Shown in pieces: positions 1 through 64,000 of a stretch of DNA of 64,000 nucleotides (its first letter is position 1; each line of letters starts with the position of its first letter). Origin of the DNA: Verrucomicrobiota bacterium JB022 (GTDB taxonomy: Bacteria > Verrucomicrobiota > Verrucomicrobiia > Opitutales > Oceanipulchritudinaceae); contig JAUTCQ010000017.1 in the NCBI GenBank assembly GCA_030673845.1, positions 62,001 through 126,000 of the forward strand. The letters run 5' to 3'. A program made the translations under genes and the position numbers. The notes under the pieces were generated by a model. That model saw only the letters and a list, made by a program, of their open reading frames with translations. It had not been told where the DNA came from and did no database searches.

Positions 1-1
1 G

Positions 2-148
2 CGTACCCTGGGTGATAACGATTACAGGGAATACAACCACGACGCCTACACGGTGAATATCGTCGCCGTGCCCGAGCCCTCCACTTACGCTGCGATCGCC
101 GGCCTGGGTGTGCTCGGCCTCGTCGCCTATCGCCGCAAGCGCGCCTAA
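2..148 (+). CDS. PEP-CTERM protein, C-terminal end (partial)
   Basis: Only the last 48 codons are in the window. They end in a complete PEP-CTERM anchor: VPEPSTY, a short hydrophobic segment (AAIAGLGVLGLVAY) and the basic end RRKRA. In this family the protein is exported, cut and processed by an exosortase (EpsH/Xrt type), so the protein would be secreted or bound to the envelope. The next gene downstream (244-879) has a near-identical anchor, so this is probably the upstream member of a tandem pair. The 5' end lies outside the window, so the function of the mature domain is unknown. Confidence 0.85.
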   Translation, partial: RTLGDNDYREYNHDAYTVNIVAVPEPSTYAAIAGLGVLGLVAYRRKRA

Positions 149-243
149 CCATTCCTCATTTTTCAAGCGCTCATCAGGTGCATTAATCCTGGGCATAAAA
201 AGCGTTGATTTTGGGGCCATTGCCCACGATAACGACAAGCCTC

Positions 244-879
244 ATGAAACGCCTCGTCTTGTCCTCCGTCTCCTTGCTCGCGACCGTCTCTGCCTTTGCC
301 GGCTTCTCGATCGCTTTTTCATTCGAGCCGACCGCTTTCGACAGCGATACCTACGGCCTCAACGGCTCCACCTTCTCCTTCGTCGCCACCACCAGCCAGG
401 AAGTCTACTCCGAATTTCAGAGCATCGGGCTGGCCCAGTTGACCTGGGACACCGTTACGCTCTCGATTTCCGGCAGCGTTTCCAGCGACGGGTCTTACTC
501 CTTGGTCGACGCCGATGGCGGTACCTTGATTGCGCTGCCCAATGCCGACGGGGCCAACATCCTGTTCACGGAAGACAGCAGTTTCCCCATCTTCGACCTC
601 GGCACGGCCTTCCGCCTCGACGACGTGGTCTTCGCGAGCAACTTCACCAATGATTCGAGCCTCGCGCCGGGTAGCGCCGTGAGCCCCGCCCACTTCGACG
701 GGCTCATCATCAACGAAGGCTTTGGGCTGATCGAGCTGCAACCGGTCGGCGGCGGCACGGCCACCTATTACGAAACCGGCAGCTTTATCGTCACCGTCGT
801 GCCCGAGCCCTCTACCTACGCCGCGATCGCCGGCCTGGGCGTGCTCGGCTTCGTGGCCCTGCGCCGCAAGCGCGCGTAG
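244..879 (+). CDS. PEP-CTERM exported protein
   Basis: 211 residues. The start chosen at 244 (MKRLVLSSVSLLATVSAFAG) gives a clean signal peptide: two basic residues, a hydrophobic core and a small-residue cleavage site near residue 19. An in-frame ATG at 205 would only add a non-signal extension. The middle is a Ser/Thr/Gly-rich beta-type domain with a YGLNGSTFSF stretch that recurs in the PEP-CTERM genes at 54381 and 56965. The C-terminus is VPEPSTYAAI, a hydrophobic helix and RRKRA. It is followed by a strong hairpin terminator at 901-944, so it is probably monocistronic or the end of a two-gene unit with the partial gene upstream. The role of the mature domain is unknown. Confidence 0.85.
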   Translation: MKRLVLSSVSLLATVSAFAGFSIAFSFEPTAFDSDTYGLNGSTFSFVATTSQEVYSEFQSIGLAQLTWDTVTLSISGSVSSDGSYSLVDADGGTLIALPNADGANILFTEDSSFPIFDLGTAFRLDDVVFASNFTNDSSLAPGSAVSPAHFDGLIINEGFGLIELQPVGGGTATYYETGSFIVTVVPEPSTYAAIAGLGVLGFVALRRKRA

Positions 880-900
880 TCTCACCCGCTTTCTGCGCAC

Positions 901-944
901 AAAAAAGCCCGGCTCCTGCAGAGGACCGGGCTTGCGTGTTTTTT
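901..944. terminator. Bidirectional intrinsic terminator
   Basis: Arms AAGCCCGG (905-912) and CCGGGCTT (926-933), with a further TCCT/AGGA pairing inside. An A-run on the left (901-906) and a T-run on the right (938-944) let it end transcription from both sides. It sits between two convergent genes, the PEP-CTERM gene ending at 879 and the thioredoxin-like gene ending at 943. Confidence 0.85.
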
Positions 945-1527
945 AGCCGAAGTATTTGGGCGCGTTCCCCGCTTTCCATTTGATATTGCAGCCGGTGGCG
1001 GGCTTTTGCTCGTCTTCGGGGATCGTCTGCCCCGCGAGTAAGGCGTCGAGCGCACGGCGCAGGTCGGCCCCGGTCACGGGCTTGTTGTTGCCAGGGCGGG
1101 AGTCGTCGTACTGGCCGCGGTAGACGAGCTTCTGATCCTGGTCGAAGAGGTAGATATCGGGCGTGCAGGCAGCGCGAAAGTCCTTGGCCACCTCCTGCTT
1201 CTCGTCGAAGAGGTAGGGGAAGGGGTAGCCGAACTCCTCGGCGTCGGCCTTCATGCGCGGCGGCGCGTCGTCGGGGTAAGAAATCGTGTCGTTGCTGTTG
1301 ATCGCCACCGTGGCGATGCCCTGCTCCTGATACGCACGCGCCAGCTCCGCCAAGTGCTTTTTCAGCAGCTTTACGTAGGGGCAGTGGTTGCAGATAAACA
1401 GCACCAGCAGCCCCTTGGCCCCCTCGTAATCGGAGAGGGAGACCATCTGCTGGTCGACGACGTTGCGCAGGCTGAAGCGCGGGCAAGGCGTGCCCAGCGC
1501 TAACATGGTGGAAGGGGTGAGGGCCAT
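943..1527 (-). CDS. Thioredoxin-family (AhpC/TSA-like) protein
   Basis: 194 residues. The fold is that of the alkyl hydroperoxide reductase/thiol-specific antioxidant branch of thioredoxins. The active site is in LVLFICNHCPYVK near residues 43-55, where CNHC is the CxxC redox motif. TPDIYLFD further on fits the cis-Pro loop region (C-T-P-D). There is no signal peptide, so it is probably cytoplasmic and reduces or oxidises an unknown partner. The start at 1527 (MALTPSTML) matches the family's usual length; the frame stays open upstream but that part is low-complexity shadow. It stands alone between a terminator and the DUF2059 gene 44 bp upstream. Confidence 0.85.
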   Translation of the reverse strand: MALTPSTMLALGTPCPRFSLRNVVDQQMVSLSDYEGAKGLLVLFICNHCPYVKLLKKHLAELARAYQEQGIATVAINSNDTISYPDDAPPRMKADAEEFGYPFPYLFDEKQEVAKDFRAACTPDIYLFDQDQKLVYRGQYDDSRPGNNKPVTGADLRRALDALLAGQTIPEDEQKPATGCNIKWKAGNAPKYFG

Positions 1528-1571
1528 GAGACCAGCATTGGGCCAAAGGCGCGAGGCGTCAAGGGAGCACC

Positions 1572-2168
1572 CTATTTGTCCTTCTTGGGCAAGAGCCCAC
1601 GCAGGCCGCCCGTGACCCCTGCCTTTTCGAGCGTCTTTTGCGCCTCGTCGACCTGTTTGAGCTGGCTGGCCTGCACCTGCGCCTGGGCCGTCTGGAGGCG
1701 GGCCTGCAGCTCGGGCATCAGTTGCTCCATGTATTGCTTGCCGATCTCCATCGAGCGGCGAGTCAGCTCTGGCTGCCTTTCGAGCAGCTTCTGGCCGATG
1801 TCGCTCTGATAAAAGGCGATCAGCTGCTTCAGCTCGTCGCCGGTGTAGGCCTGGGCGTAAGCTTCCTGGATCTTCGGGGCGAAGTTTTCCCACGCCATGG
1901 CCTCTTCGAACCAGTTGGCAAACTCGTTGGCCACGGCCTGCGAATCGGCCTGAGAGCTGGTGGCACCAAGGGCCGACTGCAGGAGCCCGTTCTTGAGCAC
2001 AGAGCTGTATTGCTCCATCACCTGCTTCATGGACTCATCCGCGTTGATGGTCTCAAGCAGCTGCTCGGCGAGTTGCAGCTCTTGCGGGGTGACACGGCTG
2101 GGCTCGGCGGCGGTGGCAGGGCGCACACAGGCCAAGGCCATCAGCAGGCATAGGGTAAAACGTTTCAT
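1572..2168 (-). CDS. DUF2059 domain-containing exported protein
   Basis: 198 residues with a signal peptide (MKRFTLCLLMALACVRPATAA, cleavage about residue 20). The rest is alpha-helical. The region LKQLIAFYQSDIGQKLLE (about 105-125) is the hallmark of DUF2059, followed by MEIGKQYMEQLMPELQARL. The last 50 residues are Gln/Ala/Lys-rich and likely form a coiled coil. DUF2059 proteins are periplasmic with unknown function. The gene begins 23 bp after the stop of the upstream PEP-CTERM gene (2192-2899) on the same strand, so the two may be co-transcribed. Confidence 0.8.
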   Translation of the reverse strand: MKRFTLCLLMALACVRPATAAEPSRVTPQELQLAEQLLETINADESMKQVMEQYSSVLKNGLLQSALGATSSQADSQAVANEFANWFEEAMAWENFAPKIQEAYAQAYTGDELKQLIAFYQSDIGQKLLERQPELTRRSMEIGKQYMEQLMPELQARLQTAQAQVQASQLKQVDEAQKTLEKAGVTGGLRGLLPKKDK

Positions 2169-2191
2169 GAGAGATGGGATTGTCTGGCGGG

Positions 2192-2899
2192 TTAGCGATC
2201 GCGTCGACGACGCAAGCCCACCCATACCATCGCCCCCAGCCCCAAGGCAAGCGAGACTGTCGCCGGCTCCGGCACATGTCGGAAAGACCCCTCCAGGTAA
2301 AACGCACCCCCCGATCCGCTCTCGGGCGGTTGGAAGACCAGCTCACCCATGCGCGTGCCCCCGCTCTCTGCCCAGGCGTAAACACGCACGCTGAGCGTCA
2401 CCGGCTCCTCATGGATGCCGAAGCCCGGCAGCCCCGTGTGCTTCAGGTCGAAGCTGAGCGCCTGTGTGCCGGCGGGCAGGGGGAATGGGTCGATCACCAG
2501 GCTTTCCTCCGCAAAACCATCGCGACTGAAGGCGAGGGCCGCATGATCGGCACTGCCCGACGTGCGCCGGTAGCTGAGCCCCAGCTCATCGAGCTGGAGC
2601 TGATAGCCGGCGCCGATTGTGATCGAAAACTCGAAGTAGTCGCCCATCTCCTCCGCCTGCGCCAAAGTCTGGCTCGTATTGAAGCCCATCGACCCAAAGC
2701 CCGGATCGTAGCCCCGCTGCAGGCCCCAACCGCGCGTGAAGTCACTGGCCGAAGCGAGCGGCCCCGCTTGCTCCACCGGCGCCATCGCCGTGCGATCTAC
2801 CGGGGTATAGCGTACGACCGGCACGGCCTGTACGACCACCGCCGCGCACCAAAGAAGGCAACTGCAACTAAAGGACTTCACGGATTGGACGTAGGGCAT
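2192..2899 (-). CDS. PEP-CTERM exported protein
   Basis: 235 residues. The start at 2899 (MPYVQSVKSF) is supported by a GGAGG ribosome binding site about 8 bases upstream; the longer open frame to 3337 runs inside tsaE and is not real. The signal peptide ends near residue 25 (VVVQAVPVV). The mature part is beta-rich and ends VPEPATVSLALGLGAMVWVGLRRRRDR, a PEP-CTERM anchor that differs from the STYAA type used elsewhere here. It lies 70 bp downstream of tsaE on the same strand, so read-through from the pyr-thiL-tsaE operon is possible. Function of the mature domain is unknown. Confidence 0.85.
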   Translation of the reverse strand: MPYVQSVKSFSCSCLLWCAAVVVQAVPVVRYTPVDRTAMAPVEQAGPLASASDFTRGWGLQRGYDPGFGSMGFNTSQTLAQAEEMGDYFEFSITIGAGYQLQLDELGLSYRRTSGSADHAALAFSRDGFAEESLVIDPFPLPAGTQALSFDLKHTGLPGFGIHEEPVTLSVRVYAWAESGGTRMGELVFQPPESGSGGAFYLEGSFRHVPEPATVSLALGLGAMVWVGLRRRRDR

Positions 2900-2969
2900 C
2901 GTGCCCTGACGTCCTCCAGGGTGCAAGGATGATTTAGAAATCTCAACTTGCGTTGTGCCTACACGCCCT

Positions 2970-3404
2970 TCACCCCACCAGCCGCACCTGGTGCTTGCCG
3001 GGTTCGAGGATGGAGAAATCCAGCCAAAAGGTCTCGGGGGGGAACCAGTCGCGGATGTTGTCGGGCCATTCGACGACGGCGACGAAGGGCGGGTGCAGGA
3101 ACTCCTCCAGCGTAAGGTCTTCGGCGTCGCGGGTGCCGGAGAGGCGATAGGCGTCCATGTGCAACAGGTGCCGCGTGCCCCGGTAGAGCGTATAGATGTT
3201 GAAGGTGGGGCTGGTGATGTGCTTGTCGATCCCCAGCGCCCGGGCGAGGCCGCGCACAAAGGTCGTCTTGCCCACGCCCAGATCGCCGCGCAGGGCGAGG
3301 TAGGCCTCTTCGGGCAGCTCCGCCAACAGGCGCGCACCGAGGGCCTCGGTCTGCTCCGGGCTGGTGGTGACGATGCCGTCTTTCAGCTCAGCGAAAATGC
3401 TCAT
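2970..3404 (-). CDS. tsaE: tRNA t6A threonylcarbamoyladenosine biosynthesis ATPase TsaE
   Basis: 144 residues, normal for the family. TsaE is the P-loop ATPase that works with TsaB and TsaD to add threonylcarbamoyl to A37 of ANN-decoding tRNAs. Visible motifs are the Walker A GDLGVGKTTF (about 40-49), the switch-like SPTFN, HMDAYRL and the VEWPDN motif near residue 110. It overlaps the 3' end of thiL by 17 bases and is the last member of the pyrR-pyrB-pyrC-CPBP-thiL-tsaE run, so it is translated from the same message. Essential in most bacteria. Confidence 0.95.
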   Translation of the reverse strand: MSIFAELKDGIVTTSPEQTEALGARLLAELPEEAYLALRGDLGVGKTTFVRGLARALGIDKHITSPTFNIYTLYRGTRHLLHMDAYRLSGTRDAEDLTLEEFLHPPFVAVVEWPDNIRDWFPPETFWLDFSILEPGKHQVRLVG

Positions 3405-4356
3405 AGCCAGCAGCCTCCAACAGGGGTAGCTCGTCCATCGGGTCGAGCAGCAGGGGCGCATCGGGCGCGGGCGCGGCCTCGATCCGGCCGATGCACGTCA
3501 CCATGGTGCCGGTAAAGGGCCAGCGTTCGCGTAGGGCTGCGGCGTCGCCGCGCCAGGTAAAGAGCAGCTCGTAGTCTTCGCCGTCGGCCAGCGCGTGTTG
3601 CCAGGGCTGCTTGCCGCTCGCCTTGGCCTGCTCGGTCACGTCGAGCCGCAGGGGTAGGTCGCGGCGGTTGACGAGCGCCTGCTGGCCCTTCGACATGAGC
3701 GCCGGGAGGTCTTTGGCGATGCCGTCGGTCAAGTCGATCATGCTGACGGTCTCGGCCTGCTCGGCCAGCCATTGGCCTTCGGGCAGGCGCGGGGTAAAGC
3801 GGGCGTGCCAGGAGACGATCGAGCCGCCTAGTTCTCCGGTGACGAAGATCCAGTCGCCGACTTGTGCCCCCGTGCGCAATAGCGGGCGTTTGGCGTGCCC
3901 CAGCAGCGTCAGGTTGGCGCTCCAGCCGCTCTCGACCTGGGCGAGGTCGCCGCCGACGATGCGGGTATTCCAGTCGAGCGCGCATTGGCCGAGGCCGCGA
4001 GTAAAGCGCTCCAGCCAGTCTTGTCGGAGATTACCGGGGAAGAAGCCTGCCAACACTGCCACGGTCGGCACACCGCCCATGGCGGCAATGTCGCTCAGGT
4101 TACGCTTGAGCAGCTTTTCGGCGGCCAGCTCCGGCGGCAGCGCGGTGGTGAAGTGGCGCCCAAAGACGAGCGAATCGGTCGTCAGCAAGTTGCCGGGGCT
4201 CTCGGGGAGCACTGCCGTATCGTCGCCCATCCCGTGAGGGGCGTCGGGGGTCGCCTGGCCCAGCCACTCCTTGATGTGCCCCAGCAGGGCGACTTCGCCC
4301 CAGGCGGCAATCGTCTCGGCTGGGTGATCGGAAAAGAGCGGGTAGGGGGTGCTCAT
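3388..4356 (-). CDS. thiL: Thiamine-monophosphate kinase
   Basis: 322 residues. ThiL phosphorylates thiamine monophosphate to the active cofactor thiamine diphosphate. Family motifs are all present: GMGDDTAVL near residue 45, TTDSLVFGRHF near 60, KLLKRNLSDIAAMGG near 85, IVGGDLAQ near 138 and FVTGELGGS near 170, which together bind Mg-ATP in the PurM-like fold. The ATG at 4356 overlaps the stop of the upstream CPBP gene by four bases (ATGA arrangement), and the 3' end overlaps tsaE by 17, so translation is likely coupled. No other thiamine genes are nearby. Confidence 0.95.
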   Translation of the reverse strand: MSTPYPLFSDHPAETIAAWGEVALLGHIKEWLGQATPDAPHGMGDDTAVLPESPGNLLTTDSLVFGRHFTTALPPELAAEKLLKRNLSDIAAMGGVPTVAVLAGFFPGNLRQDWLERFTRGLGQCALDWNTRIVGGDLAQVESGWSANLTLLGHAKRPLLRTGAQVGDWIFVTGELGGSIVSWHARFTPRLPEGQWLAEQAETVSMIDLTDGIAKDLPALMSKGQQALVNRRDLPLRLDVTEQAKASGKQPWQHALADGEDYELLFTWRGDAAALRERWPFTGTMVTCIGRIEAAPAPDAPLLLDPMDELPLLEAAGYEHFR

Positions 4357-5231
4357 ATCGAGCCGGGCGGCACCAGAAAGATCATGATGACGGAGTTGAG
4401 GTTGAACGCGGCGTGGAAAGCCATGTTGGCGCGCACGTCTCCCGTGTATTCGTAGATCAGCGCGAGGCAGGCGCCGACGAGGAACAGCCCAGGCATACTC
4501 TGCCAGTGGAAGTGCACGGCGGCAAACAAAAGGCTCGATACGATGACCGACGCGCTGACCGGCAGCTTGTTTTTGCACAGGCGGTAGACGCCCGCGCGGA
4601 AGACGAGTTCCTCCGAGACGGGGGCCATCACGACCACGGCAAACAGCATCAGGGCCAGCAGGCCGGGCGACTCCATGTTTTGCAGCAGCGAGACGGCGGG
4701 CTGCGCCTCGATGTCGAACCCGAGCCCCAGCTCGTTGAGCACTTGCAGAAGGAAGCCCCACACGATGTTGATGCCGAAGAGGATGGGGAACACGCCCAGC
4801 AGCGCGAGGCCGCCGATCATGAGGTTGCGCGGCAGCGGTTGCGGCTGTGGGTTGATCCGGTCGCGGTTGCCGTCTTGCCCGAAGTAGCGGTAGAGCCCGA
4901 TCACGATGAGGGTCAGGAACACCTCCATCGTGACGGTGCCCAGGATCTCCATGATGTTGGGCGTATCGGGCCAGAGGGCGGTAATCGAGGGCTCCAGCGA
5001 GCCGACGAACGACAACGCGCCGATGTAGCCGCCGATGATCGCACAGCCAAAGATGCCAGCCTCCACCGGGTTCGCGCGCCAGGCTGGCAGGCGGGGCTTG
5101 AGCAGATCCGGGTCGGCCTTGAGCTGCATGGTGCCCCAGAAGGTGACCATGAGGCCGATGGTGAGCACCAGCCCGAGGTAGGCGATCAGGGGGATCAGAT
5201 CTTCGAGGGCAAACCCGGCGAGCTCGTCCAT
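4353..5231 (-). CDS. CPBP (CAAX-type) intramembrane metalloprotease
   Basis: 292 residues, with about eight membrane segments. The three motifs of the Abi/CPBP family are visible: PVSEELVFRAGVYR (about 205-218, the EExxxR glutamates), LLFAAVHFHW (about 235) and MAFHAAFN (about 272), which carry the glutamate and histidine metal ligands. Substrates are unknown. It shares one base with the pyrC stop (TGATG-type junction) and overlaps thiL by four bases, so it belongs to the pyr operon; its link to pyrimidine synthesis is not obvious. Confidence 0.9.
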   Translation of the reverse strand: MDELAGFALEDLIPLIAYLGLVLTIGLMVTFWGTMQLKADPDLLKPRLPAWRANPVEAGIFGCAIIGGYIGALSFVGSLEPSITALWPDTPNIMEILGTVTMEVFLTLIVIGLYRYFGQDGNRDRINPQPQPLPRNLMIGGLALLGVFPILFGINIVWGFLLQVLNELGLGFDIEAQPAVSLLQNMESPGLLALMLFAVVVMAPVSEELVFRAGVYRLCKNKLPVSASVIVSSLLFAAVHFHWQSMPGLFLVGACLALIYEYTGDVRANMAFHAAFNLNSVIMIFLVPPGSI

Positions 5232-6532
5232 CAGGCGTCGGCTTCGAGGATACGCTCACCGTCCCAGATCGGGCGACCGGCGCAGATGGTGTGCTTCACG
5301 CGCCCGCGCAGCGTCAGGCCGTTCCAGGGGCAGTTGATCGACTTGCTCTGGAACTTCATCGGGTCGACGGTCCAGCGTTCGTTGGGGTCGAAGATGCAGA
5401 TGTCGGCCACTGCCCCGGTGCTGAGGGTGCCGGCGGGCAGGCCGAGGAGCTTGGCGGGCTGCTCGGTCAGACGCTGGAGGAGGGTCGGCAGGTCGAGGCG
5501 GTTGCTGTGCAGCCACACTTCGAGGCAGGTTGCGAGGGCCGTCTCCATGCCGATGACGCCAAACGGAGCCTTGTCGAACTCGCAGTCTTTCTCGTAATCG
5601 GTGTGCGGAGCGTGGTCGGTCGCAATAATCTCGAGTGCCCCGTCGATCACGCCCTCGATCACGGCTTCGCGGTCTTCGGCCGTGCGCAGGGGCGGGTTCA
5701 TCTTGAAATTGGTGTTGTAGTCCTTGCACGCCTCATCGGTGAAGTAGGCGTGGTGGGGCATGGCTTCGCCGCTCACGCGCACGCCCCGCTTCTTGGCCTC
5801 GCGGATCAGCTCGACGCCGCCCTTGGTGCTCACGTGCTGCATGTGGATGTGCGCGCCGGTGGTTTCGGAGAGCACGATGTTGCGGGCGATGATGATGTCT
5901 TCCGCCGCCGCCGGCCAACCGGTCAGGCCCAGCCGCATCGACCATTCGCCCTCGTTCATCGAGGCACCCTTCGTCAAGGTGGCGTCCTGGCAATGGTCCA
6001 TCACCACGAGGCCGAGCATGTGGGAATATTCCACCGCGCGGCGCATCAGCTCGTTGTTCTGCACGCACTTGCCGTCGTCCGTCACCGCGACCACCTTGGC
6101 CTGTTTGAGGCTGCCGATGGGGGCGAGGGCTTCGCCGTTCATGCCGACAGTAAGGGTGCCGGTGGGGTAGAGGTGGACGATGCTGTTGACCTTGGCCGAG
6201 TTGCGGATGCGCTCGATCGTGCCGCTGTTGTCCGCCACCGGGCTGGTGTTGGGCATGCACACGATGGTCGTAAAGCCGCCGGCGGCAGCCGCGCGGGAGC
6301 CGGAGCGGATGTCTTCCTTGTGCGTCTGGCCGGGCTCGCGCAAGTGCACGTGCACGTCGACGAGGCCGGGGCAGACGACGAGGCCGGCGGCGTTGATCAC
6401 CTGGGCCTGTTGCTGCTGGTCGGGCGTCAGGTGGTCGACGATCTTGCCGTCGACGGCGTAGATGTCGCCCACGGCGTCGCGGTTGTTGGCGGGGTCGATC
6501 ACGCGACCGTTCTGGATCCAAAGAATGCTCAT
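5231..6532 (-). CDS. pyrC: Dihydroorotase
   Basis: 433 residues, the long class I type. It closes carbamoyl aspartate to dihydroorotate, the third step of pyrimidine synthesis. Metal ligand motifs are HVHLREPGQTHKED (about 60-73), VMDHCQDATL (about 178), HMQHVST (about 235) and IATDHAPHT (about 305). The order of motifs and the DHCQD sequence distinguish it from the short E. coli-type enzyme. It follows pyrB by 3 bp and shares one base with the CPBP protease gene. Confidence 0.96.
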   Translation of the reverse strand: MSILWIQNGRVIDPANNRDAVGDIYAVDGKIVDHLTPDQQQQAQVINAAGLVVCPGLVDVHVHLREPGQTHKEDIRSGSRAAAAGGFTTIVCMPNTSPVADNSGTIERIRNSAKVNSIVHLYPTGTLTVGMNGEALAPIGSLKQAKVVAVTDDGKCVQNNELMRRAVEYSHMLGLVVMDHCQDATLTKGASMNEGEWSMRLGLTGWPAAAEDIIIARNIVLSETTGAHIHMQHVSTKGGVELIREAKKRGVRVSGEAMPHHAYFTDEACKDYNTNFKMNPPLRTAEDREAVIEGVIDGALEIIATDHAPHTDYEKDCEFDKAPFGVIGMETALATCLEVWLHSNRLDLPTLLQRLTEQPAKLLGLPAGTLSTGAVADICIFDPNERWTVDPMKFQSKSINCPWNGLTLRGRVKHTICAGRPIWDGERILEADA

Positions 6533-6535
6533 GAC

Positions 6536-7504
6536 TTACTGTTGGGGTGCGGCCTGGGCGTTGCGCAGCTCGTTGGCCTTTGTCAGGCACAGGAAGAGCG
6601 TGGCCATGCGGGTCACGATGCCGTTGGTGACCTGTTCGAGGATGACGGATTGCGGGCTGTCGGCCAGGGCGGAGTCGATCTCCACGCCGCGGTTGACGGG
6701 GCCCGGGTGCATGATGATCGCGTTGGGCTTGAGCCACGACGCGCGCTCTTCGTTGAGGCTGTAGAGCGCCTTGTATTCGCCCACGCTCGGGAAGTGTGTG
6801 CTGGCCTGCCGCTCGTGCTGGATGCGCAGGAGCATGACGACGTCGGCGTCGGCGAGGGCGGCGCGCAGGTTGTAATTGATCTCGCAACCCATGCTGCGAA
6901 AGCCCTCGGGCACAAGCGTAGCCGGGCCGCAGAGCGTGACGTGCGCGCCCAGCTTCTTCAGCGCCCAGATGTTGGACCGCGCGACGCGGGAAAAGAGGAT
7001 ATCGCCCAGGATGACGACCTTGCGGCCTTCGAGGCTGCCGAGGCGCTCCTTCATCGTGAAGGTGTCGAGCAGGGCCTGCGTCGGGTGCTCGTGCGCGCCG
7101 TCGCCCGCGTTGATCACGGGGATGTCGAGCAGCTTGCCGAGGTAATCGGCCGAGCCGGCGGAGCGGTGGCGGATCACGATGAGGTCGGCATTGAGCGCCT
7201 GGATCACCTCCGCCGTGTCGCGCAGGCTCTCGCCCTTCACGAGGCTGCTGGCCGCTTCCTCGATCGTCGTCACGTCGGCGCTGAGGCGCTTGGCGGCGAT
7301 CTCGAAGGCCACGCGGGTGCGCGTGCTGGGCTCGATGAAGAGGTTGATCACCGTCTTGCCACGCAGCGTCGGCAGCTTCTTCTGGCTGCGGTCGAGCGAC
7401 TTCTTGAATTGCGCGGCGTAGTGGTGCACGGTTTCGATCTCCTCACGGGTGAGCCGCTCGATGCTCGTGAGGTCTTTGTACCGCCAGGTCGTGGGGGTGC
7501 TCAT
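6536..7504 (-). CDS. pyrB: Aspartate carbamoyltransferase catalytic chain
   Basis: 322 residues. It joins carbamoyl phosphate and aspartate, the committed step of pyrimidine synthesis. The carbamoyl phosphate loop is EPSTRTRVAFE (about 59-69), followed by RHRSAG, DGAHEHPTQALLD (about 137-149) and the aspartate-side HPGPVNRGVEI near residue 275. No pyrI regulatory subunit is adjacent. It overlaps pyrR by four bases (start ATG inside the pyrR stop) and precedes pyrC by 3 bp, the classical pyrR-pyrB-pyrC order. Confidence 0.97.
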   Translation of the reverse strand: MSTPTTWRYKDLTSIERLTREEIETVHHYAAQFKKSLDRSQKKLPTLRGKTVINLFIEPSTRTRVAFEIAAKRLSADVTTIEEAASSLVKGESLRDTAEVIQALNADLIVIRHRSAGSADYLGKLLDIPVINAGDGAHEHPTQALLDTFTMKERLGSLEGRKVVILGDILFSRVARSNIWALKKLGAHVTLCGPATLVPEGFRSMGCEINYNLRAALADADVVMLLRIQHERQASTHFPSVGEYKALYSLNEERASWLKPNAIIMHPGPVNRGVEIDSALADSPQSVILEQVTNGIVTRMATLFLCLTKANELRNAQAAPQQ

Positions 7505-8055
7505 GCGAAAGATTTGCTGCTGGCTTCCAGCTCGATGGTGTGGGCCGAGGCATCGTCTGCGCTCAGGCAGACTTTCACCTTCTGGCCGGGTTCAAGTTCC
7601 AAATAGAGGCCGACGAAGTCGGGCTGCAGGGGCAGCTTTTTCTGGCCGATGTCGACCAGCGTCGCCATGCGGACTTCTTCGGGGCGCCCGTAGTCGAACA
7701 GCTCGTTGAGCGCCGCGCGCACCGTGCGCCCGGTCGCGAACACGTCGTCGACCAGTACGATGGTGGCACCGTCGATCTCGAAATCGAGGTCGGTCAGGGC
7801 AAAATTGGTCGGTAGCAGCTTCAGCGTGACGTCGTCGCGGTGAAAGCTGGAATTGACCACGCCCACGGGAATGTTGCCGCCCATCCGCTCGGCCAACAGT
7901 CGCGCAAGTGGGATGCCACCATTGGCAATCCCGACCAGTGCGACGTGCGCCTTGGGCTGGAGGAAGGATTTCAACTCGCTCGACAATTTGTCCAAAGCGG
8001 CGTCGAGGGTCTCGCTGTCAACCTGGGGAAAGTGCATCGCCGAGTGGTAAACCAT
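7501..8055 (-). CDS. pyrR: Bifunctional PyrR: pyr operon regulator / uracil phosphoribosyltransferase
   Basis: 184 residues. The type I phosphoribosyltransferase PRPP loop is IVLVDDVFATGRTVRAAL near residues 102-119, and GIANGGIPLARLL is the pyrophosphate loop. PyrR proteins either attenuate pyr mRNA in response to UMP/UTP or act only as a salvage enzyme. I looked at the 77 bases upstream and saw no clear PyrR binding loop with an antiterminator/terminator pair, so RNA regulation here is unproven. The first gene of the operon. The start could also be the ATG at 8037, six codons in. Confidence 0.92.
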   Translation of the reverse strand: MVYHSAMHFPQVDSETLDAALDKLSSELKSFLQPKAHVALVGIANGGIPLARLLAERMGGNIPVGVVNSSFHRDDVTLKLLPTNFALTDLDFEIDGATIVLVDDVFATGRTVRAALNELFDYGRPEEVRMATLVDIGQKKLPLQPDFVGLYLELEPGQKVKVCLSADDASAHTIELEASSKSFA

Positions 8056-8132
8056 GACCAGCGGACACCCGGGCGCAACGGGAAAGTAGACGAAAAATCC
8101 GGTCCGTGGGGATCCCCGCCCGGCACCGCCGT

Positions 8133-8561
8133 TCAGGCCAGCGGATTCCAGACCCGTTGAAAGCCGAAGCCCTGGAAATCCTTGAGGTTCATCGTCGCGA
8201 ATTCACGAATCCCATGGTGTCTCAAAGTGAGGGCGATGCGTGCATCGACAATGGTTCGATAGCCCCGCTCAGTGTCGGTCGCCCAATTCCACAAAGCTTG
8301 TGCTACGGCGGGTGCGTAGTCGATGCAGGTCCAGGCAGGATTGCTTTTGAGACGTAGGCAATACTCTGCCGCTCGGCAGGCGGGGTACGGTTTTGGAAAA
8401 ATGACTGGGTTTCGCAGCGCCATGTAAAGCTCAACCAGGACGAGTTCACAGAGCGCCAAAGGCGATTCAACCTGCCCCTGCATGAACTCCAGCGCTTTCG
8501 CATGAAGGGCGGAAGCAGGATTGGCTGCGTGGATCAAGATATTGGTATCAACCGAGATCAC
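8133..8561 (-). CDS. vapC: VapC-type PIN-domain toxin
   Basis: 142 residues. The PIN-domain acidic residues are in place: ISVDTNILIH (Asp5), LVELY (Glu near 45), IVDARIAL (Asp near 106) and MNLKDFQGF (Asp near 126). PIN toxins cut RNA, often tRNA, using Mg2+ at these residues. It starts with GTG at 8561, overlapping the stop of the antitoxin gene by four bases (GTGA), so the two are translationally coupled in the usual antitoxin-first order. The gene pair sits directly upstream of the pyr operon on the same strand but 77 bp apart. Confidence 0.88.
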   Translation of the reverse strand: MISVDTNILIHAANPASALHAKALEFMQGQVESPLALCELVLVELYMALRNPVIFPKPYPACRAAEYCLRLKSNPAWTCIDYAPAVAQALWNWATDTERGYRTIVDARIALTLRHHGIREFATMNLKDFQGFGFQRVWNPLA

Positions 8562-8797
8562 TGCCGCTCTTCGATGGCTGTCGTTTCGTTACGCACCCGT
8601 TCCATCCCGGGCACCATTTCGCGCGGTTCAAGTGTGGGAAAGATCCAACGTGTTGGCTCTTCGGGCGGAAGGGGCGTCGTGGCCGCATAGGCTTCCATCC
8701 CTTGACGGACGACCTCCTGCAACGACCACTCACGCCGGGCAGCAATGTCGCGCAGCTTCTGGTAAAGATCGTCTGGAAGTTCCACCAAGGTTCGCAT
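8558..8797 (-). CDS. vapB: VapB-type ribbon-helix-helix antitoxin
   Basis: 79 residues from the ATG at 8797. The N-terminus (MRTLVELPDDLYQKLRDIAA, then EWSLQEVVRQGMEAY) has the beta-strand, helix, helix pattern of ribbon-helix-helix DNA-binding antitoxins. The acidic/proline C-terminal 35 residues would be the toxin-binding tail. It precedes and overlaps the PIN toxin gene by four bases. As in other such pairs it probably represses its own promoter. A longer frame to 8872 exists but lacks a better start. Confidence 0.83.
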   Translation of the reverse strand: MRTLVELPDDLYQKLRDIAARREWSLQEVVRQGMEAYAATTPLPPEEPTRWIFPTLEPREMVPGMERVRNETTAIEERQ

Positions 8798-8860
8798 CTC
8801 AAGCACTATCCTGAAGCAGTTTGCGGGCGGCGTCAATGCACGGAGAGAACAGGCGCGCAC

Positions 8861-8892
8861 GAAAAAATCCACCCCGGTTGCCCAGGGTGGAT
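8861..8892 (-). terminator. Intrinsic terminator after PEP-CTERM gene
   Basis: Perfect arms ATCCACCC (8867-8874) and GGGTGGAT (8885-8892) with a ten-base loop, followed on the minus strand by a six-base U-run (8862-8867). It lies 33 bp after the stop of the PEP-CTERM gene 8925-9581 and separates it from vapBC. Confidence 0.85.
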
Positions 8893-8924
8893 GCAGGTTG
8901 TTTGAGTCGCTGAGGTCGAAGCGC

Positions 8925-9581
8925 TTAGGCGCGGCGCCGGCGGGCGGCGAATACGGCTGCCCCGAGGGCGAGCACGCCCAGAGCCGTGGCGGTGCTGCTC
9001 GGCTCGGGCACGGCCACGTAAGTGAGCTCGAAGTTACCGAAGGTCCATGCGCCCCCGTTGACGTAGTAGAGCGGGTCGGCCTGGAGGCGGATCCCGAGGC
9101 TGGTTGCGCCCTTGCTCAGGGCGTAGTTGAGGGCCTCCGTGGCGTCGAACATCAGGATCTGCCCGACCGCTAGGGTGGAGGTGGCGAAGTCCGCGATCTG
9201 CACGAAGCTGGGGATCCAGAAATCGGTCAGGTCTTCGGTGTTATTGGCCAGATACATCTCCACCGCGATCCCCCCGTCGAACGGGAAGTCGTTGGCGAAG
9301 AAGATCCCGCCGTCGTTGATCACTTCGAACTGGACCATGACGGAGGCGGCGTCGGTGGTCAGGCCCGAGAGGTTGAACTCGGAGAGGCCGCGGGCCTGCG
9401 ATTCGTCGCCGTCGAAGTAGAGTTCGCCCACCTCCGCCAGATTAGGCAGGGCGGTGGATGAAGACGAGTGAAACGTCGTGGCATCGGCCACGGTAAACGT
9501 CAGCCCTTCGATGCTGACAAAGGCGCTGCATTGAGAAGCGAGTACGAGCAGGGCCGATCCCTTTGCAATAAGTGATTTCAT
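8925..9581 (-). CDS. PEP-CTERM exported protein
   Basis: 218 residues. The signal peptide (MKSLIAKGSALLVLASQCSAF) is cut near residue 20. The mature part is beta-rich, with SGLTTDAASVMVQFEVIND and ALNYALSKGATSLGIRLQ, a pattern reminiscent of DNRLRE/CBM-like jelly rolls, but I cannot assign it firmly. The C-terminus is VPEPSSTATALGVLALGAAVFAARRRRA, a PEP-CTERM anchor. It is monocistronic: its own terminator lies at 8861-8892 and 370 bp of AT-richer DNA precede it. Confidence 0.85.
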   Translation of the reverse strand: MKSLIAKGSALLVLASQCSAFVSIEGLTFTVADATTFHSSSSTALPNLAEVGELYFDGDESQARGLSEFNLSGLTTDAASVMVQFEVINDGGIFFANDFPFDGGIAVEMYLANNTEDLTDFWIPSFVQIADFATSTLAVGQILMFDATEALNYALSKGATSLGIRLQADPLYYVNGGAWTFGNFELTYVAVPEPSSTATALGVLALGAAVFAARRRRA

Positions 9582-9953
9582 AGACGATTGAGCTAAGGTG
9601 AGCGAGCTATTGCTAAGCGTTTAACGAGGCCTCTTTTTTAAGACACCCGCTCATCGTGCACGAGAATTACTTTGTATTGATAATCTTCAGTGTGAGCAAA
9701 ACAACTACCTCTTTCTCCGTCGTAATTACCTCAAGGGGATTTTCAGGATCGTGAGTGAATCCGTGATTTCAGTTAGCATGAGGTGAGCAATCTGAAGCGC
9801 AAGCTTCCACAAAATAGGGTGTTGGCGGCGTGTTTTACGATTGCTATGGTTAGGGTTCGGATAGTCAGGTGGCTTAGCGGTGGTGTGCGCTCGTCTATGG
9901 CCGGGTAGCAGGAAGATCGTTACATGTGCGAGTGCCGAGGGGTATTGTTGTTT
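9582..9953. other. Non-coding gap upstream of PEP-CTERM gene
   Basis: About 370 bp with no credible gene on either strand. It is AT-richer than the flanks and holds the presumed minus-strand promoter of the PEP-CTERM gene that starts at 9581. I saw no recognisable RNA gene. Confidence 0.5.
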
Positions 9954-10045
9954 TTAACCACAAGATTCACAAAAGACACAAAACTGAAATTCGATCAGGT
10001 GCAGCTGGGATACGCTTGATCGGGTTTTCGTGCTTTTGTGGCTAA
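9954..10045. repeat. Word-phased inverted repeat (CACAAAA type), 3' of helicase gene
   Basis: Left arm begins TTAACCACAAGATTCACAAA (9954); right arm ends CGTGCTTTTGTGGCTAA (10045). The arms carry the words CCACAA, CACAAAA, CACAAAA about every 11 bases. It starts 13 bases after the stop of the minus-strand helicase gene. It belongs to the family of inverted repeats described in the findings. Confidence 0.7.
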
Positions 10046-10058
10046 GGAATCACATTCT

Positions 10059-12407
10059 TCACTCCAAGCCCTGCAGCCACTCCCGCCAGTCCTGCGGGCG
10101 GCGGATGACGGCACCGCCCCGGTAGGCTGGGGCAAGCAGGTTCTGGTAAGCCGGGGCGGCGAAGCGCTGGCATTGCAGCAGGACGGCGGCGTGTTGGCCG
10201 GGGCCGCGCACGAGGCGACCGAGGGCCTGGTTGACCTTCAGCAGCGCGGGCAGGAGGTAGACTTCGCGGAAGGCTTCGGCGCGGTCGAGCCCTGTTTCGG
10301 CGGCTTCGAGGCGCGCCTGTTGCACGGGGTTGACCTCCGGTAGCGCGGGGCCGACGACCACCGCCCGCTCTACGCGCCCGCCCAGCAGGTCGATACCCTC
10401 GCTCAGGCCGCTGCCCAGCACGAGCAGCAATAGGTGGGCGTTGAGCAGCGCCAGCTCCAGGAAGTTCGTCAGCTCGCCGAGCGGCTGCCCACGCGGCGGG
10501 ATCACCACCGTCAGGTGCGGCTCGCGGGCCTGCACCTCGCGCTTGATCGCCTCGGCGTAGGCGTAGCTGGGGAAAAACGCGACCACCGGCAGCAGCGGGC
10601 CGCCCGTCGTCATCTCGATCAGCGTCTCGGCGGTCAGGCCATAGCCGCGCGCCCGGCTTTTGTAGCGGGTATCGACGCGCGTATCGACGGCGATGGTGTA
10701 GGCCCCTTCGCGCCAAGGGGCTTCGGCTTCGATCCAGTAGCCGGAGTCGGCGGGCAGCCCGAGCCCTCGGCAGGTGAGGTCGCGCGGCTCGAGGGTGGCC
10801 GACATGAGCACGGCCTGCTGATACTGGCGCAGCGTTTGCGCGATCTCCGGCGCGGCGTTGAGGCAATCGAGCCGCAAATGGCCCTTCTCCGGTGCCCATT
10901 CGAGGATAGTCAGCGTGGGGCGTTCGAGGGTTTGGTAGGTGCCCTCGATCTCGCCCAGCAGCTCCAGCGCAAACGGTGTCAACACCTCCGCCAGCAGCCA
11001 GGTTTGCGAGAGCCGCTCGCTGCACTTGGCCATCAGTTGGCGGAGCTCGGCCAGGCTTTCCGGCGGCAGGCGCTCGACTGCATCCAGCCCGCGCAGCCAG
11101 TCCTCCAGCTCGTGCAGGCACTGGACGATCGGCCGCGAGGCTCCCTGCAGTTGCAGCTCTGCGGCAAGGATCGAAATGTCTTCGGCGCGCAGGCGGCGAC
11201 TCCAGCCGGAGGCGACACGACTGGCGAGGTTGTGCGCCTCGTCGATCAGCAGCAGTGTCTGGCGCGGGTCGAAGCCCGGTTGCTCGGTGAAGATGCGGGA
11301 GTGCCGGGGCGAGAACACGTAATTGTAATCGCCCAGCCACACTTCGCAAAAGGGCAGCAGCGCGCGAGACAGCTCGTAGGGCGGGATCTCCCACTGGTTG
11401 CCCAGCCGCTGCACCTCTTCGAGCGTCAGCGTGCCGGCGTGCAGCAGGGCGTCGATGGCGGTGCCGCGCTCCCGCCAACGGGAGGCCCACAAGTCGGGAT
11501 CGCGACGGCCCTGCCAGCGGCCTTCCGGGTCGTGCTCGGCCTGATTGCGCAGTTGGTAAAAGCGGAATCCCTCCGTGCCCGCCGGGCGCATACGGGCGAG
11601 CTGGGCGGTCGTCTGCCACTGGCCCGTGCTCTTGCCGGTCAGGTAGATCACGCGGTCGCACCGGCCCGAGGCGAGGGCCTCCAGCGCGAAGTCGAGCGCG
11701 AGGCCCGTCTTGCCAAAGCCGGTGGGGGCCTGGAAAAACAGGAGGCGGTCGCGCATCGCCGCTTCGGCCAGGCCCGCACGGGCTTCGGGTTGGCCGGGGC
11801 GCCAGTCGGGGAAGGGCGGCTGCAGGGCGATCTCGCGCAGCTCGACCCGGCGTTGCCAGCGCGCTTCCAGGAACTCCGCGAGCTGCCGCACCTGCCGGTG
11901 AAAGCGGTCGTGGTCTTCCGGCAACAGACGCACGGTCTGGGACAGGCCCTCGTCGATGTCGACAAACACCAGCTCGCCCCGCCGCTCAAACGCAGCCGGG
12001 CTCACCACCGCCTGCAGCTCCAGATAGGCCGCGAGTTGGGTGAAGTAGCCGGGGTAGACCTCGCGCAGCGCGGTCGGGTCTTCGGGCAAGGGGCGGCGCA
12101 CGGTCTTGATCTCGCGCAGCGTCTCGCCCGCCTCGTCGCGCACCACGAGGTCGATTCGGCCCTGCAGGTCGAACGTCCAGCCGCTTTCGCTCCAGAGGCC
12201 GTTGATCGTCACCTCCGGGCGCACCTCGGCCTTGGCGGCGGCCTGGGTTTGCACGGCACGCTCCTGCAAGGTCTGGTGCCACTGACGGCCGATCTCGGCG
12301 CGGCCACGCCCGGCGTAGCCCTCGCCGCCGCTGCCCGGGCCGAGGGCAAAGTTGGCCAGTTCGCGCACACTCAGCCGCACGCGCCGCGCTTCCCAATCTA
12401 CCTGCAT
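10059..12407 (-). CDS. PD-(D/E)XK nuclease-DEAH helicase fusion (DinG/XPD-like)
   Basis: 782 residues from the ATG at 12407 (MQVDWEARRV). The first 135 residues look like a RecB/Cas4-type PD-(D/E)XK nuclease: LQGRIDLVV (about 82-90), LREIKTV (about 97) and TQLAAYLEL (about 122). A superfamily 2 helicase follows: Walker A APTGFGKTG (about 225), DEAH box LLIDEAHNL (about 380), VLMSATLEP (about 520), GLSEGIDLLGG (about 660) and QALGRLVRG (about 725). XPD/DinG helicases normally have four Fe-S cysteines between motifs I and II; only two cysteines lie there, so no standard cluster is expected. The likely role is DNA repair or processing. Monocistronic, divergent from the gene at 12502. Confidence 0.85.
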   Translation of the reverse strand: MQVDWEARRVRLSVRELANFALGPGSGGEGYAGRGRAEIGRQWHQTLQERAVQTQAAAKAEVRPEVTINGLWSESGWTFDLQGRIDLVVRDEAGETLREIKTVRRPLPEDPTALREVYPGYFTQLAAYLELQAVVSPAAFERRGELVFVDIDEGLSQTVRLLPEDHDRFHRQVRQLAEFLEARWQRRVELREIALQPPFPDWRPGQPEARAGLAEAAMRDRLLFFQAPTGFGKTGLALDFALEALASGRCDRVIYLTGKSTGQWQTTAQLARMRPAGTEGFRFYQLRNQAEHDPEGRWQGRRDPDLWASRWRERGTAIDALLHAGTLTLEEVQRLGNQWEIPPYELSRALLPFCEVWLGDYNYVFSPRHSRIFTEQPGFDPRQTLLLIDEAHNLASRVASGWSRRLRAEDISILAAELQLQGASRPIVQCLHELEDWLRGLDAVERLPPESLAELRQLMAKCSERLSQTWLLAEVLTPFALELLGEIEGTYQTLERPTLTILEWAPEKGHLRLDCLNAAPEIAQTLRQYQQAVLMSATLEPRDLTCRGLGLPADSGYWIEAEAPWREGAYTIAVDTRVDTRYKSRARGYGLTAETLIEMTTGGPLLPVVAFFPSYAYAEAIKREVQAREPHLTVVIPPRGQPLGELTNFLELALLNAHLLLLVLGSGLSEGIDLLGGRVERAVVVGPALPEVNPVQQARLEAAETGLDRAEAFREVYLLPALLKVNQALGRLVRGPGQHAAVLLQCQRFAAPAYQNLLAPAYRGGAVIRRPQDWREWLQGLE

Positions 12408-12501
12408 GGGGGCATTGTCGGCGCGGGCGGGGTGCTTTGGCAAGGAGCAGCCCATCGGCTTTTTGCTTTTCGAGCGCGAAAACGCCCTTATGCTGTAGGG
12501 A

Positions 12502-13671
12502 ATGCTGTCTGTTCGCTGGTCTCTTGTTTGGTGCATGCTGTGGCTGGGGCTGTCCTTTTGGTGGGCGAACCCGGCCTGGGCGGTCGTCCGCATCGGGATG
12601 ACGCCCGAGCAGGTGATGGCCGAGTTGGGCAAGCCCAATGGCGAGCGTAGCTCCGGCCACGAAACGCTGTGGGTCTACGGCTCGGGCGGTCGCCTGACTT
12701 TCGAACATGGCGTGTTGGTGCGTGTGACCGGCATCGAATATTCCGGCGAGAGCGAGGCGAGCAGCGAGCGTTGGCTGACCCCCGAGACGGCGCCGGAGCT
12801 CCAGACAGGCGTGCGCTTCAGCGATGGGCGCGCGGCCCCGCAGAATACCCGCACCGGAGCCTTTTTTGAGCGCGAGGGGGCCGAATCGACCCCGGAGGCG
12901 ACGGCGCAACCGCCTTTTGAGGCCGCGGCGCCCGTTCCTTCGGCGGTGCCGGGCTTTGAGATCCCGCCCGCGCTGCTCCAGCCGGTGCCCGGGGTCGAAA
13001 ACAATCAGACGCGCCTGATTCGGGCGATGGGCCAATACCGCCCGAGCCCCGCAGGGGAGGAGGCCGCCTTGCAGGCCCCGGCAGACGATCCTTTGGCCCT
13101 GATGCCGACCGAAGCCGAATTGGCCGCGCGCGACGAAGACGCCTTCAGTGAAGCGGAGGCCTACGACGAAATGATGAACGACTTGGCCGAACTGGGCGGC
13201 TACGATCCCGACGCGGTCAAGGCACTCACGGGCGGGCCGCAGGTGATCATGCCCGGCATGGGTGAGGAAGAGGCGGAGCTGGAGGCTTACGGGTGGCTCG
13301 TCTACGCGGTCAAATTTGCCTACTGTGCCTTCATCTCTTTTGCCCTGATCTGGATCCTGATCAAGGTCTTCAACGAAGAGATGTTCCTGACCTCGATGCT
13401 GCTCTTTGCCGCGCTCGATGCCACCATCCTGGTCGGGGTGGAGGCGGCGATGAAGGCTTGGGGTTTCCCCGGCGCGATGACGGTCGACTACCTGCTGGCG
13501 GTGATCGTGATGGCGCTGCTGCTACCCTTCCTCTCGTGTGTCAAGGACCACATCCAGTCGCTCAAGATCATGTTTATCCACAAGGTCTTGCAATACGGCC
13601 TCACGCTGGCGTTCCAGTTGATCGCGTTTTTCTGGGTGCTCAGCCTCTTTGCCGGTTCGTGCGCCACCTAG
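12502..13671 (+). CDS. BamE/SmpA-like N-domain membrane protein, function unknown
   Basis: 389 residues. A signal peptide or membrane anchor (MLSVRWSLVWCMLWLGLSFW) is followed by VVRIGMTPEQVMAELGKPNG and LTFEHGVLVRV (about 28-75), the helix-strand pattern of SmpA/OmlA (BamE)-like domains, which fit outer-membrane or DUF domains that sense cell-wall context. Residues 80-255 are Pro/Ala/Glu-rich and likely disordered. The last 130 residues hold about four membrane segments (from VYAVKFAYCAFISFALIWIL). I do not recognise the whole as a named family. It diverges from the helicase gene across 94 bp. Confidence 0.7.
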   Translation: MLSVRWSLVWCMLWLGLSFWWANPAWAVVRIGMTPEQVMAELGKPNGERSSGHETLWVYGSGGRLTFEHGVLVRVTGIEYSGESEASSERWLTPETAPELQTGVRFSDGRAAPQNTRTGAFFEREGAESTPEATAQPPFEAAAPVPSAVPGFEIPPALLQPVPGVENNQTRLIRAMGQYRPSPAGEEAALQAPADDPLALMPTEAELAARDEDAFSEAEAYDEMMNDLAELGGYDPDAVKALTGGPQVIMPGMGEEEAELEAYGWLVYAVKFAYCAFISFALIWILIKVFNEEMFLTSMLLFAALDATILVGVEAAMKAWGFPGAMTVDYLLAVIVMALLLPFLSCVKDHIQSLKIMFIHKVLQYGLTLAFQLIAFFWVLSLFAGSCAT

Positions 13672-13693
13672 GGCGGGGTGGAGGGTTAGCCTC

Positions 13694-13783
13694 GCCATGG
13701 ATGGAACACGGGGTTCGTGGACCTTAGAGGAAGACTGATGGGGGTTTCATCCGCGCAAATCTGCGTTCATCTGCGGCTGAAAA
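13694..13783. repeat. Word-phased inverted repeat (CACGGATG type, degenerate), 3' of membrane protein gene
   Basis: Left arm GCCATGGATGGAACACGGGG (from 13694) and right arm ATCCGCGCAAATCTGCGTTC (from 13749), continuing to GCGGCTGAAAA. Both arms match the repeat at 24663-24748 with about one mismatch in four. It begins 22 bases after the stop of the plus-strand gene 12502-13671. Confidence 0.65.
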
Positions 13784-13823
13784 ACAGGACTGCGGGCACT
13801 CTCTCGCGCTTCTTTAAAACCAG

Positions 13824-13853
13824 AGAGGTGATCCGGCTATCCGGATCACCTCT
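13824..13853. terminator. Perfect hairpin, likely terminator of sigma factor gene
   Basis: Arms AGAGGTGATCCGG and CCGGATCACCTCT, 13 bp perfect with a CTAT loop. On the minus strand it is followed by GGTTTTAAAG, a short U-tract, 70 bp after the sigma factor stop. It also sits after the repeat that follows the plus-strand gene. Confidence 0.75.
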
Positions 13854-13921
13854 ATCACACCCTTCATGGACTAGATCACACTTTGCCCCTTTTGCGGGGG
13901 GCAATAAATTCGCTCAGTGTC

Positions 13922-14689
13922 TTAGGCAACGGCCGGCTGCAGTTGACGGCGCAGCGAGGAGAGGGCCTGGTTGCGGATTTGGCAGATGCGGGCTTCGCTC
14001 ACCTGGAAGCGGGAGGCGATGTCGGACAGCTTGCAGTCTTCGTAGTAGGAGAGGCGGAGCACTTCGCGTTGGCGCTCCGGCAGCGCGGCGAGGGCTTCCA
14101 GCACTTCGGAGGTCAACTCGCTTTGCTCCATATCGGCAAAGCCGGGCTGCTGCTCTTCGTCGGCAATGGCTTCGTGGAGGTTGCAGGAGTCGCCGTCGTG
14201 GCTGGGGGCCGGGCAATCGAGGGAAAGGATGGAGACTTCACGGGTCTGGCGCTTGAGGCGGCGGAAGCCGCGCACGTCGAGGCCCAGCTTTTCGCGGACT
14301 TCGCACTCGGTGGGCTCGCGGCCCAGCTCTTGTTCCAGGGCGTCGGTCACGCGGCGCAGCTCGCGGCACTTGCTGCGGGAGGTGCGGGGCAGGTGGTCGA
14401 GGCGGCGCAGTTCGTCGAGCATCGCACCGCGGATTCGCGTATTGGCGTAGGCTTCGAACGAGGTGCCGAGAGTGGAGTCGAAACGTTGGAAAGCCTTCAG
14501 GAGGCCGATCACACCCACGCTGTGGAGGTCGTCCAGTTCAACTTGGGGGGGCAGTTGACGGGCCAGGGCGTTCACCGCGCGGCGCACCAGCGGCAGGCAA
14601 GACTCGAAGCGCTCGGGGCTGACGCCGGCGAGGTTGATCTTGACGTTGACGGCGGGGGAGGCGGTTTCGGTATCGGCAAAGTGGACCAT
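13922..14689 (-). CDS. FliA/WhiG-family RNA polymerase sigma factor
   Basis: 255 residues, the length of sigma-28 (group 3) factors. Region 2 is LDDLHSVGVIGLLKAFQRFD with SFEAYANTRIRGAMLDELR (about 50-95), region 3 follows with LGREPTECEVREKLGL, and region 4 is LPERQREVLRLSYYEDCKLSDIA with a helix-turn-helix to the end. In flagellated bacteria FliA drives late flagellar and chemotaxis genes, but no flagellar gene or anti-sigma FlgM is in the window, so the regulon may be motility or another programme. The 427 bp upstream are AT-rich and carry palindromes that may control it. The nearest pilus ATPases are 25 kb away. Confidence 0.9.
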   Translation of the reverse strand: MVHFADTETASPAVNVKINLAGVSPERFESCLPLVRRAVNALARQLPPQVELDDLHSVGVIGLLKAFQRFDSTLGTSFEAYANTRIRGAMLDELRRLDHLPRTSRSKCRELRRVTDALEQELGREPTECEVREKLGLDVRGFRRLKRQTREVSILSLDCPAPSHDGDSCNLHEAIADEEQQPGFADMEQSELTSEVLEALAALPERQREVLRLSYYEDCKLSDIASRFQVSEARICQIRNQALSSLRRQLQPAVA

Positions 14690-14856
14690 GGGTGGAGGAG
14701 GGCTGGAGATGATCGGGTGAGCTAGTTAGCGTTGTTGCTTGTGCCATCCCTTAAAGCAGCAATGGAACCACTTGAACTTTGTTTGTTTGTAAGTCGCTCA
14801 AAATTAACCGATTAAAAATGCCATTTTTCTTTTTTCGTTTTTGGCATTAATCAAAT

Positions 14857-14873
14857 TAGGCAAATATTGCCTA
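14857..14873. promoter_or_regulatory. Palindrome TAGGCA-N5-TGCCTA, site 1
   Basis: TAGGCAAATATTGCCTA, 17 bp with perfect 6-bp arms, about 170 bp upstream of the sigma factor start. A second site with the same arms lies 117 bp further upstream. It looks like an operator for a dimeric regulator. The GG-GC spacing is too short for a sigma-54 promoter. Confidence 0.5.
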
Positions 14874-14972
14874 GAAAAACGCTGTATTCCCGCCTGCAAG
14901 GCCAGTAATAGACCCTATAAAGGAGTTTTACGACGGGTCGGGAGAATTGGCGGCACCCAATGACGAAAATGA

Positions 14973-14991
14973 CTAGGCAAATGATGCCTAG
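14973..14991. promoter_or_regulatory. Palindrome CTAGGCA-N5-TGCCTAG, site 2
   Basis: CTAGGCAAATGATGCCTAG, 19 bp with perfect 7-bp arms around a five-base centre. It shares AGGCAAAT..TGCCTAG with site 1. Confidence 0.5.
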
Positions 14992-15078
14992 CTATCCCGA
15001 GCTAACCTTCCTTATCGTGCAAAAACGGGGATCTTGAAGAGTGCCCCAACGGATTTCTACGATTTTGCAGGATTTTAT

Positions 15079-15116
15079 CCAGACCGATCAGTTCGGCAAA
15101 AAATGCCTAGGTCTGG
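15079..15116 (-). terminator. Hairpin directly after ketopantoate reductase gene
   Basis: Arms CCAGACC (15079-15085) and GGTCTGG (15110-15116) enclose a third GGCA-N5-TGCC palindrome (15095-15107). It touches the stop codon of the minus-strand gene. A weak AT tract follows, so it may be a terminator, an operator, or both. Confidence 0.45.
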
Positions 15117-16067
15117 CTATTTGCCCTGTGAATCCGCCAGTTTTCGCAGCAAAGCGTAGAGCTGGAAGAGATGCGGCATTTTTTGCCCAGTAGCTTGACC
15201 CTGCCGCAGCGGCTCGCCCCAGATGGCTTCGACCTCGATGGCGCGTCCCGCCTGGTAGTCGAGCAGGGTCGACGGCTTGTAGTCCTGCAGGCGTCGGGTG
15301 AACTCCACCCGCTTGGGCCCATACTCGGGCTCGATCTGGTAGCCCAGCGCGCCGGCGGCGGCCCGCAATTCCTCGATCAGGGCCAATACGACTTCGGTCA
15401 GCGCCGGGTCGGCCAATATCTGGTCGGTCGGCACGCCGCCGGCGACGATGGTGAGGCCGTTGAAGGGCACGTTCCACATCAGCTTGCGCCACAGGGCCTC
15501 GCCCAGACTGTCGGCATAGCTCACGCGGATGCCAGCGGCGGCAAAGCGTTCACCCACCACTCGCGCCAGCCCCTCGGGGGCCTCCGGCGGTGCGCCAAAC
15601 TGGACGGTGCCGCCGCCCGGAGCGTAGCACTCGATCTTGCCCGGTGAGACGCGGTTGACCCCGATGTGGCAGAGCGCGCCCAGCACGCGCTTGTGTCCGC
15701 AGATCTGTTGCAGCAGCTCGACGTTGCCGAGGCCGTTTTGCAGCGTCACGAGGATCGTGCCGGGGTGGAGCAGGGGAGGCAGCAGCTCGTGCAGTTGAGC
15801 ATTGGCGGTGCTCTTGAGGGCCACCACCACCACGTCGACCGGGCCGATCTCTTCCGGCGTGCGCGCGGGGTGGAGCTGGGCGGGGCTCAAGTCGTAGCGC
15901 ACGCCGTCGGGCACCATGTCGACGACCATGCCTTCGGCGCGCACGGCCTCATAGTCGCTACGCAAAAGCAGGTGCATGTTTTCGCCCCCGGCGGTGAGCC
16001 GGCCTGCAATGTAACCGCCCAGGGCGCCGACGCCCACAAAGGCCCATTTCGCATCCTTACCGAGCAT
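15117..16067 (-). CDS. panE: 2-dehydropantoate 2-reductase (ketopantoate reductase) family
   Basis: 316 residues from the ATG at 16067 (MLGKDAKWAFVG), matching the family length; a longer frame continues upstream but lacks family features. The Rossmann NADPH loop is FVGVGALGGYIAGRL (about 10-24). VVVALKSTAN (about 75), TLQNGLGN (about 100) and the catalytic-lysine region ALWRKLMWNVPFN (about 185) follow, then a helical C-terminal domain. The family makes pantoate for coenzyme A, though some members reduce other 2-oxo acids. No other pan genes are nearby, so the substrate is inferred from the family. Confidence 0.87.
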   Translation of the reverse strand: MLGKDAKWAFVGVGALGGYIAGRLTAGGENMHLLLRSDYEAVRAEGMVVDMVPDGVRYDLSPAQLHPARTPEEIGPVDVVVVALKSTANAQLHELLPPLLHPGTILVTLQNGLGNVELLQQICGHKRVLGALCHIGVNRVSPGKIECYAPGGGTVQFGAPPEAPEGLARVVGERFAAAGIRVSYADSLGEALWRKLMWNVPFNGLTIVAGGVPTDQILADPALTEVVLALIEELRAAAGALGYQIEPEYGPKRVEFTRRLQDYKPSTLLDYQAGRAIEVEAIWGEPLRQGQATGQKMPHLFQLYALLRKLADSQGK

Positions 16068-16193
16068 ACCGCCCACGATGAAGCCGCGAACGCCCAGCGC
16101 AAGGCGTAAGGCCGGGGTAAATCGCATTGCCATTTGGCCAACGGTGGCTATCGCTAGAATGCTCCTGCCGATTTCTGCTGTTCGTCGCCGCTT

Positions 16194-17057
16194 GTGATCT
16201 ACCTCGCTTACCACCAAAGCCGCCACGGCCCCTTGGCCCTGGACGAAGTCCGCCGCCGCTACGATACGGGGGAGCTGCCGCCCGATACCCTGTATTGGCA
16301 AGAGGGCATGGAAGCCTGGAGCCCTGTGCACGAGCTGTTGGGCGCGCCGCCCCCGCTGGCTCCGGTGCCGGTCGCGGCCCCGCCTCCGCCTTATCTGGAG
16401 ATCCAGAAACTGTCGCGCTGGGTGCCGGTGGCTACTTATTTCACCATGGGTGCCCTGCCGCTGTGCCTCCTGTTGGGGCTGATCGGCAGTATGGCGCTGT
16501 CGGTGAAGGCGGGAGGGCCGCCCTCGGAGGCGATCGGCTTTCTCGCGGTGGCCTCGCTGGTGGGGGGAGGTATGCTGGTGGGGCTCGGGGCGTTGGCGAC
16601 TCAAGTCCTCTACCTCACCTGGCTCTACCGGGCGCAGTCCAACCTGCGGGCGCTGGGCGCGCAGGGGCTCGAGTTTTCCCCGCTGCTCACGCTCGTCTGC
16701 AACTTCGTGCCGATGGTCAGCATGGTGGTGCCCTTCCTTGCACTGCGCGAGCTGTCCAAGGCCAGCCAAGACCCTCTCGACTGGCGCCAGCGCCAGCCCA
16801 GCCGGGCGGTGATCGTGTGGTGGGTGTGCGCCTTCCTGCCGATCGTAGTGATGTTTTTCAATTACCTGTTGGTCGGCATCACGGCCTTTTCGCTGCAGGG
16901 GATGCAGGACGGGACGTTGCCCCCGGCGGTGCTGGGCCTCGTCTTCGTGCTTTTCCTGCCGCTGCCGGTCATCATGCTCGTGCCGCTGTTCTGCATGAAC
17001 TACCTCGTCAAAATCATCACCCGCCAACAGGAAGCCTTGCGCGTCCGCCATGGCTGA
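16194..17057 (+). CDS. GYF_2-DUF4328 membrane protein, first of a tandem set
   Basis: 287 residues, starting with GTG at 16194. Residues 1-50 are a GYF_2 domain (GPLALDEVRRRY, GELPPDTLYWQEGM, W). A short Pro-rich linker leads to a DUF4328-type membrane domain with about six segments and the signature LYLTWLYRAQSNLRALG, then FVPMVSMVVPFLALRELSKAS. The C-terminus ends in a ITRQQEALR motif shared by its neighbours. GYF domains bind proline-rich peptides, so it may recruit a partner at the inner face of the membrane. Overlaps the next gene by 8 bp; function unknown. Confidence 0.8.
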   Translation: MIYLAYHQSRHGPLALDEVRRRYDTGELPPDTLYWQEGMEAWSPVHELLGAPPPLAPVPVAAPPPPYLEIQKLSRWVPVATYFTMGALPLCLLLGLIGSMALSVKAGGPPSEAIGFLAVASLVGGGMLVGLGALATQVLYLTWLYRAQSNLRALGAQGLEFSPLLTLVCNFVPMVSMVVPFLALRELSKASQDPLDWRQRQPSRAVIVWWVCAFLPIVVMFFNYLLVGITAFSLQGMQDGTLPPAVLGLVFVLFLPLPVIMLVPLFCMNYLVKIITRQQEALRVRHG

Positions 17058-17757
17058 GGCCTGCCAGACCACCCCCGCTACAAGCGGCGTCGCGGAAATA
17101 CCTTCCGCGCCGCAGGCCGCCGGGTTGGCCCAGGACGCAAACGTGGGCGCATGGGGGCCCTACCGCAGTCTTACCGGTTTGGCGAAAGCGATTCCCGTCA
17201 TGATCTGGTCTACGGCAATCGGTATGGCGGTGCTGATGGGAGTCGGCTGGGGAACGGCCGCTTACTCCAACCTGCTGCTGGCGCGCTCGCTCGCCATCAT
17301 TGGCTGGTTGACGTTCCTGATCTCTGCCGCGACGGGCGTGCTCTATCTGGTATGGCTTTACCGGGCCGTTGCCAACCTGCGCTATCTGGGGGCAGATAGC
17401 AGCGATTTCCTGCCGGGGGCGACGATCTTCTGCCACTTCTTCCCGTTGCTCAACCTCATCGTCCCCTTTCAGGTGCTGCTGGATCTTTCCAAGGCCAGCC
17501 AGTCCCCCAAGCACTGGCGAGAGCAGAAGAAAAGCCGCGTAGTGATCGTATGGTGGATCGCCACTGCTGCATTTTTCTTCAATGGGCTTTTCATCGTGAG
17601 TGTCGCCATGGTGGGCTTGCCTGCGCACTCCGCTATGTTAGTGACGATCAGCGCCTGGGCCACGCTGGCCAGCTTCGTTATCCCGCCACTGTGTCTGATG
17701 CATGTGGTGAAGAAGGTGACGCAACAGCAGGAGACCTTGCACGCGGTCTATTCATGA
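17050..17757 (+). CDS. DUF4328 membrane protein without GYF domain
   Basis: 235 residues. It starts at the ATG that overlaps the upstream stop by 8 bases. The N-terminal 35 residues are Ala/Pro-rich instead of a GYF_2 domain. The membrane part keeps the family signature (VLYLVWLYRAVANLRYLG about residue 100, then LLDLSKASQSPKHW) and ends VTQQQETLHAVYS, close to the next paralogue's end. It appears to be a paralogue that has lost the sensor or adaptor domain. Second gene of a four-gene operon; function unknown. Confidence 0.8.
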   Translation: MAEACQTTPATSGVAEIPSAPQAAGLAQDANVGAWGPYRSLTGLAKAIPVMIWSTAIGMAVLMGVGWGTAAYSNLLLARSLAIIGWLTFLISAATGVLYLVWLYRAVANLRYLGADSSDFLPGATIFCHFFPLLNLIVPFQVLLDLSKASQSPKHWREQKKSRVVIVWWIATAAFFFNGLFIVSVAMVGLPAHSAMLVTISAWATLASFVIPPLCLMHVVKKVTQQQETLHAVYS

Positions 17758-17773
17758 TTTTCCGTAGCTACAC

Positions 17774-18700
17774 ATGATCTATATTGCGCCCAATGGAGCC
17801 CAGGAAGGGCCGTTCGCCGAGGCAGAAGTGCGTCGCAGGCTGGAGGCTGGCGAAGTGTCGCCGCAGACGCTGTACTGGCAGCAAGGCATGGCCGACTGGC
17901 AGCCGCTGAGTACGCTGTTTCCCGGGGTGGGGGCCGCCACGGCCGGAGCCGTGCCGCCGCCGCCTCCTCCTCCGCCGCCCGCGACCGGCACCCCCGTATC
18001 CCGCCCCGCGCCGGCGGCCAGGCCCACATCTGCTGCACCCCGCGAGCACTACCGCAGCCTGCGTGGCCCCGCCAACGCGATCCCGGCCCTGATCTGGTCG
18101 ACGGTGGTCTGCTTCGTATTGCTGATCGTCGGATTTTTTGCGCTGGTGGCCGCCTCCAGCCCGAGCGACCTGCTGGCGGGCTCGCTGGTTATTGTCTTTA
18201 TGCTGGTCTCCGTCGTCGTGATGGGGGCGGGGATCGTTTACCTCGTGTGGCTCTACCGCGCGATGGCCAACCTGCGCTACTTTGGGGCGGAGGGCCTGAA
18301 CTATTCCCCGGTGCTGACGATTGTCTGCTATTTCCTGCCGATCGTTTCGATGATCGTGCCTTTTCTGGCGCTGCGCGAGCTGTCCAAGGCCAGCCAATCG
18401 CCCCACAACTGGCAGGCGCAGACGCCGACGCGCGCGATTGTCGTGTGGTGGATCGCCAGCATCGCCCCCATCCTCTGCTACTTCGGGTTGCTCATGGTGG
18501 GCATGGCGGTGGGCTTGGTCCAGATGCAGGAGGAGCCGACCAACGTCGCCGGGACGCTCGATGATGGGATTTTGATCGCGCTCGGGCTGGGCTATTTCGT
18601 GTCGGTCGCCATCGGCTTTATCCTCCCGCCGCTGTGCCTGATGCACGTCGTCAAAACGGTCACGCGTCAGCAGCACACCCTGCGCGCGGCCTATTCCTGA
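17774..18700 (+). CDS. GYF_2-DUF4328 membrane protein
   Basis: 308 residues. GYF_2 domain at 1-50 (GPFAEAEVRRRLEAGEVSP, TLYWQQGMADWQPL), then a 30-residue linker with a run of about ten prolines, then the DUF4328 membrane domain (YLVWLYRAMANLRYFG, LRELSKASQSPHNW) and the tail VTRQQHTLRAAYS. The poly-proline linker is the kind of ligand GYF domains bind, so self-association or binding between paralogues is plausible but only inferred. It starts 16 bp after its upstream neighbour in the same operon. Confidence 0.82.
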   Translation: MIYIAPNGAQEGPFAEAEVRRRLEAGEVSPQTLYWQQGMADWQPLSTLFPGVGAATAGAVPPPPPPPPPATGTPVSRPAPAARPTSAAPREHYRSLRGPANAIPALIWSTVVCFVLLIVGFFALVAASSPSDLLAGSLVIVFMLVSVVVMGAGIVYLVWLYRAMANLRYFGAEGLNYSPVLTIVCYFLPIVSMIVPFLALRELSKASQSPHNWQAQTPTRAIVVWWIASIAPILCYFGLLMVGMAVGLVQMQEEPTNVAGTLDDGILIALGLGYFVSVAIGFILPPLCLMHVVKTVTRQQHTLRAAYS

Positions 18701-18719
18701 GATTTTCACGACTCCCACT

Positions 18720-19616
18720 ATGATCTACCTGTCGCGCGAACGGGGCCAGGAGGGCCCATACCCCGAAGAAGAAGTCCGCCGCCTGCACGAGGCGGGTGAA
18801 CTGCCGCCCCGTACCCTCTACTGGAAGCAGGGCATGCCCGACTGGCGCCCTCTCTCCGAGCTGCTGGGCGAGACGGCGACCGATGAGGCGCTGGCCCGCC
18901 TGCAGCCTCCTCCCATGCCGCCCACCGCACCGGCGACGCAGGCTGCGCCCACCGCTTGGGCTCCCGTCTCCGCCGCGCCAGCCCGGCGGGAGTGGTCGGC
19001 CCTCGACGGGTTGAGTAATGGCATCGTGATCTCATATGGCATCACCGCCGTGCTCACGCTGATCGATGTGGCAATCGGGATGATGAACCGCCCGGCACCC
19101 CACGCGACCACTGCCTATGCGAGCCCGCTGCCTCTCATCGCTGGTTTGGCCTCGATGGCCGGCTGGGTGCTGCTTTTGATCTGGACCTACAAAGCGGTCA
19201 AGAACGCCCGCCGGATGGATGGAGACAGCACCAGCATTTCCCCCCTGTGGGCGGTGCTGGCGTGGATCATCCCGTTTGTAAACTTGGTGATGCCTTTCTT
19301 CGCCTTGCGCGTCCTGTCGCGGATCGCCAAAGACCCGCGCCCAGGATACTGGGAGGACGAGAATGCGCACCCGTTGATCTATGTCTGGTGGACCCTCGTC
19401 TGGCTGCAATTTGCGTGGGCCATGGTCTATACGGTGCGCATCTACACGCGGGTGGTGGAATCTGGTGCCGCCCTGCACGTGGTGGAGCGGATCAATGTAG
19501 AGTTTTACGGCTCCATGCTCGTCTCGCAGACCTTTGCGGGCGTGATTGCCTTGGTGATCGCCCTCACCATCCGCGCCGTCACCCGCGAGCTGGAGAAGCA
19601 CCGCCCGCAGGAGTAG
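18720..19616 (+). CDS. GYF_2-DUF4328 membrane protein, divergent member
   Basis: 298 residues. GYF_2 domain at 1-50 (GPYPEEEVRRLHEAGELPP, TLYWKQGMPDWRPL). The membrane domain has diverged: LLIWTYKAVKNARRMDGDS replaces the WLYRA..NLR signature, and PFFALRVLSRIAKDPRPGYW replaces the LRELSKAS motif. The end is AVTRELEKHRPQE. Last gene of the four-gene operon, 19 bp after its neighbour, followed by a hairpin terminator at 19622-19651. Confidence 0.8.
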   Translation: MIYLSRERGQEGPYPEEEVRRLHEAGELPPRTLYWKQGMPDWRPLSELLGETATDEALARLQPPPMPPTAPATQAAPTAWAPVSAAPARREWSALDGLSNGIVISYGITAVLTLIDVAIGMMNRPAPHATTAYASPLPLIAGLASMAGWVLLLIWTYKAVKNARRMDGDSTSISPLWAVLAWIIPFVNLVMPFFALRVLSRIAKDPRPGYWEDENAHPLIYVWWTLVWLQFAWAMVYTVRIYTRVVESGAALHVVERINVEFYGSMLVSQTFAGVIALVIALTIRAVTRELEKHRPQE

Positions 19617-19621
19617 GAGCA

Positions 19622-19651
19622 CAAAAAAGGCACCCTGTTTGCGAGGGTGCC
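19622..19651. terminator. Intrinsic terminator between convergent genes
   Basis: Arms GGCACCCT (19629-19636) and AGGGTGCC (19644-19651). A run of six A precedes the left arm, giving a U-run on the minus strand, so it clearly ends the YugP-like gene and probably also stops the DUF4328 operon. Confidence 0.8.
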
Positions 19652-19683
19652 TGCGGCTGGTGCTCTACGGTCGGCGGGGCCGG

Positions 19684-20352
19684 TTATTCGCGGCGGCTGA
19701 GCAGGAAGAGGTAGAGCAAGTTGGCCAGCGAGCTGACGAAAGCGGCTACGTACGTCCAAGCGGCAGAGCCCAGCATGTCGCGCACGCCGTTCATCTCTTC
19801 GTCGTAGAGCACGCCCCCGTTGACCAGTTCGGCCTTGGCACGGTTGGAGGCGTCGAACTCGACCGGCAGCGTCACGAGTTGGAAGATCGTGAGCACAAGG
19901 TAGACGATCACGCCAAGGTTGATCAGCCCCGTCATGCCAAAGAAGAAACCGCCGATCATGACGAAGGGCAGCAACTGCGAGGCGAAGGTGGTGATCGGCA
20001 CGAGGCTCATGCGCAGCTTCAGCATGCTGTAGCCCACGGCGTGCTGGATGGCGTGGCCGGCTTCGTGCGCGGCGATGCCCACGGCGGCGAGGCTGCGGCC
20101 ATGGTAGTTTTCCTCGCTCAGGGCGAGGCGCTTGTTCGACGGGTCGTAGTGGTCCGTGAGGTGGCCCTGGATGGAGACGATCTGCACGTCGTGGATACCG
20201 GCGCGCTCCAGCACGATGCGAGCGGCGTCGCGGCCGGAGATCCCCCGGTGGTTGCCCACGCGGGACCACTTGCTGTAAGACCCTTGGACCCGGGACTGGG
20301 CCCACATGCCCAGAATGATGGTCGGGACAATCAGGAGGAGGAAGAGCGTCAT
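19684..20352 (-). CDS. YugP-like membrane zinc metallopeptidase
   Basis: 222 residues. The zinc motif HEAGHAIQH lies near residue 96, within VGIAAHEAGHAIQHAVGY, and a later glutamate (LPVEFDASNRA near 165) would be the third ligand. An N-terminal membrane segment (MTLFLLLIVPTIILGMWAQ) and three later ones place it in the inner membrane. The family is Pfam Zn_peptidase_2 (YugP), whose substrates are not known. The gene faces the DUF4328 operon and ends at the shared terminator. Confidence 0.9.
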   Translation of the reverse strand: MTLFLLLIVPTIILGMWAQSRVQGSYSKWSRVGNHRGISGRDAARIVLERAGIHDVQIVSIQGHLTDHYDPSNKRLALSEENYHGRSLAAVGIAAHEAGHAIQHAVGYSMLKLRMSLVPITTFASQLLPFVMIGGFFFGMTGLINLGVIVYLVLTIFQLVTLPVEFDASNRAKAELVNGGVLYDEEMNGVRDMLGSAAWTYVAAFVSSLANLLYLFLLSRRE

Positions 20353-20548
20353 ATTACGTTGCGATGGTTGAAGGTGATACTTCGGGGATACTGCAGGTTT
20401 GGTGCCGCGCGCGCGGAAATCGGAGCCTGCGCTGGAAACGGTTGCCTGACAGCCCTCACCGAAGCGGTTGAGAATAAAACGTCAAGGCAGACCGGCCGTT
20501 GCACGAAAAAGGTGTCGTGTAATCGTGACACAAGGGTGAGACAAAAGG
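20353..20548. other. Non-coding gap between YugP-like and DoxX-like genes
   Basis: About 195 bp with no credible gene or clear repeat. It should carry the promoter of the YugP-like gene. Nothing else recognised. Confidence 0.4.
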
Positions 20549-20965
20549 TTACGCCCGAGCAGGGGCAGGGAATTGCACCGGGGCCTGGGCACGGCGCAGC
20601 CACAGCAGCAAAGCGCTCATCGCAGCGACCGCACAGGCAAGGCTGAAGAGCAGCCCGCCGTCTCCCTGCACCACGATGCCGAGGCCGCCAAACAAGTGGC
20701 CGCCCAGTGCGCCCAGCATGATGGCAAGGGCCAGGGCTGCTCCCCACCATGCCAGCTTGCCCGAGAGCAGCAGCCCGGCGGCGATCAGCTCGGCCGTGCC
20801 GGTGGCAAAGCGCCCCCACGGCTCCAGCCCCAGCGTACTGAAGATGTAGACCGACTCCTCCGCACCGCTGAATTTGAAAAACAGCGTCTGCAGCAAGATC
20901 GCGGCGGCGGCGATTTGCAGCAACCAGGCGAGGAGAGTCTGGGCCTTCGGCGATGGCATGGGCAT
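20549..20965 (-). CDS. DoxX-like small membrane protein
   Basis: 138 residues with four membrane segments. LLQTLFFKFSGAEESVYIFSTLGLEPWGR (N-terminal third) and the GTAELIAAGLLL segment are typical of DoxX/DUF417-like proteins: a first helix ending in FKF, a Gly/Glu helix with an AELIAA motif. Such proteins are linked to redox or membrane homeostasis but the family's biochemical role is unsettled. It stands alone, divergent from the SugE-like gene. Confidence 0.72.
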   Translation of the reverse strand: MPMPSPKAQTLLAWLLQIAAAAILLQTLFFKFSGAEESVYIFSTLGLEPWGRFATGTAELIAAGLLLSGKLAWWGAALALAIMLGALGGHLFGGLGIVVQGDGGLLFSLACAVAAMSALLLWLRRAQAPVQFPAPARA

Positions 20966-21073
20966 CGGTAAGACGCCGCAGCCCGCAGGTTTATTTCTCG
21001 CTGCCCGTCGATCCTACTTTTTTGACACTTCTTCCTACTTGCCATTGCCTGTAATTTGGATGCATTGGCAGGG

Positions 21074-21415
21074 ATGAGTGTGCAACAGGCATGGTTGATG
21101 GTCTGGATCGCAGGCGCGATCGAGATCTCGTGGCCCTTCCTCCTGCGGGCCTCGGAGAACTTTACCCGGCTCGGCTGGAGTGCGGCTACCGTCGCGGCGC
21201 TCGTCACCAGCTTCTGGTTTCTCAACCGGGGGCTGCAAGTGCTGCCCGTCGGCACTGCTTATGCCGCGTGGACGGGCGTCGGCACGGTGGGTGCGGCCCT
21301 GTGCGGCATCATCTTTTTGAAAGAGCCGGCCACGGCAGCGCGGCTCTTCTTCCTGGCCCTGATCGTCGGCGGGCTGGTGGGCCTCAAGCTCACCACCCCG
21401 GCCAGCGGGCATTAG
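21074..21415 (+). CDS. SMR-family exporter (SugE/Gdx-like)
   Basis: 113 residues from the ATG at 21074, with four membrane helices as in all small multidrug resistance proteins. The essential membrane glutamate is in WIAGAIEISWPFLLRAS near residue 14. GTAYAAWTGVGTVGA (about 60-75) is the helix 3 signature and IIFLKEPATAARLFF leads to helix 4. Gdx-type members export guanidinium; others export quaternary ammonium compounds. I saw no guanidine riboswitch upstream, so the substrate is open. The protein is an antiparallel dimer in the family. Confidence 0.85.
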   Translation: MSVQQAWLMVWIAGAIEISWPFLLRASENFTRLGWSAATVAALVTSFWFLNRGLQVLPVGTAYAAWTGVGTVGAALCGIIFLKEPATAARLFFLALIVGGLVGLKLTTPASGH

Positions 21416-21429
21416 GGCAGTGGAGCGGC

Positions 21430-22218
21430 TTAATTCCCTACCTCGCCCCACGGACCGGGCGGGAGGTCGCCGTCGGGAGTGCTGCCAGTCAGGTCGGGCT
21501 GCGTCCACTGGACCGATTTGTCGCCGATCCAGAGGCTGACCGTGTCCCCGGCTTGTAAGCCCCAAGCCTCAACGAGCGTCGTCAGGTCAATCGTGACGCT
21601 ACCTTGCGAGTAGACATCGAAGACGGCCTTCGCACCGTCGACCACCTTCAGGTTGCTCTGGCGTGGTGCGCCGATCATCTCGGCATTTTCGAGAATCGAG
21701 AAGGGCGGGCTGGCAAAGACGAAGAAGTCCTTTCGCGTCTCGGCACCGCTGAAGTTCATGTCGAGCGTCAACGTGTCGCCGTCGATCGTCATGCTGTTGA
21801 CGGTGACGCCTGGGGTGTCGGGCACGTTTTCGAGGCTCGCGATCGGAATCGTCTTGTGCTGAAGGCCGTTCTTGACGTGATCCCACTTCCAGTAGCGACC
21901 CTCGGTGCTGAAGCCGCTGAACACATCCGTATAAACCCAGGGGCCGGAAGACTCGGCGTAGTGGTACCAGTCGGCAAAGGCGTCATAGGCGACCGGCGTC
22001 ACATACAGCCAATAGGCGGACGGGTCGGCGCTGGTTTCGCTGGCCCAGATCCAGCCCAGCTCCTGCTGGTAGATCCAAGGGTATTCGGCGTTCCAGACCC
22101 AGCCGAGCTTACCGTATTTGAGCCAGCCGTCGTGGGTGGGCGTGTCGTTGAGTTGTTTGGCGTGAGCCGAGGCGGCAACCGCGAGGCCACCGAGAAGGAG
22201 AAGGTTGCGTAGGCGCAT
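21430..22218 (-). CDS. Exported aromatic-repeat protein
   Basis: 262 residues with signal peptide (MRLRNLLLLGGLAVAASAHA). The next 110 residues form an aromatic-repeat block: HDGWLKYGKLGWVWNAEYPW, then QQELGWIWAS, AYWLYVTPVA, WYHYAESSGPWVYTDVF, YWKWDHV. Trp, Tyr and Gly recur about every 20 residues, as in repeat-built beta surfaces. The C-terminal half is a beta-domain of unknown type. The gene downstream of 22246-22983 is a clear paralogue with the same first 45 residues of the mature part. The role is unknown; binding to cell-wall or polysaccharide is only a guess from the aromatic content. Confidence 0.75.
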   Translation of the reverse strand: MRLRNLLLLGGLAVAASAHAKQLNDTPTHDGWLKYGKLGWVWNAEYPWIYQQELGWIWASETSADPSAYWLYVTPVAYDAFADWYHYAESSGPWVYTDVFSGFSTEGRYWKWDHVKNGLQHKTIPIASLENVPDTPGVTVNSMTIDGDTLTLDMNFSGAETRKDFFVFASPPFSILENAEMIGAPRQSNLKVVDGAKAVFDVYSQGSVTIDLTTLVEAWGLQAGDTVSLWIGDKSVQWTQPDLTGSTPDGDLPPGPWGEVGN

Positions 22219-22245
22219 GAATGGTGAGAATGCAGTGAGTGCCGC

Positions 22246-22983
22246 TTAGAAGATGGGGGCGTAGGTCCACTTGACCGTGTAGCTGCCGATGACGAGGTTG
22301 ACGCTGTCGCCCGGCATCAGCTGCCAGTTTTCGACCAGCGGCATAAGGTCGAAGGTGACTGTGGATTGATACATGCCGGTGTCGCTGAGTTCGCCGTAGG
22401 CGCCGTCCACCAGTGCCAGTTCCGTCCGCCGAGTCGCGCCGATCACTGCATAGTCTTCTGCCCAGCTGGTGGGAGAGGCTGCGAGCAGGAAGAAGTCGTC
22501 GCGATCACTACCCCCGCCGGAGTAGCTGATCTGGAGGGTGAGGGTCCGGTAACCGAGTGATACGCCACGGATCTGCGAGTCTTTGGCTTTCTCCACATTC
22601 TCCACGCTGGCGATCGGGATAATATCGTGCTTCAGACCCGCCTTGACGTGGCTCCATTTCCAAAAGCGCGTGTTGGAGAGGCCAAAGAGGGAAGTGAAAG
22701 TCCAAGGGCCATCTTCTTCGCCGTAATAGTACCACTGCGCTCCCATCGTCGACTCGGCATCATAGAGCCAGTAGTAGGAAGCATCTGCAGCGGCTTCTGT
22801 AGCGTAAATCCAGCCCAGCTCCTGGTGAAAGATCCACGGGTATTCGGCGTTCCAGACCCAGCCGAGCTTGCCGTATTTGAGCCAACCGTCGTGGGTGGCA
22901 GGGTCGTTGAGTTGTTTGGCGTGAGCCGAGGCGGTGAGCAGGACGCAGCCAGCGAATAATGAAGATAGAGCGACGAGTTTCAT
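22246..22983 (-). CDS. Exported aromatic-repeat protein, paralogue
   Basis: 245 residues, signal peptide MKLVALSSLFAGCVLLTASAHA. The mature N-terminus KQLNDPATHDGWLKYGKLGW is near-identical to the neighbour at 21430-22218 and continues with VWNAEYPWIFHQELGWIYA, YYWLYDAES, WYYYGEEDGPWTFTSLFG and FWKWSHV. The second half diverges but keeps the DDFF and VTFDLMPLVENWQLMPGDSV pattern. The two genes are 27 bp apart on one strand, so this is a tandem duplication and probably one operon. Function unknown. Confidence 0.75.
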   Translation of the reverse strand: MKLVALSSLFAGCVLLTASAHAKQLNDPATHDGWLKYGKLGWVWNAEYPWIFHQELGWIYATEAAADASYYWLYDAESTMGAQWYYYGEEDGPWTFTSLFGLSNTRFWKWSHVKAGLKHDIIPIASVENVEKAKDSQIRGVSLGYRTLTLQISYSGGGSDRDDFFLLAASPTSWAEDYAVIGATRRTELALVDGAYGELSDTGMYQSTVTFDLMPLVENWQLMPGDSVNLVIGSYTVKWTYAPIF

Positions 22984-23089
22984 CGCCGCTTAGCTATGGG
23001 CGGATATGAATTATGTCAAGCGACGTTTGTTGCCCGCTAATCTAATAAGCGCGGGTTCTGCGGTTATTCGCGTTTGGAATAGATTCAGA

Positions 23090-23899
23090 TCACTTTATAT
23101 GCCCGTTGCCATTGCCGGGGCGGATGAAGACGGAGAGGCGGTCGCTCTGCTTCTTCAGCCGGTCGAGCAGGGGCACCTGAGCGCGCTCGATGAAGATGCG
23201 CAGCAGGTAGCCGAGCAGGGCGCCGATGCCCATCAAGGCCCAGAAAAGCCAGTCGCCCGTGCCTTCGAGGCCGCTGGTGAGGTTCATGCCAAAGACAGAG
23301 GCCAGGGCCGTGATGGGCAGGAAGAGCGCGACCATCAGGTTGAGCCGGTGCGAGCTCTTGGCCATTTCAAGGTTCACCTGCGATTGCAGCTCCGAGTCTT
23401 GGGCGATCGCGTAGTCCATCGCCATCTTGGCCTCGGTCAGCAGCAGCTCGGCCGTGCGGGAGATCACATGCGTGCGCTCGATGTAGGGCAGTAGCTCGGG
23501 GTCGACGATGTATTCCTGGCTCCGGTCGAGCGTCGAGGCGAGGTTGCGCACCGCGCGCAGGATTGGGTGCACGGCAGTCAGGATCTCGTAGTAGTCTTTG
23601 ACCCGTTGGGAGGCGTCTAGGCGGTCGTCGAGCGCATCGACCCGGTTGTCGTAATCGTCGAGCATCTCGCCGAGCAGCAGGAGGCCGCGGGGCTCCTTCT
23701 CGTTTAGCCAGACGCCATCGGGCCGGCGGTAAAAGACCACGCCCTCGCGGTCCGGCGAATCGTCGTCGGGCAGGCGGTGGAGGTAGAGCAGCAGGTGCCC
23801 GTCGGCAAAAAGGGCTTGCTGGCGACCGCCGGAGGGGGTGAGGCGGTCGAGAAGGGCATGGGGCAGGGCCCAGTCGGTGGGGAGACGGCGGTGAGGCAT
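23090..23899 (-). CDS. CorA-family divalent cation transporter
   Basis: 269 residues, short for CorA. The long helical region (LDDYDNRVDALDDRLDAS to SSHRLNLMVALFLP) forms the funnel. Two C-terminal membrane helices follow, with the pore signature GMN in ASVFGMNLTSGLEG (near 215). A basic tail (RPGNGNGHIK) is cytoplasmic. CorA forms a pentameric Mg2+ (or Zn2+/Co2+) channel. The ATG at 23899 shares one base with the rpe stop, so both genes form one operon with rpe first. Confidence 0.85.
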   Translation of the reverse strand: MPHRRLPTDWALPHALLDRLTPSGGRQQALFADGHLLLYLHRLPDDDSPDREGVVFYRRPDGVWLNEKEPRGLLLLGEMLDDYDNRVDALDDRLDASQRVKDYYEILTAVHPILRAVRNLASTLDRSQEYIVDPELLPYIERTHVISRTAELLLTEAKMAMDYAIAQDSELQSQVNLEMAKSSHRLNLMVALFLPITALASVFGMNLTSGLEGTGDWLFWALMGIGALLGYLLRIFIERAQVPLLDRLKKQSDRLSVFIRPGNGNGHIK

Positions 23900-24570
23900 C
23901 AGGCGTTTTCGAGCATCTGGCGGAAGGCGATCGGGTCGGGCGCCTTGAAGAAGGCCGTCCCGGCAACAAAGGTGTCCACGCCCATGGCGGCGCAGCGGCG
24001 GCCCGTTTCGAGGTTGATCCCGCCGTCTACCTCCAGGCGGAAGCGGTGGCCCTCGGTCGCGCGCCACTCGCTCAGCTGGCGCATCTTGGGCAGCGTGTCT
24101 TCGATAAACGACTGACCGCCGAAGCCCGGCCAAACCGTCATTACCAGCACGAGGTCGACGAGCGGCAGCAGGTGTTTGATCGCTGCGGCATCGGTGCCGG
24201 GGTTGAGCGACAGGCCGCACTTCAGCCCGCGTCGCGCGATGTCTTTCAGCGTGGCCTCGACGTCGTAGTCCGGCTCGATGTGGATGGTGATCTGCTGCGA
24301 ACCGGCGTCGGCAAACGCTTCCACATACTGGTCGGGCCGCGACAGCATGAGGTGGGTGTCGAAAAAGAGCTGGCTATTACGCTCGCGCAGGGCGGCAACC
24401 GTGCCGGGGCCGAAGCTGAGGTTGGGCACAAAATGCCCGTCCATGATGTCGAGGTGCACCCACGAGCAGCCGGCGGCAGAGACGGCTTCGAGGCCGCGGC
24501 AAAGTTCCGCGTGGTCGGCGGCGAGGATTGAGGGGGCGAGCAGGGGCGTATGCGGGGACTGAATCGACAC
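23899..24570 (-). CDS. rpe: Ribulose-phosphate 3-epimerase
   Basis: 223 residues. It interconverts ribulose 5-phosphate and xylulose 5-phosphate in the pentose phosphate pathway. Motifs are APSILAADHAEL (about 12), WVHLDIMDGHFVPNLSFGP (about 37-55, containing metal ligands His and Asp), LVMTVWPGFGGQSF (about 143) and LEVDGGINLETG (about 177). A TIM barrel. It is first in a two-gene operon with the CorA-like transporter. Confidence 0.97.
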   Translation of the reverse strand: MSIQSPHTPLLAPSILAADHAELCRGLEAVSAAGCSWVHLDIMDGHFVPNLSFGPGTVAALRERNSQLFFDTHLMLSRPDQYVEAFADAGSQQITIHIEPDYDVEATLKDIARRGLKCGLSLNPGTDAAAIKHLLPLVDLVLVMTVWPGFGGQSFIEDTLPKMRQLSEWRATEGHRFRLEVDGGINLETGRRCAAMGVDTFVAGTAFFKAPDPIAFRQMLENA

Positions 24571-24662
24571 GGGCGGAAGTGGTTAACTTTCCGCCCAATG
24601 TGCCACCGCATCCGACTAGGTCAACTCTCTGCGGGGCGTCCGAGGCGCGGGAATGGAATTTT

Positions 24663-24748
24663 GGCCACGGATGGAACCCGGATTTTCACGGATGAAATCC
24701 AGGTTCTGAGATAAAAATATCCGTGGCAATCCGTGTTCATCCGTGGCT
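24663..24748. repeat. Word-phased inverted repeat (CACGGATG type), 3' of SulP gene
   Basis: Left arm begins GGCCACGGATGGAACCCGGA (24663), right arm ends GTTCATCCGTGGCT (24748). Within each arm the word CACGGAT recurs at 10-12 base steps (CCACGGATGGAA, CCCGGATTTT, CACGGATGAA). It lies 10 bases after the stop of the minus-strand SulP gene and matches the repeat at 13694-13783. Confidence 0.8.
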
Positions 24749-24758
24749 GACAGAGTTC

Positions 24759-26378
24759 CTACTGCGCCCGGAAATCCGCCAGCGCCTGTTCGAGTGTCGT
24801 GACTTCGTGGGTGCGGCGGTCGGCCAGGATGGGGCTGGCGGCGATCAGGCTGTGCGGCTGGTCGCGCAGGCCTACGAGGTAGACTGTCTTGCCGGCGCGC
24901 TCGGCCTTGCGCACGAGGGATTCGAGGGCGCGCAGCCCCGTGGCGTCCATCCACGGCACGTCGGCGAAGTCGAGAATCAGGGCGCGGTAGCGGCGGTCCA
25001 CCCGGTCGAGCGTGTTGAGGCAGGTATCGGCTACGCCAAAGAAAAACGGCCCGCGCAGGCGGAAGGTCTGGATCTCGTGCCCGGCCAGCTCGGGGCGGGG
25101 CAGATCTGCGTGGTCGAGCGATTCCAGCGGGGTGGCGTTGGCCATGCGGCGCATGAAGAGCAAGGCCGCCAGCACGACCCCGGCAGGGATCGCATACGTC
25201 AGGTCGACAAACACCGTGAGCAGGAAGGTGATCAGGAGCACGCCGACGTCTTCGCGCGGGCTGCGGAAGAGGCGCACAAACAAGCGCCACTCGCTCATGT
25301 GGTAGGCCACCACCAGCAGGATGCCTGCGAGCGTCGCCATGGGCACGTATTGCAGGTAGCGCCCCAGCGCGAGACCCAGCACAAGGAGGGTCAGCGCATG
25401 GACGATGCCCGAGAGCGGAGTAACGCCGCCGTTCTTGATGTTGGCCGCCGTGCGCGCAATGGCCCCGGTGGCCGGCATCCCGCCGACAAAGCTCACCGCG
25501 ACGTTGGCGATGCCTTGGCCCACCAGCTCGGTATTGGGGCGGTGGCGCTGCCCCGTCATGCCGTCGGCCACCATCGCCGAGAGCAGCGATTCCAGCCCGC
25601 CGAGCAGCGCAATCGCGACCGCCGAAGGCAGGAGGGCCTGGATGAGGTGCCAGTCGAGCGCGGGCAGGCCGGGGGTCGGCAGCTTGAGGTCGAGCGTGGG
25701 GAAGCGGCTGCCGATGGTCGGCACGTCGAGCCCCAGCAATACCGCCAGCAGCGTCGTCAACAAGATCGCGACCAGCGAGCCGGGCACGCGACGCGAGAGG
25801 CGGGGGAATTGGGTGACGATCAGGATCGTGGCGGCTCCCAAGGCGAGGCTGGCGAAATTCGTCAGGCCGAGGTGCTGCGCATACGCGATCCAGCGCTCGT
25901 GCAGGTGTTCGGGCCACGGGCCGCTCCAGCCCATCAGCTCCGGGATCTGCCCGGTGGCGATGATCAGGGCGATGGCGCTGGTAAAGCCCACCGTGACGGG
26001 GTAGGGGATGTAGCGGATCACGCCGCCGAGCTTCATCGCCCCCATCGCGAGCAGGATCAGCCCCGCCAGTGCGGTCGCGACGATCAGCCCCTCGTGCCCA
26101 TATTGCGTCACCGTCTGGTGCACGAGCAGCACGAAGGCCCCGGTGGGTCCACCGATCTGGAAGCGGCTGCCGCTGCCCAGTGAGATGAGGCCGCCGGCGA
26201 CCACCGCCGTCACCCAGCCTGTCTCCGGGGGCAGCCCGGAGGCAATGGCGAAGGCCAAGGCAAGGGGGAACGCCAGCACGCCAACAATGATGCCTGCCAG
26301 CAGGTCTTTCGACCACGATCCGCGAAGGGTGCCATCGCGGTAGGCCGACCATAAGGCCGGAGCGGAACTTTCTTTCAT
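24759..26378 (-). CDS. SulP-family anion permease with STAS domain
   Basis: 539 residues from the ATG at 26378. The membrane part (about 1-420) carries the SulP signature FPLALAFAIASGLPPETGWVTA near 40-60 and GGPTGAFVLL near 85, with 12 or more helices; IGGPTGAF is the anion-site motif. The cytoplasmic STAS domain (about 440-539) has the phosphorylation-type DATGLRALESL stretch. SulP proteins move sulfate, bicarbonate or dicarboxylates; a carbonic anhydrase neighbour would suggest bicarbonate but none is present. The start at 26393 is also possible. Confidence 0.9.
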   Translation of the reverse strand: MKESSAPALWSAYRDGTLRGSWSKDLLAGIIVGVLAFPLALAFAIASGLPPETGWVTAVVAGGLISLGSGSRFQIGGPTGAFVLLVHQTVTQYGHEGLIVATALAGLILLAMGAMKLGGVIRYIPYPVTVGFTSAIALIIATGQIPELMGWSGPWPEHLHERWIAYAQHLGLTNFASLALGAATILIVTQFPRLSRRVPGSLVAILLTTLLAVLLGLDVPTIGSRFPTLDLKLPTPGLPALDWHLIQALLPSAVAIALLGGLESLLSAMVADGMTGQRHRPNTELVGQGIANVAVSFVGGMPATGAIARTAANIKNGGVTPLSGIVHALTLLVLGLALGRYLQYVPMATLAGILLVVAYHMSEWRLFVRLFRSPREDVGVLLITFLLTVFVDLTYAIPAGVVLAALLFMRRMANATPLESLDHADLPRPELAGHEIQTFRLRGPFFFGVADTCLNTLDRVDRRYRALILDFADVPWMDATGLRALESLVRKAERAGKTVYLVGLRDQPHSLIAASPILADRRTHEVTTLEQALADFRAQ

Positions 26379-26634
26379 GGGTCTTATAACCAAACCGAAA
26401 GCACCTGATCATGCCCCAGGCGTAGTCGGGGGGCAAGCGGTTTCAAGGGGAGTGACAGAGATGTCGTAACTTGCTGTTTTCGGGAAAGTTGAAGGGCGAT
26501 AGTAAAGTCGCGTATTGCAGGGCCGCTGGTGTCCTTAAGGCACGCTTCTAATGGGCAGCTTTCCCGGATCGGGGCTTGAGGTCGGCGTGCGCTTTTTAAT
26601 AAAGAGTCTCAATCTTAATAAAAGGCACGTCTTG
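26379..26634. promoter_or_regulatory. Upstream region of DUF3325-DUF3649-PepSY genes
   Basis: About 255 bp. It includes the words TAAAGTCGC (26503-26511) and GAGTCTCA (26604-26611); both words also occur, in the same order, upstream of the PEP-CTERM gene at 42420. A frame beginning at 26551 reads through this region, but the real start of the next gene is more likely the ATG at 26635. Confidence 0.4.
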
Positions 26635-26898
26635 ATGTTTGCTCTTACAACCTGTGCGGCGACCCTTTTGACCTTGGCGGGGGGACTTGTTCTTTACCTG
26701 TGCAGCCCCAACCAGGCGCTGCTTGCGGCTGGGCTGGGCCGGGGCGGCCTCTGGCTTGGCATCGCGAGCCTGCTGCTGGCGGTCGGCCTCTTTTTGTCCG
26801 CCATGGGCCCGGCGGCGGCCGTTTCGAGCTGGCTCGTCATCCTGATGCTCGAAGGGTCTGCGCTGCCCTTCATCGCTTTCCTGCGTCGCACTTCATGA
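26635..26898 (+). CDS. DUF3325-like small membrane protein
   Basis: 87 residues with three hydrophobic segments: LTTCAATLLTLAGGLVLYLC, WLGIASLLLAVGLFLSAM and AAVSSWLVILMLEGSALPFIAF. This pattern and position match DUF3325, a family found next to PepSY and DUF3649 proteins in siderophore and iron-uptake clusters of Proteobacteria. An ATG overlap (ATGA) joins it to the next gene. A longer frame from 26551 would add 28 residues of poor quality. Family assignment is by pattern, so moderate confidence. Confidence 0.6.
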   Translation: MFALTTCAATLLTLAGGLVLYLCSPNQALLAAGLGRGGLWLGIASLLLAVGLFLSAMGPAAAVSSWLVILMLEGSALPFIAFLRRTS

Positions 26899-27203
26899 GC
26901 CAGTCCACCAAATCTCCTGCCCCGCTGACGCCCGCCAACTGGTTTGGCAAGGTGGCCGCTGCGGTCGTGCTCGGCTTCCCGCTCTCGGTCGGCCTCAGCG
27001 GCCTGCTGGCCTATTTCGGGCCCGGCGGCGTCGAAGCCTACGCGGTCGACCAGATCGCCATGTGGTCGGTGGCCTTCTTCTGGTGCCCGATCCTCGCCGC
27101 CTGCTTTCTCTTTCGCGACAGCCTGCGCGCCTGGCTTTGGCTGGGCGGCGCCACCGTGCTCACCTACGCACTGCTCTTTGGCGGCCGCGCCCTCTTCTAC
27201 TAG
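26895..27203 (+). CDS. DUF3649-like small membrane protein
   Basis: 102 residues with three membrane segments (AAAVVLGFPLSVGLSGLLAYF, MWSVAFFWCPILAACFLF, WLWLGGATVLTYALLFGG). Size, topology and order agree with DUF3649, the usual neighbour of PepSY reductases in iron clusters. It overlaps the upstream gene by four bases and is 3 bp from the PepSY gene, so the three are one operon. Biochemical role unknown. Confidence 0.6.
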   Translation: MSQSTKSPAPLTPANWFGKVAAAVVLGFPLSVGLSGLLAYFGPGGVEAYAVDQIAMWSVAFFWCPILAACFLFRDSLRAWLWLGGATVLTYALLFGGRALFY

Positions 27204-27206
27204 GCT

Positions 27207-28781
27207 ATGCGCACCGATATCGTCAAAACTTACAAGGCCGTCCACACCTGGGTGGGGATCACGTCGGCGCTGTTCCTCTTCATCGCTTTTTACGCCGGGG
27301 CGATCACGATGTTCGAGCTGCCGCTGCAGCGCTGGGCTTCGGCTCCTTCCACGGCCCTGCCGCCCGCCGTTGCGCTCGACGAGGCGCCGGAACTGGCCCG
27401 CCAGGCGGTGGAGGCGCATCCGGAGGCCCGCAAGGCCTACGCGATCAACTTCGCCCCGTCGCCCGCCAACCCCGCCCGCGTCACCTGGACGATTCGCGAC
27501 CCGGCGGACCACCATTCGGCCCCGCACGTCTACGGCGCGGCTTTCGACGACGCGGGCGCACTCGTGGTACAGGAGACCGGCGGCTCCCCGGTCGCGCAGT
27601 TCATCGACGTGTTGCACCAGCAAGTGGGCCTGCCCTTCGACCACGACATCTCCATGCCCGTCACCGGGGTCGTTTCGCTGCTCTACTTCCTCGCGCTCGT
27701 TTCCGGGGTGGTCGTGCTGGTGCCGACGCTGGTCAAAAACCTCTTCCTCATCCGCGCGAGGGCACGGGCGGTGCGCCGCAAGTGGCTGGACATGCACAAT
27801 ACGCTGGGCATCTTCAGCCTGCCGTTTCACGTGATGATCGCCCTTACGGCGGTGGTCTTCGCCTCCCACCACCAGTTTTACGATGTGCAGGACGCCGTGC
27901 TCTACCAGGGGCGACAGGCAGAGCTGGCGAGGCCTGCCCCGCCGGCTCTCAGCCAGCCCGCCGAGGGCCAGGCGATGTTGCTGCCTTCCCAAATGGCCGC
28001 CCGACTGGCGGAGCAGGCCCCAACGTTCCAGATCCAACAGATTGAATACCGGAGCACTCCGGCGGGTACCGTGGCGCGTATCCTCGGCCACGACAACCGT
28101 TACATGCTGCGCGGCCCCACCTTTGGCATCGGCGTGGCAGACCCCTATACAGGGGAGCTGGTGCAGACGGATTATTTCCCGGACCGCCAGCCGAGCCGCC
28201 TCGCCATCATCACCACGTTTTTCGGCCTGCACTTCGGCAACTTTGGCGGCACGCCCATCCGCTGGGCCTATGTGGCACTGGGGCTGTCCGGCGCGTTCCT
28301 CTTCTACACCGGCAACGTGCTCTGGGTCGAGGCCCGTCGCAAGCGCCTTACCGCCGCCAACCCGGCGCTTGCGCAGCCGCGTTCGGTGCGGTTCCTCTCC
28401 GGCCTCACGGCGGGCGTTTGCCTGGGCACCATGGCGGGGATCTCGCTGACGATTGCTGCCGCCAAGTGGCTCCCGGCTACCCTGCACCTCGACGACTGGC
28501 ACGCGGGGATCTTCTACGCTGTGCTGGCGCTGGCTCTCGGCTGGGCCTTCTGGCGTGGTTCCGCCCGGGCCACGGACGAGCTGCTCTGGCTCTGCGCCGC
28601 CTGCACCTTCGCCATCCCCTTCAGCAGCCTGCTCGGCCTCGCGGGGGTCGCCCCTTGGTCGCCAAACCCCGGCACATGGGCGGTAGATGCCATGGCGTTC
28701 GCTGGGGGTGCCGGCTTTGCGGCGATGGCGTGGAAGGCAAGGGCATCCTTCCAGTCCGCTGCCGCTACGCCTGCCGGCTGA
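27207..28781 (+). CDS. PepSY-associated membrane protein (siderophore-reductase-like)
   Basis: 524 residues. The N-terminal helix (KTYKAVHTWVGITSALFLFIAFYAGAITMFE) with His near residue 12 is the start of the PepSY-TM fold. A second helix pair follows near 155-180 (VSLLYFLALVSGVVVLVPTLV), with KWLDMHNTLGIFSLPFHVMIALTA near 195, and four more near the end. In Pseudomonas the PepSY-TM protein FoxB reduces ferri-siderophore. Here the gene completes a DUF3325-DUF3649-PepSY set, but no TonB receptor is adjacent. Its 3' end overlaps the convergent GH13 gene by 17 bp. Confidence 0.83.
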   Translation: MRTDIVKTYKAVHTWVGITSALFLFIAFYAGAITMFELPLQRWASAPSTALPPAVALDEAPELARQAVEAHPEARKAYAINFAPSPANPARVTWTIRDPADHHSAPHVYGAAFDDAGALVVQETGGSPVAQFIDVLHQQVGLPFDHDISMPVTGVVSLLYFLALVSGVVVLVPTLVKNLFLIRARARAVRRKWLDMHNTLGIFSLPFHVMIALTAVVFASHHQFYDVQDAVLYQGRQAELARPAPPALSQPAEGQAMLLPSQMAARLAEQAPTFQIQQIEYRSTPAGTVARILGHDNRYMLRGPTFGIGVADPYTGELVQTDYFPDRQPSRLAIITTFFGLHFGNFGGTPIRWAYVALGLSGAFLFYTGNVLWVEARRKRLTAANPALAQPRSVRFLSGLTAGVCLGTMAGISLTIAAAKWLPATLHLDDWHAGIFYAVLALALGWAFWRGSARATDELLWLCAACTFAIPFSSLLGLAGVAPWSPNPGTWAVDAMAFAGGAGFAAMAWKARASFQSAAATPAG

Positions 28782-30699
28782 ACGCCACCATACTCAAGGC
28801 CGGGAGCACGACGCGGGCGCTGTGGGCGAGGCCGTGGCAGCCGGGGCCGTCGGCCTGCACGCCGCCGCTGTTCCCTTGGCGCCAGGGATTGACGTAGTGG
28901 TCGTAGACGTCGCTGTTGAAGACCTCGTGCCACTGGCCGCTGTGGGGGAAGCCGAGGCGATACTCGAAGTGCGAGCGGTGGTTGAAGTTGATCGCGACCA
29001 GCACCTCTTTGCCTTCGCCTGGCACGTAGCGGTAGTAGGCCAGCACGCGGTCCTGATTGTGCACCGCCACCACGCGCAGGCCCTCGGCGGTGAGGGCGGG
29101 GCGGGAGCGGCGAAATTCCAGCAGGTGCGCCAGGAAGGTCGAATAATCGCGACGGTGACGGTCGTGCGCCGCACCTTGCCAGTCGACCCGGTGATGGCCG
29201 TGCAGCACGAGGTTGTCCGACCAGCTCCGGGTTTCGAGCACTTCCTGCCCCATGAAAAGCTGAGGGATGCCGGGTGCCGTCAGCAGCAGGCCCAGCGCGG
29301 CGCGGCAACGGCTGCGCGCATACCAGCCGCCCGGGTCGTTGGGGTCGCAGAGCACGGGCAGGCGGGGGCCGCGGTCGCCATTGCCGGGCTCGAAATAGAC
29401 GATGTCGTGGTTTTCGAGACACTGGATGGCCTGCCAGTGGTGGCGCAGCCCGCCGGCCCGGAGTTCCCGCGCCACGCCGTCGAGGTCGAGCGCGTGAGAG
29501 CCGGGGTAGCTGGCCTGGCGCAGCACGTGGCGCAGGCTGTCGCGCAGCCCCTGGTGCACGGTGCCGGAAAAGCCCGCGCCGCCCTCCTCCGTGGGCCGCA
29601 CAATCGAGCCCGAGACGGGCCAATGCTCCGCTAGCCGGAACGCGGCCGGGTGGCGGTGGCGCAGCGTGTCGTTGAGGTCGCGGCAGAATTGCCAGCCGTT
29701 ATGGCCCGTCTGTTGGAGCAGCACGCTCACTTCGTCGAAGCGGAAGCCATCGACATGGTATTCGCGCAGGAAGAACTGGGCGTTGTCGATCAGGAACTGG
29801 CGCACCTCGCGCTTCCACATCGCGAAGACGAGGCCGCCCGCCCAGCCTTGGTCGGTAAAGAAGAGGGAGCGGTTGTGATTGCCGCGATACTGGCGGTCGA
29901 AAAAGTGCAGGCTTTCGCGCCCGAAGTCGCCACCCGCGTGGTTGTAGACCACGTCGAAGAGTACGGCGAGGCGGTGCAGGTGGGCGAGGTTGATCAGCGT
30001 CTTGAGCTGCCGCATGCCGCCGCAGAGCATGTGCCACTCCATCGGTGGGCGCCCGAAGCTCGCCAGTTGCCGGTTGACCTCGTCCAGATACGGCCCCAGT
30101 TGGTCGTCGGGCACCACGTAGTTCAGCTCGGGCGCGAAGTAGTCGACCGGGTTGTAACCCATCGAAAACTGGGTAGGCACCCCGTGGATCGGCAGCAGCA
30201 GCAGCGCGTTGACCCCCAGCGCTTGCAGTCGCGGCAGGTGGCGCACCACGTCGAGGAAGGTGCCTTGTCGCTCGGGCCACGCGGGGGCGTCGAAGGTGCC
30301 CACATGCAACTGGTAGATCACCAGCTCGTGCCAGGCAGGTGTGCGGTAGTCGCTGTCTTGCCAAGGGTAGTCGCTGCCGCGGATCACGCTCTTGCGCTTG
30401 CCGCGTCGTAGCCTCAGCTCGCGGGAATAGGGGTCGCGCTTGGGTCCGATGCTGCCGCGCCCCACGATGGCGTATTCGTAGCCGTCGCCCTCGCGCGCCT
30501 GCGGCACGTAGCCCGCCCAATAGCCGCCCCCCTGTCGCACGAGGCGGGTATGGTTACGGCCTCGCCACTCGGAGAAATCTCCCCGTACGTAGACCGCCTT
30601 GGCGGTGGGTGCCCAGACCCGAAAGGTCACTCCACCCTCCGGCACCAACTGCGCTCCCATCCGCGTCTCAGGGGTAATATGCTGCTGAGAAGCAGGCAT
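28765..30699 (-). CDS. GH13 family glycoside hydrolase/branching-enzyme-like protein
   Basis: 644 residues. An N-terminal CBM48-type domain (GVTFRVWAPTAKAVYVRGDFSEW, about 24-46) precedes a GH13 barrel. Conserved regions: DVVYNHAGGDF (region I, about 248), DGFRFDEVS (region II with the nucleophile Asp, about 318), AEHWPVSG (acid/base Glu, about 356) and CLENHDIV (region IV Asp, about 432). The layout resembles branching enzyme (GlgB) or malto-oligosyltrehalose trehalohydrolase, not a secreted amylase, as there is no signal peptide. No other glycogen genes are near, so the specificity is open. Confidence 0.85.
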   Translation of the reverse strand: MPASQQHITPETRMGAQLVPEGGVTFRVWAPTAKAVYVRGDFSEWRGRNHTRLVRQGGGYWAGYVPQAREGDGYEYAIVGRGSIGPKRDPYSRELRLRRGKRKSVIRGSDYPWQDSDYRTPAWHELVIYQLHVGTFDAPAWPERQGTFLDVVRHLPRLQALGVNALLLLPIHGVPTQFSMGYNPVDYFAPELNYVVPDDQLGPYLDEVNRQLASFGRPPMEWHMLCGGMRQLKTLINLAHLHRLAVLFDVVYNHAGGDFGRESLHFFDRQYRGNHNRSLFFTDQGWAGGLVFAMWKREVRQFLIDNAQFFLREYHVDGFRFDEVSVLLQQTGHNGWQFCRDLNDTLRHRHPAAFRLAEHWPVSGSIVRPTEEGGAGFSGTVHQGLRDSLRHVLRQASYPGSHALDLDGVARELRAGGLRHHWQAIQCLENHDIVYFEPGNGDRGPRLPVLCDPNDPGGWYARSRCRAALGLLLTAPGIPQLFMGQEVLETRSWSDNLVLHGHHRVDWQGAAHDRHRRDYSTFLAHLLEFRRSRPALTAEGLRVVAVHNQDRVLAYYRYVPGEGKEVLVAINFNHRSHFEYRLGFPHSGQWHEVFNSDVYDHYVNPWRQGNSGGVQADGPGCHGLAHSARVVLPALSMVAFSRQA

Positions 30700-30771
30700 G
30701 AAACGCTACTGTCGCCGATGTGACGCTTTTGTAAAGTCAGGAATGGGCGTGGCTTAAGGAAGGTGGGTTTT
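30700..30771. other. Short gap upstream of GH13 gene
   Basis: Holds the putative minus-strand promoter of the GH13 gene that starts at 30699. Nothing else recognised. Confidence 0.35.
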
Positions 30772-30916
30772 GAACAGGAGTTTTGGGAGTAAAAGAAGTT
30801 ATTTCAGAATAAACAGAAGGTCGCAAAGGACACGAAGGGAAAGCAGTCAGGTACAGACCTTTGTGTTCTTCGTGTTCTTCTGTTTTAAAACTCCTTAACT
30901 CCCAAAACTCCTGTTC
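30772..30916. repeat. Nested word-phased inverted repeat, 3' of rsmE
   Basis: Outer arms GAACAGGAGTTTTGGGAGT (30772-30790) and its exact 19-base reverse complement (30898-30916). Inside lies a second imperfect inverted repeat, AAACAGAAGGTCGCAAAGGA (from 30811) against the strand ending CTTCGTGTTCTTCTGTTTT. The inner arms use the CACAAAG/CACGAAG words. It sits nine bases after the stop of rsmE. Confidence 0.8.
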
Positions 30917-30925
30917 CAATCACCC

Positions 30926-31642
30926 CTACATCACCTCAAGCTTCGCCAGCACCAGTGCCAGGGCCGCGACCACCGCCGTTTCTTCGCGGAGGACGCGGGA
31001 GCCGAGAGAGAGCAGGATGAAGCCGGTGTCGCGGAGGGTCTTGCGGTCGGGAGCGTTCCAGCCGCGTTCGGGGCCGAGGGCGAGGGTCACGGAGCGGGAA
31101 TTGAGCGGCACGGTGCTGAGGGCGCCGGTGGCCTCGTAAACATCGAGGGCCCAGCGTGCACTGTCGGGCGCGAGGGTGGCGAGGGCCTCGTCCCAGTCGG
31201 TAAAGACGCCCACCTCGGGCAAATGGGTGGTAAAGGCCTGCTCGGCCCCTAGGCGGAGGTGCTCGCGGTATTCGCCGCTGCTCCAGAGGCTGCTGCGGGC
31301 ATAGGCCGGGTCGCACTTGCCCGTCTGCACAAAGATTATCCGCCGGACGCCGAGCGTGGTCGCGTCTTGCAGGATCTTCTTGGCTGTGTTGGGGCGGGGC
31401 AGGCCTACCAACAGGTCGACCGGCGGGGGAGGGGGCGGCGTCTCTCCCCACGTCAGCTCCAGCTCGACCGACGTCGGAGTGATGGACGTGACGGTGCCCT
31501 TGCCGCGCGGCCCGTAAACAGCCCCCACATCGAGCTGATCGCCCACCTGGACGCGCAAGACCCCCCGGATGTGTTCCAGCCGCGCATCCCGCGCGGAGAG
31601 CGTAAAGCGTTCGCTGGCTTCAGGCAGGAGCAGCAGGTTCAT
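30926..31642 (-). CDS. rsmE: 16S rRNA (uracil1498-N3)-methyltransferase RsmE
   Basis: 238 residues. RsmE methylates U1498 of 16S rRNA in the decoding centre. The SPOUT methyltransferase core is visible: a knotted C-terminal part with SVTLALGPERGWNAPDRKTL (about 180-200) and ILLSLGSRVLREETAVVAAL (about 206-226), the SAM-binding loops. An N-terminal OB-like domain (residues 1-70) binds RNA. Followed at once by the nested inverted repeat at 30772-30916. No close upstream partner; ychF is 135 bp away. Confidence 0.93.
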   Translation of the reverse strand: MNLLLLPEASERFTLSARDARLEHIRGVLRVQVGDQLDVGAVYGPRGKGTVTSITPTSVELELTWGETPPPPPPVDLLVGLPRPNTAKKILQDATTLGVRRIIFVQTGKCDPAYARSSLWSSGEYREHLRLGAEQAFTTHLPEVGVFTDWDEALATLAPDSARWALDVYEATGALSTVPLNSRSVTLALGPERGWNAPDRKTLRDTGFILLSLGSRVLREETAVVAALALVLAKLEVM

Positions 31643-31743
31643 CGAAAACGTGAGAGAGGTTAAAACAGAAGAAAACGACGTTAACGAAGATGTGTATAGG
31701 AAAAAGGATGCGATAATGCACCCTTATTCTCCTCTTTCATTTA

Positions 31744-31763
31744 CTTCACAGTCTCCTGTGAAG
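31744..31763. terminator. Perfect hairpin after ychF
   Basis: CTTCACAG / CTGTGAAG, 8 bp perfect with a TCTC loop, 14 bases after the ychF stop. There is no U-run, so it may be a processing or weak termination hairpin. Confidence 0.4.
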
Positions 31764-31777
31764 AGAGCCCTTCAAGC

Positions 31778-32878
31778 CTAGTTCGCGAAGCGGAACTCGG
31801 TGACGTCGCCGTCCTTGAAGAGGTATTCCTTGCCTTCGAGGCGCACCCTGCCCGCTTCGCGGGCTGCCGCCTTGGTGCCATACTTCACCAGGTCGTCGTA
31901 AGCGACGACTTCGGCCTTGATGAAGCCCTTCTGGAAGTCGGTATGGATCACGCCCGCGCATTCGGGCGCGGTCATGCCCTTCTTGAAGGTCCAGGCACGC
32001 ACTTCCTTTTCGCCGGCGGTGAAGTAGCTGGCGAGGCCGAGCAGGTCGTAGGTGGCGCGGATGAGGTTGCTCACGCCGGAGTCGCTGACGCCCATTTCGT
32101 TGAGGAATTCCTTCGCTTCGGCGGGCGACATTTCGCTCAGCTCTTCCTCAAGGCGGGAGGAAATGATGGCGATGCCGGCGTCGTGGGCCTTCTCCACGTA
32201 GGCGCGCACGGCCTGTACGTAGGGGTTGGCGTTCGGGTCGGCGAGATCGTCTTCGGCCACATTGCAGGCAAAGATGACGGGCTTGACCGACAGCAGGTTG
32301 AACTGGCGCAGACGGGCCTTGTCTTCGTCGTCCACTTCGAGGGTAAAGGCGGGCTTGCCCTCGCCGAGGATCGGGAGGAGGCGGTCGAGCAGGGCCACGG
32401 CCGCGACGGCGTCCTTGTCCTGGCTGCGCGCGCGCTTGATCAGGCGCTGGTGCTGGGCTTCGGCGCTTTCGAGGTCGGCCAGGATCAGCTCGGTCATGAT
32501 GATCTCGATGTCGCGCACCGGGTCGACGGAGCCCATCGCGTGGATGATGTCGTCGTTCTCGAAGCAGCGCACTACCTGGATGATCGCATCGACCTCGCGG
32601 ATGTTGGCGAGGAACTTGTTGCCGAGTCCTTCGCCCTTGCTGGCACCGGCGACGAGGCCCGCGATGTCCACGATCTCGATCGAGGCGGGGATGGTCACCT
32701 GTGTGCCCGCGAGCTTGCGCAGCGGCTCCAGACGGTCGTCCGGCACCTGGACGACGCCCACATTGGGGTCGATGGTGCAGAACGGGTAGTTGGCCGCCTC
32801 GGCTTTACGAGTGCGCGTCACGGCGTTGAAGAGCGTGCTTTTCCCGACATTGGGCAGTCCGACGATGCCTGCTTGCAT
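31778..32878 (-). CDS. ychF: Ribosome-binding ATPase YchF
   Basis: 366 residues from the ATG at 32878 (MQAGIVGLPN). It is an Obg-family P-loop protein that prefers ATP and binds the 50S subunit. Motifs: GLPNVGKSTLFN (G1, about 5-16), DIAGLVAGASKGEGLGNKFL (G3, about 66-85), and CNVAEDD where NKxD would be in GTPases, the known reason for ATP preference. A C-terminal TGS domain (RAWTFKKGMTAPECAGVIH, about 300-320) follows. The next open start at 32890 is a four-codon extension with no support. Confidence 0.95.
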   Translation of the reverse strand: MQAGIVGLPNVGKSTLFNAVTRTRKAEAANYPFCTIDPNVGVVQVPDDRLEPLRKLAGTQVTIPASIEIVDIAGLVAGASKGEGLGNKFLANIREVDAIIQVVRCFENDDIIHAMGSVDPVRDIEIIMTELILADLESAEAQHQRLIKRARSQDKDAVAAVALLDRLLPILGEGKPAFTLEVDDEDKARLRQFNLLSVKPVIFACNVAEDDLADPNANPYVQAVRAYVEKAHDAGIAIISSRLEEELSEMSPAEAKEFLNEMGVSDSGVSNLIRATYDLLGLASYFTAGEKEVRAWTFKKGMTAPECAGVIHTDFQKGFIKAEVVAYDDLVKYGTKAAAREAGRVRLEGKEYLFKDGDVTEFRFAN

Positions 32879-32939
32879 AAGGGTCCACACTGCGCAAAGC
32901 CCTCGCCCGTGGAAAGCAAAAAGCTGAGCGGGAGGATTT

Positions 32940-32994
32940 GAACAGGAGTATCAGGAGTAAAAAACAACTCCTTTAACTTCCCAAACTCCTGTTC
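32940..32994. repeat. Word-phased inverted repeat (AGGAGT type), 3' of NAGGN synthetase gene
   Basis: Outer arms GAACAGGAGT (32940-32949) and ACTCCTGTTC (32985-32994), with a second GGAGT/ACTCC pair inside. The arm shares GAACAGGAGT..GGGAGTAAAA-type words with the repeat at 30772. It lies 15 bases after the stop of the minus-strand ATP-grasp gene. Confidence 0.75.
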
Positions 32995-33009
32995 AGAAAG
33001 ATCCTTTTC

Positions 33010-34689
33010 CTATGCTTCGCCGTTGGGGCGGGGTGGAGCGTTGCCCATGGTTTGGGGGAAGAGCAGGTCGATGAACTTCTGGGCGGTGGGCTGGGGCTCG
33101 TGATTGGCGAGGCCGGGGCGTTCGTTGGCTTCGATTACCACGTAATCCGGTTTCGTCACGTCGGGCACGATGAAGTCGAGGCCGACGACGGGGATTTCCA
33201 GTGCCTGGGCGGCCTTGACTGCCGCGGCGGCCAGCTCCGGGTGGAGGTCGGCCGTGACGTCGTGGATGGTGCCGCCGGTGTGGAGGTTGGCGGTCTTGCG
33301 CACGCGCAGCTTTTCGCCTTGGGGGAGGGTGCTGTCCATGTCGTAACCGGCCTCCTGCACGCAGCGTTCCGTCTCACCGTCGAGCGGGATCTTGCTTTCC
33401 CCGCCGGTTGCGGCCGAGCGGCGCCGCGAGAGGCTTTCGATCAGCGACTGGATGGTGTGCTGGCCGGTGCCGCAGATTTCCGGCGGCTTGCGGATGGCGG
33501 CGGCCACGACCTCGTAATGGATCACGATGATGCGCAGGTCTTCGCCGGTCACATATTGCTCCAGCAGCACGCGCTCGTCTTCCTCCCGGGCGGCGGCGAT
33601 GGATTTTTCGACGCCCTCCGGCGTGCGCACGTCCACAAACACGCCCCGGCCCTGCTCACCGCGGGCTGGTTTCACGACCACGCTGCCGTGCTCCTGCAAA
33701 AACGCGCGGTTATCGCTGGGGCTGCCGGCGATGCGCTGGGCGGGCACGGAGACGCCGTGCTTTTCCAGCAGGTCGCGCGTCAGTTCCTTGTCGTCGCAAC
33801 GGCTCATGGCGACCGCGCTGGTCAGCTCACTGAGTGATTCGCGGCAGGTGATGACGCGGCCGCCGAGGCTGAGGCGGAAGTAGCCCCGTTTCGGGTCCAG
33901 CGGCTCCACGTGGATGCCGCGCCGCAAGGCCTCGTCGATCAGGATCGTGGCGTAAGGGTTGAAGCCCTCGTGCGGGGGCGTGCCGATAAAGAGCTTCTCG
34001 TTGATGCGGTTACGGCACTTGACCGCAAAGATCGCGACCTTCTGGAAGCCGAGCTTCTCGTAGAGGCGGATCGCGTTCTGGTTGTTGTGCATCACCGAGA
34101 GGTCGAGCTGCTCGCGGCCCCGGTCGCGGAAATACTCCACGATGTGGCGCACCAGGGCCTCGCCGATGCCCGGGAACTCGGCTTGTGGATCGACGGCGAG
34201 AGACCAGAGGCTGCTGCCGTTTTCGATGTCGTCGAAATTGGCCGCATGGTCGACGCCCATCACGACGCCCAAGATGCTGCCGTCGGCCTCACTGCGGGCC
34301 ACGGCGTAGTAAAGTTTATCGCACTCGCGGTGTTCGAGCGCGTAATCCACATCCACCGGCACCATATTGAGCGTGCGGTAGATGCGGTTGGCCTCCTCCA
34401 GATCGGCGCGCTGCTGCACGGCCTCGATGCGGAAGCCGTTCAGCTCGCGGGTCGAGGGCTGGTAGTCCTCGAAGTTGAGCCGGTAAGAGTTGGAGGGGTC
34501 GAGAAAGAGCGACTGTGGCGCGTGGTTGAGCACCAGGTGCGGGTCTACGATGTAGTAGGCGATGTCGCGCTGGCCGGGCTCTTCGTTGAGCAGGGTTTCC
34601 GCCACCTTGGTCGGATCGACGAAAGTATGCGCAAAGATCAGGCGACCCCAGCCACAGGGGAGAATAACGCCAGGAGGGGAAGCTTCCAT
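33010..34689 (-). CDS. ngg: N-acetylglutaminylglutamine synthetase (GNAT-ATP-grasp fusion)
   Basis: 559 residues. The first part contains a GNAT acetyltransferase (SLAVDPQAEFPGIGEALVRH and SVMHNNQNAIRLYEKLGF, about 150-210). The second is an ATP-grasp ligase: SVVVKPARGEQGRGVFVDV (about 338-356) and VVIEANERPGLANHEPQP near 515. This architecture matches the synthetase for N-acetylglutaminylglutamine amide (NAGGN), a compatible solute made under salt stress. It lies 90 bp downstream of the matching amidotransferase on the same strand. The gene name follows Pseudomonas usage. Confidence 0.9.
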   Translation of the reverse strand: MEASPPGVILPCGWGRLIFAHTFVDPTKVAETLLNEEPGQRDIAYYIVDPHLVLNHAPQSLFLDPSNSYRLNFEDYQPSTRELNGFRIEAVQQRADLEEANRIYRTLNMVPVDVDYALEHRECDKLYYAVARSEADGSILGVVMGVDHAANFDDIENGSSLWSLAVDPQAEFPGIGEALVRHIVEYFRDRGREQLDLSVMHNNQNAIRLYEKLGFQKVAIFAVKCRNRINEKLFIGTPPHEGFNPYATILIDEALRRGIHVEPLDPKRGYFRLSLGGRVITCRESLSELTSAVAMSRCDDKELTRDLLEKHGVSVPAQRIAGSPSDNRAFLQEHGSVVVKPARGEQGRGVFVDVRTPEGVEKSIAAAREEDERVLLEQYVTGEDLRIIVIHYEVVAAAIRKPPEICGTGQHTIQSLIESLSRRRSAATGGESKIPLDGETERCVQEAGYDMDSTLPQGEKLRVRKTANLHTGGTIHDVTADLHPELAAAAVKAAQALEIPVVGLDFIVPDVTKPDYVVIEANERPGLANHEPQPTAQKFIDLLFPQTMGNAPPRPNGEA

Positions 34690-34779
34690 AGGGGCGGTGC
34701 GAGTCAGTGAGGGCGGCCCTGCGCCGGAGAAGTCCGACGGGCAGGGCTGGGCACATTAAGCAGGGGAGAGACTAGCAAA

Positions 34780-36552
34780 TCAGATGCCATGGGTCTGGAG
34801 CCAGCGTTCCAGCAGGGCGAGCTGCCAGAGCTTGGAACCACGGAGGGGCGTGATGTGCTTCTCCGGGTCTTTCAACAGCTTTTCGACGTAATCCGATTGG
34901 TAGAGACCGCGTTCGCGTGCCTTGTCGTTGAGCAGGGCATCCTTGGCAAAGTCGAAAAACTCGCCGCGCAGGTACTTGAGCGCCGGGACGGGGAAGTAGC
35001 CCTTGGGGCGGTCGATCACCTCGTGCGGGATGACTTGGCGGGCGGCTTCCTTGAGCACGTATTTGCCGCCTTCGGGCACCTTGTATTTGGCGGGCATCGC
35101 GGCGGCGAATTCCACCACCTCGTGGTCGAGGAAGGGCACACGGGCCTCCAGCGAGGCGGCCATCGTGTTGTTGTCCACGCGCTTGACGGGGTCTTCGACC
35201 AGCATCACCTCGGTGTCGAGGCGCATGGCCTGGTCGATGGCGGCATCCGCACCCGGGCGGCCAAAGTGCTGCGACACGTATTCGCGGGCAAAGTCGCGCT
35301 CGTGGAAGCGCTCCTGCACGGTGGCGCAGTATTCGGCGAAGTCGCGGTCGAAGAAGACGCGCGCATAGTCGTCGACCGGCTTGGTGCTGGTCATCATCGG
35401 CGGGTACCAGTGGTAGCCGGCAAAGATTTCGTCCGCGCCCTGGCCGCTCTGCACGACTTTCACAAACTTGGAGACTTCCTGCGAGAGCAGGTAAAAGCCC
35501 ACATTGTCGTGGCTCACCATCGGCTCGGACATCTGGCCGATGCACTCCTTGAGCGCGGAGAGCGCGCGGCGGCTGTCGATCGGCAGCTTATGGTGGGCGG
35601 TGTTGTAGCGGGCCGCCACGATGTCGGAGTACTGGAACTCGTCGCCGCGCTCTTCACCCACCGTCTCAAAGCCGATGGAGAAGGTCTCGATGCTCTGGTT
35701 GCTGTGTTCGGCCAGCAGGCCGACGATCAGCGAAGAGTCGAGACCGCCGGAGAGCAGCACACCCACCGGCACGTCGGCAATCAGGCGGCGTTTGACCGAG
35801 CGGCGCAGCACGTCGAGTGTCGCGGTCTTCCAGTCTTCAAAATCAAAGCCCTCGTGTTCGGGGCGCGGGCCGTATTGCAGGTCCCAGTAGCGCTTTTCCC
35901 GGCTGCGGCCCTCGCCGTCGATGATCATGAGGGTGGCCGGGAGCAGCTTCTTCACGCCATTCACGATCGTGCGCGGCGCGGGCACGACGGAGTGGAAGCT
36001 CATGTAGTAGTTGAGCGCTACGGTATCGATGCTCTTGTCCACGCCCGGTGACTGCAGCAGCGCGGGCAGGGTGGAGGAAAAGCGGAGCCCGTCGGCCGTC
36101 TCGGCGTAGTAGAGCGGCTTGATGCCCAGGCGGTCGCGCCCCAGCACCACCTTGCCGGTATCGCGCTCGCTGATGGCGAAGGCAAACATGCCGTTGAGGT
36201 GCTTCACAAAGTCTTCGCCCCAGCAATGGTAGGCCTTGAGGATGACCTCCGTGTCGCCGTGGCTGAAGAACTTGTAGCCCTTGGACAGCAGCTCTTGCCG
36301 CAGCTCCGGGTAATTGTAAATCGCGCCGTTGTAGACGATCGAAAGGCCGAGGTCGGAATCGACCATCGGTTGTTGGGAAGCCTCGCTCAAGTCGATGATC
36401 TTGAGCCGACGGTGGGCCAATGCCACCCGTCCACGACTCACCATGCCCGAGCTGTCCGGGCCACGGCGGGTCATCGTCTGGGACATCGCCGCGAGGGCGC
36501 CCAGATCAGGTTGACGATCCTTCCAGGTAATTTCTCCGCAGATACCACACAT
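34780..36552 (-). CDS. asnO: N-acetylglutaminylglutamine amidotransferase (asparagine synthetase-like)
   Basis: 590 residues. The N-terminal glutaminase begins MCGICGEITW, with Cys2 the nucleophile, followed by RRGPDSSG and YNGAIYNYPELR. The synthetase half has the PP-loop LLSGGLDSSLIVGLL (about 262-276) and a second pyrophosphate-binding stretch GQGADEIFAGYHWY near 370. It forms the terminal amide of NAGGN and, together with the synthetase 90 bp downstream, makes the osmolyte operon. A peptidase often found third in such operons is not adjacent. The promoter should lie in 36553-36829. Confidence 0.93.
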   Translation of the reverse strand: MCGICGEITWKDRQPDLGALAAMSQTMTRRGPDSSGMVSRGRVALAHRRLKIIDLSEASQQPMVDSDLGLSIVYNGAIYNYPELRQELLSKGYKFFSHGDTEVILKAYHCWGEDFVKHLNGMFAFAISERDTGKVVLGRDRLGIKPLYYAETADGLRFSSTLPALLQSPGVDKSIDTVALNYYMSFHSVVPAPRTIVNGVKKLLPATLMIIDGEGRSREKRYWDLQYGPRPEHEGFDFEDWKTATLDVLRRSVKRRLIADVPVGVLLSGGLDSSLIVGLLAEHSNQSIETFSIGFETVGEERGDEFQYSDIVAARYNTAHHKLPIDSRRALSALKECIGQMSEPMVSHDNVGFYLLSQEVSKFVKVVQSGQGADEIFAGYHWYPPMMTSTKPVDDYARVFFDRDFAEYCATVQERFHERDFAREYVSQHFGRPGADAAIDQAMRLDTEVMLVEDPVKRVDNNTMAASLEARVPFLDHEVVEFAAAMPAKYKVPEGGKYVLKEAARQVIPHEVIDRPKGYFPVPALKYLRGEFFDFAKDALLNDKARERGLYQSDYVEKLLKDPEKHITPLRGSKLWQLALLERWLQTHGI

Positions 36553-36829
36553 AAATAATGGAGTGCCCCGCCCCCCTGGAGTGGCAGACGGGACATCTTA
36601 ACATTTCCCGCATTCGCTGCGTTGTCAAAAGCAAAGGGCTCTTTATTGCCTTTCGTGTGTTCATGGAATGTCGCCAGGTATACATGAAACGTATGTTTCG
36701 TTGAGTTCCTGTTTGTGGTCTAAAGTGGTTTTTAAGATTTTATCCTGCTGTGTTTCAACATCATGTGGGGTTGTGTGCGGGGCGCTGGCACAGGTCGTTC
36801 TATAGGAGATGGCATCAACCACACTGCTT
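36553..36829. other. Upstream region of NAGGN operon
   Basis: 277 bp, AT-rich, without a convincing gene. It holds the dyad GAAACGTATGTTTC (36686-36699) and the probable promoter of the NAGGN operon on the minus strand and of the small protein gene on the plus strand. A seven-codon frame at 36684 (MKRMFR, stop) shares 14 bases with the start of the gene at 37245; this may be coincidence. Confidence 0.4.
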
Positions 36830-36979
36830 ATGAAAAACATCCGCCGCATCTTTCTCCTCACGCTCCTTGGCACCGTCAGCCTTTCCACGCTCTTCACCGT
36901 GCTGGTGATCGGCTCCAACCGCCCGGCGACGCTGCCACACCCCGACCAGGCCGCCGCCACCTGGGCCAGCCTGCGGTAG
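36830..36979 (+). CDS. Small single-span membrane protein
   Basis: 49 residues: MKNIRRIFLLTLLGTVSLST then LFTVLVIGSNRPA and a short Pro/Ala-rich tail ending ATWASLR. The basic N-terminus and 20-residue hydrophobic stretch look like a real membrane anchor or signal peptide. No strong ribosome binding site precedes the ATG. No homologue is recognised. It is directly upstream of the five-hairpin element. Confidence 0.45.
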   Translation: MKNIRRIFLLTLLGTVSLSTLFTVLVIGSNRPATLPHPDQAAATWASLR

Positions 36980-36998
36980 CCAACGCATTTTGGCAGTA

Positions 36999-37175
36999 GC
37001 ACCCCACCGGAGTGCAAATTCTGGGTCGGTGCTGTCCGATTGCATCCCACCGGGATGGATGCTGGATCATCCAACAAGCCAGAGGCTTGTCACCTCTTAG
37101 CCCGGGGTTGAGGTCCGCTGGGGCGGGCCGATACCCCGGGTTCCCAAGCCCAATAAGGCACCCTGGATGGGTGCC
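36999..37175. repeat. Five-hairpin intergenic element
   Basis: Five hairpins in 177 bp: GCAC/GTGC (36999-37015), GCATCCC-ACC-GGGATG (37042-37057), ACAAGCC-AGA-GGCTTGT (37074-37090), CCCGGGGT/ACCCCGGG (37101-37108 and 37133-37140) and GGCACCC-TGGAT-GGGTGCC (37157-37175). Elements with this GC-hairpin chain are, as I recall, common between genes in Verrucomicrobiota and Planctomycetota. Could be a structured RNA, a REP-type mobile sequence or a terminator chain. Confidence 0.65.
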
Positions 37176-37244
37176 ACTGTCGAAGCGATTTGTTTTCCGC
37201 CCGCAGGCTATTTCTCCGGGCGACACCTCCGAACCAGGACAAAC

Positions 37245-37607
37245 ATGAAACGTATGCTCATTCTCTGCGCGGCCCTTCCGCTGGCCGCTGTTTCCTCCAC
37301 CTACGCCGGGAGCGCCTTTGGGGCCTTCTCCGAAGCCTCTACGGCCTCTGTCGACGCCAGTGTCGCGGCGGGCGAAGGCACTTTCCGCCTCGCCGCCGGG
37401 GTTGCGGCCGTGCCGCTCTGGCTGGTAGGCAAGCCCGCCGAAGCCATCGGCGCCGCCTCCGCCGAGGCTGGTGATGCCCTCTGGGATGCCGCCAACGGCA
37501 AGGATGCCCCGCCCGCCACAAAGCAGGCCGCTCCCGCTGCGACCAAGGCCCAGCCCAAGACCTCCGACCCCGCCCCTGGCGAAGCGCTGGCATGCCACCA
37601 GCAATAG
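37245..37607 (+). CDS. Small exported Ala-rich protein
   Basis: 120 residues from the ATG at 37245. The signal peptide MKRMLILCAALPLAAVSSTYA is cut near residue 21. The mature part is short and Ala/Gly-rich (SAFGAFSEASTASVDASVAA, then GVAAVPLWLVGKPAEAIGAASAEAG), with a Pro/Lys/Ala-rich tail. I recognise no family. It overlaps the next gene by 16 bp, so the two are probably co-expressed; both are exported. Confidence 0.6.
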   Translation: MKRMLILCAALPLAAVSSTYAGSAFGAFSEASTASVDASVAAGEGTFRLAAGVAAVPLWLVGKPAEAIGAASAEAGDALWDAANGKDAPPATKQAAPAATKAQPKTSDPAPGEALACHQQ

Positions 37608-38437
37608 CCCTTCAACCGCGCGCCCGGCTTCGGTCGGGCGCGTTTCTCACCAGCGTGCTCGTCTGGTGCTTCTGCCTGCTCTGGGCTGCCACCGAGGCTT
37701 GGGCAGGCTCCGAAGAGGCAACCAACGACGCACAATTCCACGCTCCCACCGAAATCGCCGCCTGGCACGCACAAGTGACACAAACGCTGGAAGGGGAGGG
37801 CGTCCGCGCCGCGATCATCGCCCGCAGCGGCCGACCGCGCACCAAGCTGCCGGCGGGTCTGCTGTACGTCCACTCGGCGCTGCTCGTTCACGAGCCCGCG
37901 CAAGCTGCCGACGGCACGATCACTGAAGGGTGGTTCGTCTACCAGCTCTTCCGCGATGCTGACGACAAGCACCACAGCCACCTCTCGATTCAGCCGCTGG
38001 AGACTTTCCTTGCCGGCTCTTACGAGCCTGATGTGGGTGTGCTGGTACCGGTCCCCGAGCTGCAAGGCCCCTTGATCGACGCCATGCGGGCGCACGGGCA
38101 GGCGCTGCACCGCCCCAGCTATCACCTGCTTGCCAACCCCCACCGCACCGAGTTCGACAACTGCAACACCTGGCTGCTGCGCATCATGTTTGTCGCGCTC
38201 TACCAAACGACCGACGAGGCGCGCTTGCAGGCCAAGCTGGAGGCCTACTTCGAGCCCGATGTGATTGAGCTGGGTTTCTGGTACCGCGTGGGCGGCAATT
38301 TGGGCAACCTGCTGGAGTACGAGGACAAGGGCCCCAACGGGTATCAGACTGTCACCTATCGCAGCTTCTCGCAATTTTTGACAAAACACCGTTTGTTAGC
38401 GGGGCAACATACCTTTGCCATAACCGACCCGGAGTAG
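37592..38437 (+). CDS. DUF2145-like exported protein
   Basis: 281 residues. A signal peptide lies at about 18-38 (LTSVLVWCFCLLWAATEAWA). The mature protein has the pattern seen in DUF2145 proteins: early HVHSALLVHE-type segment, GWFVYQLFRDADDKHHSHL, VPVPELQGPLIDAM, and FDNCNTWLLRIMF (about 187-199) with a conserved Cys-Asn. A cysteine-centred hydrolase fold is suggested but not proven. It overlaps the small upstream gene by 16 bp. A terminator follows at 38473-38508. Confidence 0.65.
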   Translation: MPPAIALQPRARLRSGAFLTSVLVWCFCLLWAATEAWAGSEEATNDAQFHAPTEIAAWHAQVTQTLEGEGVRAAIIARSGRPRTKLPAGLLYVHSALLVHEPAQAADGTITEGWFVYQLFRDADDKHHSHLSIQPLETFLAGSYEPDVGVLVPVPELQGPLIDAMRAHGQALHRPSYHLLANPHRTEFDNCNTWLLRIMFVALYQTTDEARLQAKLEAYFEPDVIELGFWYRVGGNLGNLLEYEDKGPNGYQTVTYRSFSQFLTKHRLLAGQHTFAITDPE

Positions 38438-38472
38438 GTCGAGCGCCGTCCTGTCGCGCGCCCTGTCTCCAG

Positions 38473-38508
38473 CCCCACCCGTTTTTGCGCAGCGGGTGGG
38501 GTTTCTGT
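38473..38508 (+). terminator. Intrinsic terminator after DUF2145-like gene
   Basis: Arms CCCCACCCG (38473-38481) and CGGGTGGGG (38493-38501) with an 11-base loop, then TTTCTGTT. It ends the two-gene unit 37245-38437. Confidence 0.75.
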
Positions 38509-38528
38509 TGACCAAAGGGATTGATCAG

Positions 38529-38635
38529 CGAAAGCCAGCGAAGCAATGGCGCGGGTGAGCGGTCTGGATTTCTCGGATGGTTCATCCATCTCCTTAGCTG
38601 AATCCATTTTCTGTCTTTTCTGGCGCATTCTGGGC
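38529..38635. repeat. Degenerate inverted repeat with conserved right arm
   Basis: The right arm ATTTTCTGTCTTTTCTGG (38606-38623) is identical over 18 bases to part of the repeat at 62103-62120 and differs at two bases from 48762-48779. The left side (about 38529-38550, GCGAAAGCCAGCGAAGCAA) is only weakly complementary. It is a decayed member of the inverted repeat family, between two plus-strand genes. Confidence 0.5.
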
Positions 38636-38703
38636 TCAATTATCGGTTAAAAGTCCCACTTAGAGCTTTGCCTTTGCCTCAGGACTGCCGATGAAGATAA
38701 GGA

Positions 38704-40581
38704 ATGAGAGCGGAGGTCGTCTGGTTTGCTTATTTGGCGGTTGAGAAAGGTGTCCTGGACCGGGAGACTTGTCGTCGCTTGTCCGTCGCGGCAGGCGACA
38801 ATGCCGACATCGTGACGTTTGCCGAGCTGCTGCTGGAATACACGATCACCGACGATTTCGACCTCGTGCAAGAGATCCTCGACGAGGCGGCCAAGCAGGA
38901 CTGGAGCAAGCTGCCGCCCTCGAACCCTTTCGACGCACCGCCAGCGTTCGCCAAGCCCACCCTGCCGTCCCGCGCGCGTCAGTTGCCAGACTACCCGACG
39001 GCGGAGGCACCTCCTGCGCCGCCCGAACCCCCTGTTTTTGCACCTGAGCCCGAGCAGGCACCTGCACCGGAGCCTGAGCCCGCCAAGCCGCGCATCAGCC
39101 TGCGCTCGGAAGCCAAGCCGAAGGGCGGCGATTCGTTCCTCGACGAGATTGCGGGTCTGGTTGAGCAGATCAACAGCGCACCCCCCAGCGGCCCCCGTGC
39201 AACCGGCGGCAGTGGTGCGGGAGGAGGAGGCACTTACGGCAATGCGCCCGGTGGAGGTGGCCCCGGCGCCCATAGCGGCGGCACGAGCGCTCCCTCGCCC
39301 GAAGCAGCGGAGTCTCCTGCCGCGCCTAAAGGCCCACGCCCAGCCGAGTATCTGGTGCCCACCGCTGGCGTGCAGGCCGCCTGGCCCCGCTTCGACCAAC
39401 TGGAGCGCGTGCCGCCCGACCAACTGGGTAAACACTTTGTGGGCCTCCTGATCGCGGCCACCCGCGACGGTGCCAGCGATGTGCACCTGTGTGCGGAGGC
39501 CCGCCCCTTTGTCCGCGAGCAAGGCAAGATCCGCTATCTGGCGGACAAGCCGGTCAGCGCCCGGTTGGTGGCCAACCTGATTCGCAGCGGCCTCAGCCCG
39601 GCCCAGTGGCAGCACTTCCAGAGCGCTCACGATTTCGACTTTGCCCTCGCGCTCGACAACGGGATGCGCTTTCGCACCAACCTCATGGTGCACAAGGACG
39701 GCTATCAAGGCGTCTTCCGCACCGTGCAGGCCCGGATCCCCACGCTGGAGGAGCTGGGCTTTCAAGACGCGGAGCGCATCCGCAAGCTGCTGTCTTACCA
39801 CAACGGCCTGATCCTCGTCACCGGCCCGCTCGGCAGCGGCAAGACGACCACGCTCGCCGCGATGGTCCGCGAGCTCAACGAGCGACGGCAGGACCACTTG
39901 ATTACGCTGGAGGAGCCGATTGAAAACGTCTTCCCGTCCCGGCAGTGCCAGATCACGCAGCGCAGCGTGGGGCCGCACACCGAGAGCTTCAAGCGCGCGC
40001 TGAAGGGTGCGCTGCGGCAAGACCCGGACATCATCGTGATCGGCGAGATGCGCGACCTGGAAACCATCGAGATGGCCATCAGCGCCTCCGAGACCGGGCA
40101 CCTTGTGATCGGCACCATGCACACGAGCGACTCCGCCACGACGCTCAACCGCCTGCTCGATGTGTTCCCACCGGCCCAGCAGTCGCAGATCCGCGCCATG
40201 GTGGCCGAGTCGCTGCGCGGCATCGTCTGCCAGCGCCTGCTGCCCGCCAAGAGCGGCGGCGTGGCCCTCGCCAGCGAATTACTGCTGCGCAACATGGCCG
40301 TCTCCGTGCTCATCCGCGAAGGCAAGACGCAAAACCTCGCGAACGTGATGGAGACGGGCAAGCGCGAGGGCATGCGCCTGATGGACGCCTCGATCCTGCA
40401 ACTGTGGCGCGAAGGCCGCATCGCCGATGAGGTGGCGCTGGCCAATATCCGCAACCGCATGCTCGCCCGCGAGATCCAGGGCGGAGGTGCACCGGCGGCC
40501 AGTGGCAGCGAAGACGATTTCGGCTCGCTCAGCAGCCTGAACCAGGAAAACGCACCCAAGAAGCGCGGCCTCTTCCGCTGA
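38704..40581 (+). CDS. PilT/PilU-like ATPase with long N-terminal extension
   Basis: 625 residues. Residues 1-75 are a small helical domain; 75-220 form a Pro/Ala/Gly-rich linker. The PilT-type retraction ATPase follows from about 235: the Walker A VTGPLGSGKTTTLAAM near 375, the Asp box LITLEEPIENVF near 400, Walker B DPDIIVIGEMRDLET near 440 and the His box TMHTSDSATTLNRLLDVFP near 470. The AIRNLIRE motif of PilT is changed to AVSVLIREGKTQ. It probably acts as a PilU-like accessory retraction motor. The linker extension is unusual. Four bases from the next gene. Confidence 0.85.
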   Translation: MRAEVVWFAYLAVEKGVLDRETCRRLSVAAGDNADIVTFAELLLEYTITDDFDLVQEILDEAAKQDWSKLPPSNPFDAPPAFAKPTLPSRARQLPDYPTAEAPPAPPEPPVFAPEPEQAPAPEPEPAKPRISLRSEAKPKGGDSFLDEIAGLVEQINSAPPSGPRATGGSGAGGGGTYGNAPGGGGPGAHSGGTSAPSPEAAESPAAPKGPRPAEYLVPTAGVQAAWPRFDQLERVPPDQLGKHFVGLLIAATRDGASDVHLCAEARPFVREQGKIRYLADKPVSARLVANLIRSGLSPAQWQHFQSAHDFDFALALDNGMRFRTNLMVHKDGYQGVFRTVQARIPTLEELGFQDAERIRKLLSYHNGLILVTGPLGSGKTTTLAAMVRELNERRQDHLITLEEPIENVFPSRQCQITQRSVGPHTESFKRALKGALRQDPDIIVIGEMRDLETIEMAISASETGHLVIGTMHTSDSATTLNRLLDVFPPAQQSQIRAMVAESLRGIVCQRLLPAKSGGVALASELLLRNMAVSVLIREGKTQNLANVMETGKREGMRLMDASILQLWREGRIADEVALANIRNRMLAREIQGGGAPAASGSEDDFGSLSSLNQENAPKKRGLFR

Positions 40582-40585
40582 TCCC

Positions 40586-41641
40586 ATGGCAGCCATCGAC
40601 CAACTCCTCCAGCAGATGCTCGCCGACGGCGGCTCCGACCTGCACCTGAGCGTGGGCATGCCGCCCAAGATCCGCGCCTCCGGCAGCATCGCCCCCCTCA
40701 AGGGCCAGGGTGAGCTGACCGGGCCCGTGATGGAAAAGCTGCTCAGCGAGATCACCAGCGGCGAACGTTGGAACCAATTCCGCGCGCAGAAAGACTTCGA
40801 CCTCGCCTACGAGATTCCCGGCGTGGCGCGCTTCCGGGGCAGCTACCTCTTCAACCACTGGGGCATGGGCGCGGTGTTTCGCCAGATCCCGGCCAAGATC
40901 CTGTCGTTCGACACGTTGAAGCTGCCCGAAGTGCTGCGCAGCGTCTGCGGCTACCGCGAAGGCCTCGTGCTCGTGACCGGCCCCACCGGCTCCGGCAAGT
41001 CGACCACGCTCGCGGCGATGATCGACTATATCAACGACAACTTCGAGAAGCACATCATCACGATCGAAGACCCGATCGAGTTCGTGCACCCGCGCAAAAA
41101 GTCGGTCATTGTGCATCGTGAGGTGGGCGAGCACAGCGGCTCGTTTGCCAATGCGCTGAAAGGGGCCATGCGCGCCGGCCCCGACATCCTGCTCGTGGGC
41201 GAAATGCGTGACTTGGAGACGATCCGCCTCGCGCTCAACTGCGCCTCCATGGGCATGCTCGTCTTCGGCACTTTGCACACCAACAACGCGCCCAAGACGG
41301 TCGACCGCATCATCGACGCCTTCCCGGCAGACGAGCAGCCGCAGATCCGCGTGATGCTCGCCAGTTGCCTGAGCTGCGTCGTCTCGCAGCTGCTCTGCAA
41401 AAAGGTGGGCGGCGGGCGGGTGGCCGCGCACGAGATCCTGCTGCGCCACGACGCGCTGCCCAACACGATCCGCACCGGCAGCATTTCCAACATCCGGGGC
41501 ATCATCGAAGGCAGCTCCGCCGAAGGCATGTGCCTGATGGACAATTCTTTGCTCAAGCTCCTGCGCGCCGGCACCATCACCGGCGAAGAAGCCTATATGA
41601 AGTCGGCCGACAAGGAAGCCTTCGAGCCATACCTGTCGTAA
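40586..41641 (+). CDS. pilT: PilT-like type IV pilus retraction ATPase
   Basis: 351 residues, the classic PilT size. Motifs: VTGPTGSGKSTTLAAMIDY (Walker A, about 130), HIITIEDPIEFVH (Asp box, about 155), DILLVGEMRDLETIRLAL (Walker B, about 198), GTLHTNNAPKTVDRIIDAFP (His box, about 228) and ALPNTIRTGSISNI, corresponding to AIRNLIRE. It forms a hexamer that pulls back type IV pili. It shares an operon with the extended PilT-like gene four bases upstream. No pilin or PilB gene is nearby. Confidence 0.93.
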   Translation: MAAIDQLLQQMLADGGSDLHLSVGMPPKIRASGSIAPLKGQGELTGPVMEKLLSEITSGERWNQFRAQKDFDLAYEIPGVARFRGSYLFNHWGMGAVFRQIPAKILSFDTLKLPEVLRSVCGYREGLVLVTGPTGSGKSTTLAAMIDYINDNFEKHIITIEDPIEFVHPRKKSVIVHREVGEHSGSFANALKGAMRAGPDILLVGEMRDLETIRLALNCASMGMLVFGTLHTNNAPKTVDRIIDAFPADEQPQIRVMLASCLSCVVSQLLCKKVGGGRVAAHEILLRHDALPNTIRTGSISNIRGIIEGSSAEGMCLMDNSLLKLLRAGTITGEEAYMKSADKEAFEPYLS

Positions 41642-42222
41642 CCACGCGGGGCGGGCGGGCCTTTCTTGACCCGTTCGAAGAGGTGCTGGTAGCGCTCGAT
41701 CAGGCCCTCTGGGTCGACTTCCAGCTCCGCCATGAACCCGGCAAAGAGCCCCAGGTCGATGTAACGGAAGCGCGCCGGGCCGAGGCGTTCGTAGCGTTGG
41801 CGCGAGCGCCCCACCGACATGCTCTCGACATCCACATAACACGCGTCGAAGGTGAGGCTGGAACGCTGCTCGGCCATCATGCGGCGGATGGGGAGCGTAT
41901 TGCTGAAGGGCGTGGCCGACAGATCCAGATCCTCGGCCCCCTCCAGCTCCGTGCGCAACGTGCCGTCGATGTGCCAGTCATAGCCCTGTCGCTCGATCTT
42001 GAGCTGCGTGTGGCGGGTGGTCGTCCATTTTTGCACCTCCAGGCACTGCGAGCGCCATTCGGTATCGAGTTGCCAGCGATGGTCGAGGCGAAAACCGCCT
42101 TCTTGCGCGCAGAGAATCGTGGACTCCACGCACACGCCTTCGGCAGATGTATGGAGCGTCAGGCGCTCCAGTCCGGGGGTGTCCACTCTCTGCCAGAAGA
42201 GGACCTCGGTAGGGTGATTCAT
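41593..42222 (-). CDS. Putative glycolipid-binding (DUF1089) protein
   Basis: 209 residues. The family pattern is clear: VLFWQRVDTPGLERLTL at the start, LDTEWRSQCLEV near 55, then DLDLSATPFSNTLPIRRM (about 97-114) and AELEVDPEGLIERYQHLFER near 170. Structures of this family suggest glycolipid binding, but the role is not known. The last 16 codons overlap the 3' end of pilT on the opposite strand by 49 bp. No signal peptide, so cytoplasmic. Confidence 0.85.
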   Translation of the reverse strand: MNHPTEVLFWQRVDTPGLERLTLHTSAEGVCVESTILCAQEGGFRLDHRWQLDTEWRSQCLEVQKWTTTRHTQLKIERQGYDWHIDGTLRTELEGAEDLDLSATPFSNTLPIRRMMAEQRSSLTFDACYVDVESMSVGRSRQRYERLGPARFRYIDLGLFAGFMAELEVDPEGLIERYQHLFERVKKGPPAPRGYDRYGSKASLSADFI

Positions 42223-42311
42223 ACGTGATATGTTTGCAGGTTGTACGCCTATTTTACGCGCATATTGAGGCTAACCGCTCCCGCCTGTCATTTCCTCGGC
42301 AAGACCCTAGA

Positions 42312-42353
42312 TTAAAGTCGCTTGACTTTAAAATGGTACTGAGTCTCATTATC
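42312..42353. promoter_or_regulatory. Double dyad upstream of PEP-CTERM gene, Fur-box-like
   Basis: TTAAAGTC-GCTT-GACTTTAA (42312-42331) is a perfect 8-bp-arm palindrome. Three bases later GGTACTGAGTCTCATTATC (42335-42353) matches the 19-bp Fur consensus at 14 positions, including CATTATC at the right end. The two sites are 67-108 bases upstream of the start at 42420. Confidence 0.4.
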
Positions 42354-42419
42354 CTAATTATAGTTGAGAACAGGACTATTTCTCACCTCATTTAACCTCC
42401 TGCTCTGGGAGTCTGAACT

Positions 42420-43160
42420 ATGAAAAACACCCTCCAAACTCGCTCGCGCTGGGCTCTGCTCGGCCTCTTCGCCTGGGTGGCCTCTGCCGCCCAAGCCTCT
42501 CTCATGCTCGTCGACTACACGCTGCCCGGTCTACAAGACACCGTGGCGTGGGAAAGCCCCGACCTGAGCAACGCCAACACGACGCTGGCCCCGACTTTCG
42601 GCACCGGCACGATCGCCCCGGTCTCGCCCGGCTATCAGGCCTCCGCCGGCTTTTACAGCTGGCAGGGGAACTTCGGCGCCACCGTCACGAAGACCTCGTC
42701 GTTCGACATGAGCAACGTCGTCTTCCAGCTCGCGATGATGGCCAACCCCGACTACACGACGGCGGAGATTCTCAACTTCGACGGTAGCTACATCCCCGGC
42801 TTCGACATGCAGGCCGGCTACACCGGCGGGCCCACCCTGAGCTTCAACGGCGGCTCGCAAGGCATTCAGGCCACGCTCGCCGAAGTGGTGAATGGCCCGG
42901 ATCTGACCAATATCGGCGGCTTTGAGGGCGAACTCGCCTCCTATGCCTGGCAGTGGGACCTCTCGGGCATCACCGAGACGATCACCTCGATCAGCATCAC
43001 TGCACCGATCATCGCCCACCAGTCGACGATCGAAGCCCGTCTCGACGTCAGCAGCAGCTACTCCAGCATCGCCGCCGTGCCCGAGCCGCAAACTTACGCC
43101 TTGCTCGCCGGTACCGCTGTGCTCGGCTTTGCCTTCTATCGCCGCCGCAAGGCCGCGTAG
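42420..43160 (+). CDS. PEP-CTERM exported protein
   Basis: 246 residues. Signal peptide (RWALLGLFAWVASAAQA) cut near residue 27. The mature domain is beta-rich, with SFDMSNVVFQLAMMANPDYT and an immunoglobulin-like feel but no firm family. The C-terminus is VPEPQTYALLAGTAVLGFAFYRRRKAA, a PEP-CTERM anchor. A terminator follows at 43202-43237. Upstream lie a perfect dyad and a Fur-like site, hinting at regulation, possibly by iron. Monocistronic. Confidence 0.85.
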   Translation: MKNTLQTRSRWALLGLFAWVASAAQASLMLVDYTLPGLQDTVAWESPDLSNANTTLAPTFGTGTIAPVSPGYQASAGFYSWQGNFGATVTKTSSFDMSNVVFQLAMMANPDYTTAEILNFDGSYIPGFDMQAGYTGGPTLSFNGGSQGIQATLAEVVNGPDLTNIGGFEGELASYAWQWDLSGITETITSISITAPIIAHQSTIEARLDVSSSYSSIAAVPEPQTYALLAGTAVLGFAFYRRRKAA

Positions 43161-43201
43161 GCTGAAATCATCTCTGTCAGATAATCGTCCTCATGCCTGT
43201 C

Positions 43202-43237
43202 AGCAGCGGCACCCAAGGGTGGGTGTCGCTGCTTTCG
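43202..43237 (+). terminator. Intrinsic terminator after PEP-CTERM gene
   Basis: AGCAGCGGCACCCA (43202-43215) pairs with TGGGTGTCGCTGCT (43220-43233), one G-T pair, with a four-base loop, then a TTCG-type tail. Confidence 0.75.
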
Positions 43238-43280
43238 TGTTTCAAGGGAGTAGATTTCGCCTAAACACGCTCTCGGAGTG

Positions 43281-43679
43281 CTAGAGAGGCGGACCATTTC
43301 CAAGTCTTGAACTGGTAGAATCGACCACACGATTCATGATGTATTCGATCTCCTCATCTGCTGTGGCCCCCGAGTGCCCTCTGCTCCTGCCGACCTCAGT
43401 TATCCGATCCAGACATGCGTTTATCCTCAAAATCGTAGGTGCATCGAAGCGATTAGGATCTGGAAGGAAGGCCCGAAGATAGTCTACGTGATCTTCGTCT
43501 CCCTGATCCCAGTTCAGGTTACCGTTGCGTAGGCCCTCATCGGACAGGGCTCCGATCGCGTTAATGAGTTCACGGCATAGCTTATCTAGCGAAGCTCTAT
43601 TTTTCCAAAGCGTCCTGAAATGCTCTCTATAAGCTTCTTTGGTCAGCTGCCTACGCTTGAAAAAGAAGTTCCGCTTCAT
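43281..43679 (-). CDS. Hypothetical protein, low GC
   Basis: 132 residues from the ATG at 43679 (MKRNFFFKRRQLTKEAYREH). It is basic at the N-terminus and helical (FRTLWKNRASLDKLCRELINA), with LRINACLDRITEVGRSRGHSG and EEIEYIMNRVVDSTSSRLG later. No family is recognised. Its GC content (roughly 48%) is well below the 60% or more of the neighbouring genes, and it uses codons unlike them, which suggests recent acquisition. It begins right after a lone repeat arm. Confidence 0.6.
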   Translation of the reverse strand: MKRNFFFKRRQLTKEAYREHFRTLWKNRASLDKLCRELINAIGALSDEGLRNGNLNWDQGDEDHVDYLRAFLPDPNRFDAPTILRINACLDRITEVGRSRGHSGATADEEIEYIMNRVVDSTSSRLGNGPPL

Positions 43680-43685
43680 GGCTTC

Positions 43686-43714
43686 ACCCTCTTTGTGCCT
43701 TTGTGAACTTAGTG
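43686..43714. repeat. Solo repeat arm (CACAAAG type)
   Basis: On the minus strand TTCACAAAGGCACAAAGAGG, the purine-rich word arm of the inverted repeat family, without its partner. It lies directly upstream of the low-GC gene and about 70 bp after the histidine kinase stop. Confidence 0.5.
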
Positions 43715-43784
43715 AGAAAATCTTCCCCCGAATCTTGTCCAAAGAGTCCGCACCCAATGAAAGCTCCTTAATTCGCGTCCGTCC

Positions 43785-45503
43785 CTACACCGCCTTGGCC
43801 AGCGGGAGCCAGAGGCGCATGGTGGTGCCTTTGTTGCTCGTGGTGAGCAGCTCCACGTCGCCGTTGTGGCTTTGCATGATGCGTTTGACGATGGCGAGGC
43901 CGAGGCCGGTGCCGCCGCGGCGGCCAGTGAGGAAGTTGTCGAAGATGCGCTCGCGGATGCCCTCGGGCACGCCTTTGCCGGTGTCGGCGATGTCGATCAC
44001 GGCCACGTGCTGCTGGTCGCGCTGCTCGTGGTGCACCCACACCTCGATCTTGCCGCCTTCGGGCATGGCGTGCATGGCGTTGATCAGGAGGTTGAGCACG
44101 GCCTGCTGGATCTGGCCTTTGTTGACTTCTACCAGCACTTCCTGGTCGGGCAGGCGGTGGAAGCGTGGGTCGATGCCGCCCTGCTGCAGCTTCATGCGCA
44201 CGAGCAAGAGGGTATCTTCCACCAGTTGATGCAGGTCGTAGCGGGCGCGCATGTTTTCGCGCGACTTGCCGAAGCTGAGCACCTTGGAGACGATGCTTTC
44301 GAGCTGGTCGATCTTTTCGCCGATGATGGCCACGTCTTTGGCGCGCGGGTCGGTGCCTTCGAACTGGAGGTCGAGGCTCTCGAAAAGCAGGCGGATGACG
44401 GTCAAGGGGTTGCGGATCTCGTGGGCGATCTCGGCCGAGAGCAGGCCCAGAGTGGTCAGCTTTTCGTTGCGGCGCAGGTTGTCTTCCTGACGGAAGATGC
44501 GGGCGTAGAGGCGGACGTTCTGGATCGCGACGGCGGCCATACTGGCGAGCGTCTGGCAGAGGCGCTTCTCTTCGTTGTTAAAGCGGTGGGGCCGGTCGGT
44601 ATAGGCGTTGAGCACGCCGATGACTTCCTTCTCGTACTCGATGGGGCAGGAGAGCATCGAGACGAGGTTTTCGCTCTGGATGAGGCTGACGAAGTGGTGC
44701 TCTTCCGTGCGGCGCAGATCGGTGACTTCGATCTGCTTGTGCCGGCGGATGGCGGTGCCGATGGCGGAGTCGCCAATGCCGATCTTCTCGGTGTAGCGGC
44801 GGCCCGGCAGGCCGGCAATGGCGCGCAGGGTGAGGGTGACGCCGTCTTCTTCGAGCAGGAAGAGGGAGCAGATGCGGCAGCCCATGAGTTCGCGCGCCTC
44901 GGCCACCACGCTCTTGAGCACTTCGGGCAGCTCGCGCTTTTTCACGATCGAGCGCGCGGTGTTGATGAGGGCTTCGAGCTGGTCGGCCTTTTGGGCGAGC
45001 TTCTTGATCAGCCACAGGCGGTTGAGCACGCGGGCGGCCTCGTTGGTGAGCAGGCTGAGGACCTTGAGGTCTTGCTCGGCAAAGGCGTTGAGGTGTTCGC
45101 TGTCGCAGTTGACGACGCCGATGCACTCGCCGTTTTCGGCCAGGATGGGCACGGCCATCTCGCTGAGCGTCTCGGGCTTCACCTCCACGTAGCGCGGGTC
45201 GAGCCGCACGTCGGGGATGAGCAGCGGCTTGGCGTGCAGGGCCACCCAGCCGGTCACGCCTTCGCCCATGCGCAGGATGGTCTGCTTGGCGTCGACGGGG
45301 AAATTCCGCGTCACTTCGATTTCGAGCTCCCGGGATTCCGGGTTGATCAGCTCGATGGCGGCACTGTGGCAGGGGATGACGAGCATGATCTCGTCGACCA
45401 CGAGCTCCAGGGCCTCGTGGGGGTCCTGGGTCTGGTTGACGAGGCTCGTGATCCGGTACAGCGAATCAATGATATCCGTCTCGGCCATATCTCGCGCGAG
45501 CAT
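43785..45503 (-). CDS. Orphan GAF-domain sensor histidine kinase
   Basis: 572 residues. Two GAF domains (about 20-165, LVIPCHSAAIELI, MGEGVTGWVALHAK; and 185-335, GCRICSLFLLEEDGV) are followed by HisKA with the phospho-acceptor in LSAEIAHEIRNPLTVI (about 362), the N box LLINAMHAMPEGGKIEV, and G boxes DIADTGKGVPEG and GRRGGTGLGLAIVKRI near the end. No transmembrane segment, so a cytoplasmic sensor. No response regulator is adjacent. It follows glnD by 37 bp on the same strand, suggesting a link to nitrogen or general metabolic state. The ATG at 45488 is an alternative start. Confidence 0.92.
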   Translation of the reverse strand: MLARDMAETDIIDSLYRITSLVNQTQDPHEALELVVDEIMLVIPCHSAAIELINPESRELEIEVTRNFPVDAKQTILRMGEGVTGWVALHAKPLLIPDVRLDPRYVEVKPETLSEMAVPILAENGECIGVVNCDSEHLNAFAEQDLKVLSLLTNEAARVLNRLWLIKKLAQKADQLEALINTARSIVKKRELPEVLKSVVAEARELMGCRICSLFLLEEDGVTLTLRAIAGLPGRRYTEKIGIGDSAIGTAIRRHKQIEVTDLRRTEEHHFVSLIQSENLVSMLSCPIEYEKEVIGVLNAYTDRPHRFNNEEKRLCQTLASMAAVAIQNVRLYARIFRQEDNLRRNEKLTTLGLLSAEIAHEIRNPLTVIRLLFESLDLQFEGTDPRAKDVAIIGEKIDQLESIVSKVLSFGKSRENMRARYDLHQLVEDTLLLVRMKLQQGGIDPRFHRLPDQEVLVEVNKGQIQQAVLNLLINAMHAMPEGGKIEVWVHHEQRDQQHVAVIDIADTGKGVPEGIRERIFDNFLTGRRGGTGLGLAIVKRIMQSHNGDVELLTTSNKGTTMRLWLPLAKAV

Positions 45504-45540
45504 CGCAGCAGTCTCCGTCGATGGATCTCAGAAAGACGGG

Positions 45541-48357
45541 CTAGAGAACGTCTTCCATACCGCTGATCGATTCCACAATCTCGTTGAGGCGCGTGCGGAG
45601 GGCCAGCAAATTTTCGCTGTTGCTCGTGCGTTGGTAGGAGGCGGGCTCGATGTAGAAGGTATCGACGGCCACGTTGCGCTCGGTCGAGATCCGGGCGAAG
45701 GTGATGTCGAAGCCGTGGTCGTAAATGGCTTTGGAGAGGCGGTAGAGCAGGCCGATCACGTCGGTAGCCTGCACTTCGATGATGGTGCGGCGCAGGTTCA
45801 ACTCGTGATACACGTCCACCCGCGGGGGCAGGGGGGCGCGGAGGCGTTCGTTGCGGCGCAGGTAAGAGTTGCGCTGGTGCTCCTTGGCCAGCTTTTCGAT
45901 GCGGGGCATCAGGTCGACGTTGCTGAGCAGGGCTTCCTCCAGGTTTTTCTGGAAGATGCGCTTGGCGTCGGGGTCGCGGACGATGCCGCCGTCGGGCTCG
46001 CAGACGTAGAAGGTGTCGATCGTGATGTGGTCGGCACGGGTCAGGGCCTTCGAGCTGATGATGCTGAGGCCTGCGACGCTGAAGGCGCCGGCCAGCTTGT
46101 AGAAGAGGCCCGCGCGGTCCCACGTGACCACCTGGACGACCGACATGCCGAGGTTCACGTCGTCCTGCCATTCGATCACCGGCACCAGCGAGCCGAGTGA
46201 GTCGGCTTCGGCGATGTTGTGGAGGAGCTTGTGCACCATCCGGAGGTGCAGGCCAATCTCCTCGGCCACCGTCGAGACAAAGTAGCGCTCGGGCAGCAGG
46301 TTGTAGTGGGCCTCGATCTCCTCTTCGGAGAGGTCGGGCAGCTGCTCGATGATGGTTTCCTTGGTGGTCATAGTTGCCGAAGAGCCGACTCCAGTGGAGT
46401 GGCCGAATGCGCGGAGGGAAGCTTGATAGAGCTGCGTGTGCAAGGCGTCCTTGTAGCTGTTCCAGAGTTCAGGTGTCGTTCCGCGGGCATCGCAGTAGGT
46501 CATGGCGTAGAGGTAGCGCAGTTGCTGGCTATCCTCGACCAGCTCTTTGAAGGCTGCGATGGACCGTGGGTCATCGACATCATACCTCTGCCAGAACCGT
46601 GCCATCTCCAGGTGCTGCGTGATAAGCGCGCGAATTTTCTCACGCATGTCGGGCACGACCTGCAGGCGGGCAAGAATTTCCACCGCCATTTCGGCCCCAT
46701 TGGCGGCGTGGTCGGAAATGCCCCGGCTCTTGCCGATGTCGTGCAGCAGCAGCACGAGGTAGAGCAGGGAGGGGGTGTGCGTGGCCTCCAGGGCTTCGCG
46801 GTACTTGGCCGTGAGGCCCGGGTTCTCCAGCGCAAAGATGTCGTCGAGCTCCTTGATCGTATTGAGGGTGTGCTCGTCGGCGGTGTAACGGTGGTAAAAT
46901 TCGTGCTGCACGAGACAGTACAGCTCCGCCCACTCCGGCATGTATTTCTGAAGCACGCCGTGGGTGTGCATGCGGTAGAGGTAGGGGTAGACGTTGCCGC
47001 GCTCCTGTAGCAGGGTGCGGAACGATTTGGCCGCATCCGGGCTTTCGCGCACCTTCCGGTCGATCAGGCCCACGGAATCCTCGATCAGGCGCGTCAGCTC
47101 GAAGTCGAAATCGGCACCCAACTGTTGAGCGTGGCGGAAGATGCGGATCAGGCGCACCGGGTCTTCGCGGAAGATGAAAGAATTCTCCGCCTCCAGCGTG
47201 CGCCCGCGCAGGATCAGCCCGTCTGCATACGGCTTGCGGAGCTGGCGGCGGCTGTTGACCACCTCGCGGAAGGAGACGCTTTCGCGTGCTTCCAGGGCCA
47301 GCCGCTCTTCCAGATACTCGGCCATGCGGTGGATGTGCTTCGCGTGGCGGTAGTAGTCGCGCATGAACAGCTCGACCCGGCGGAAAATCTCGTGCTGGCG
47401 GTAGCCGATGGCCCAAGCGACCTTGGGCTGGCGCTCCAGGCTCAAGGTATCGGTTGGGCGCTTGCTCTGGTAGTGCAGCTCGTTGCGGGTGCGCAAAATA
47501 AAGTCGTAAGCTTTGACGAGCGCTTCCTGTTCATTTTTGCGCAAGAGGCCTTTGGTCACCAAGTCCTCGAGATCGCGGCTGTCAAATTTTAGCCGAGCCA
47601 TCCAGAGGATGTTGTGGTAGTCGCGCAGGCCGCCCACGCCGTTCTTGAGGTCGGGCTCCTGGAGAAAGACGGTGTCGCCAAACTTCGCGCGGCGGCTTTC
47701 CTGGTCTTTGCGGCGGGCGTCGATGTAGGTCTCGGCATCGTCCTTGCGGATGTAGCGGTCGTACTCGCGCTGGAACTTGCGCACCAGCTCTTGCGCGCCG
47801 GCCACGTAACGGCCCTCGATCATGCTGTTCTTGCTCTGCACGTCGGCTTCGGCCTCCTGCATCGCCTCTTTGGGGGTGCGGGTGCTGTGGCCCACCTTCA
47901 GCCCCAGATCCCACATCAGGTAGAGCACGGTATCGGCGACCGCCTTCTGGAAAACGCCAAAATCCTTCCGCGTCTTCGTGGGGTAGAGGAACATGATGTC
48001 GATATCGCTATGCGGGCACAGCTCCATGCGCCCGTAGCCGCCCAGCGCCATCAACGCGCCCTCGGCGGCGGGTGGCTTGCCGCTGGTGCTCTCCCACTGG
48101 CGCAGGGCCAGGCGCAGCAGGTTTTCCAGCAATACGTCCATCACGATGCTGCGGCAGTTGCATACCTTGAGGCCGCTGGCCCCCTGGTGATGGTAGCGCT
48201 CCGTCAAGTGGTGCCCGCGTTCCAGATATTCGCGGTAGCGCTTCAGACGCGTCTTCGGGTCGGCCTCCAATACGTCGAGCTCCAGACGTTCGGCCTGGCG
48301 ACGCATGCTTTGATAAAACTTTTCGGGATGGGGCAGAGCAGTAGCCACGCGGCACAT
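45541..48357 (-). CDS. glnD: [Protein-PII] uridylyltransferase GlnD
   Basis: 938 residues, normal for GlnD. Order of domains: nucleotidyltransferase with GGYGRMELCPHSDIDIMFLY (about 107-126, catalytic acidic residues), helical GlnE-like region, HD domain with LYLVLLLHDIGKSRGISDHA (about 530), and two ACT domains (VVTWDRAGLFYKLAGAFSVA near 748, VQATDVIGLLYRLSKAIYDHG near 862). It uridylylates and de-uridylylates PII in response to glutamine, the main nitrogen sensor. It is first in a likely operon with the GAF histidine kinase. The first codons (MCRVATALP) lack a strong ribosome site. Confidence 0.95.
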   Translation of the reverse strand: MCRVATALPHPEKFYQSMRRQAERLELDVLEADPKTRLKRYREYLERGHHLTERYHHQGASGLKVCNCRSIVMDVLLENLLRLALRQWESTSGKPPAAEGALMALGGYGRMELCPHSDIDIMFLYPTKTRKDFGVFQKAVADTVLYLMWDLGLKVGHSTRTPKEAMQEAEADVQSKNSMIEGRYVAGAQELVRKFQREYDRYIRKDDAETYIDARRKDQESRRAKFGDTVFLQEPDLKNGVGGLRDYHNILWMARLKFDSRDLEDLVTKGLLRKNEQEALVKAYDFILRTRNELHYQSKRPTDTLSLERQPKVAWAIGYRQHEIFRRVELFMRDYYRHAKHIHRMAEYLEERLALEARESVSFREVVNSRRQLRKPYADGLILRGRTLEAENSFIFREDPVRLIRIFRHAQQLGADFDFELTRLIEDSVGLIDRKVRESPDAAKSFRTLLQERGNVYPYLYRMHTHGVLQKYMPEWAELYCLVQHEFYHRYTADEHTLNTIKELDDIFALENPGLTAKYREALEATHTPSLLYLVLLLHDIGKSRGISDHAANGAEMAVEILARLQVVPDMREKIRALITQHLEMARFWQRYDVDDPRSIAAFKELVEDSQQLRYLYAMTYCDARGTTPELWNSYKDALHTQLYQASLRAFGHSTGVGSSATMTTKETIIEQLPDLSEEEIEAHYNLLPERYFVSTVAEEIGLHLRMVHKLLHNIAEADSLGSLVPVIEWQDDVNLGMSVVQVVTWDRAGLFYKLAGAFSVAGLSIISSKALTRADHITIDTFYVCEPDGGIVRDPDAKRIFQKNLEEALLSNVDLMPRIEKLAKEHQRNSYLRRNERLRAPLPPRVDVYHELNLRRTIIEVQATDVIGLLYRLSKAIYDHGFDITFARISTERNVAVDTFYIEPASYQRTSNSENLLALRTRLNEIVESISGMEDVL

Positions 48358-48450
48358 GCTGAAGGTTTCATGCCGAAACGCAAGCGCCGCTGCGAAACCC
48401 CGTGATTGTGCGGAAAATAGACAACGCTACTGCTCAAAAGAAGCCGGGTG

Positions 48451-48790
48451 ATTGACCGGAAAAAGCAGAGAAGGGATCAGGAAGCCGATGGGAGAGGCAA
48501 ATCCATCGGTATCTCAGATGGATTTGACCACAAAAGGCACAGAACACACAAAAGGAAGAAGGCAGGAAAGGTCTGGGTGGGCGGGTCGGTCCAGCTGCCT
48601 CCTCTTAATATTGTAGAAGAAGATCGCCCAGCCAACTTCTCGGAGCGACCTTCAGGATATAGGGACGTCAAACCTCCTCTTCTGTGTGTTCTGTGCCTTT
48701 TGTGGTCAAATCCCATTGAGAAACCCAAGCGTATCCGCCCGCCCACTGCCTTCCTGACCCCATTTTCTGCCTTCTCTGGTGAATCCCTCT
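48451..48790. repeat. Large nested word-phased inverted repeat, 3' of DUF6314 gene
   Basis: Inner arms: 31 bases (48520-48550, GGATTTGACCACAAAAGGCA onward) with an exact reverse complement at 48683-48713. Outer arms: GATTGACCGGAAAAAGCAGA (from 48450) against the pyrimidine strand ATTTTCTGCCTTCTCTGG (48762-48779), imperfect. The 132-base loop has no gene. Both arms use CACAAAAGG/CACAGAA or CAGAGAAGG words in 10-12 base steps. Starts about 13 bases after the stop of the minus-strand gene 48799-49257. Confidence 0.85.
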
Positions 48791-48798
48791 CTCTATCT

Positions 48799-49257
48799 CT
48801 ACTCGTATACATACGCCAGCGCCTCGTTTTTCTTCGGCCCGACGATGGTCCAGTCCAGCTTCAGCGCGGCGTCCTCTACAAGTAGAGTGGCCTGATAGAG
48901 GTCTGCCCCGCACAAGTGAGGCTCGTCCGTCTGCCAACGCCGGCCCGTTGCATCGACTGTCTGCAGGGTAAAGAGGTAGACGGGTTGCTGAAAGCGCCGA
49001 TGGCTGAGCCGGATGCCTTGCCCCTCGCGCTGCCAGTGGTAGGTGTTGCGCATCGGCAGCTGGTGGCCGTGGGGCGTGGTGTAGGTGCCGCTCTCGGCAA
49101 AAAGCCAGCCGTTTTCGGCCGACACAGCCACGGTGCCCACGCCCGAGCCGCTCCAGTCGGTCTGCGAACCCGGGCCGTTGCGGGCATCGAAGCGGAAACG
49201 CCGCACCGCCGCGAGGCGGCTCCAGAGCAGGTCGAGGGCAGGGTCGGTCGGGCTCAT
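48799..49257 (-). CDS. DUF6314 family protein
   Basis: 152 residues. The family pattern is visible: LWSRLAAVRRFRFDAR at the start, WLFAESGTYTT near 52, RNTYHWQREGQGIRLSH near 70, then HLCGADLYQATLLVED near 112 and LDWTIVGPKKNEALAYVYE at the end. Its function is unknown; the fold may be lipocalin-like. It diverges from the EamA gene across 63 bp. A large nested inverted repeat follows the stop. Confidence 0.85.
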   Translation of the reverse strand: MSPTDPALDLLWSRLAAVRRFRFDARNGPGSQTDWSGSGVGTVAVSAENGWLFAESGTYTTPHGHQLPMRNTYHWQREGQGIRLSHRRFQQPVYLFTLQTVDATGRRWQTDEPHLCGADLYQATLLVEDAALKLDWTIVGPKKNEALAYVYE

Positions 49258-49320
49258 GCTTGCTTGTTAACGCGGGAAGCGTTTTGGTCGATACTCTTCT
49301 CTTAAGTCCCCACCTCCCCA

Positions 49321-50166
49321 ATGCAATACCTGATCGCCGTTACGATCCTCTGGGCCTTTTCGTTCAGCCTCATTGGTGTCTACCTCTCCGGCCAGGTCGA
49401 CAACTACTTTGCGGTGCTCATGCGGATCGGAGTGGCAACCGCTGTCTTTTTGCCCCTGGTGCGCTGGGGAAGCGTGCGGCTCGGGCGCATCTGGCCGCTG
49501 CTGGCCATCGGGGCGGTGCAGCTCGGGCTGATGTACATCTTCTATTACCGCTCATTTTTGCTGCTGACGGTGCCGGAGGTCTTGCTGTTTACCATCTTTA
49601 CCCCGCTTTACGTCACGCTGCTCTACGATGCGCTGCGGCTGCGCTTTTCCCCCTGGTACTTGGCTACGGCCGGGCTGGCGGTGCTCGGCGCGGCGGTGAT
49701 GCGCTACGACGGGCTGACGCAAGACTACTGGCTCGGCTTCCTCGTCGTGCAAGGCTCCAATCTCTGCTTTGCCGCCGGCCAAGTGGCCTACAAGCGCTTG
49801 CGCGAGCGCGAGCAGGCGCAGCGGGGCGATTTTGCGTTCTTTTACGTCGGTGCGTTGCTCGTCGCCTTCCCCGCCTGGCTGCTGTGGGGCCAGCCCCAAT
49901 ACCCGACGACGGGGCTGCAGTGGGGCATCCTCCTGTGGCTGGGCGCCGGAGCCTCCGGGCTCGGCTACTTCCTCTGGAACCTCGGGGCGACCAAGGTCAA
50001 CGCCGGCACCCTCGCGATCATGAACAACGCGCTGATCCCTGCCGGCCTGCTGGTCAACCTCCTCATCTGGAACCGCGAAGCCAACCTCCTGCGCCTCACT
50101 CTAGGGGGCCTTTTGATCGTTGCCTCGGTATGGGTAAATGAGCGATGGGCTAAAAACCCTAGTTAG
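49321..50166 (+). CDS. EamA/DMT-superfamily transporter
   Basis: 281 residues with ten membrane helices in two EamA repeats: ILWAFSFSLIGVYL (helix 1), then GLMYIFYYRSFLLLTVPEVLL in the first half, and LWLGAGASGLGYFLWNLGATKV (about 218) with TLAIMNNALIPAGLLVNLL in the second. The family moves amino acids, amines or sugars outward or inward; the RarD/YbjE-like helix 3 motif suggests a carboxylate or amino acid exporter. The gene is 21 bp upstream of the protease gene. Substrate unknown. Confidence 0.88.
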   Translation: MQYLIAVTILWAFSFSLIGVYLSGQVDNYFAVLMRIGVATAVFLPLVRWGSVRLGRIWPLLAIGAVQLGLMYIFYYRSFLLLTVPEVLLFTIFTPLYVTLLYDALRLRFSPWYLATAGLAVLGAAVMRYDGLTQDYWLGFLVVQGSNLCFAAGQVAYKRLREREQAQRGDFAFFYVGALLVAFPAWLLWGQPQYPTTGLQWGILLWLGAGASGLGYFLWNLGATKVNAGTLAIMNNALIPAGLLVNLLIWNREANLLRLTLGGLLIVASVWVNERWAKNPS

Positions 50167-50187
50167 GTGCTGCAGAAATGTTTTACA

Positions 50188-51642
50188 ATGACAATGGGTG
50201 TATCTCCTTATAAACGTCTTTACTTTTGGCGTATCTTCTCTAGAGTCCTGAGCATGGTATCCGGGGTAACGCCCATCATGTCGATCGCAGCCCTGGCGCT
50301 GCCCTTCGTCTCTGTGCGAGGGGGAGAGCCAGAAGCGGTGCCGATGCCCACTGGTGGGCTGGTCGACTATCTGGAGCATCCGGAAGCCTTTCGCCACGCC
50401 CAGCAAGCCGTTGTGCGCATCGACGTACGCGAAATCGCCTGGGAGGGGGACAGCCAGCGCCTCGTGCGCGGCCAAGGCAGCGGCGTGATCATCTCCGCCG
50501 AAGGCCATGTGCTGACCAACGCCCACGTCGTCAGCCCCGATGCGGTGGAGATCCTCGTGACGCTCGCCAACCTGGAGCGCGTGCGCGCCAAGCTCGTCGG
50601 CTGGGACCACTGGACCGACCTTGCGCTGCTGCAGCTCGACCTCGAGGAGATCGAGGAAAAAGGCCTCGCCTTTGCCGCCGCCCAGTTTGGCACCTCGCAC
50701 ACCCTGCAGCCCGGCATGCCCGTCTACGCCCTCGGCACGCCCAACGGCCTCACCCGCACCGTCACGCGCGGCATCATCTCCAACCCGCAGCGCTACTTTG
50801 CCGCCAACAACAGCATCCGCGGTTACGAGACGGGCTACTTCAATACCTGGCTGCAAACCGATGCCGCGATCAACCCCGGCAACAGCGGCGGCCCTCTGGT
50901 GACGCCCGACGGCAAGGTGGTGGGTATCAACACCCGCAGCTACCTCGGCGCCAACAACCTTTCCTTTGCCGTACCGGCCGACACCGCGCGCGAAGTGATC
51001 CCCCAACTGCAAGCCGGCGGCGAAGTCGTGCGCAGCAACATCGGGATCCGCCCCGCGCCCTTGCGCGACCTGGAAGCCTTTTTCGGCCTCGACGCCAATG
51101 TCGGCATGTTGATCGACAGCGTCGACGCCGGTTCGCCCGCCGCCGATGCCGGCCTCCGGGCAGGCGACATCGTGCTCGCGATCGACGGCCAGGCGGTCGA
51201 CGGTCGCTTTGCCGAGCAGCTCCCGCCCATCCTGCACCGCATCGCGGTCCAGCCCGTGGGCCAGGAAGTGAGCCTCAAGCTCCGCCGCGGCAGCGAAGAA
51301 TTGACCGTGCCTGTGACGACCGAACGGCTCGAAAGCCGCGTCGGTGCGCGCGGCACCTATGCAGACTGGGGCCTTAGCGTCCAGGAAGTCAGCAAGCCCC
51401 TCGCCCGAGAGCGCCGTTACGACAACGACGACGGCCTCCTTGTAATCGGGCTCCAGAACGCTTTCCCGGCTGAGCGGGCAGGCGTACGCGTGGGAGACAT
51501 CATCCTCAGTGCCAATCGCGAAAGCCTGGCCAGTATGGACGACCTGCGCTCGATCTATGAGGGCTACACCGCGTCGCCCTCCCGCGTATTACTAGAAGTC
51601 CGCCGCAATCGCGAGATTGTGGTGATGGTATTAAAGCCATGA
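50188..51642 (+). CDS. HtrA/DegP-like serine protease with two PDZ domains
   Basis: 484 residues. A basic N-terminus and hydrophobic segment (VTPIMSIAALALPFVSV) suggest export, so it acts in the periplasm. The trypsin-like domain (about 50-250) has the triad His in VLTNAHVV, Asp in WTDLALLQLD and Ser in INPGNSGGPLV. PDZ1 (about 270-360, AGLRAGDIVLAIDGQ) and PDZ2 (about 390-480, AGVRVGDIILSANRE) follow. Degradation of damaged exported proteins is the usual role. The start is uncertain among ATGs at 50188, 50194 and 50254. It overlaps the glycosyltransferase gene by four bases. Confidence 0.9.
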   Translation: MTMGVSPYKRLYFWRIFSRVLSMVSGVTPIMSIAALALPFVSVRGGEPEAVPMPTGGLVDYLEHPEAFRHAQQAVVRIDVREIAWEGDSQRLVRGQGSGVIISAEGHVLTNAHVVSPDAVEILVTLANLERVRAKLVGWDHWTDLALLQLDLEEIEEKGLAFAAAQFGTSHTLQPGMPVYALGTPNGLTRTVTRGIISNPQRYFAANNSIRGYETGYFNTWLQTDAAINPGNSGGPLVTPDGKVVGINTRSYLGANNLSFAVPADTAREVIPQLQAGGEVVRSNIGIRPAPLRDLEAFFGLDANVGMLIDSVDAGSPAADAGLRAGDIVLAIDGQAVDGRFAEQLPPILHRIAVQPVGQEVSLKLRRGSEELTVPVTTERLESRVGARGTYADWGLSVQEVSKPLARERRYDNDDGLLVIGLQNAFPAERAGVRVGDIILSANRESLASMDDLRSIYEGYTASPSRVLLEVRRNREIVVMVLKP

Positions 51643-52670
51643 CGTCGATTACCGACAACGTTATAGGGATCAACTTTTTCCACGGCACCTGCGCGGAAGC
51701 GATCGAGCGCGCCTCCCAGGGCGGCCTCGTCGTCGCCCCCTCCGGCCCCGGCCTCGCGCAAGACTGGCCCCGTGACCCCGTCTACCAGCGCGCGCTGTTG
51801 ACGGCCGACATGGTGCTGGCCGACAGCGGCTACCTCGCCCTGTGCTGGCAAGTGATGAGCAGCGTCCGCCTGACGCGCATCAGCGGCCTCAACTTCTTTG
51901 GCGAGCTCATCCGCCGCCTCAAGCCCGAAGACCGCACCAAGGGCCGCACCTTCTGGGTCATGCCCAACGAGAAGGAAGGCGCGATCAACCTCCAGTGGCT
52001 CGGCTCCCAAGGCATCGAAGCCGGGCAGGACGACAGCTACAACGCGCCCAAATACAGCCGCGACAGCATCGCCGACCCCGCCCTCGCTGCCATCCTCAAC
52101 GAGCGACGCCCTGCCTGGGTGTTCCTCAACCTCGGCGGCGGCGTGCAGGAGCAGCTCGGCTACTGGCTGCGCGAGCACCTCGACTACCGCCCCACCATCA
52201 TTTGCACCGGGGCCGCCATCGCCTTCCTCAGCGGCCAGCAGGCCAGCATCCCCATGTGGGCCGACCGCCTCTACCTCGGCTGGCTGATCCGCTCGCTCCG
52301 CGACCCGAAGCGCCACGGCAGCCGTTACTGGAATACGCTCCACCTGCCCCTCGTGCTCTGGCACGGCTCCGAAACCGCACGGGCCGCCGCCAATACTTGC
52401 CTTTCGCCCAGTGGGGAGTATGGTTCCCCTTCCTATGCAACTGAGCGACGAGCAGAAGCAACAAGTGGCAACCTGGGTAACGCAGGGAGCCTCAATTTCG
52501 GATGTGCAGCGACGCCTGGAGGCGGAGATGGGCCAGAAGCTGACCTACCTCGACACCCGTTTTCTCGTCGACGATCTCGACTTGACGCTGGTCGAAAAGG
52601 CCAAGCCCGCCTCCCCGAAACCGTCTGCGACGGCACCTGGCCCCAACAGCCTGCCCACGCCCGAGCGTGA
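51639..52670 (+). CDS. WecG/TagA/CpsF-type glycosyltransferase with out-of-frame tail
   Basis: 343 residues. The first 260 are a WecG/TagA-type glycosyltransferase: NFFHGTCAEAIERASQGGLV at the start, LADSGYLALCWQ near 60, FFGELIRRL near 88, FLNLGGGVQEQLGYWL near 165 and ICTGAAIAFLSGQQ near 190. The family transfers ManNAcA/ManNAc-type sugars in surface polymers. From about residue 262 the frame reads through the next gene (52435-52965) in another frame; this tail has shadow composition. A normal stop may have been lost by mutation or sequence error. Overlaps the upstream protease stop by four bases. Confidence 0.75.
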   Translation: MTSITDNVIGINFFHGTCAEAIERASQGGLVVAPSGPGLAQDWPRDPVYQRALLTADMVLADSGYLALCWQVMSSVRLTRISGLNFFGELIRRLKPEDRTKGRTFWVMPNEKEGAINLQWLGSQGIEAGQDDSYNAPKYSRDSIADPALAAILNERRPAWVFLNLGGGVQEQLGYWLREHLDYRPTIICTGAAIAFLSGQQASIPMWADRLYLGWLIRSLRDPKRHGSRYWNTLHLPLVLWHGSETARAAANTCLSPSGEYGSPSYATERRAEATSGNLGNAGSLNFGCAATPGGGDGPEADLPRHPFSRRRSRLDAGRKGQARLPETVCDGTWPQQPAHARA

Positions 52671-52965
52671 GGTGGCGCCCGACCACCTGCCCGAACCCCC
52701 CGAGCCCGAGTCGCCCGACCTGGTCGACGCCGAGTTGGCCGGCACCGGGCAGGTAAAGGTCAACATCGACTCGATCAACGTGCCCGGCACGCTGATCAGC
52801 GGAAGCGTCGAGTTCAGCGACGGCGAGACGGCCACCTGGTACATCGACCAAGGCGGCCGCGTGGGCCTCAAGCCCAAGACGCCCGGCTACCAGCCCAGCG
52901 CGCAAGACATTCAGGACTTCCAGGTGGAGCTGCAGAATGCTGCGCAAAAGAAGGGGTATTTCTAA
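52435..52965 (+). CDS. Conserved hypothetical protein
   Basis: 176 residues from the ATG at 52435 (MQLSDEQKQQVATWVTQGAS). The N-terminal domain continues with ISDVQRRLEAEMGQKLTYLD and RFLVDDLDLTL, an HTH-like helical pattern that I believe recurs in Opitutia genomes. A long Pro-rich linker (about 58-105) leads to a beta-domain (VKVNIDSINVPGTLISGSVE, YIDQGGRVGLKPKTPGY). The codon usage is coherent, so this is the real gene in the zone where the glycosyltransferase frame also stays open. An ATG at 52420 is an alternative start. Confidence 0.75.
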   Translation: MQLSDEQKQQVATWVTQGASISDVQRRLEAEMGQKLTYLDTRFLVDDLDLTLVEKAKPASPKPSATAPGPNSLPTPEREVAPDHLPEPPEPESPDLVDAELAGTGQVKVNIDSINVPGTLISGSVEFSDGETATWYIDQGGRVGLKPKTPGYQPSAQDIQDFQVELQNAAQKKGYF

Positions 52966-53009
52966 ACCCCGTCGCGCCCGCTCAACCGACCCTTTTACGC
53001 CCATCTCTC

Positions 53010-53396
53010 ATGCCTACGAAATTCCTCCATACCCGCATCCGCGTCAGCAACCTCGAACGCTCGATCGAGTGGTACCAGAAGACCTGCGGCTTCGAAGTCT
53101 ACAAGCGCAGCGACAAGAGCCCTGCCGGCAATCAGCTCGTCCACCTCGTCCTGCCCGGTAACGAGCACATGCTCGAGCTCACCTACTCGCCCGACTACAA
53201 GGTCGAATTCCCCGAAGACCTCATGCATACCTGCATCGGCGTCGACGACATCGTGGCCTATTGCCAGAACCTTGCCGACCAAGGCTTCGACATCTGGCCC
53301 GGCAAGTGGAAAGAAGAGTTCACCAAGCCCGGCGGTCGCAAAATGGCCTTCCTGACCGACCCCGACGGCTACGAGCTCGAGATTCTCGAGAACTAG
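53010..53396 (+). CDS. gloA: Lactoylglutathione lyase-like glyoxalase
   Basis: 128 residues, the GloA size. Two betaalphabetabetabeta modules carry the metal ligands: His in KFLHTRIRVSNL (about 6), Glu in HMLELTYSP (about 56), His in LMHTCIGVDDI (about 74) and Glu in GYELEILEN at the end. It detoxifies methylglyoxal as the glutathione (or other thiol) adduct. It follows the hypothetical gene by 44 bp and ends at a terminator. The thiol used by this organism is not shown by the sequence. Confidence 0.92.
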   Translation: MPTKFLHTRIRVSNLERSIEWYQKTCGFEVYKRSDKSPAGNQLVHLVLPGNEHMLELTYSPDYKVEFPEDLMHTCIGVDDIVAYCQNLADQGFDIWPGKWKEEFTKPGGRKMAFLTDPDGYELEILEN

Positions 53397-53422
53397 CGGC
53401 ATCCCCATCACGCTCTTTGCTT

Positions 53423-53452
53423 GCCACCTTCCTTCACGAGGGTGGCTTTTTA
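53423..53452 (+). terminator. Intrinsic terminator after gloA
   Basis: GCCACC (53423-53428) pairs with GGTGGC (53441-53446), then TTTTT. Confidence 0.8.
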
Positions 53453-53574
53453 ATGTCCGTTTTTGCAAATCGTTATTTACGCGATGGGGGGAATCGGCTA
53501 GGCAGGGTAGCGCTGGGCATTCTGCACCAGATACTCACCACGCCTTTTTGGGCTCATCCCAACAGTTCATGTCT

Positions 53575-54234
53575 ATGAAGTCTCTCCTGTTTGCAGCGCT
53601 GGCTTTGCCGGCTACGTTGGCCGCCGATCCGGCGCTCACCCTCGAATTCACCATCTACCTCCAAGCCGAGGGCGCCGACGTGCTGGGCCTCAACGGCTCC
53701 TCGTTCACGTTCAACCTCGAATCCTCCGAGAGCCAATACCAGAGCGTTGAGGTGCAGGGCGATTTGATCCCCGCCATCGCCTACGACTCCATGAGCATTA
53801 CGATCATGGGCAGCGATGAGTGGGATGGCACTTTCGGCCTGCAGACGCTGGGGGCATTCAATAACCACTACGGCCTTGCCGGCATCGGCGGAGAGTTGGA
53901 GGAGTTTATTTTCGCACCCCTGTTCCCGGCCGGAAACACAATGGGCGCGATGGATAGCTTCCTGGTGGTGGGGGAGTTGTTTGTAATCGGGCCGATGCAG
54001 GTCGCGGCGGTTTTCCCCGAGGTTGCCATTGGTGACAGCGTAAACTACGCGGACTTTGAGGACCTCGATTATCAGGTGATTTTCAACCAGTTGCAGATTT
54101 CGACAGGTGAGGGTTCATTCGAGACCTACAACTTCAGCCTGACGCCCGCTCCTGCGGTGCCGGAGCCGACGACCTACGCCGCACTGCTCGGCCTCGGGGC
54201 GTTTGCTTTTGCTGCCTGGCGCCGCCGCAGGTAG
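53575..54234 (+). CDS. PEP-CTERM exported protein, array member 1 (type A)
   Basis: 219 residues from the ATG at 53575; signal peptide MKSLLFAALALPATLAA. The mature N-terminus DPALTLEFTIYLQAEGADVL and GLNGSSFTFNLESSESQYQ recurs in array members 3 and 4, so I call it type A. Beta-rich middle, then VPEPTTYAALLGLGAFAFAAWRRRR. It stands alone with its own terminator 16 bp after the stop. First of five tandem paralogues; mature function unknown. Confidence 0.87.
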   Translation: MKSLLFAALALPATLAADPALTLEFTIYLQAEGADVLGLNGSSFTFNLESSESQYQSVEVQGDLIPAIAYDSMSITIMGSDEWDGTFGLQTLGAFNNHYGLAGIGGELEEFIFAPLFPAGNTMGAMDSFLVVGELFVIGPMQVAAVFPEVAIGDSVNYADFEDLDYQVIFNQLQISTGEGSFETYNFSLTPAPAVPEPTTYAALLGLGAFAFAAWRRRR

Positions 54235-54250
54235 CCTTGATTCCGTTTTG

Positions 54251-54279
54251 GCCGCACTCAAGAAAGTGCGGCTTTTTTT
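54251..54279 (+). terminator. Intrinsic terminator, array gene 1
   Basis: Perfect GCCGCACT-CAAGAA-AGTGCGGC (54251-54272) then seven T. Confidence 0.92.
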
Positions 54280-54380
54280 ACCTGAATTCTGCGTCCCGCA
54301 CGTCGATATTTCCTCCAATCGCGGCATTCTCAGTCGAATGCGGTGGCGATCCTTTAAAATCTGCTGGTCCTGTTTCTCAT

Positions 54381-55013
54381 ATGAAATCACTCATCTTTGC
54401 AGCTCTCGGGCTGTTCCCTGCGGTGGCGATGGCGGGTGTTGCGCCTTCGGTCACATTTTCGATCTTCCCTACCGCCTCCGCTAGCGATGCGTATGGCCTC
54501 AACGGGGCAGAACTTGCCTTCACGGTGTATTACAATGCCGAGACTTACACGGCTGGAAGCGGTGATTCGGTCTACTTTGAATACGATTACATCGAGCTGA
54601 ATATCACCGGCGGTCAAGGCATCCTGAACAATTATTACGGTCTCTCCGGTTCGGGATACTTTGGTTCCTTTGGTGGAGAGGGTTTTCCGATCTTCAGTGC
54701 GTTGAGCGAGATGGAGTCCGAAGCGGCAGTCCTTCAGCTGGACGAGGGTCTCTTCCTGGGGCTCGAAGCCCCGCTGTGGGCTACGGCAATGATGCCTACT
54801 GCGGGTGCCATGATCAGCCCCAGCGACTTCGACGTGGTCATGTATCCTCCCTTCACCCTCAACATGGGGATCGGCACTAGTTCCCAAATGGACGGAGGCA
54901 TCTTCTACGAATACGGGTTCGCTCCCGCCCCCGCCGTGCCGGAGCCGTCGACCTACGCCGCCATCCTTGGTCTCGGTGCTTTGGGCTTTGTCGCCTGGCG
55001 CCGCCGCAAGTAA
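54381..55013 (+). CDS. PEP-CTERM exported protein, array member 2 (type B)
   Basis: 210 residues from the ATG at 54381; signal peptide MKSLIFAALGLFPAVAMAG. The mature start VAPSVTFSIFPTASASDAYG and LNGAELAFTVYYNAETYTA matches array member 5 and more weakly the gene at 244, so it is type B. FPIFSALSEMESEAAVLQLDE and MISPSDFDVVMYPPF are shared with member 5. C-terminus VPEPSTYAAILGLGALGFVAWRRRK. Its terminator lies at 55047. Confidence 0.87.
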   Translation: MKSLIFAALGLFPAVAMAGVAPSVTFSIFPTASASDAYGLNGAELAFTVYYNAETYTAGSGDSVYFEYDYIELNITGGQGILNNYYGLSGSGYFGSFGGEGFPIFSALSEMESEAAVLQLDEGLFLGLEAPLWATAMMPTAGAMISPSDFDVVMYPPFTLNMGIGTSSQMDGGIFYEYGFAPAPAVPEPSTYAAILGLGALGFVAWRRRK

Positions 55014-55046
55014 AGGGATTCAAGATCTAACGGTTTTGTTCGATAC

Positions 55047-55075
55047 GCCGCCCCGCAATCGGAGCGGCTTTTTCT
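55047..55075 (+). terminator. Intrinsic terminator, array gene 2
   Basis: GCCGC-C-CCG-CAAT-CGG-A-GCGGC with one unpaired base per side, then TTTTTC. Confidence 0.8.
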
Positions 55076-55122
55076 TTGGCACCATCTTCGTAAAAAAGAC
55101 CTTGTTTGGTCTGAATTACGCG

Positions 55123-55140
55123 GTTTGTCTGCCGATATGC
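55123..55140 (+). promoter_or_regulatory. Conserved upstream element of array gene 3
   Basis: GTTTGTCTGCCGATATGC, 67 bases before the start at 55207. It matches GTTTGTTTGACGATATGC upstream of array gene 4 (56033-56050) at 16 of 18 positions. A shared promoter or operator copied with the gene is likely. Confidence 0.45.
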
Positions 55141-55206
55141 AATTATCAGGCTTTTCTGCACCTCAGTATTTTCGCCTGTAGTCTCCTAATCAAACTGTTT
55201 TGTCCT

Positions 55207-55863
55207 ATGAAGTCTCTCCTGATTGCTGCGCTGGCGCTGCCCGCGACCCTTTCCGCCGTTCCGGAACTCGGCATCCAATTCACGATTTACCTGCAAGATC
55301 AGGGCATCGACCCTTTGGGCCTGAGCGGTTCTTCTTTCACCTTTGAGCTGTATTCGACGGAAGGCCAATACGAAGGCGTGTCCACCGAAGCCGGCATCCT
55401 GCCTGCCTTCTCCTACTATTCCATGTCCGTAACGATTGCAGACAGCGATTCTTTGGACGGAACGTATTCCTTGAAGACGATCGGTGGCACCAACAACCAC
55501 TATGGCATCTCTGGAGTCGGCGGAGGCGAGCCCAATTTGTTTGCCCCTCTCTTTCCGGCCGCCCCCGGCGAACAGACGCATTTGGCCTACCTTGAGGTCG
55601 GCACCGAGTTGTTTTTCATGGGCCCGTTGATGGTGGCAGCTCAAACGCCCGCCGTGATGGTCGGGGATAGCATCCAACATATCGACTATCAGAATCTTAC
55701 CTATAGCTTGTATTCGCCCACGGTCGATCTCACCGTTGGCGAGACTTTGCTTCCGTATGCCATCAGCCTGACGCCTTTTGCTGCCGTGCCGGAGCCGTCG
55801 ACTTATGCGGCGCTGCTCGGCTTGGGTGCCTTCGGTTTTGCCGCCTGGCGCCGCCGCAAGTAG
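55207..55863 (+). CDS. PEP-CTERM exported protein, array member 3 (type A)
   Basis: 218 residues from the ATG at 55207; signal peptide MKSLLIAALALPATLSAV. It is close to member 1: LGIQFTIYLQDQGIDPLGLS, GSSFTFELYSTEGQYEGVST, the mid-domain SDSLDGTYSLKTIGGTNNHYG and NLFAPLFPAAPG. C-terminus VPEPSTYAALLGLGAFGFAAWRRRK. Own terminator at 55893. About 190 bp upstream carry an element shared with member 4. Confidence 0.87.
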   Translation: MKSLLIAALALPATLSAVPELGIQFTIYLQDQGIDPLGLSGSSFTFELYSTEGQYEGVSTEAGILPAFSYYSMSVTIADSDSLDGTYSLKTIGGTNNHYGISGVGGGEPNLFAPLFPAAPGEQTHLAYLEVGTELFFMGPLMVAAQTPAVMVGDSIQHIDYQNLTYSLYSPTVDLTVGETLLPYAISLTPFAAVPEPSTYAALLGLGAFGFAAWRRRK

Positions 55864-55892
55864 TCGCGGATCCCATTTTTTTGGAAGTGTAG

Positions 55893-55920
55893 GGCGGCCC
55901 CACCAGGGCCGCCTTCTTTA
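55893..55920 (+). terminator. Intrinsic terminator, array gene 3
   Basis: Perfect GGCGGCCC-CACCA-GGGCCGCC (55893-55913) then TTCTTT. Confidence 0.88.
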
Positions 55921-56032
55921 TTGGAAGGAAATCGGCGCCTGGCATCTTGGGCGTTGGGCTCGGCATTTTCGCCCGCAGTAACGTGTTTACGAGGTTTTTA
56001 CATTAAGGGCGGCTTATGGGCTAAATTGAGGC

Positions 56033-56050
56033 GTTTGTTTGACGATATGC
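56033..56050 (+). promoter_or_regulatory. Conserved upstream element of array gene 4
   Basis: GTTTGTTTGACGATATGC, 80 bases before the start at 56130; partner of 55123-55140. A similar but shorter string, GTTAGCCGATCTAATGC, lies upstream of array gene 5. Confidence 0.45.
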
Positions 56051-56129
56051 TAGGTCGATGCCTTGGGCTCGTCTGGTTTTTGAAAACGGGCGAGGCATCC
56101 TGAACACCTATAACGTCTGTTTTTTTCAA

Positions 56130-56804
56130 ATGAAGTCTCTGATTTTTGCCGCGCTGGCTCTGCCCTGCGCCCTGGCAGCTGCGCCCAACGTCTATGTGGA
56201 GTATACCGTGTATCTCCAGGCCATGGATCACGCCGACGAACCCGGTCTCAACAACGCTTCGGTCACGTTCTCGATGTATTCCTACGATGGCGACTATGAA
56301 GCCATCGTGTGGGGAGGAGAGCAGGAGCCGTTTCCTGCGGTCGGTTTTACTTTCCACGGGGTGGAGATGACCATCGCGGGTGGTTCTATCCTGGACGGCA
56401 CCTACGACCTGACGCACTCTTCGGAAAACGTTGATTATTACGCGATGGTTGCGGAGGTGGAAGGCAACGGGAATGTGTTTTTCCCCTTCTACCCCGTCGG
56501 CCAGTCTGAATTTGGCCCGGAACTCTTCTTCAATGCGGGCGACTTCTTTGTGCTGCCGGCGATTGTCGGTGCGCTCTACTCCGGAGAGGCGACGCTCGGG
56601 GGCGATATCGACCCTTGGTCGTTCGAAGGACTCGAATACACGGCCTTTGTGCCCTACATGATGTTTGCCAGCAGCGAGGGCGGCTCTCCGCTGATGTATG
56701 CCTACAGTTCTAGCCCCTTCACTGCCGTGCCGGAGCCTGCAACCTACGCCGCGATCCTCGGCCTCGGTGCTCTGGGCTTCGCCGCCTGGCGCCGCCGTAA
56801 GTAG
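56130..56804 (+). CDS. PEP-CTERM exported protein, array member 4 (type A, divergent)
   Basis: 224 residues from the ATG at 56130; signal peptide MKSLIFAALALPCALAAA. Type A traits are weaker: PNVYVEYTVYLQAMDHADEP, GLNNASVTFSMYSYDGDYEA and GGSILDGTYDLTHSSENVDYY. C-terminus VPEPATYAAILGLGALGFAAWRRRK. Own terminator at 56819. It appears to have diverged longer than member 3. Confidence 0.86.
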   Translation: MKSLIFAALALPCALAAAPNVYVEYTVYLQAMDHADEPGLNNASVTFSMYSYDGDYEAIVWGGEQEPFPAVGFTFHGVEMTIAGGSILDGTYDLTHSSENVDYYAMVAEVEGNGNVFFPFYPVGQSEFGPELFFNAGDFFVLPAIVGALYSGEATLGGDIDPWSFEGLEYTAFVPYMMFASSEGGSPLMYAYSSSPFTAVPEPATYAAILGLGALGFAAWRRRK

Positions 56805-56818
56805 GAAATCCTTTGGGA

Positions 56819-56852
56819 ATGCAGGCCACTTTAAAGGCCTGCATTTTTTTTG
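56819..56852 (+). terminator. Intrinsic terminator, array gene 4
   Basis: Perfect ATGCAGGCC-ACTTTAAA-GGCCTGCAT (56819-56844) then seven or more T. Confidence 0.92.
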
Positions 56853-56964
56853 ATAAGTCGATCTTAACTCGAAGCGGCGTTAGCCGATCTAATGCCACGG
56901 CGTAATCTCTCTATGGTCTAGAGAGGCTGAGCCGCATCTACTGTTCGATTTACCTCTGTAATCT

Positions 56965-57615
56965 ATGTTGAAGTCAACGCTTGCAGCCCTCGCGCTGCTT
57001 CCGGTCGCCGTTATGGCCGAACCCTCCCACTCGGTCGACTTTTCGATCTATCCCTTTGCGGATGGCGAAGACGTGCTCGGCCTCAACGGCTCCGAGTTCC
57101 AGTTCAGCCTCTACTATTTCGACGAGACCTACTCGGCTTTCGGTAATTCGGAAGATCCGCTCACGGGCCTGAATTATGTCTTCCTCGAGCTGCGTATTGT
57201 GGGCGGCGCGGGGATCCTGGACAGCTACTACGAAATCTGGAGCGACTCCGAAAACTCCTACGCGGGCGTTTTTGAGATGTCCGAATTCCCGATTTTCTAT
57301 GCCCTCACCTCGCAGGAGTCGGAATTTGCGTTCATGCAGCTCGACGATGCGCTGTTCATGGCGATGCAGTCTCCGATGTGGGGTGTGCTTTCCGACCCGG
57401 AAGTAGGTAGCCTTGTCAACCCCAGCGATTTCGAAGCCTTCATCTACCCTCCGTTCCCGCTGATGATGGCCTTTGGCGCGCAGCCTGAGGGCGAACCGCT
57501 GGCCACGTATGGCTACACCTTCTCTCCGATGCCCGCCGTGCCGGAGCCCTCGACCTACGCCGCGATCCTCGGCCTGGGTGCTCTGGGCTTTGCCGCCTGG
57601 CGCCGCCGCGCGTAA
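56965..57615 (+). CDS. PEP-CTERM exported protein, array member 5 (type B)
   Basis: 216 residues; signal peptide MLKSTLAALALLPVAVMA. Mature start EPSHSVDFSIYPFADGEDVL, GLNGSEFQFSLYYFDETYSA, then FPIFYALTSQESEFAFMQLD and LVNPSDFEAFIYPPFPLMMA, all close to member 2. C-terminus VPEPSTYAAILGLGALGFAAWRRRA. Own terminator at 57642. The last member of the array; the next gene is on the opposite strand. Confidence 0.87.
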   Translation: MLKSTLAALALLPVAVMAEPSHSVDFSIYPFADGEDVLGLNGSEFQFSLYYFDETYSAFGNSEDPLTGLNYVFLELRIVGGAGILDSYYEIWSDSENSYAGVFEMSEFPIFYALTSQESEFAFMQLDDALFMAMQSPMWGVLSDPEVGSLVNPSDFEAFIYPPFPLMMAFGAQPEGEPLATYGYTFSPMPAVPEPSTYAAILGLGALGFAAWRRRA

Positions 57616-57641
57616 GAAGCGGGTTTCGCAGTCGCCTTTCA

Positions 57642-57674
57642 GCCACTTCCTTCGCCGGGAAGTGGCTTTTTTGC
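57642..57674 (+). terminator. Intrinsic terminator, array gene 5
   Basis: GCCACTTCC (57642-57650) pairs with GGAAGTGGC (57658-57666), then TTTTTT. Also touches the end of the convergent gene. Confidence 0.9.
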
Positions 57675-57675
57675 C

Positions 57676-58575
57676 TTAATGTAGCTTCTCCAGTTCGCTT
57701 TCAGGGATTACGCTAGGAGAAATGGCGTACCAGTCGTTGTTGAACTCGTGAAACCCCCACTCTTGGGCTTCAGGTGACCAGAGCCAGACACCGTCGGCCC
57801 CCTCGGCTGCATAATAGCGCCACCCTTGCTCGGCGCTGCTGTAGACCCAAGGCAGGAAAGCCGGGTCTATCCACAAATTGCCAAAGTTCTCGGCATAGGT
57901 CCATTGGCCTTCTACACCGTTCGGCACCGATCCGTCATACTGCCAACAGTAGCCCAACGAAGGATCGCGAACCCAAGGGTAAAACTTGGTGTAGAGGAGG
58001 CCACGGCCTTCCACATAGGCAAAGTGCTTGCTTAGCTGAGCATCTCCAAATGGGCCGCCCGTGTAGGAGCGAACGGGTTCAGGTAGATAAGGCAGAACCG
58101 GCAAGGAGAAGTAGACTTGCAGAAGGGGATTGGAAGCATAGCACACATCGAATTTAAGCGCTACGTCCGGAAAGCTGTCTTCCGGCACTTCAACTGCAGT
58201 GGCAATATTACGATCGATCGCTACGACCAGCCATTCTGAACCAACTGCTGGCGCTCCCCACTGTTGCCCGTGAGTAGATGGAGAGTATGCGGAAACAACA
58301 CTGATGGTCTGGATAGAGCTGTCCCCTTTGTAAATGTTGTATACCTCAAACGTGCTTTTCTGGTTGTACTGGTATTCGCCAAAGAGAGTTGGCATAGCTT
58401 CGATTTGAATGTCTATGATCTTGCCAGTGAATACCGTTGATCCGACGGAGATAAGTTCACTATAACTACTATCTCTGCAGGAGAAAGCAGCCAGCTCTGC
58501 AGGACTGCTCAGTAGAAACCCCAAGCACAAGCTCGGGGTTAAACGTGAAAAAGGCAGTTTAGATGTCTTGGTCAT
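57676..58575 (-). CDS. Exported protein with TIMP-like N-domain and aromatic repeats
   Basis: 299 residues. Signal peptide (LTPSLCLGFLLSSPAELAAF) followed by FSCRDSSYSELISVGSTVFT, KIIDIQIEAMP and STFEVYNIYKGDSSIQTISV (about 32-95), the pattern of NTR/TIMP-like domains with an N-terminal Cys. The C-terminal 120 residues are an aromatic repeat: GRGLLYTKFYPWVRDPSLGY, QWTYAENFGNLWIDPAFLPW, QGWRYYAAEGADGVWLWSPE, similar in kind to the genes at 21430 and 22246. GC is low (about 50%), unlike its neighbours. Function unknown. Confidence 0.7.
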   Translation of the reverse strand: MTKTSKLPFSRLTPSLCLGFLLSSPAELAAFSCRDSSYSELISVGSTVFTGKIIDIQIEAMPTLFGEYQYNQKSTFEVYNIYKGDSSIQTISVVSAYSPSTHGQQWGAPAVGSEWLVVAIDRNIATAVEVPEDSFPDVALKFDVCYASNPLLQVYFSLPVLPYLPEPVRSYTGGPFGDAQLSKHFAYVEGRGLLYTKFYPWVRDPSLGYCWQYDGSVPNGVEGQWTYAENFGNLWIDPAFLPWVYSSAEQGWRYYAAEGADGVWLWSPEAQEWGFHEFNNDWYAISPSVIPESELEKLH

Positions 58576-58764
58576 TGTTTGAGTTGAAGCTGATCCAGGA
58601 CTCAGGGAAAATCTTGAGGGGGCTTTGTCGGAGGGGCAGGATTAGGCCCGCTGAATAAGAAATCGGGTTCCACAACTTAGATGTCAACCCGATTTGCGTT
58701 TCATAGATTAGCTAATTTTTGGCGCTATTCCACCTAATCTGTGTTGTTGCAGCTCTCGGGTCCC
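58576..58764. terminator. Gap with hairpin after MBL nuclease gene
   Basis: Contains the perfect 10-bp inverted repeat AAATCGGGTT (58660-58669) / AACCCGATTT (58686-58695), likely a terminator for the minus-strand MBL gene, and a second AGATTAG / CTAATCT pair (58705-58711, 58734-58740). Confidence 0.6.
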
Positions 58765-60126
58765 TTACACCTCGATCGGCTTCAGCGGCTCGGGGTCGAT
58801 TACCTGCAGCTCGGGGCGGGCGGCTTTGAGCTGTTCGGCAAACCACGCGCGCGCCTCCGGGTCGCCGTGGGTGAGGACGACTGCGCGGGGCTTCACCTCG
58901 AGCGCGAAGGACAGGAGCTGCTCGCGGTCGGCGTGACCGCTGAGGTCGAAGCGCATGCGCCGTGCGGCCAGCATCGCCCGCTTGTCCAGTACCTCAAAGA
59001 GGAAGTATTCGCCCTCGGCCGCCTTTTGCAGCATCCCGCCCGGCGTATCCGGGTCGCAATAGCCGACGAAGGCCACCAGGTTGCGCTTGTCGCCCAACAG
59101 GTTGACGGCGGCGATGTAGCTGGGCGTGTGCTCGACCATCATGCCGCTGCTCAGCACGTAGATGGCGGGGCCGGGCAGCTTCTGGCCGGGCTTGTAGCCA
59201 TTGGGCAACTTCTGCACCTTCAGGTCTTTCAGCACCTGACGCCGGAAGTCCACCGCTTTGGTCTTGCGCGCGATCTCGTCGAAATAGTCGCAGAGATCGA
59301 CCCCCAGGCCGCTGGCAAACACCGGCACTTTGGGGATCTGGCGGCGCACCATCGCCTGCTGGAGGATGGTGAAGACCTCCTGCATCCGCCCGAGCGCGAA
59401 GGTGGGGAGCAGCACACTGCCCCCGATCTCGAGGGTGTGCTTGATCTCCTTCACCATCTCCGCGACTTCCTTTTCGCGGGAGTATCCCGGCTCGCGACCG
59501 TTGGCGCCGCGGGTCGTTTCCAGCACCAGCGTGTCCACCGGGTCGCGCGGGAAGGCGGCGCCGGGCAGGGTGCGTTGGTCGGCAAAGAGCACGTCGCCGC
59601 TAAAGAAGACCTTGCGGTGGCGGTACTGCAGCGTGAGGCCCACCGCGCCGGGGATGTGGCCCGCGTGGTGAAAAGTCAGCGTCATCTTGTCGCCCGTCTG
59701 GCTGCTGAGGAAGCGCGGCTGCTCGGGGTTCAGCGGGAAGATGCGGCCGCTCATCGCCTCGATCTCTCCGCGCGTGTAGAGCGGGTAATCGCGGATGCCG
59801 TTTTCCTCGCGCTGGCGCACCATCACGCTGTGGCTGTTGTGCAGCATGCGTTGGGCGATCACCTTGCTGGCGGGCGTCATCACCAGAGGCACGGCTGGGT
59901 TCTGGCGCATGGCCAGCGGGATGGCGCCCAGGTGGTCGAGGTGGCAGTGGGTCAGCAGGATCAAGTCGAGCTGCTCGCGGCTGATCAGGTCGAGCCGGGG
60001 AATGGCCTGCTTGCCCTCGTGTTTGGGGCTCAGCCCGGCGTCGACGAGGATCTTGAAGGGCCCCAGCTGCACGAACAGCGAGTTGGCTCCGATCCCGCCA
60101 TGCGGATTCAGGTCGATCAATCTCAA
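58765..60126 (-). CDS. MBL-fold beta-CASP RNA-processing exonuclease-like protein
   Basis: 453 residues if started at the TTG at 60126, which has a perfect GGAGG 7 bases upstream (60134-60138); the frame stays open to 60192. Metal motifs: LTHCHLDHLGAI (about 62-73), HHAGHIPGAVG (about 155), FSGDVLFAD (about 175); beta-CASP parts VLETTRG and LSSGMMVEHTP; final RMMBL motifs FDLSGHADREQ (about 392) and VVLTHGDPEAR. The family cuts RNA (CPSF73/Ysh1-like). A single gene, followed by a hairpin. Confidence 0.9.
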   Translation of the reverse strand: MRLIDLNPHGGIGANSLFVQLGPFKILVDAGLSPKHEGKQAIPRLDLISREQLDLILLTHCHLDHLGAIPLAMRQNPAVPLVMTPASKVIAQRMLHNSHSVMVRQREENGIRDYPLYTRGEIEAMSGRIFPLNPEQPRFLSSQTGDKMTLTFHHAGHIPGAVGLTLQYRHRKVFFSGDVLFADQRTLPGAAFPRDPVDTLVLETTRGANGREPGYSREKEVAEMVKEIKHTLEIGGSVLLPTFALGRMQEVFTILQQAMVRRQIPKVPVFASGLGVDLCDYFDEIARKTKAVDFRRQVLKDLKVQKLPNGYKPGQKLPGPAIYVLSSGMMVEHTPSYIAAVNLLGDKRNLVAFVGYCDPDTPGGMLQKAAEGEYFLFEVLDKRAMLAARRMRFDLSGHADREQLLSFALEVKPRAVVLTHGDPEARAWFAEQLKAARPELQVIDPEPLKPIEV

Positions 60127-60133
60127 CGCTTTG

Positions 60134-60138
60134 CCTCC
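60134..60138 (-). promoter_or_regulatory. Strong ribosome binding site deciding a TTG start
   Basis: GGAGG on the minus strand, seven bases before the TTG at 60126. This choice removes a 22-residue leader that shows no family match. Confidence 0.65.
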
Positions 60139-60223
60139 TCGTATGTCATGCCTGCTGCTCCTAAAGGAAAAGGCAAACGCGGCGCTGTCCACTGTGTTTT
60201 TGTTTTTGAGAGGGCAATTCTGT

Positions 60224-61576
60224 TCACTCGTCCGTCGCTCGGTTCTTTTCGATCAATTCCAGTGCCTTTTTCACCTGCTCGGGTTCGGTCGCGGCGAGGT
60301 CGTGTTTTTCTGCGGCGTCGTTGGCCAGATTGTAAAGCTCACTTCGTCCGGAATTTGGGAACTCGATGAGCTTCCAGTCGCCAAAACGCACCGCCCGCGC
60401 GACAGGCTCCTCGTGGTTTTCCCAATAAAGCACTCGCTCAGTCGGTTTATCGTCAGCGGCAAAAGGCAGAGGCATCCCGTCGCGCGCTTCACCATCTGCC
60501 TCCGTCAAAGCCTGCAACGTCGCGTAGAGATCCCAGAGGGCGACGGGCGTGTCGTCCACCCCGCGCTCGATGCCCGCGCCCCAGACGATCAGGGGCACGC
60601 GGATGCCGCCTTCGTAGAGGTCGCGCTTGGCTCCTCGGAGTGGGCCGTTGCTGTCAAAGAACTCGGGGTCGGCACCACCCTCGCGATGCGGGCCGTTGTC
60701 GCTGGTAAAAATGATGATCGTGTTATCGGCCATTCCCAGCTCCTCGATCTGGGCGCGCAGTCGTCCCACCTCGTCGTCCAGTCGAGTGATCATGGCGGCG
60801 TGGTTACGCTGGGCCTGCGGCCAATCACGCTCGGTATAGCGTCCGGCGTCGGGGATTTCCATGCCCTCATTGCCAGCTTCGTTGTTGGCGTGGGGCAGGG
60901 TGGGCGTGTAGAGCAGAAAGACCGGGTGCCCAGCCGCATGCTCGGCGGCGATAAACTTCTGGGCGCCTTCGAGCAGCAGGTCGGGCGCATATTGCACGCG
61001 CTCGGTGGCGACTCCGCCGGTGGCGTCGGCATAATCGACCGGCACTTCGCGCACTACGTTAGCGAGCGGCACCTGTTGATCGTTCCACCAGAGGAAGGCC
61101 GGCCAGTAGTTATGCGCCGCCACCAGATTGTCGTAGCCGAAGAAGTGACCGAAGCCTTGCGCGTTGGGCGAACCGCTGCTGCCGACCGGGCCGGAATCCC
61201 ACTTGCCCACTAGACCCGTGGCGTAGCCCAGCGGCTGTAGCAGGGTGGCCAGTGTGCCCGTTCCCGCCGGGAGCGGTGGTGCGAAGTTGCCTTTGGTGGG
61301 CGAATGGCCGGTATGGAACCCCGTGAGCAGTGAGGTACGGGAGGGCTGGCATACGCTGCTGCCCGCATAGGCTTGGGTAAAGCGGATGCCTTCAGTCGCC
61401 AGGCGGTCCAAGTTGGGCGTCTCGATTTGTCGCTGCCCGTAGCTGCCAAGCTCGCCGTAGCCGAGATCGTCCGCGACGATCACGATGATGTTGGGCCGGG
61501 GCGGCGGGGCTTTTTTGCCGCAACCCGCCAAGGCTGCGAAGAGGGCTAGCAGAATGAGAGGCCACAAACGCTTCAT
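60224..61576 (-). CDS. Lipoprotein sulfatase (alkaline phosphatase superfamily)
   Basis: 450 residues. Signal peptide II: LILLALFAALAGCGKK, with the lipobox Cys near 19. The metal motif NIIVIVADDLGYGELGSYG (about 29-47) and the sulfatase signature CQPSRTSLLTG (about 74-84) are present; Cys in CxPSR is the one modified to formylglycine. IIIFTSDNGPHREGG (about 280) is a further metal region. It would desulfate a sulfated ester, often a marine polysaccharide, on the cell surface. No sulfatase-modifying enzyme or carbohydrate cluster is adjacent. Confidence 0.93.
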   Translation of the reverse strand: MKRLWPLILLALFAALAGCGKKAPPPRPNIIVIVADDLGYGELGSYGQRQIETPNLDRLATEGIRFTQAYAGSSVCQPSRTSLLTGFHTGHSPTKGNFAPPLPAGTGTLATLLQPLGYATGLVGKWDSGPVGSSGSPNAQGFGHFFGYDNLVAAHNYWPAFLWWNDQQVPLANVVREVPVDYADATGGVATERVQYAPDLLLEGAQKFIAAEHAAGHPVFLLYTPTLPHANNEAGNEGMEIPDAGRYTERDWPQAQRNHAAMITRLDDEVGRLRAQIEELGMADNTIIIFTSDNGPHREGGADPEFFDSNGPLRGAKRDLYEGGIRVPLIVWGAGIERGVDDTPVALWDLYATLQALTEADGEARDGMPLPFAADDKPTERVLYWENHEEPVARAVRFGDWKLIEFPNSGRSELYNLANDAAEKHDLAATEPEQVKKALELIEKNRATDE

Positions 61577-61622
61577 GGCGGCAGCATGTGACGCCTCTGC
61601 CGCTTGTGCCAGCCGTAAACAC

Positions 61623-62021
61623 CTACCCGTGATGATCGCCTTTGCCGGTGGCGTCGCGCTGGCCCATTTCGTTGTGGATGAGGCTGTAGTAGACGCCCAC
61701 CCAGAGGCTTTTGGTGAAGCGGAAGGTCGCCAGCGGGAGGATGACGACGCCGGCAAAGCCGATCAGTGCGGCAGGGATGGGGTCGATCACGCCAAAGACG
61801 GCCAGCACGAAGATCGGCAGCACCCAGCCAAAACCTGCGAGCCCGTAGGCGAGGGGTACGGAGCCGTAGCTCCAGCCGTCTTCCAGCTCCAGCGGCAGGC
61901 CGCACTTGGGGCAACGGTCGCGCAAACGCCAATGGCTCACGTAGATGTCGCGGCAATCGCAGCGCGGGCAATGCCCCTTCATCCCGCGCTTCAGCGCCGT
62001 CGTGCGATCAGGGGTAGGCAT
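61623..62021 (-). CDS. DUF983 family small membrane protein
   Basis: 132 residues. Two zinc-ribbon-like pairs, GHCPRCDCRD and DRCPKCGLPL (about 16-42), precede two membrane helices (PLAYGLAGFGWVLPIFVLAV, PIPAALIGFAGVVILPLATF). This is the DUF983 pattern. Function unknown; some members are linked to cytochrome oxidase assembly regions, but there is no such context here. It ends in a His/Gly tail. Between the sulfatase and the inverted repeat at 62042. Confidence 0.88.
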   Translation of the reverse strand: MPTPDRTTALKRGMKGHCPRCDCRDIYVSHWRLRDRCPKCGLPLELEDGWSYGSVPLAYGLAGFGWVLPIFVLAVFGVIDPIPAALIGFAGVVILPLATFRFTKSLWVGVYYSLIHNEMGQRDATGKGDHHG

Positions 62022-62041
62022 GAGAAAAGCGTAGCAGTACT

Positions 62042-62125
62042 ATTAACCAGAAAAAGCAGATAAAAGCAGAAAAGATAGATTAAATTCAGGCCTGTTGTCT
62101 TAATTTTCTGTCTTTTCTGGTTAAT
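62042..62125. repeat. Word-phased inverted repeat (CAGAAAA type), 3' of GT4 gene
   Basis: Arms ATTAACCAGAAAA (62042-62054) and TTTTCTGGTTAAT (62113-62125), exact over 13 bases. The left arm continues AGCAGATAAAAGCAGAAAAG, the word GCAGA(T/A)AAA every 10-11 bases. It sits 16 bases after the stop of the GT4 gene. Confidence 0.8.
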
Positions 62126-62141
62126 CTGACCTTCCCTTCAC

Positions 62142-63599
62142 CTACACGCGCAGGAGGGAGAACTTGGCGGGGTCGAGGAAGGAGGCGAGCAGCGCGGTGG
62201 CGTCGTGGGAGCCGATTTCGCTGGGCGACGCTTTGCTCAGGCCGGTGTAGATGCCTTGCAGGCGCTCGCCGTAGGCCGGGAGGCTGTAGTGTTTGGCGAT
62301 CAGCTTTTGATTGCGCGCGATCACCTTCGGGTCGACCGGCTCCAGCGCGGGGCGGCGGAGGTCGGCCGCCATGGTGGGATTGGCGCGCAGTTGCGTGATC
62401 ACACGCTCCTGAAAGGTTTCGCTGAGTACGCCGAAGTCGATCCGCTTGTTGCGGACGGACGCTTCGACTGCCCGGTCGACGGCATCCTTGGGTGCCCGGT
62501 GGCCGTAGGAGGCAAAGTAGCTTTTCAGCTCCTTCTCCAGCTGGATGCGCAACGGCCCTTCGCCCACGATGCCCAGCGGCACTTCGAGGCGTTCGTAGAG
62601 GCCGGGGAACTCGATCCCGTGCTGCTTGAAATCCTGCGTAATGGCGGGCAGGTCGCGACCGACCACGCCCTTGCCGAAGAGATACGGCTCAAGGAAGGCC
62701 AGCCCGAAGCCCTCCGCCACGCTCGTAGTGAGCAGGGCGTCGGCGCGGTGGATCAGGCCGGCAAAGGTGTATTGCTCGCGCTCGCCCACGCCAAACTCGA
62801 CCGGCAGCATCTGCTCCTGGGCAAAGGCTTGCCAGCGGTTGTAGATCGGCTGCCACTCCGGGTTGGCCGGGCTCAGGGTGAGGGCAATCACGCTGCCCGC
62901 CGGGGCGAGCAGCGAGAGCAACAGGCACTCGCCCACGTTCTTGCGCCGAATCGCGCGGGTGGGGTAGACGAAGACCTGCTTGGCGTCGGGAAACGGCGTC
63001 TCACCCTCCGGCTCGCGCTCCAGGTCGGGCACGGAAACCGGGTTGGGCAAGAGGTGCAGGCGATCTTCCGGCACGCCCATGTGCTGGAGGCTCTGGAAAT
63101 CGCGGGCGTTGAGCACGGCGTAGTGGACTTGCGCGCCCGCCGGATAAAGCCGCTCCCCGAGGGTGCCGATGTCGCGTTGCTTGTCGTAGACCTCCGCCTG
63201 CCGTCGGTAATTGGTGGGCCGCCCGTCTTCGGCAAAGTCGTGGATTTGCAACAACACCTTCGCGCCCTCGGCCAGCAGGCGATGGAGCACCTCCAGAAAT
63301 ACCACGTTTTTGCCCAAGCTGTGGTTGTGGATGTGCCACACATCGGGATCGCCGCCCAAGGCCTCGCGGGCGGCCGCCTGCATGCGCTGGGCAAGGGCGG
63401 CCGGATCCACGGCGCTGTAATCGCTCTGGTAGGCCAGCCCCTCGACCACCTGCACTTTAGGCAGGGCGTTACCGTCGTAGGGTTCGCCACAGAGGGCCAC
63501 GATGTCCACGCCGCGACCGTCGAGGGCCGCGACGGCATTCTCAATCACTCGGGTGACGCCACCGCGTTTGAGGTGGTAGTGGACTTGGGCGATCCGCAT
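62142..63599 (-). CDS. GT4-family glycosyltransferase, likely mannosyl- or glucosyl-glucosylglycerate pathway
   Basis: 485 residues. The GT-B donor site signature VAEGFGLAFLEPYLFGKGVV (EX7E motif, near 290) is typical of GT4. The N-terminal Rossmann half begins MRIAQVHYHLKRGGVTRVIE. It is 20 bp downstream of a glucosyl-3-phosphoglycerate synthase gene. In mannosylglucosylglycerate (MGG) pathways a GT4 enzyme attaches a sugar to glucosylglycerate, so this is a plausible job. Substrate is not proven by the sequence. Confidence 0.8.
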   Translation of the reverse strand: MRIAQVHYHLKRGGVTRVIENAVAALDGRGVDIVALCGEPYDGNALPKVQVVEGLAYQSDYSAVDPAALAQRMQAAAREALGGDPDVWHIHNHSLGKNVVFLEVLHRLLAEGAKVLLQIHDFAEDGRPTNYRRQAEVYDKQRDIGTLGERLYPAGAQVHYAVLNARDFQSLQHMGVPEDRLHLLPNPVSVPDLEREPEGETPFPDAKQVFVYPTRAIRRKNVGECLLLSLLAPAGSVIALTLSPANPEWQPIYNRWQAFAQEQMLPVEFGVGEREQYTFAGLIHRADALLTTSVAEGFGLAFLEPYLFGKGVVGRDLPAITQDFKQHGIEFPGLYERLEVPLGIVGEGPLRIQLEKELKSYFASYGHRAPKDAVDRAVEASVRNKRIDFGVLSETFQERVITQLRANPTMAADLRRPALEPVDPKVIARNQKLIAKHYSLPAYGERLQGIYTGLSKASPSEIGSHDATALLASFLDPAKFSLLRV

Positions 63600-63619
63600 G
63601 GGGCGAGGGTGTTTGGGGG

Positions 63620-64000
63620 TTATTTGAGCGGGGGCAGGCCGAATTTTTTGCGGTATTCGGGGATGGTTTCCATCGGCGGGCGTTCTTCCTCGATGATCTC
63701 CTTTACCACCTGCTCGTAGCGGTTCCCTTCGGCTTGGAACTGCCTGAAGAAGTTGCTCATTTCCGGCAACTTATCAACCATTCCGTATGACTCCATTCGG
63801 TTGAGGAAGCTCTGCAGAATGCCGAAGCTCATCTTGCCGAGGTCGAGGGTCGTCTGGTTGCGGTGGACGCGCTGGTCGAGGTCGGTCTGGCCGAAGGCGT
63901 TGATGCCGCGCTTCATGTAGACGTCGATGATATGCGACGTTTCGACCCCGTAACCGATGGGAAATGGGATCTCCTGCAACACTTCGCGTCGCACCGCGTA
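63620..64000 (-). CDS. gpgS: Glucosyl-3-phosphoglycerate synthase, C-terminal part (partial)
   Basis: The last 126 codons; the gene continues beyond the window. The sequence IPFPIGYGVETSHIIDVYMK and GQTDLDQRVHRNQTTLDLGK match the C-terminal core of the GpgS family (GT81), with the His region that closes the GDP/UDP-glucose site. GpgS makes glucosyl-3-phosphoglycerate, precursor of the compatible solute glucosylglycerate or of MGG. It lies 20 bp upstream of the GT4 gene on the same strand, so the pair is likely one operon. Confidence 0.85.
   Translation of the reverse strand, partial: YAVRREVLQEIPFPIGYGVETSHIIDVYMKRGINAFGQTDLDQRVHRNQTTLDLGKMSFGILQSFLNRMESYGMVDKLPEMSNFFRQFQAEGNRYEQVVKEIIEEERPPMETIPEYRKKFGLPPLK

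Follow-up and report, generated by a model that had tools for sequence, protein, structure and literature searches.

The gene at positions 10059 to 12407 of the window (the whole 64,000-nucleotide stretch of DNA that was analysed) encodes a nuclease-helicase that, judged from sequence and structural models, is probably best explained as a whole as a cluster-free form of the EndoDinG proteins. By the same comparisons its N-terminus is a predicted PD-(D/E)XK nuclease whose catalytic set is complete; it is joined to an SF2 motor of XPD/DinG type that has kept its ATPase motifs, and the Fe-S domain of this motor persists as a pseudo-domain without ligand cysteines. Such a cluster-free variant of a known nuclease-helicase fusion was found described nowhere in the literature searched, and the surprise is a moderate one, since other subgroups are known to include DinG relatives without a cluster. 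The features assigned to the gene, all by prediction, are as follows:

10059..12407 (-), whole gene: PD-(D/E)XK nuclease and XPD/DinG helicase, 782 aa, without Fe-S ligands
11832..12407 (-), PD-(D/E)XK nuclease domain, residues 1-192, with conserved H44, E65, D86, E99, K101, Q124 and Y128
11583..11810 (-), first part of motor domain 1, residues 200-275, with Walker A (GFGKT, K233); the boundary is our choice
11358..11558 (-), pseudo Fe-S domain, residues 284-350; ligand columns at D293, G300, R301 (approximate) and P342
11232..11243 (-), DEAH box (motif II), residues 389-392
10908..11210 (-), Arch-like helical insert, residues about 400-500; boundary inferred from the model
10128..10895 (-), motor domain 2, residues 505-760, Helicase_C_2 at 608-759, with conserved E670, G676, Q727, G730, R731 and R734

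The reading frame starts with an ATG at 12407 and its stop codon ends at 10059, giving a product of 782 aa; an in-frame TTG upstream would give 859 aa, and the frames of relatives align from approximately the ATG at 12407. Three Pfam families match above their cut-offs, namely PDDEXK_1 (residues 43-182, E 1.1e-7), DEAD_2 (residues 320-410, E 1.6e-10) and Helicase_C_2 (residues 608-759, E 5.5e-20), and a full-length AlphaFold model built from a 57-protein alignment reached a pLDDT of 92.9 and a pTM of 0.92. The nearest named record, from Puniceicoccaceae bacterium 5H (Verrucomicrobiota), is 78% identical to the window protein. A search for related loci returned one locus among genome contigs, in a relative of the same genus, and at least one among viral contigs.

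The sequence-only reading had recognised a RecB/Cas4-like nuclease in an N-terminal GRID, EIKT and QLAAYL pattern, and this proposal is borne out by the PDDEXK_1 match, the invariant catalytic set and nuclease structures retrieved by Foldseek. The pattern corresponds to D86 (GRID), E99 and K101 (EIKT) and Q124 and Y128 (QLAAYL), which together with H44 and E65 show no variation across all 57 aligned proteins. The same H-E-D-E-K-Q-Y set is unchanged in all 129 rows that hold all seven columns, cluster-free rows included (130 rows in total, among which L045 is cut at the start and retains its four available residues, and L032 duplicates L003). Structure prediction of the N-terminal region, the check proposed in that reading, yielded a PD-(D/E)XK fold for the isolated residues 1-192 (33-protein alignment, pLDDT 93.9, pTM 0.89). 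The top Foldseek row for this domain was 9kqh (E 6.5e-9), followed by the Cas4-like SSO0001, AddA, AdnA, RecE, ACE1, MGME1 and EXO5. A role of the nuclease-helicase pair in resection or cleavage of DNA, as originally suggested from its sequence, is plausible; for the related EndoDinG of Bdellovibrio, endonuclease and not exonuclease activity is mentioned as unpublished data in the main text of a review (PMC11981726).

The assignment of the remainder to a DEAH helicase of XPD/DinG type likewise stands, given the DEAD_2 and Helicase_C_2 matches, the presence of both Walker A (GFGKT) and DEAH, and the structures that resemble the model. In VIA-align the top row was XPD (4a15, Z 26.2, rmsd 3.6, 537 residues), tied with 9kqh (Z 25.9, rmsd 5.7, 713 residues, spanning 7-763 of the model), with TFIIH XPD, DinG and CasDinG in lower-scoring rows. 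A profile of the family matched 9kqh, a DinG of Finegoldia magna, with an E-value of 5.3e-168 across residues 7-760 of the window protein. Fourteen motor-motif residues were checked, and every one of the 31 proteins without the fourth Fe-S ligand has them unchanged; among the 129 proteins compared, two others deviate at one of the 14.

That the four cysteines normally found between motifs I and II are missing, as had been noted at the outset, was confirmed. The window protein has seven cysteines in total, and only C250 and C354 lie between K233 of motif I and D389 of motif II, leaving none from residue 251 to 353. Aligned to a four-cysteine relative, the ligand columns are occupied by D293, G300, R301 and P342, the middle two being tentative owing to gaps. 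In the closest relative, at 78% identity, the ligand cysteines are missing as well, which excludes a sequencing error.

Homologues were gathered from three sets: 40 of 55 relatives gave a match, as did 120 of 286 class genomes at E 0.001 (the lowest-scoring of these are ordinary DinG-like proteins, to judge from their short C-terminal matches) and 280 of 375 genomes of the order at an E-value of 1e-30 or lower; order, family and class denote here the group codes used in the genome searches. The 130 proteins that were read were picked by match strength and family spread and are thus a non-random set, from which L032, identical in sequence to L003, was dropped. Of the order's 111 homologues, 54 show at least four cysteines at the site and 26 show three; the fourth ligand is missing from the other 31, the window protein among them. 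These classes are regional counts with variable spacing, and one protein counted as four (L020) is without the usual first position. No cysteine at all occurs in the region of 26 of these 31, and stray ones are found in the other five (L009, L104-L107). The 18 homologues (17 genomes) that belong to the class's other orders all have four or more cysteines, and all eight read from elsewhere (Enterococcus gallinarum, Burkholderia cenocepacia, Caballeronia, Acetoanaerobium, Paenibacillus, Cupriavidus, Listeria and one IMG/VR contig) have four; this last set is made up of that contig and seven out of 12 listed records of the plasmid collection (several of chromosome size), with none of the 16 phage-collection records listed. 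Ligand loss was therefore seen solely in the order of the window and in none of the 26 proteins read outside it. At several loci among L041-L073 (family f14), many four-cysteine members carry low-complexity, often Pro/Ala-rich inserts of variable length directly before the Fe-S region. The match at L030 (G019:C44) contains one internal TAA, and contigs C8 and C18 of genome G456 each hold a match of equal score and length, probably an assembly duplicate in a genome with 7% contamination.

The region that would hold the cluster is modelled with pLDDT values of 83-95 in its AlphaFold blocks. It is about six residues shorter in cluster-free than in four-cysteine proteins (59.5 vs 65.9), and, when scaled to that of motor domain 2 over non-independent pairs, its divergence amounts to 1.08 in cluster-free (30 pairs), 0.85 in four-cysteine (110 pairs) and 1.25 in three-cysteine proteins (52 pairs); the corresponding ratios of the nuclease and the Arch increase too. 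The pseudo-domain is thus retained, though perhaps under weaker constraint than the domain with a cluster. Two lysines of the pseudo-Fe-S domain contribute to helicase activity in the DinG of Staphylococcus aureus, as reported in PMC12345164. The mean number of Lys/Arg residues in the region is 7.5 in cluster-free, 6.9 in three-cysteine and 9.4 in four-cysteine proteins, and the net charge -3.0, -3.7 and 0.0, respectively, so that we see no sign of a compensation by basic residues.

Whether the cluster was lost once or several times was addressed on four trees built without the Fe-S columns. Treating presence or absence of the fourth ligand as a two-state character, parsimony required seven changes on a careful tree of 55 rows, seven on a quick tree of 83 rows and six on a thinned tree of 59 rows. 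A single clade of cluster-free proteins was marginally rejected by the AU test with 15 cluster-free rows (p 0.042) and was not rejected with the 59 rows, 18 of them cluster-free (p 0.40), from which the long rows L057, L027 and L028 had been removed together with 21 others as thinning. Family f1, with ten cluster-free, two three-cysteine and one four-cysteine protein, counts against one vertical loss, while the proline shared at the fourth ligand position by 29 of the 31 proteins without the fourth ligand (Asp in the other two) also fits one or few origins. We have dropped many independent losses as an established result, since, with the long branches removed, the likelihood tests do not rule against one clade. 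It is conceivable, though we would not wager on it, that the Fe-S cluster was given up several times within this one order, leaving three or zero cysteines today, with nuclease and motor intact. If so, these proteins would provide a natural series for studying the function of the cluster in XPD-type helicases, and would suggest that a redox-sensitive motor is selected against in this enzyme alone.

The loss appears to be specific, because it does not extend to a second Helicase_C_2 protein of the genome, also of DinG type: closest to the YoaA/DinG models and below their curated cut-offs, this protein keeps four cysteines (NYLC, GHAC, NRNC, PETC) in a pattern that looks DinG-like by eye. A search of low power found no LexA-like box near this paralogue. 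Another PDDEXK_1 protein of the genome has weak AddB-type matches and adjoins a RecB/AddA-like helicase.

A short RecO-like family is encoded close to the gene in eight of 14 neighbourhoods from other genomes of the order. In seven of them (L133, L134, L135, L136, L138, L139, L140) it is located upstream, same-stranded and either adjacent or one gene removed, the distance being within about 10 bases in two of these seven; in G001 it is some 2.4 kb away. Among the six neighbourhoods without it, L132 is an unfair test, as its contig ends about 0.9 kb upstream. Six of the eight family members match Pfam RecO_N at E-values up to 0.1, and of five scanned singly, one was over the cut-off (1e-7), two below it and two without a match. 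The match to TIGR00613 is below its cut-off, and the best PDB match of the family profile, RecO itself, is non-significant (E 0.14). The RecO-like gene is preceded by a DUF502 gene (one member tested) and, as we take them to be, by YbeY and PgpH. The window's copy has no adjoining RecO-like gene, the best match of the genome sitting on another contig, and none of the order's neighbour families (those shared by at least three regions) occurs in 10 class neighbourhoods outside the order. The link of the nuclease-helicase to recombinational repair is suggestive only. Elsewhere in the window, a VapC/PIN toxin gene at 8133-8561 (-) (TIGR00028, 1.7e-22) overlaps a gene for 104 aa without family match, perhaps its antitoxin, the pair spanning 8133-8872 (-). 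Divergent from the helicase gene, a 389-aa protein is encoded at 12502-13671 (+), with a weak BamE-like stretch and no significant family match. Four adjoining genes follow at 16194-19616 (+), three of which have an N-terminal motif (MIY..., GP..., LYW..GM) and then membrane-like segments and presumably resemble GYF-2-type proteins.

We infer that the motor would translocate 5'-3' along single-stranded DNA like its XPD/DinG relatives, that the pseudo-domain would, even with no metal cluster, continue to form part of the DNA channel, as reported for CasDinG and the S. aureus DinG, and that the nuclease would cut the strand fed to it; the setting is probably fork processing or recombinational repair. 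Cluster-free DinG relatives do unwind DNA (PMC12345164, PMC11981726). Disruption of the Fe-S motif in E. coli DinG or archaeal XPD, however, abolishes helicase activity (PMC12345164), and the window protein could accordingly be a weaker helicase. The same loss of activity would suit an enzyme turned mainly nuclease, whose motor without the cluster only translocates or anchors the nuclease and does not unwind, as would earlier work that found no helicase activity in the S. aureus DinG and attributed this to its incomplete Fe-S domain; yet robust helicase activity without a cluster was later found for that very protein (as reported in PMC12345164), and the motor residues checked are unchanged in 31 of 31 proteins without the fourth ligand, so we regard this alternative as unlikely. 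Far less credible is a cluster bound through residues that are not the canonical cysteines: unusual ligand sets do exist in the order, where 26 of 111 homologues have three cysteines, often with a His nearby, but residues 251 to 353 of the window protein include no cysteine at all. To our knowledge, a [4Fe-4S] cluster without any local cysteine is unprecedented.

An anti-phage function, or one as DinG component of a type IV CRISPR system, in place of housekeeping repair also seems very improbable to us. The PADLOC typeIV_DinG model does match the window protein (E 6e-61), but it scores the DinG/YoaA-type protein of the same genome far higher (1.6e-105) and is thus unspecific. Eight window neighbours were scanned; a sigma-factor-like gene among them matches MzaA (2.8e-10) and a phosphoribosyltransferase weakly matches two models, whereas the remaining six are without a match at E 0.01. 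No csf2 was found in the genome, a weak negative, as the control was positive in two of 14 genomes and over the cut-off in none. The gene's presence in 280 of 375 genomes of the order, moreover, fits a core gene. With the model preferring the paralogue and no csf2 (on that weak control), the type IV CRISPR reading was dropped.

There is continuing debate over the role of the Fe-S cluster in XPD, FANCJ and DinG helicases, where it could act as a structural pin, a redox switch or a DNA sensor. Four-, three- and zero-ligand forms of one enzyme within one order offer natural comparisons, and the window genome itself provides another, its cluster-free protein occurring alongside a four-cysteine DinG/YoaA-type helicase. 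In the window's lineage, the motor of the cluster-free EndoDinG would escape redox or iron control. The main text of the review names Cys-poor pseudo-domains solely in CasDinG, CasDinG-HNH and certain ExoDinG proteins (PMC11981726), and pseudo-Fe-S domains would extend with the present protein to a fourth DinG subgroup beyond these three. The same main text contains no word beginning with Opitut-, Verrucomicrob- or Puniceicocc-, and no title on a cysteine-free EndoDinG was among the matches listed when the open-access literature was searched.

Several nuclease families share the fold of the N-terminal domain, namely Cas4, AddA, RecE, MGME1 and EXO5 by Foldseek and Dna2 by the review's own DALI list (PMC11981726), but none of them is joined to an XPD/DinG motor, and any Fe-S cluster they have is, according to the same review, sited elsewhere than that of EndoDinG. 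CasDinG and the S. aureus ExoDinG have XPD/DinG motors with a pseudo-Fe-S domain unable to hold a cluster (PMC11981726, PMC12345164). CasDinG is part of type IV CRISPR systems. Where ExoDinG has an N-terminal DnaQ-type 3'-5' exonuclease, the N-terminus of the window protein matches PDDEXK_1 and PD-(D/E)XK structures, and the NCBIfam DnaQ-DinG models match its C-terminal motor alone. The 3'-5' exonuclease domain of ExoDinG is of a fold other than that of the window's nuclease. The Finegoldia magna DinG 9kqh has the same domain order, and the profile alignment to it extends over residues 7-760 of the window protein; it keeps four cysteines (KVC, VKC, NDC, VCP) that have no counterpart in the window protein. 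The 9kqh sequence has GRAAG in place of the GR.D of relatives and is perhaps that of an engineered mutant; no paper on 9kqh was found by PDB code, nor by title among the matches listed. With this solved relative and the EndoDinG subgroup (representative Bdellovibrio bacteriovorus HD100; Cheng 2025, PMC11981726), the nuclease-helicase fusion is already known and not new. The window protein shares with EndoDinG, as described there, the N-terminal PD-(D/E)XK domain with H, E, D, E and K and the XPD/DinG motor (MD1, MD2, Walker A, DEAH) in one polypeptide, but EndoDinG is described with a conserved CCCC Fe-S motif, none of whose ligands is present in the window protein, which we therefore file as a cluster-free EndoDinG variant and not as a typical member.
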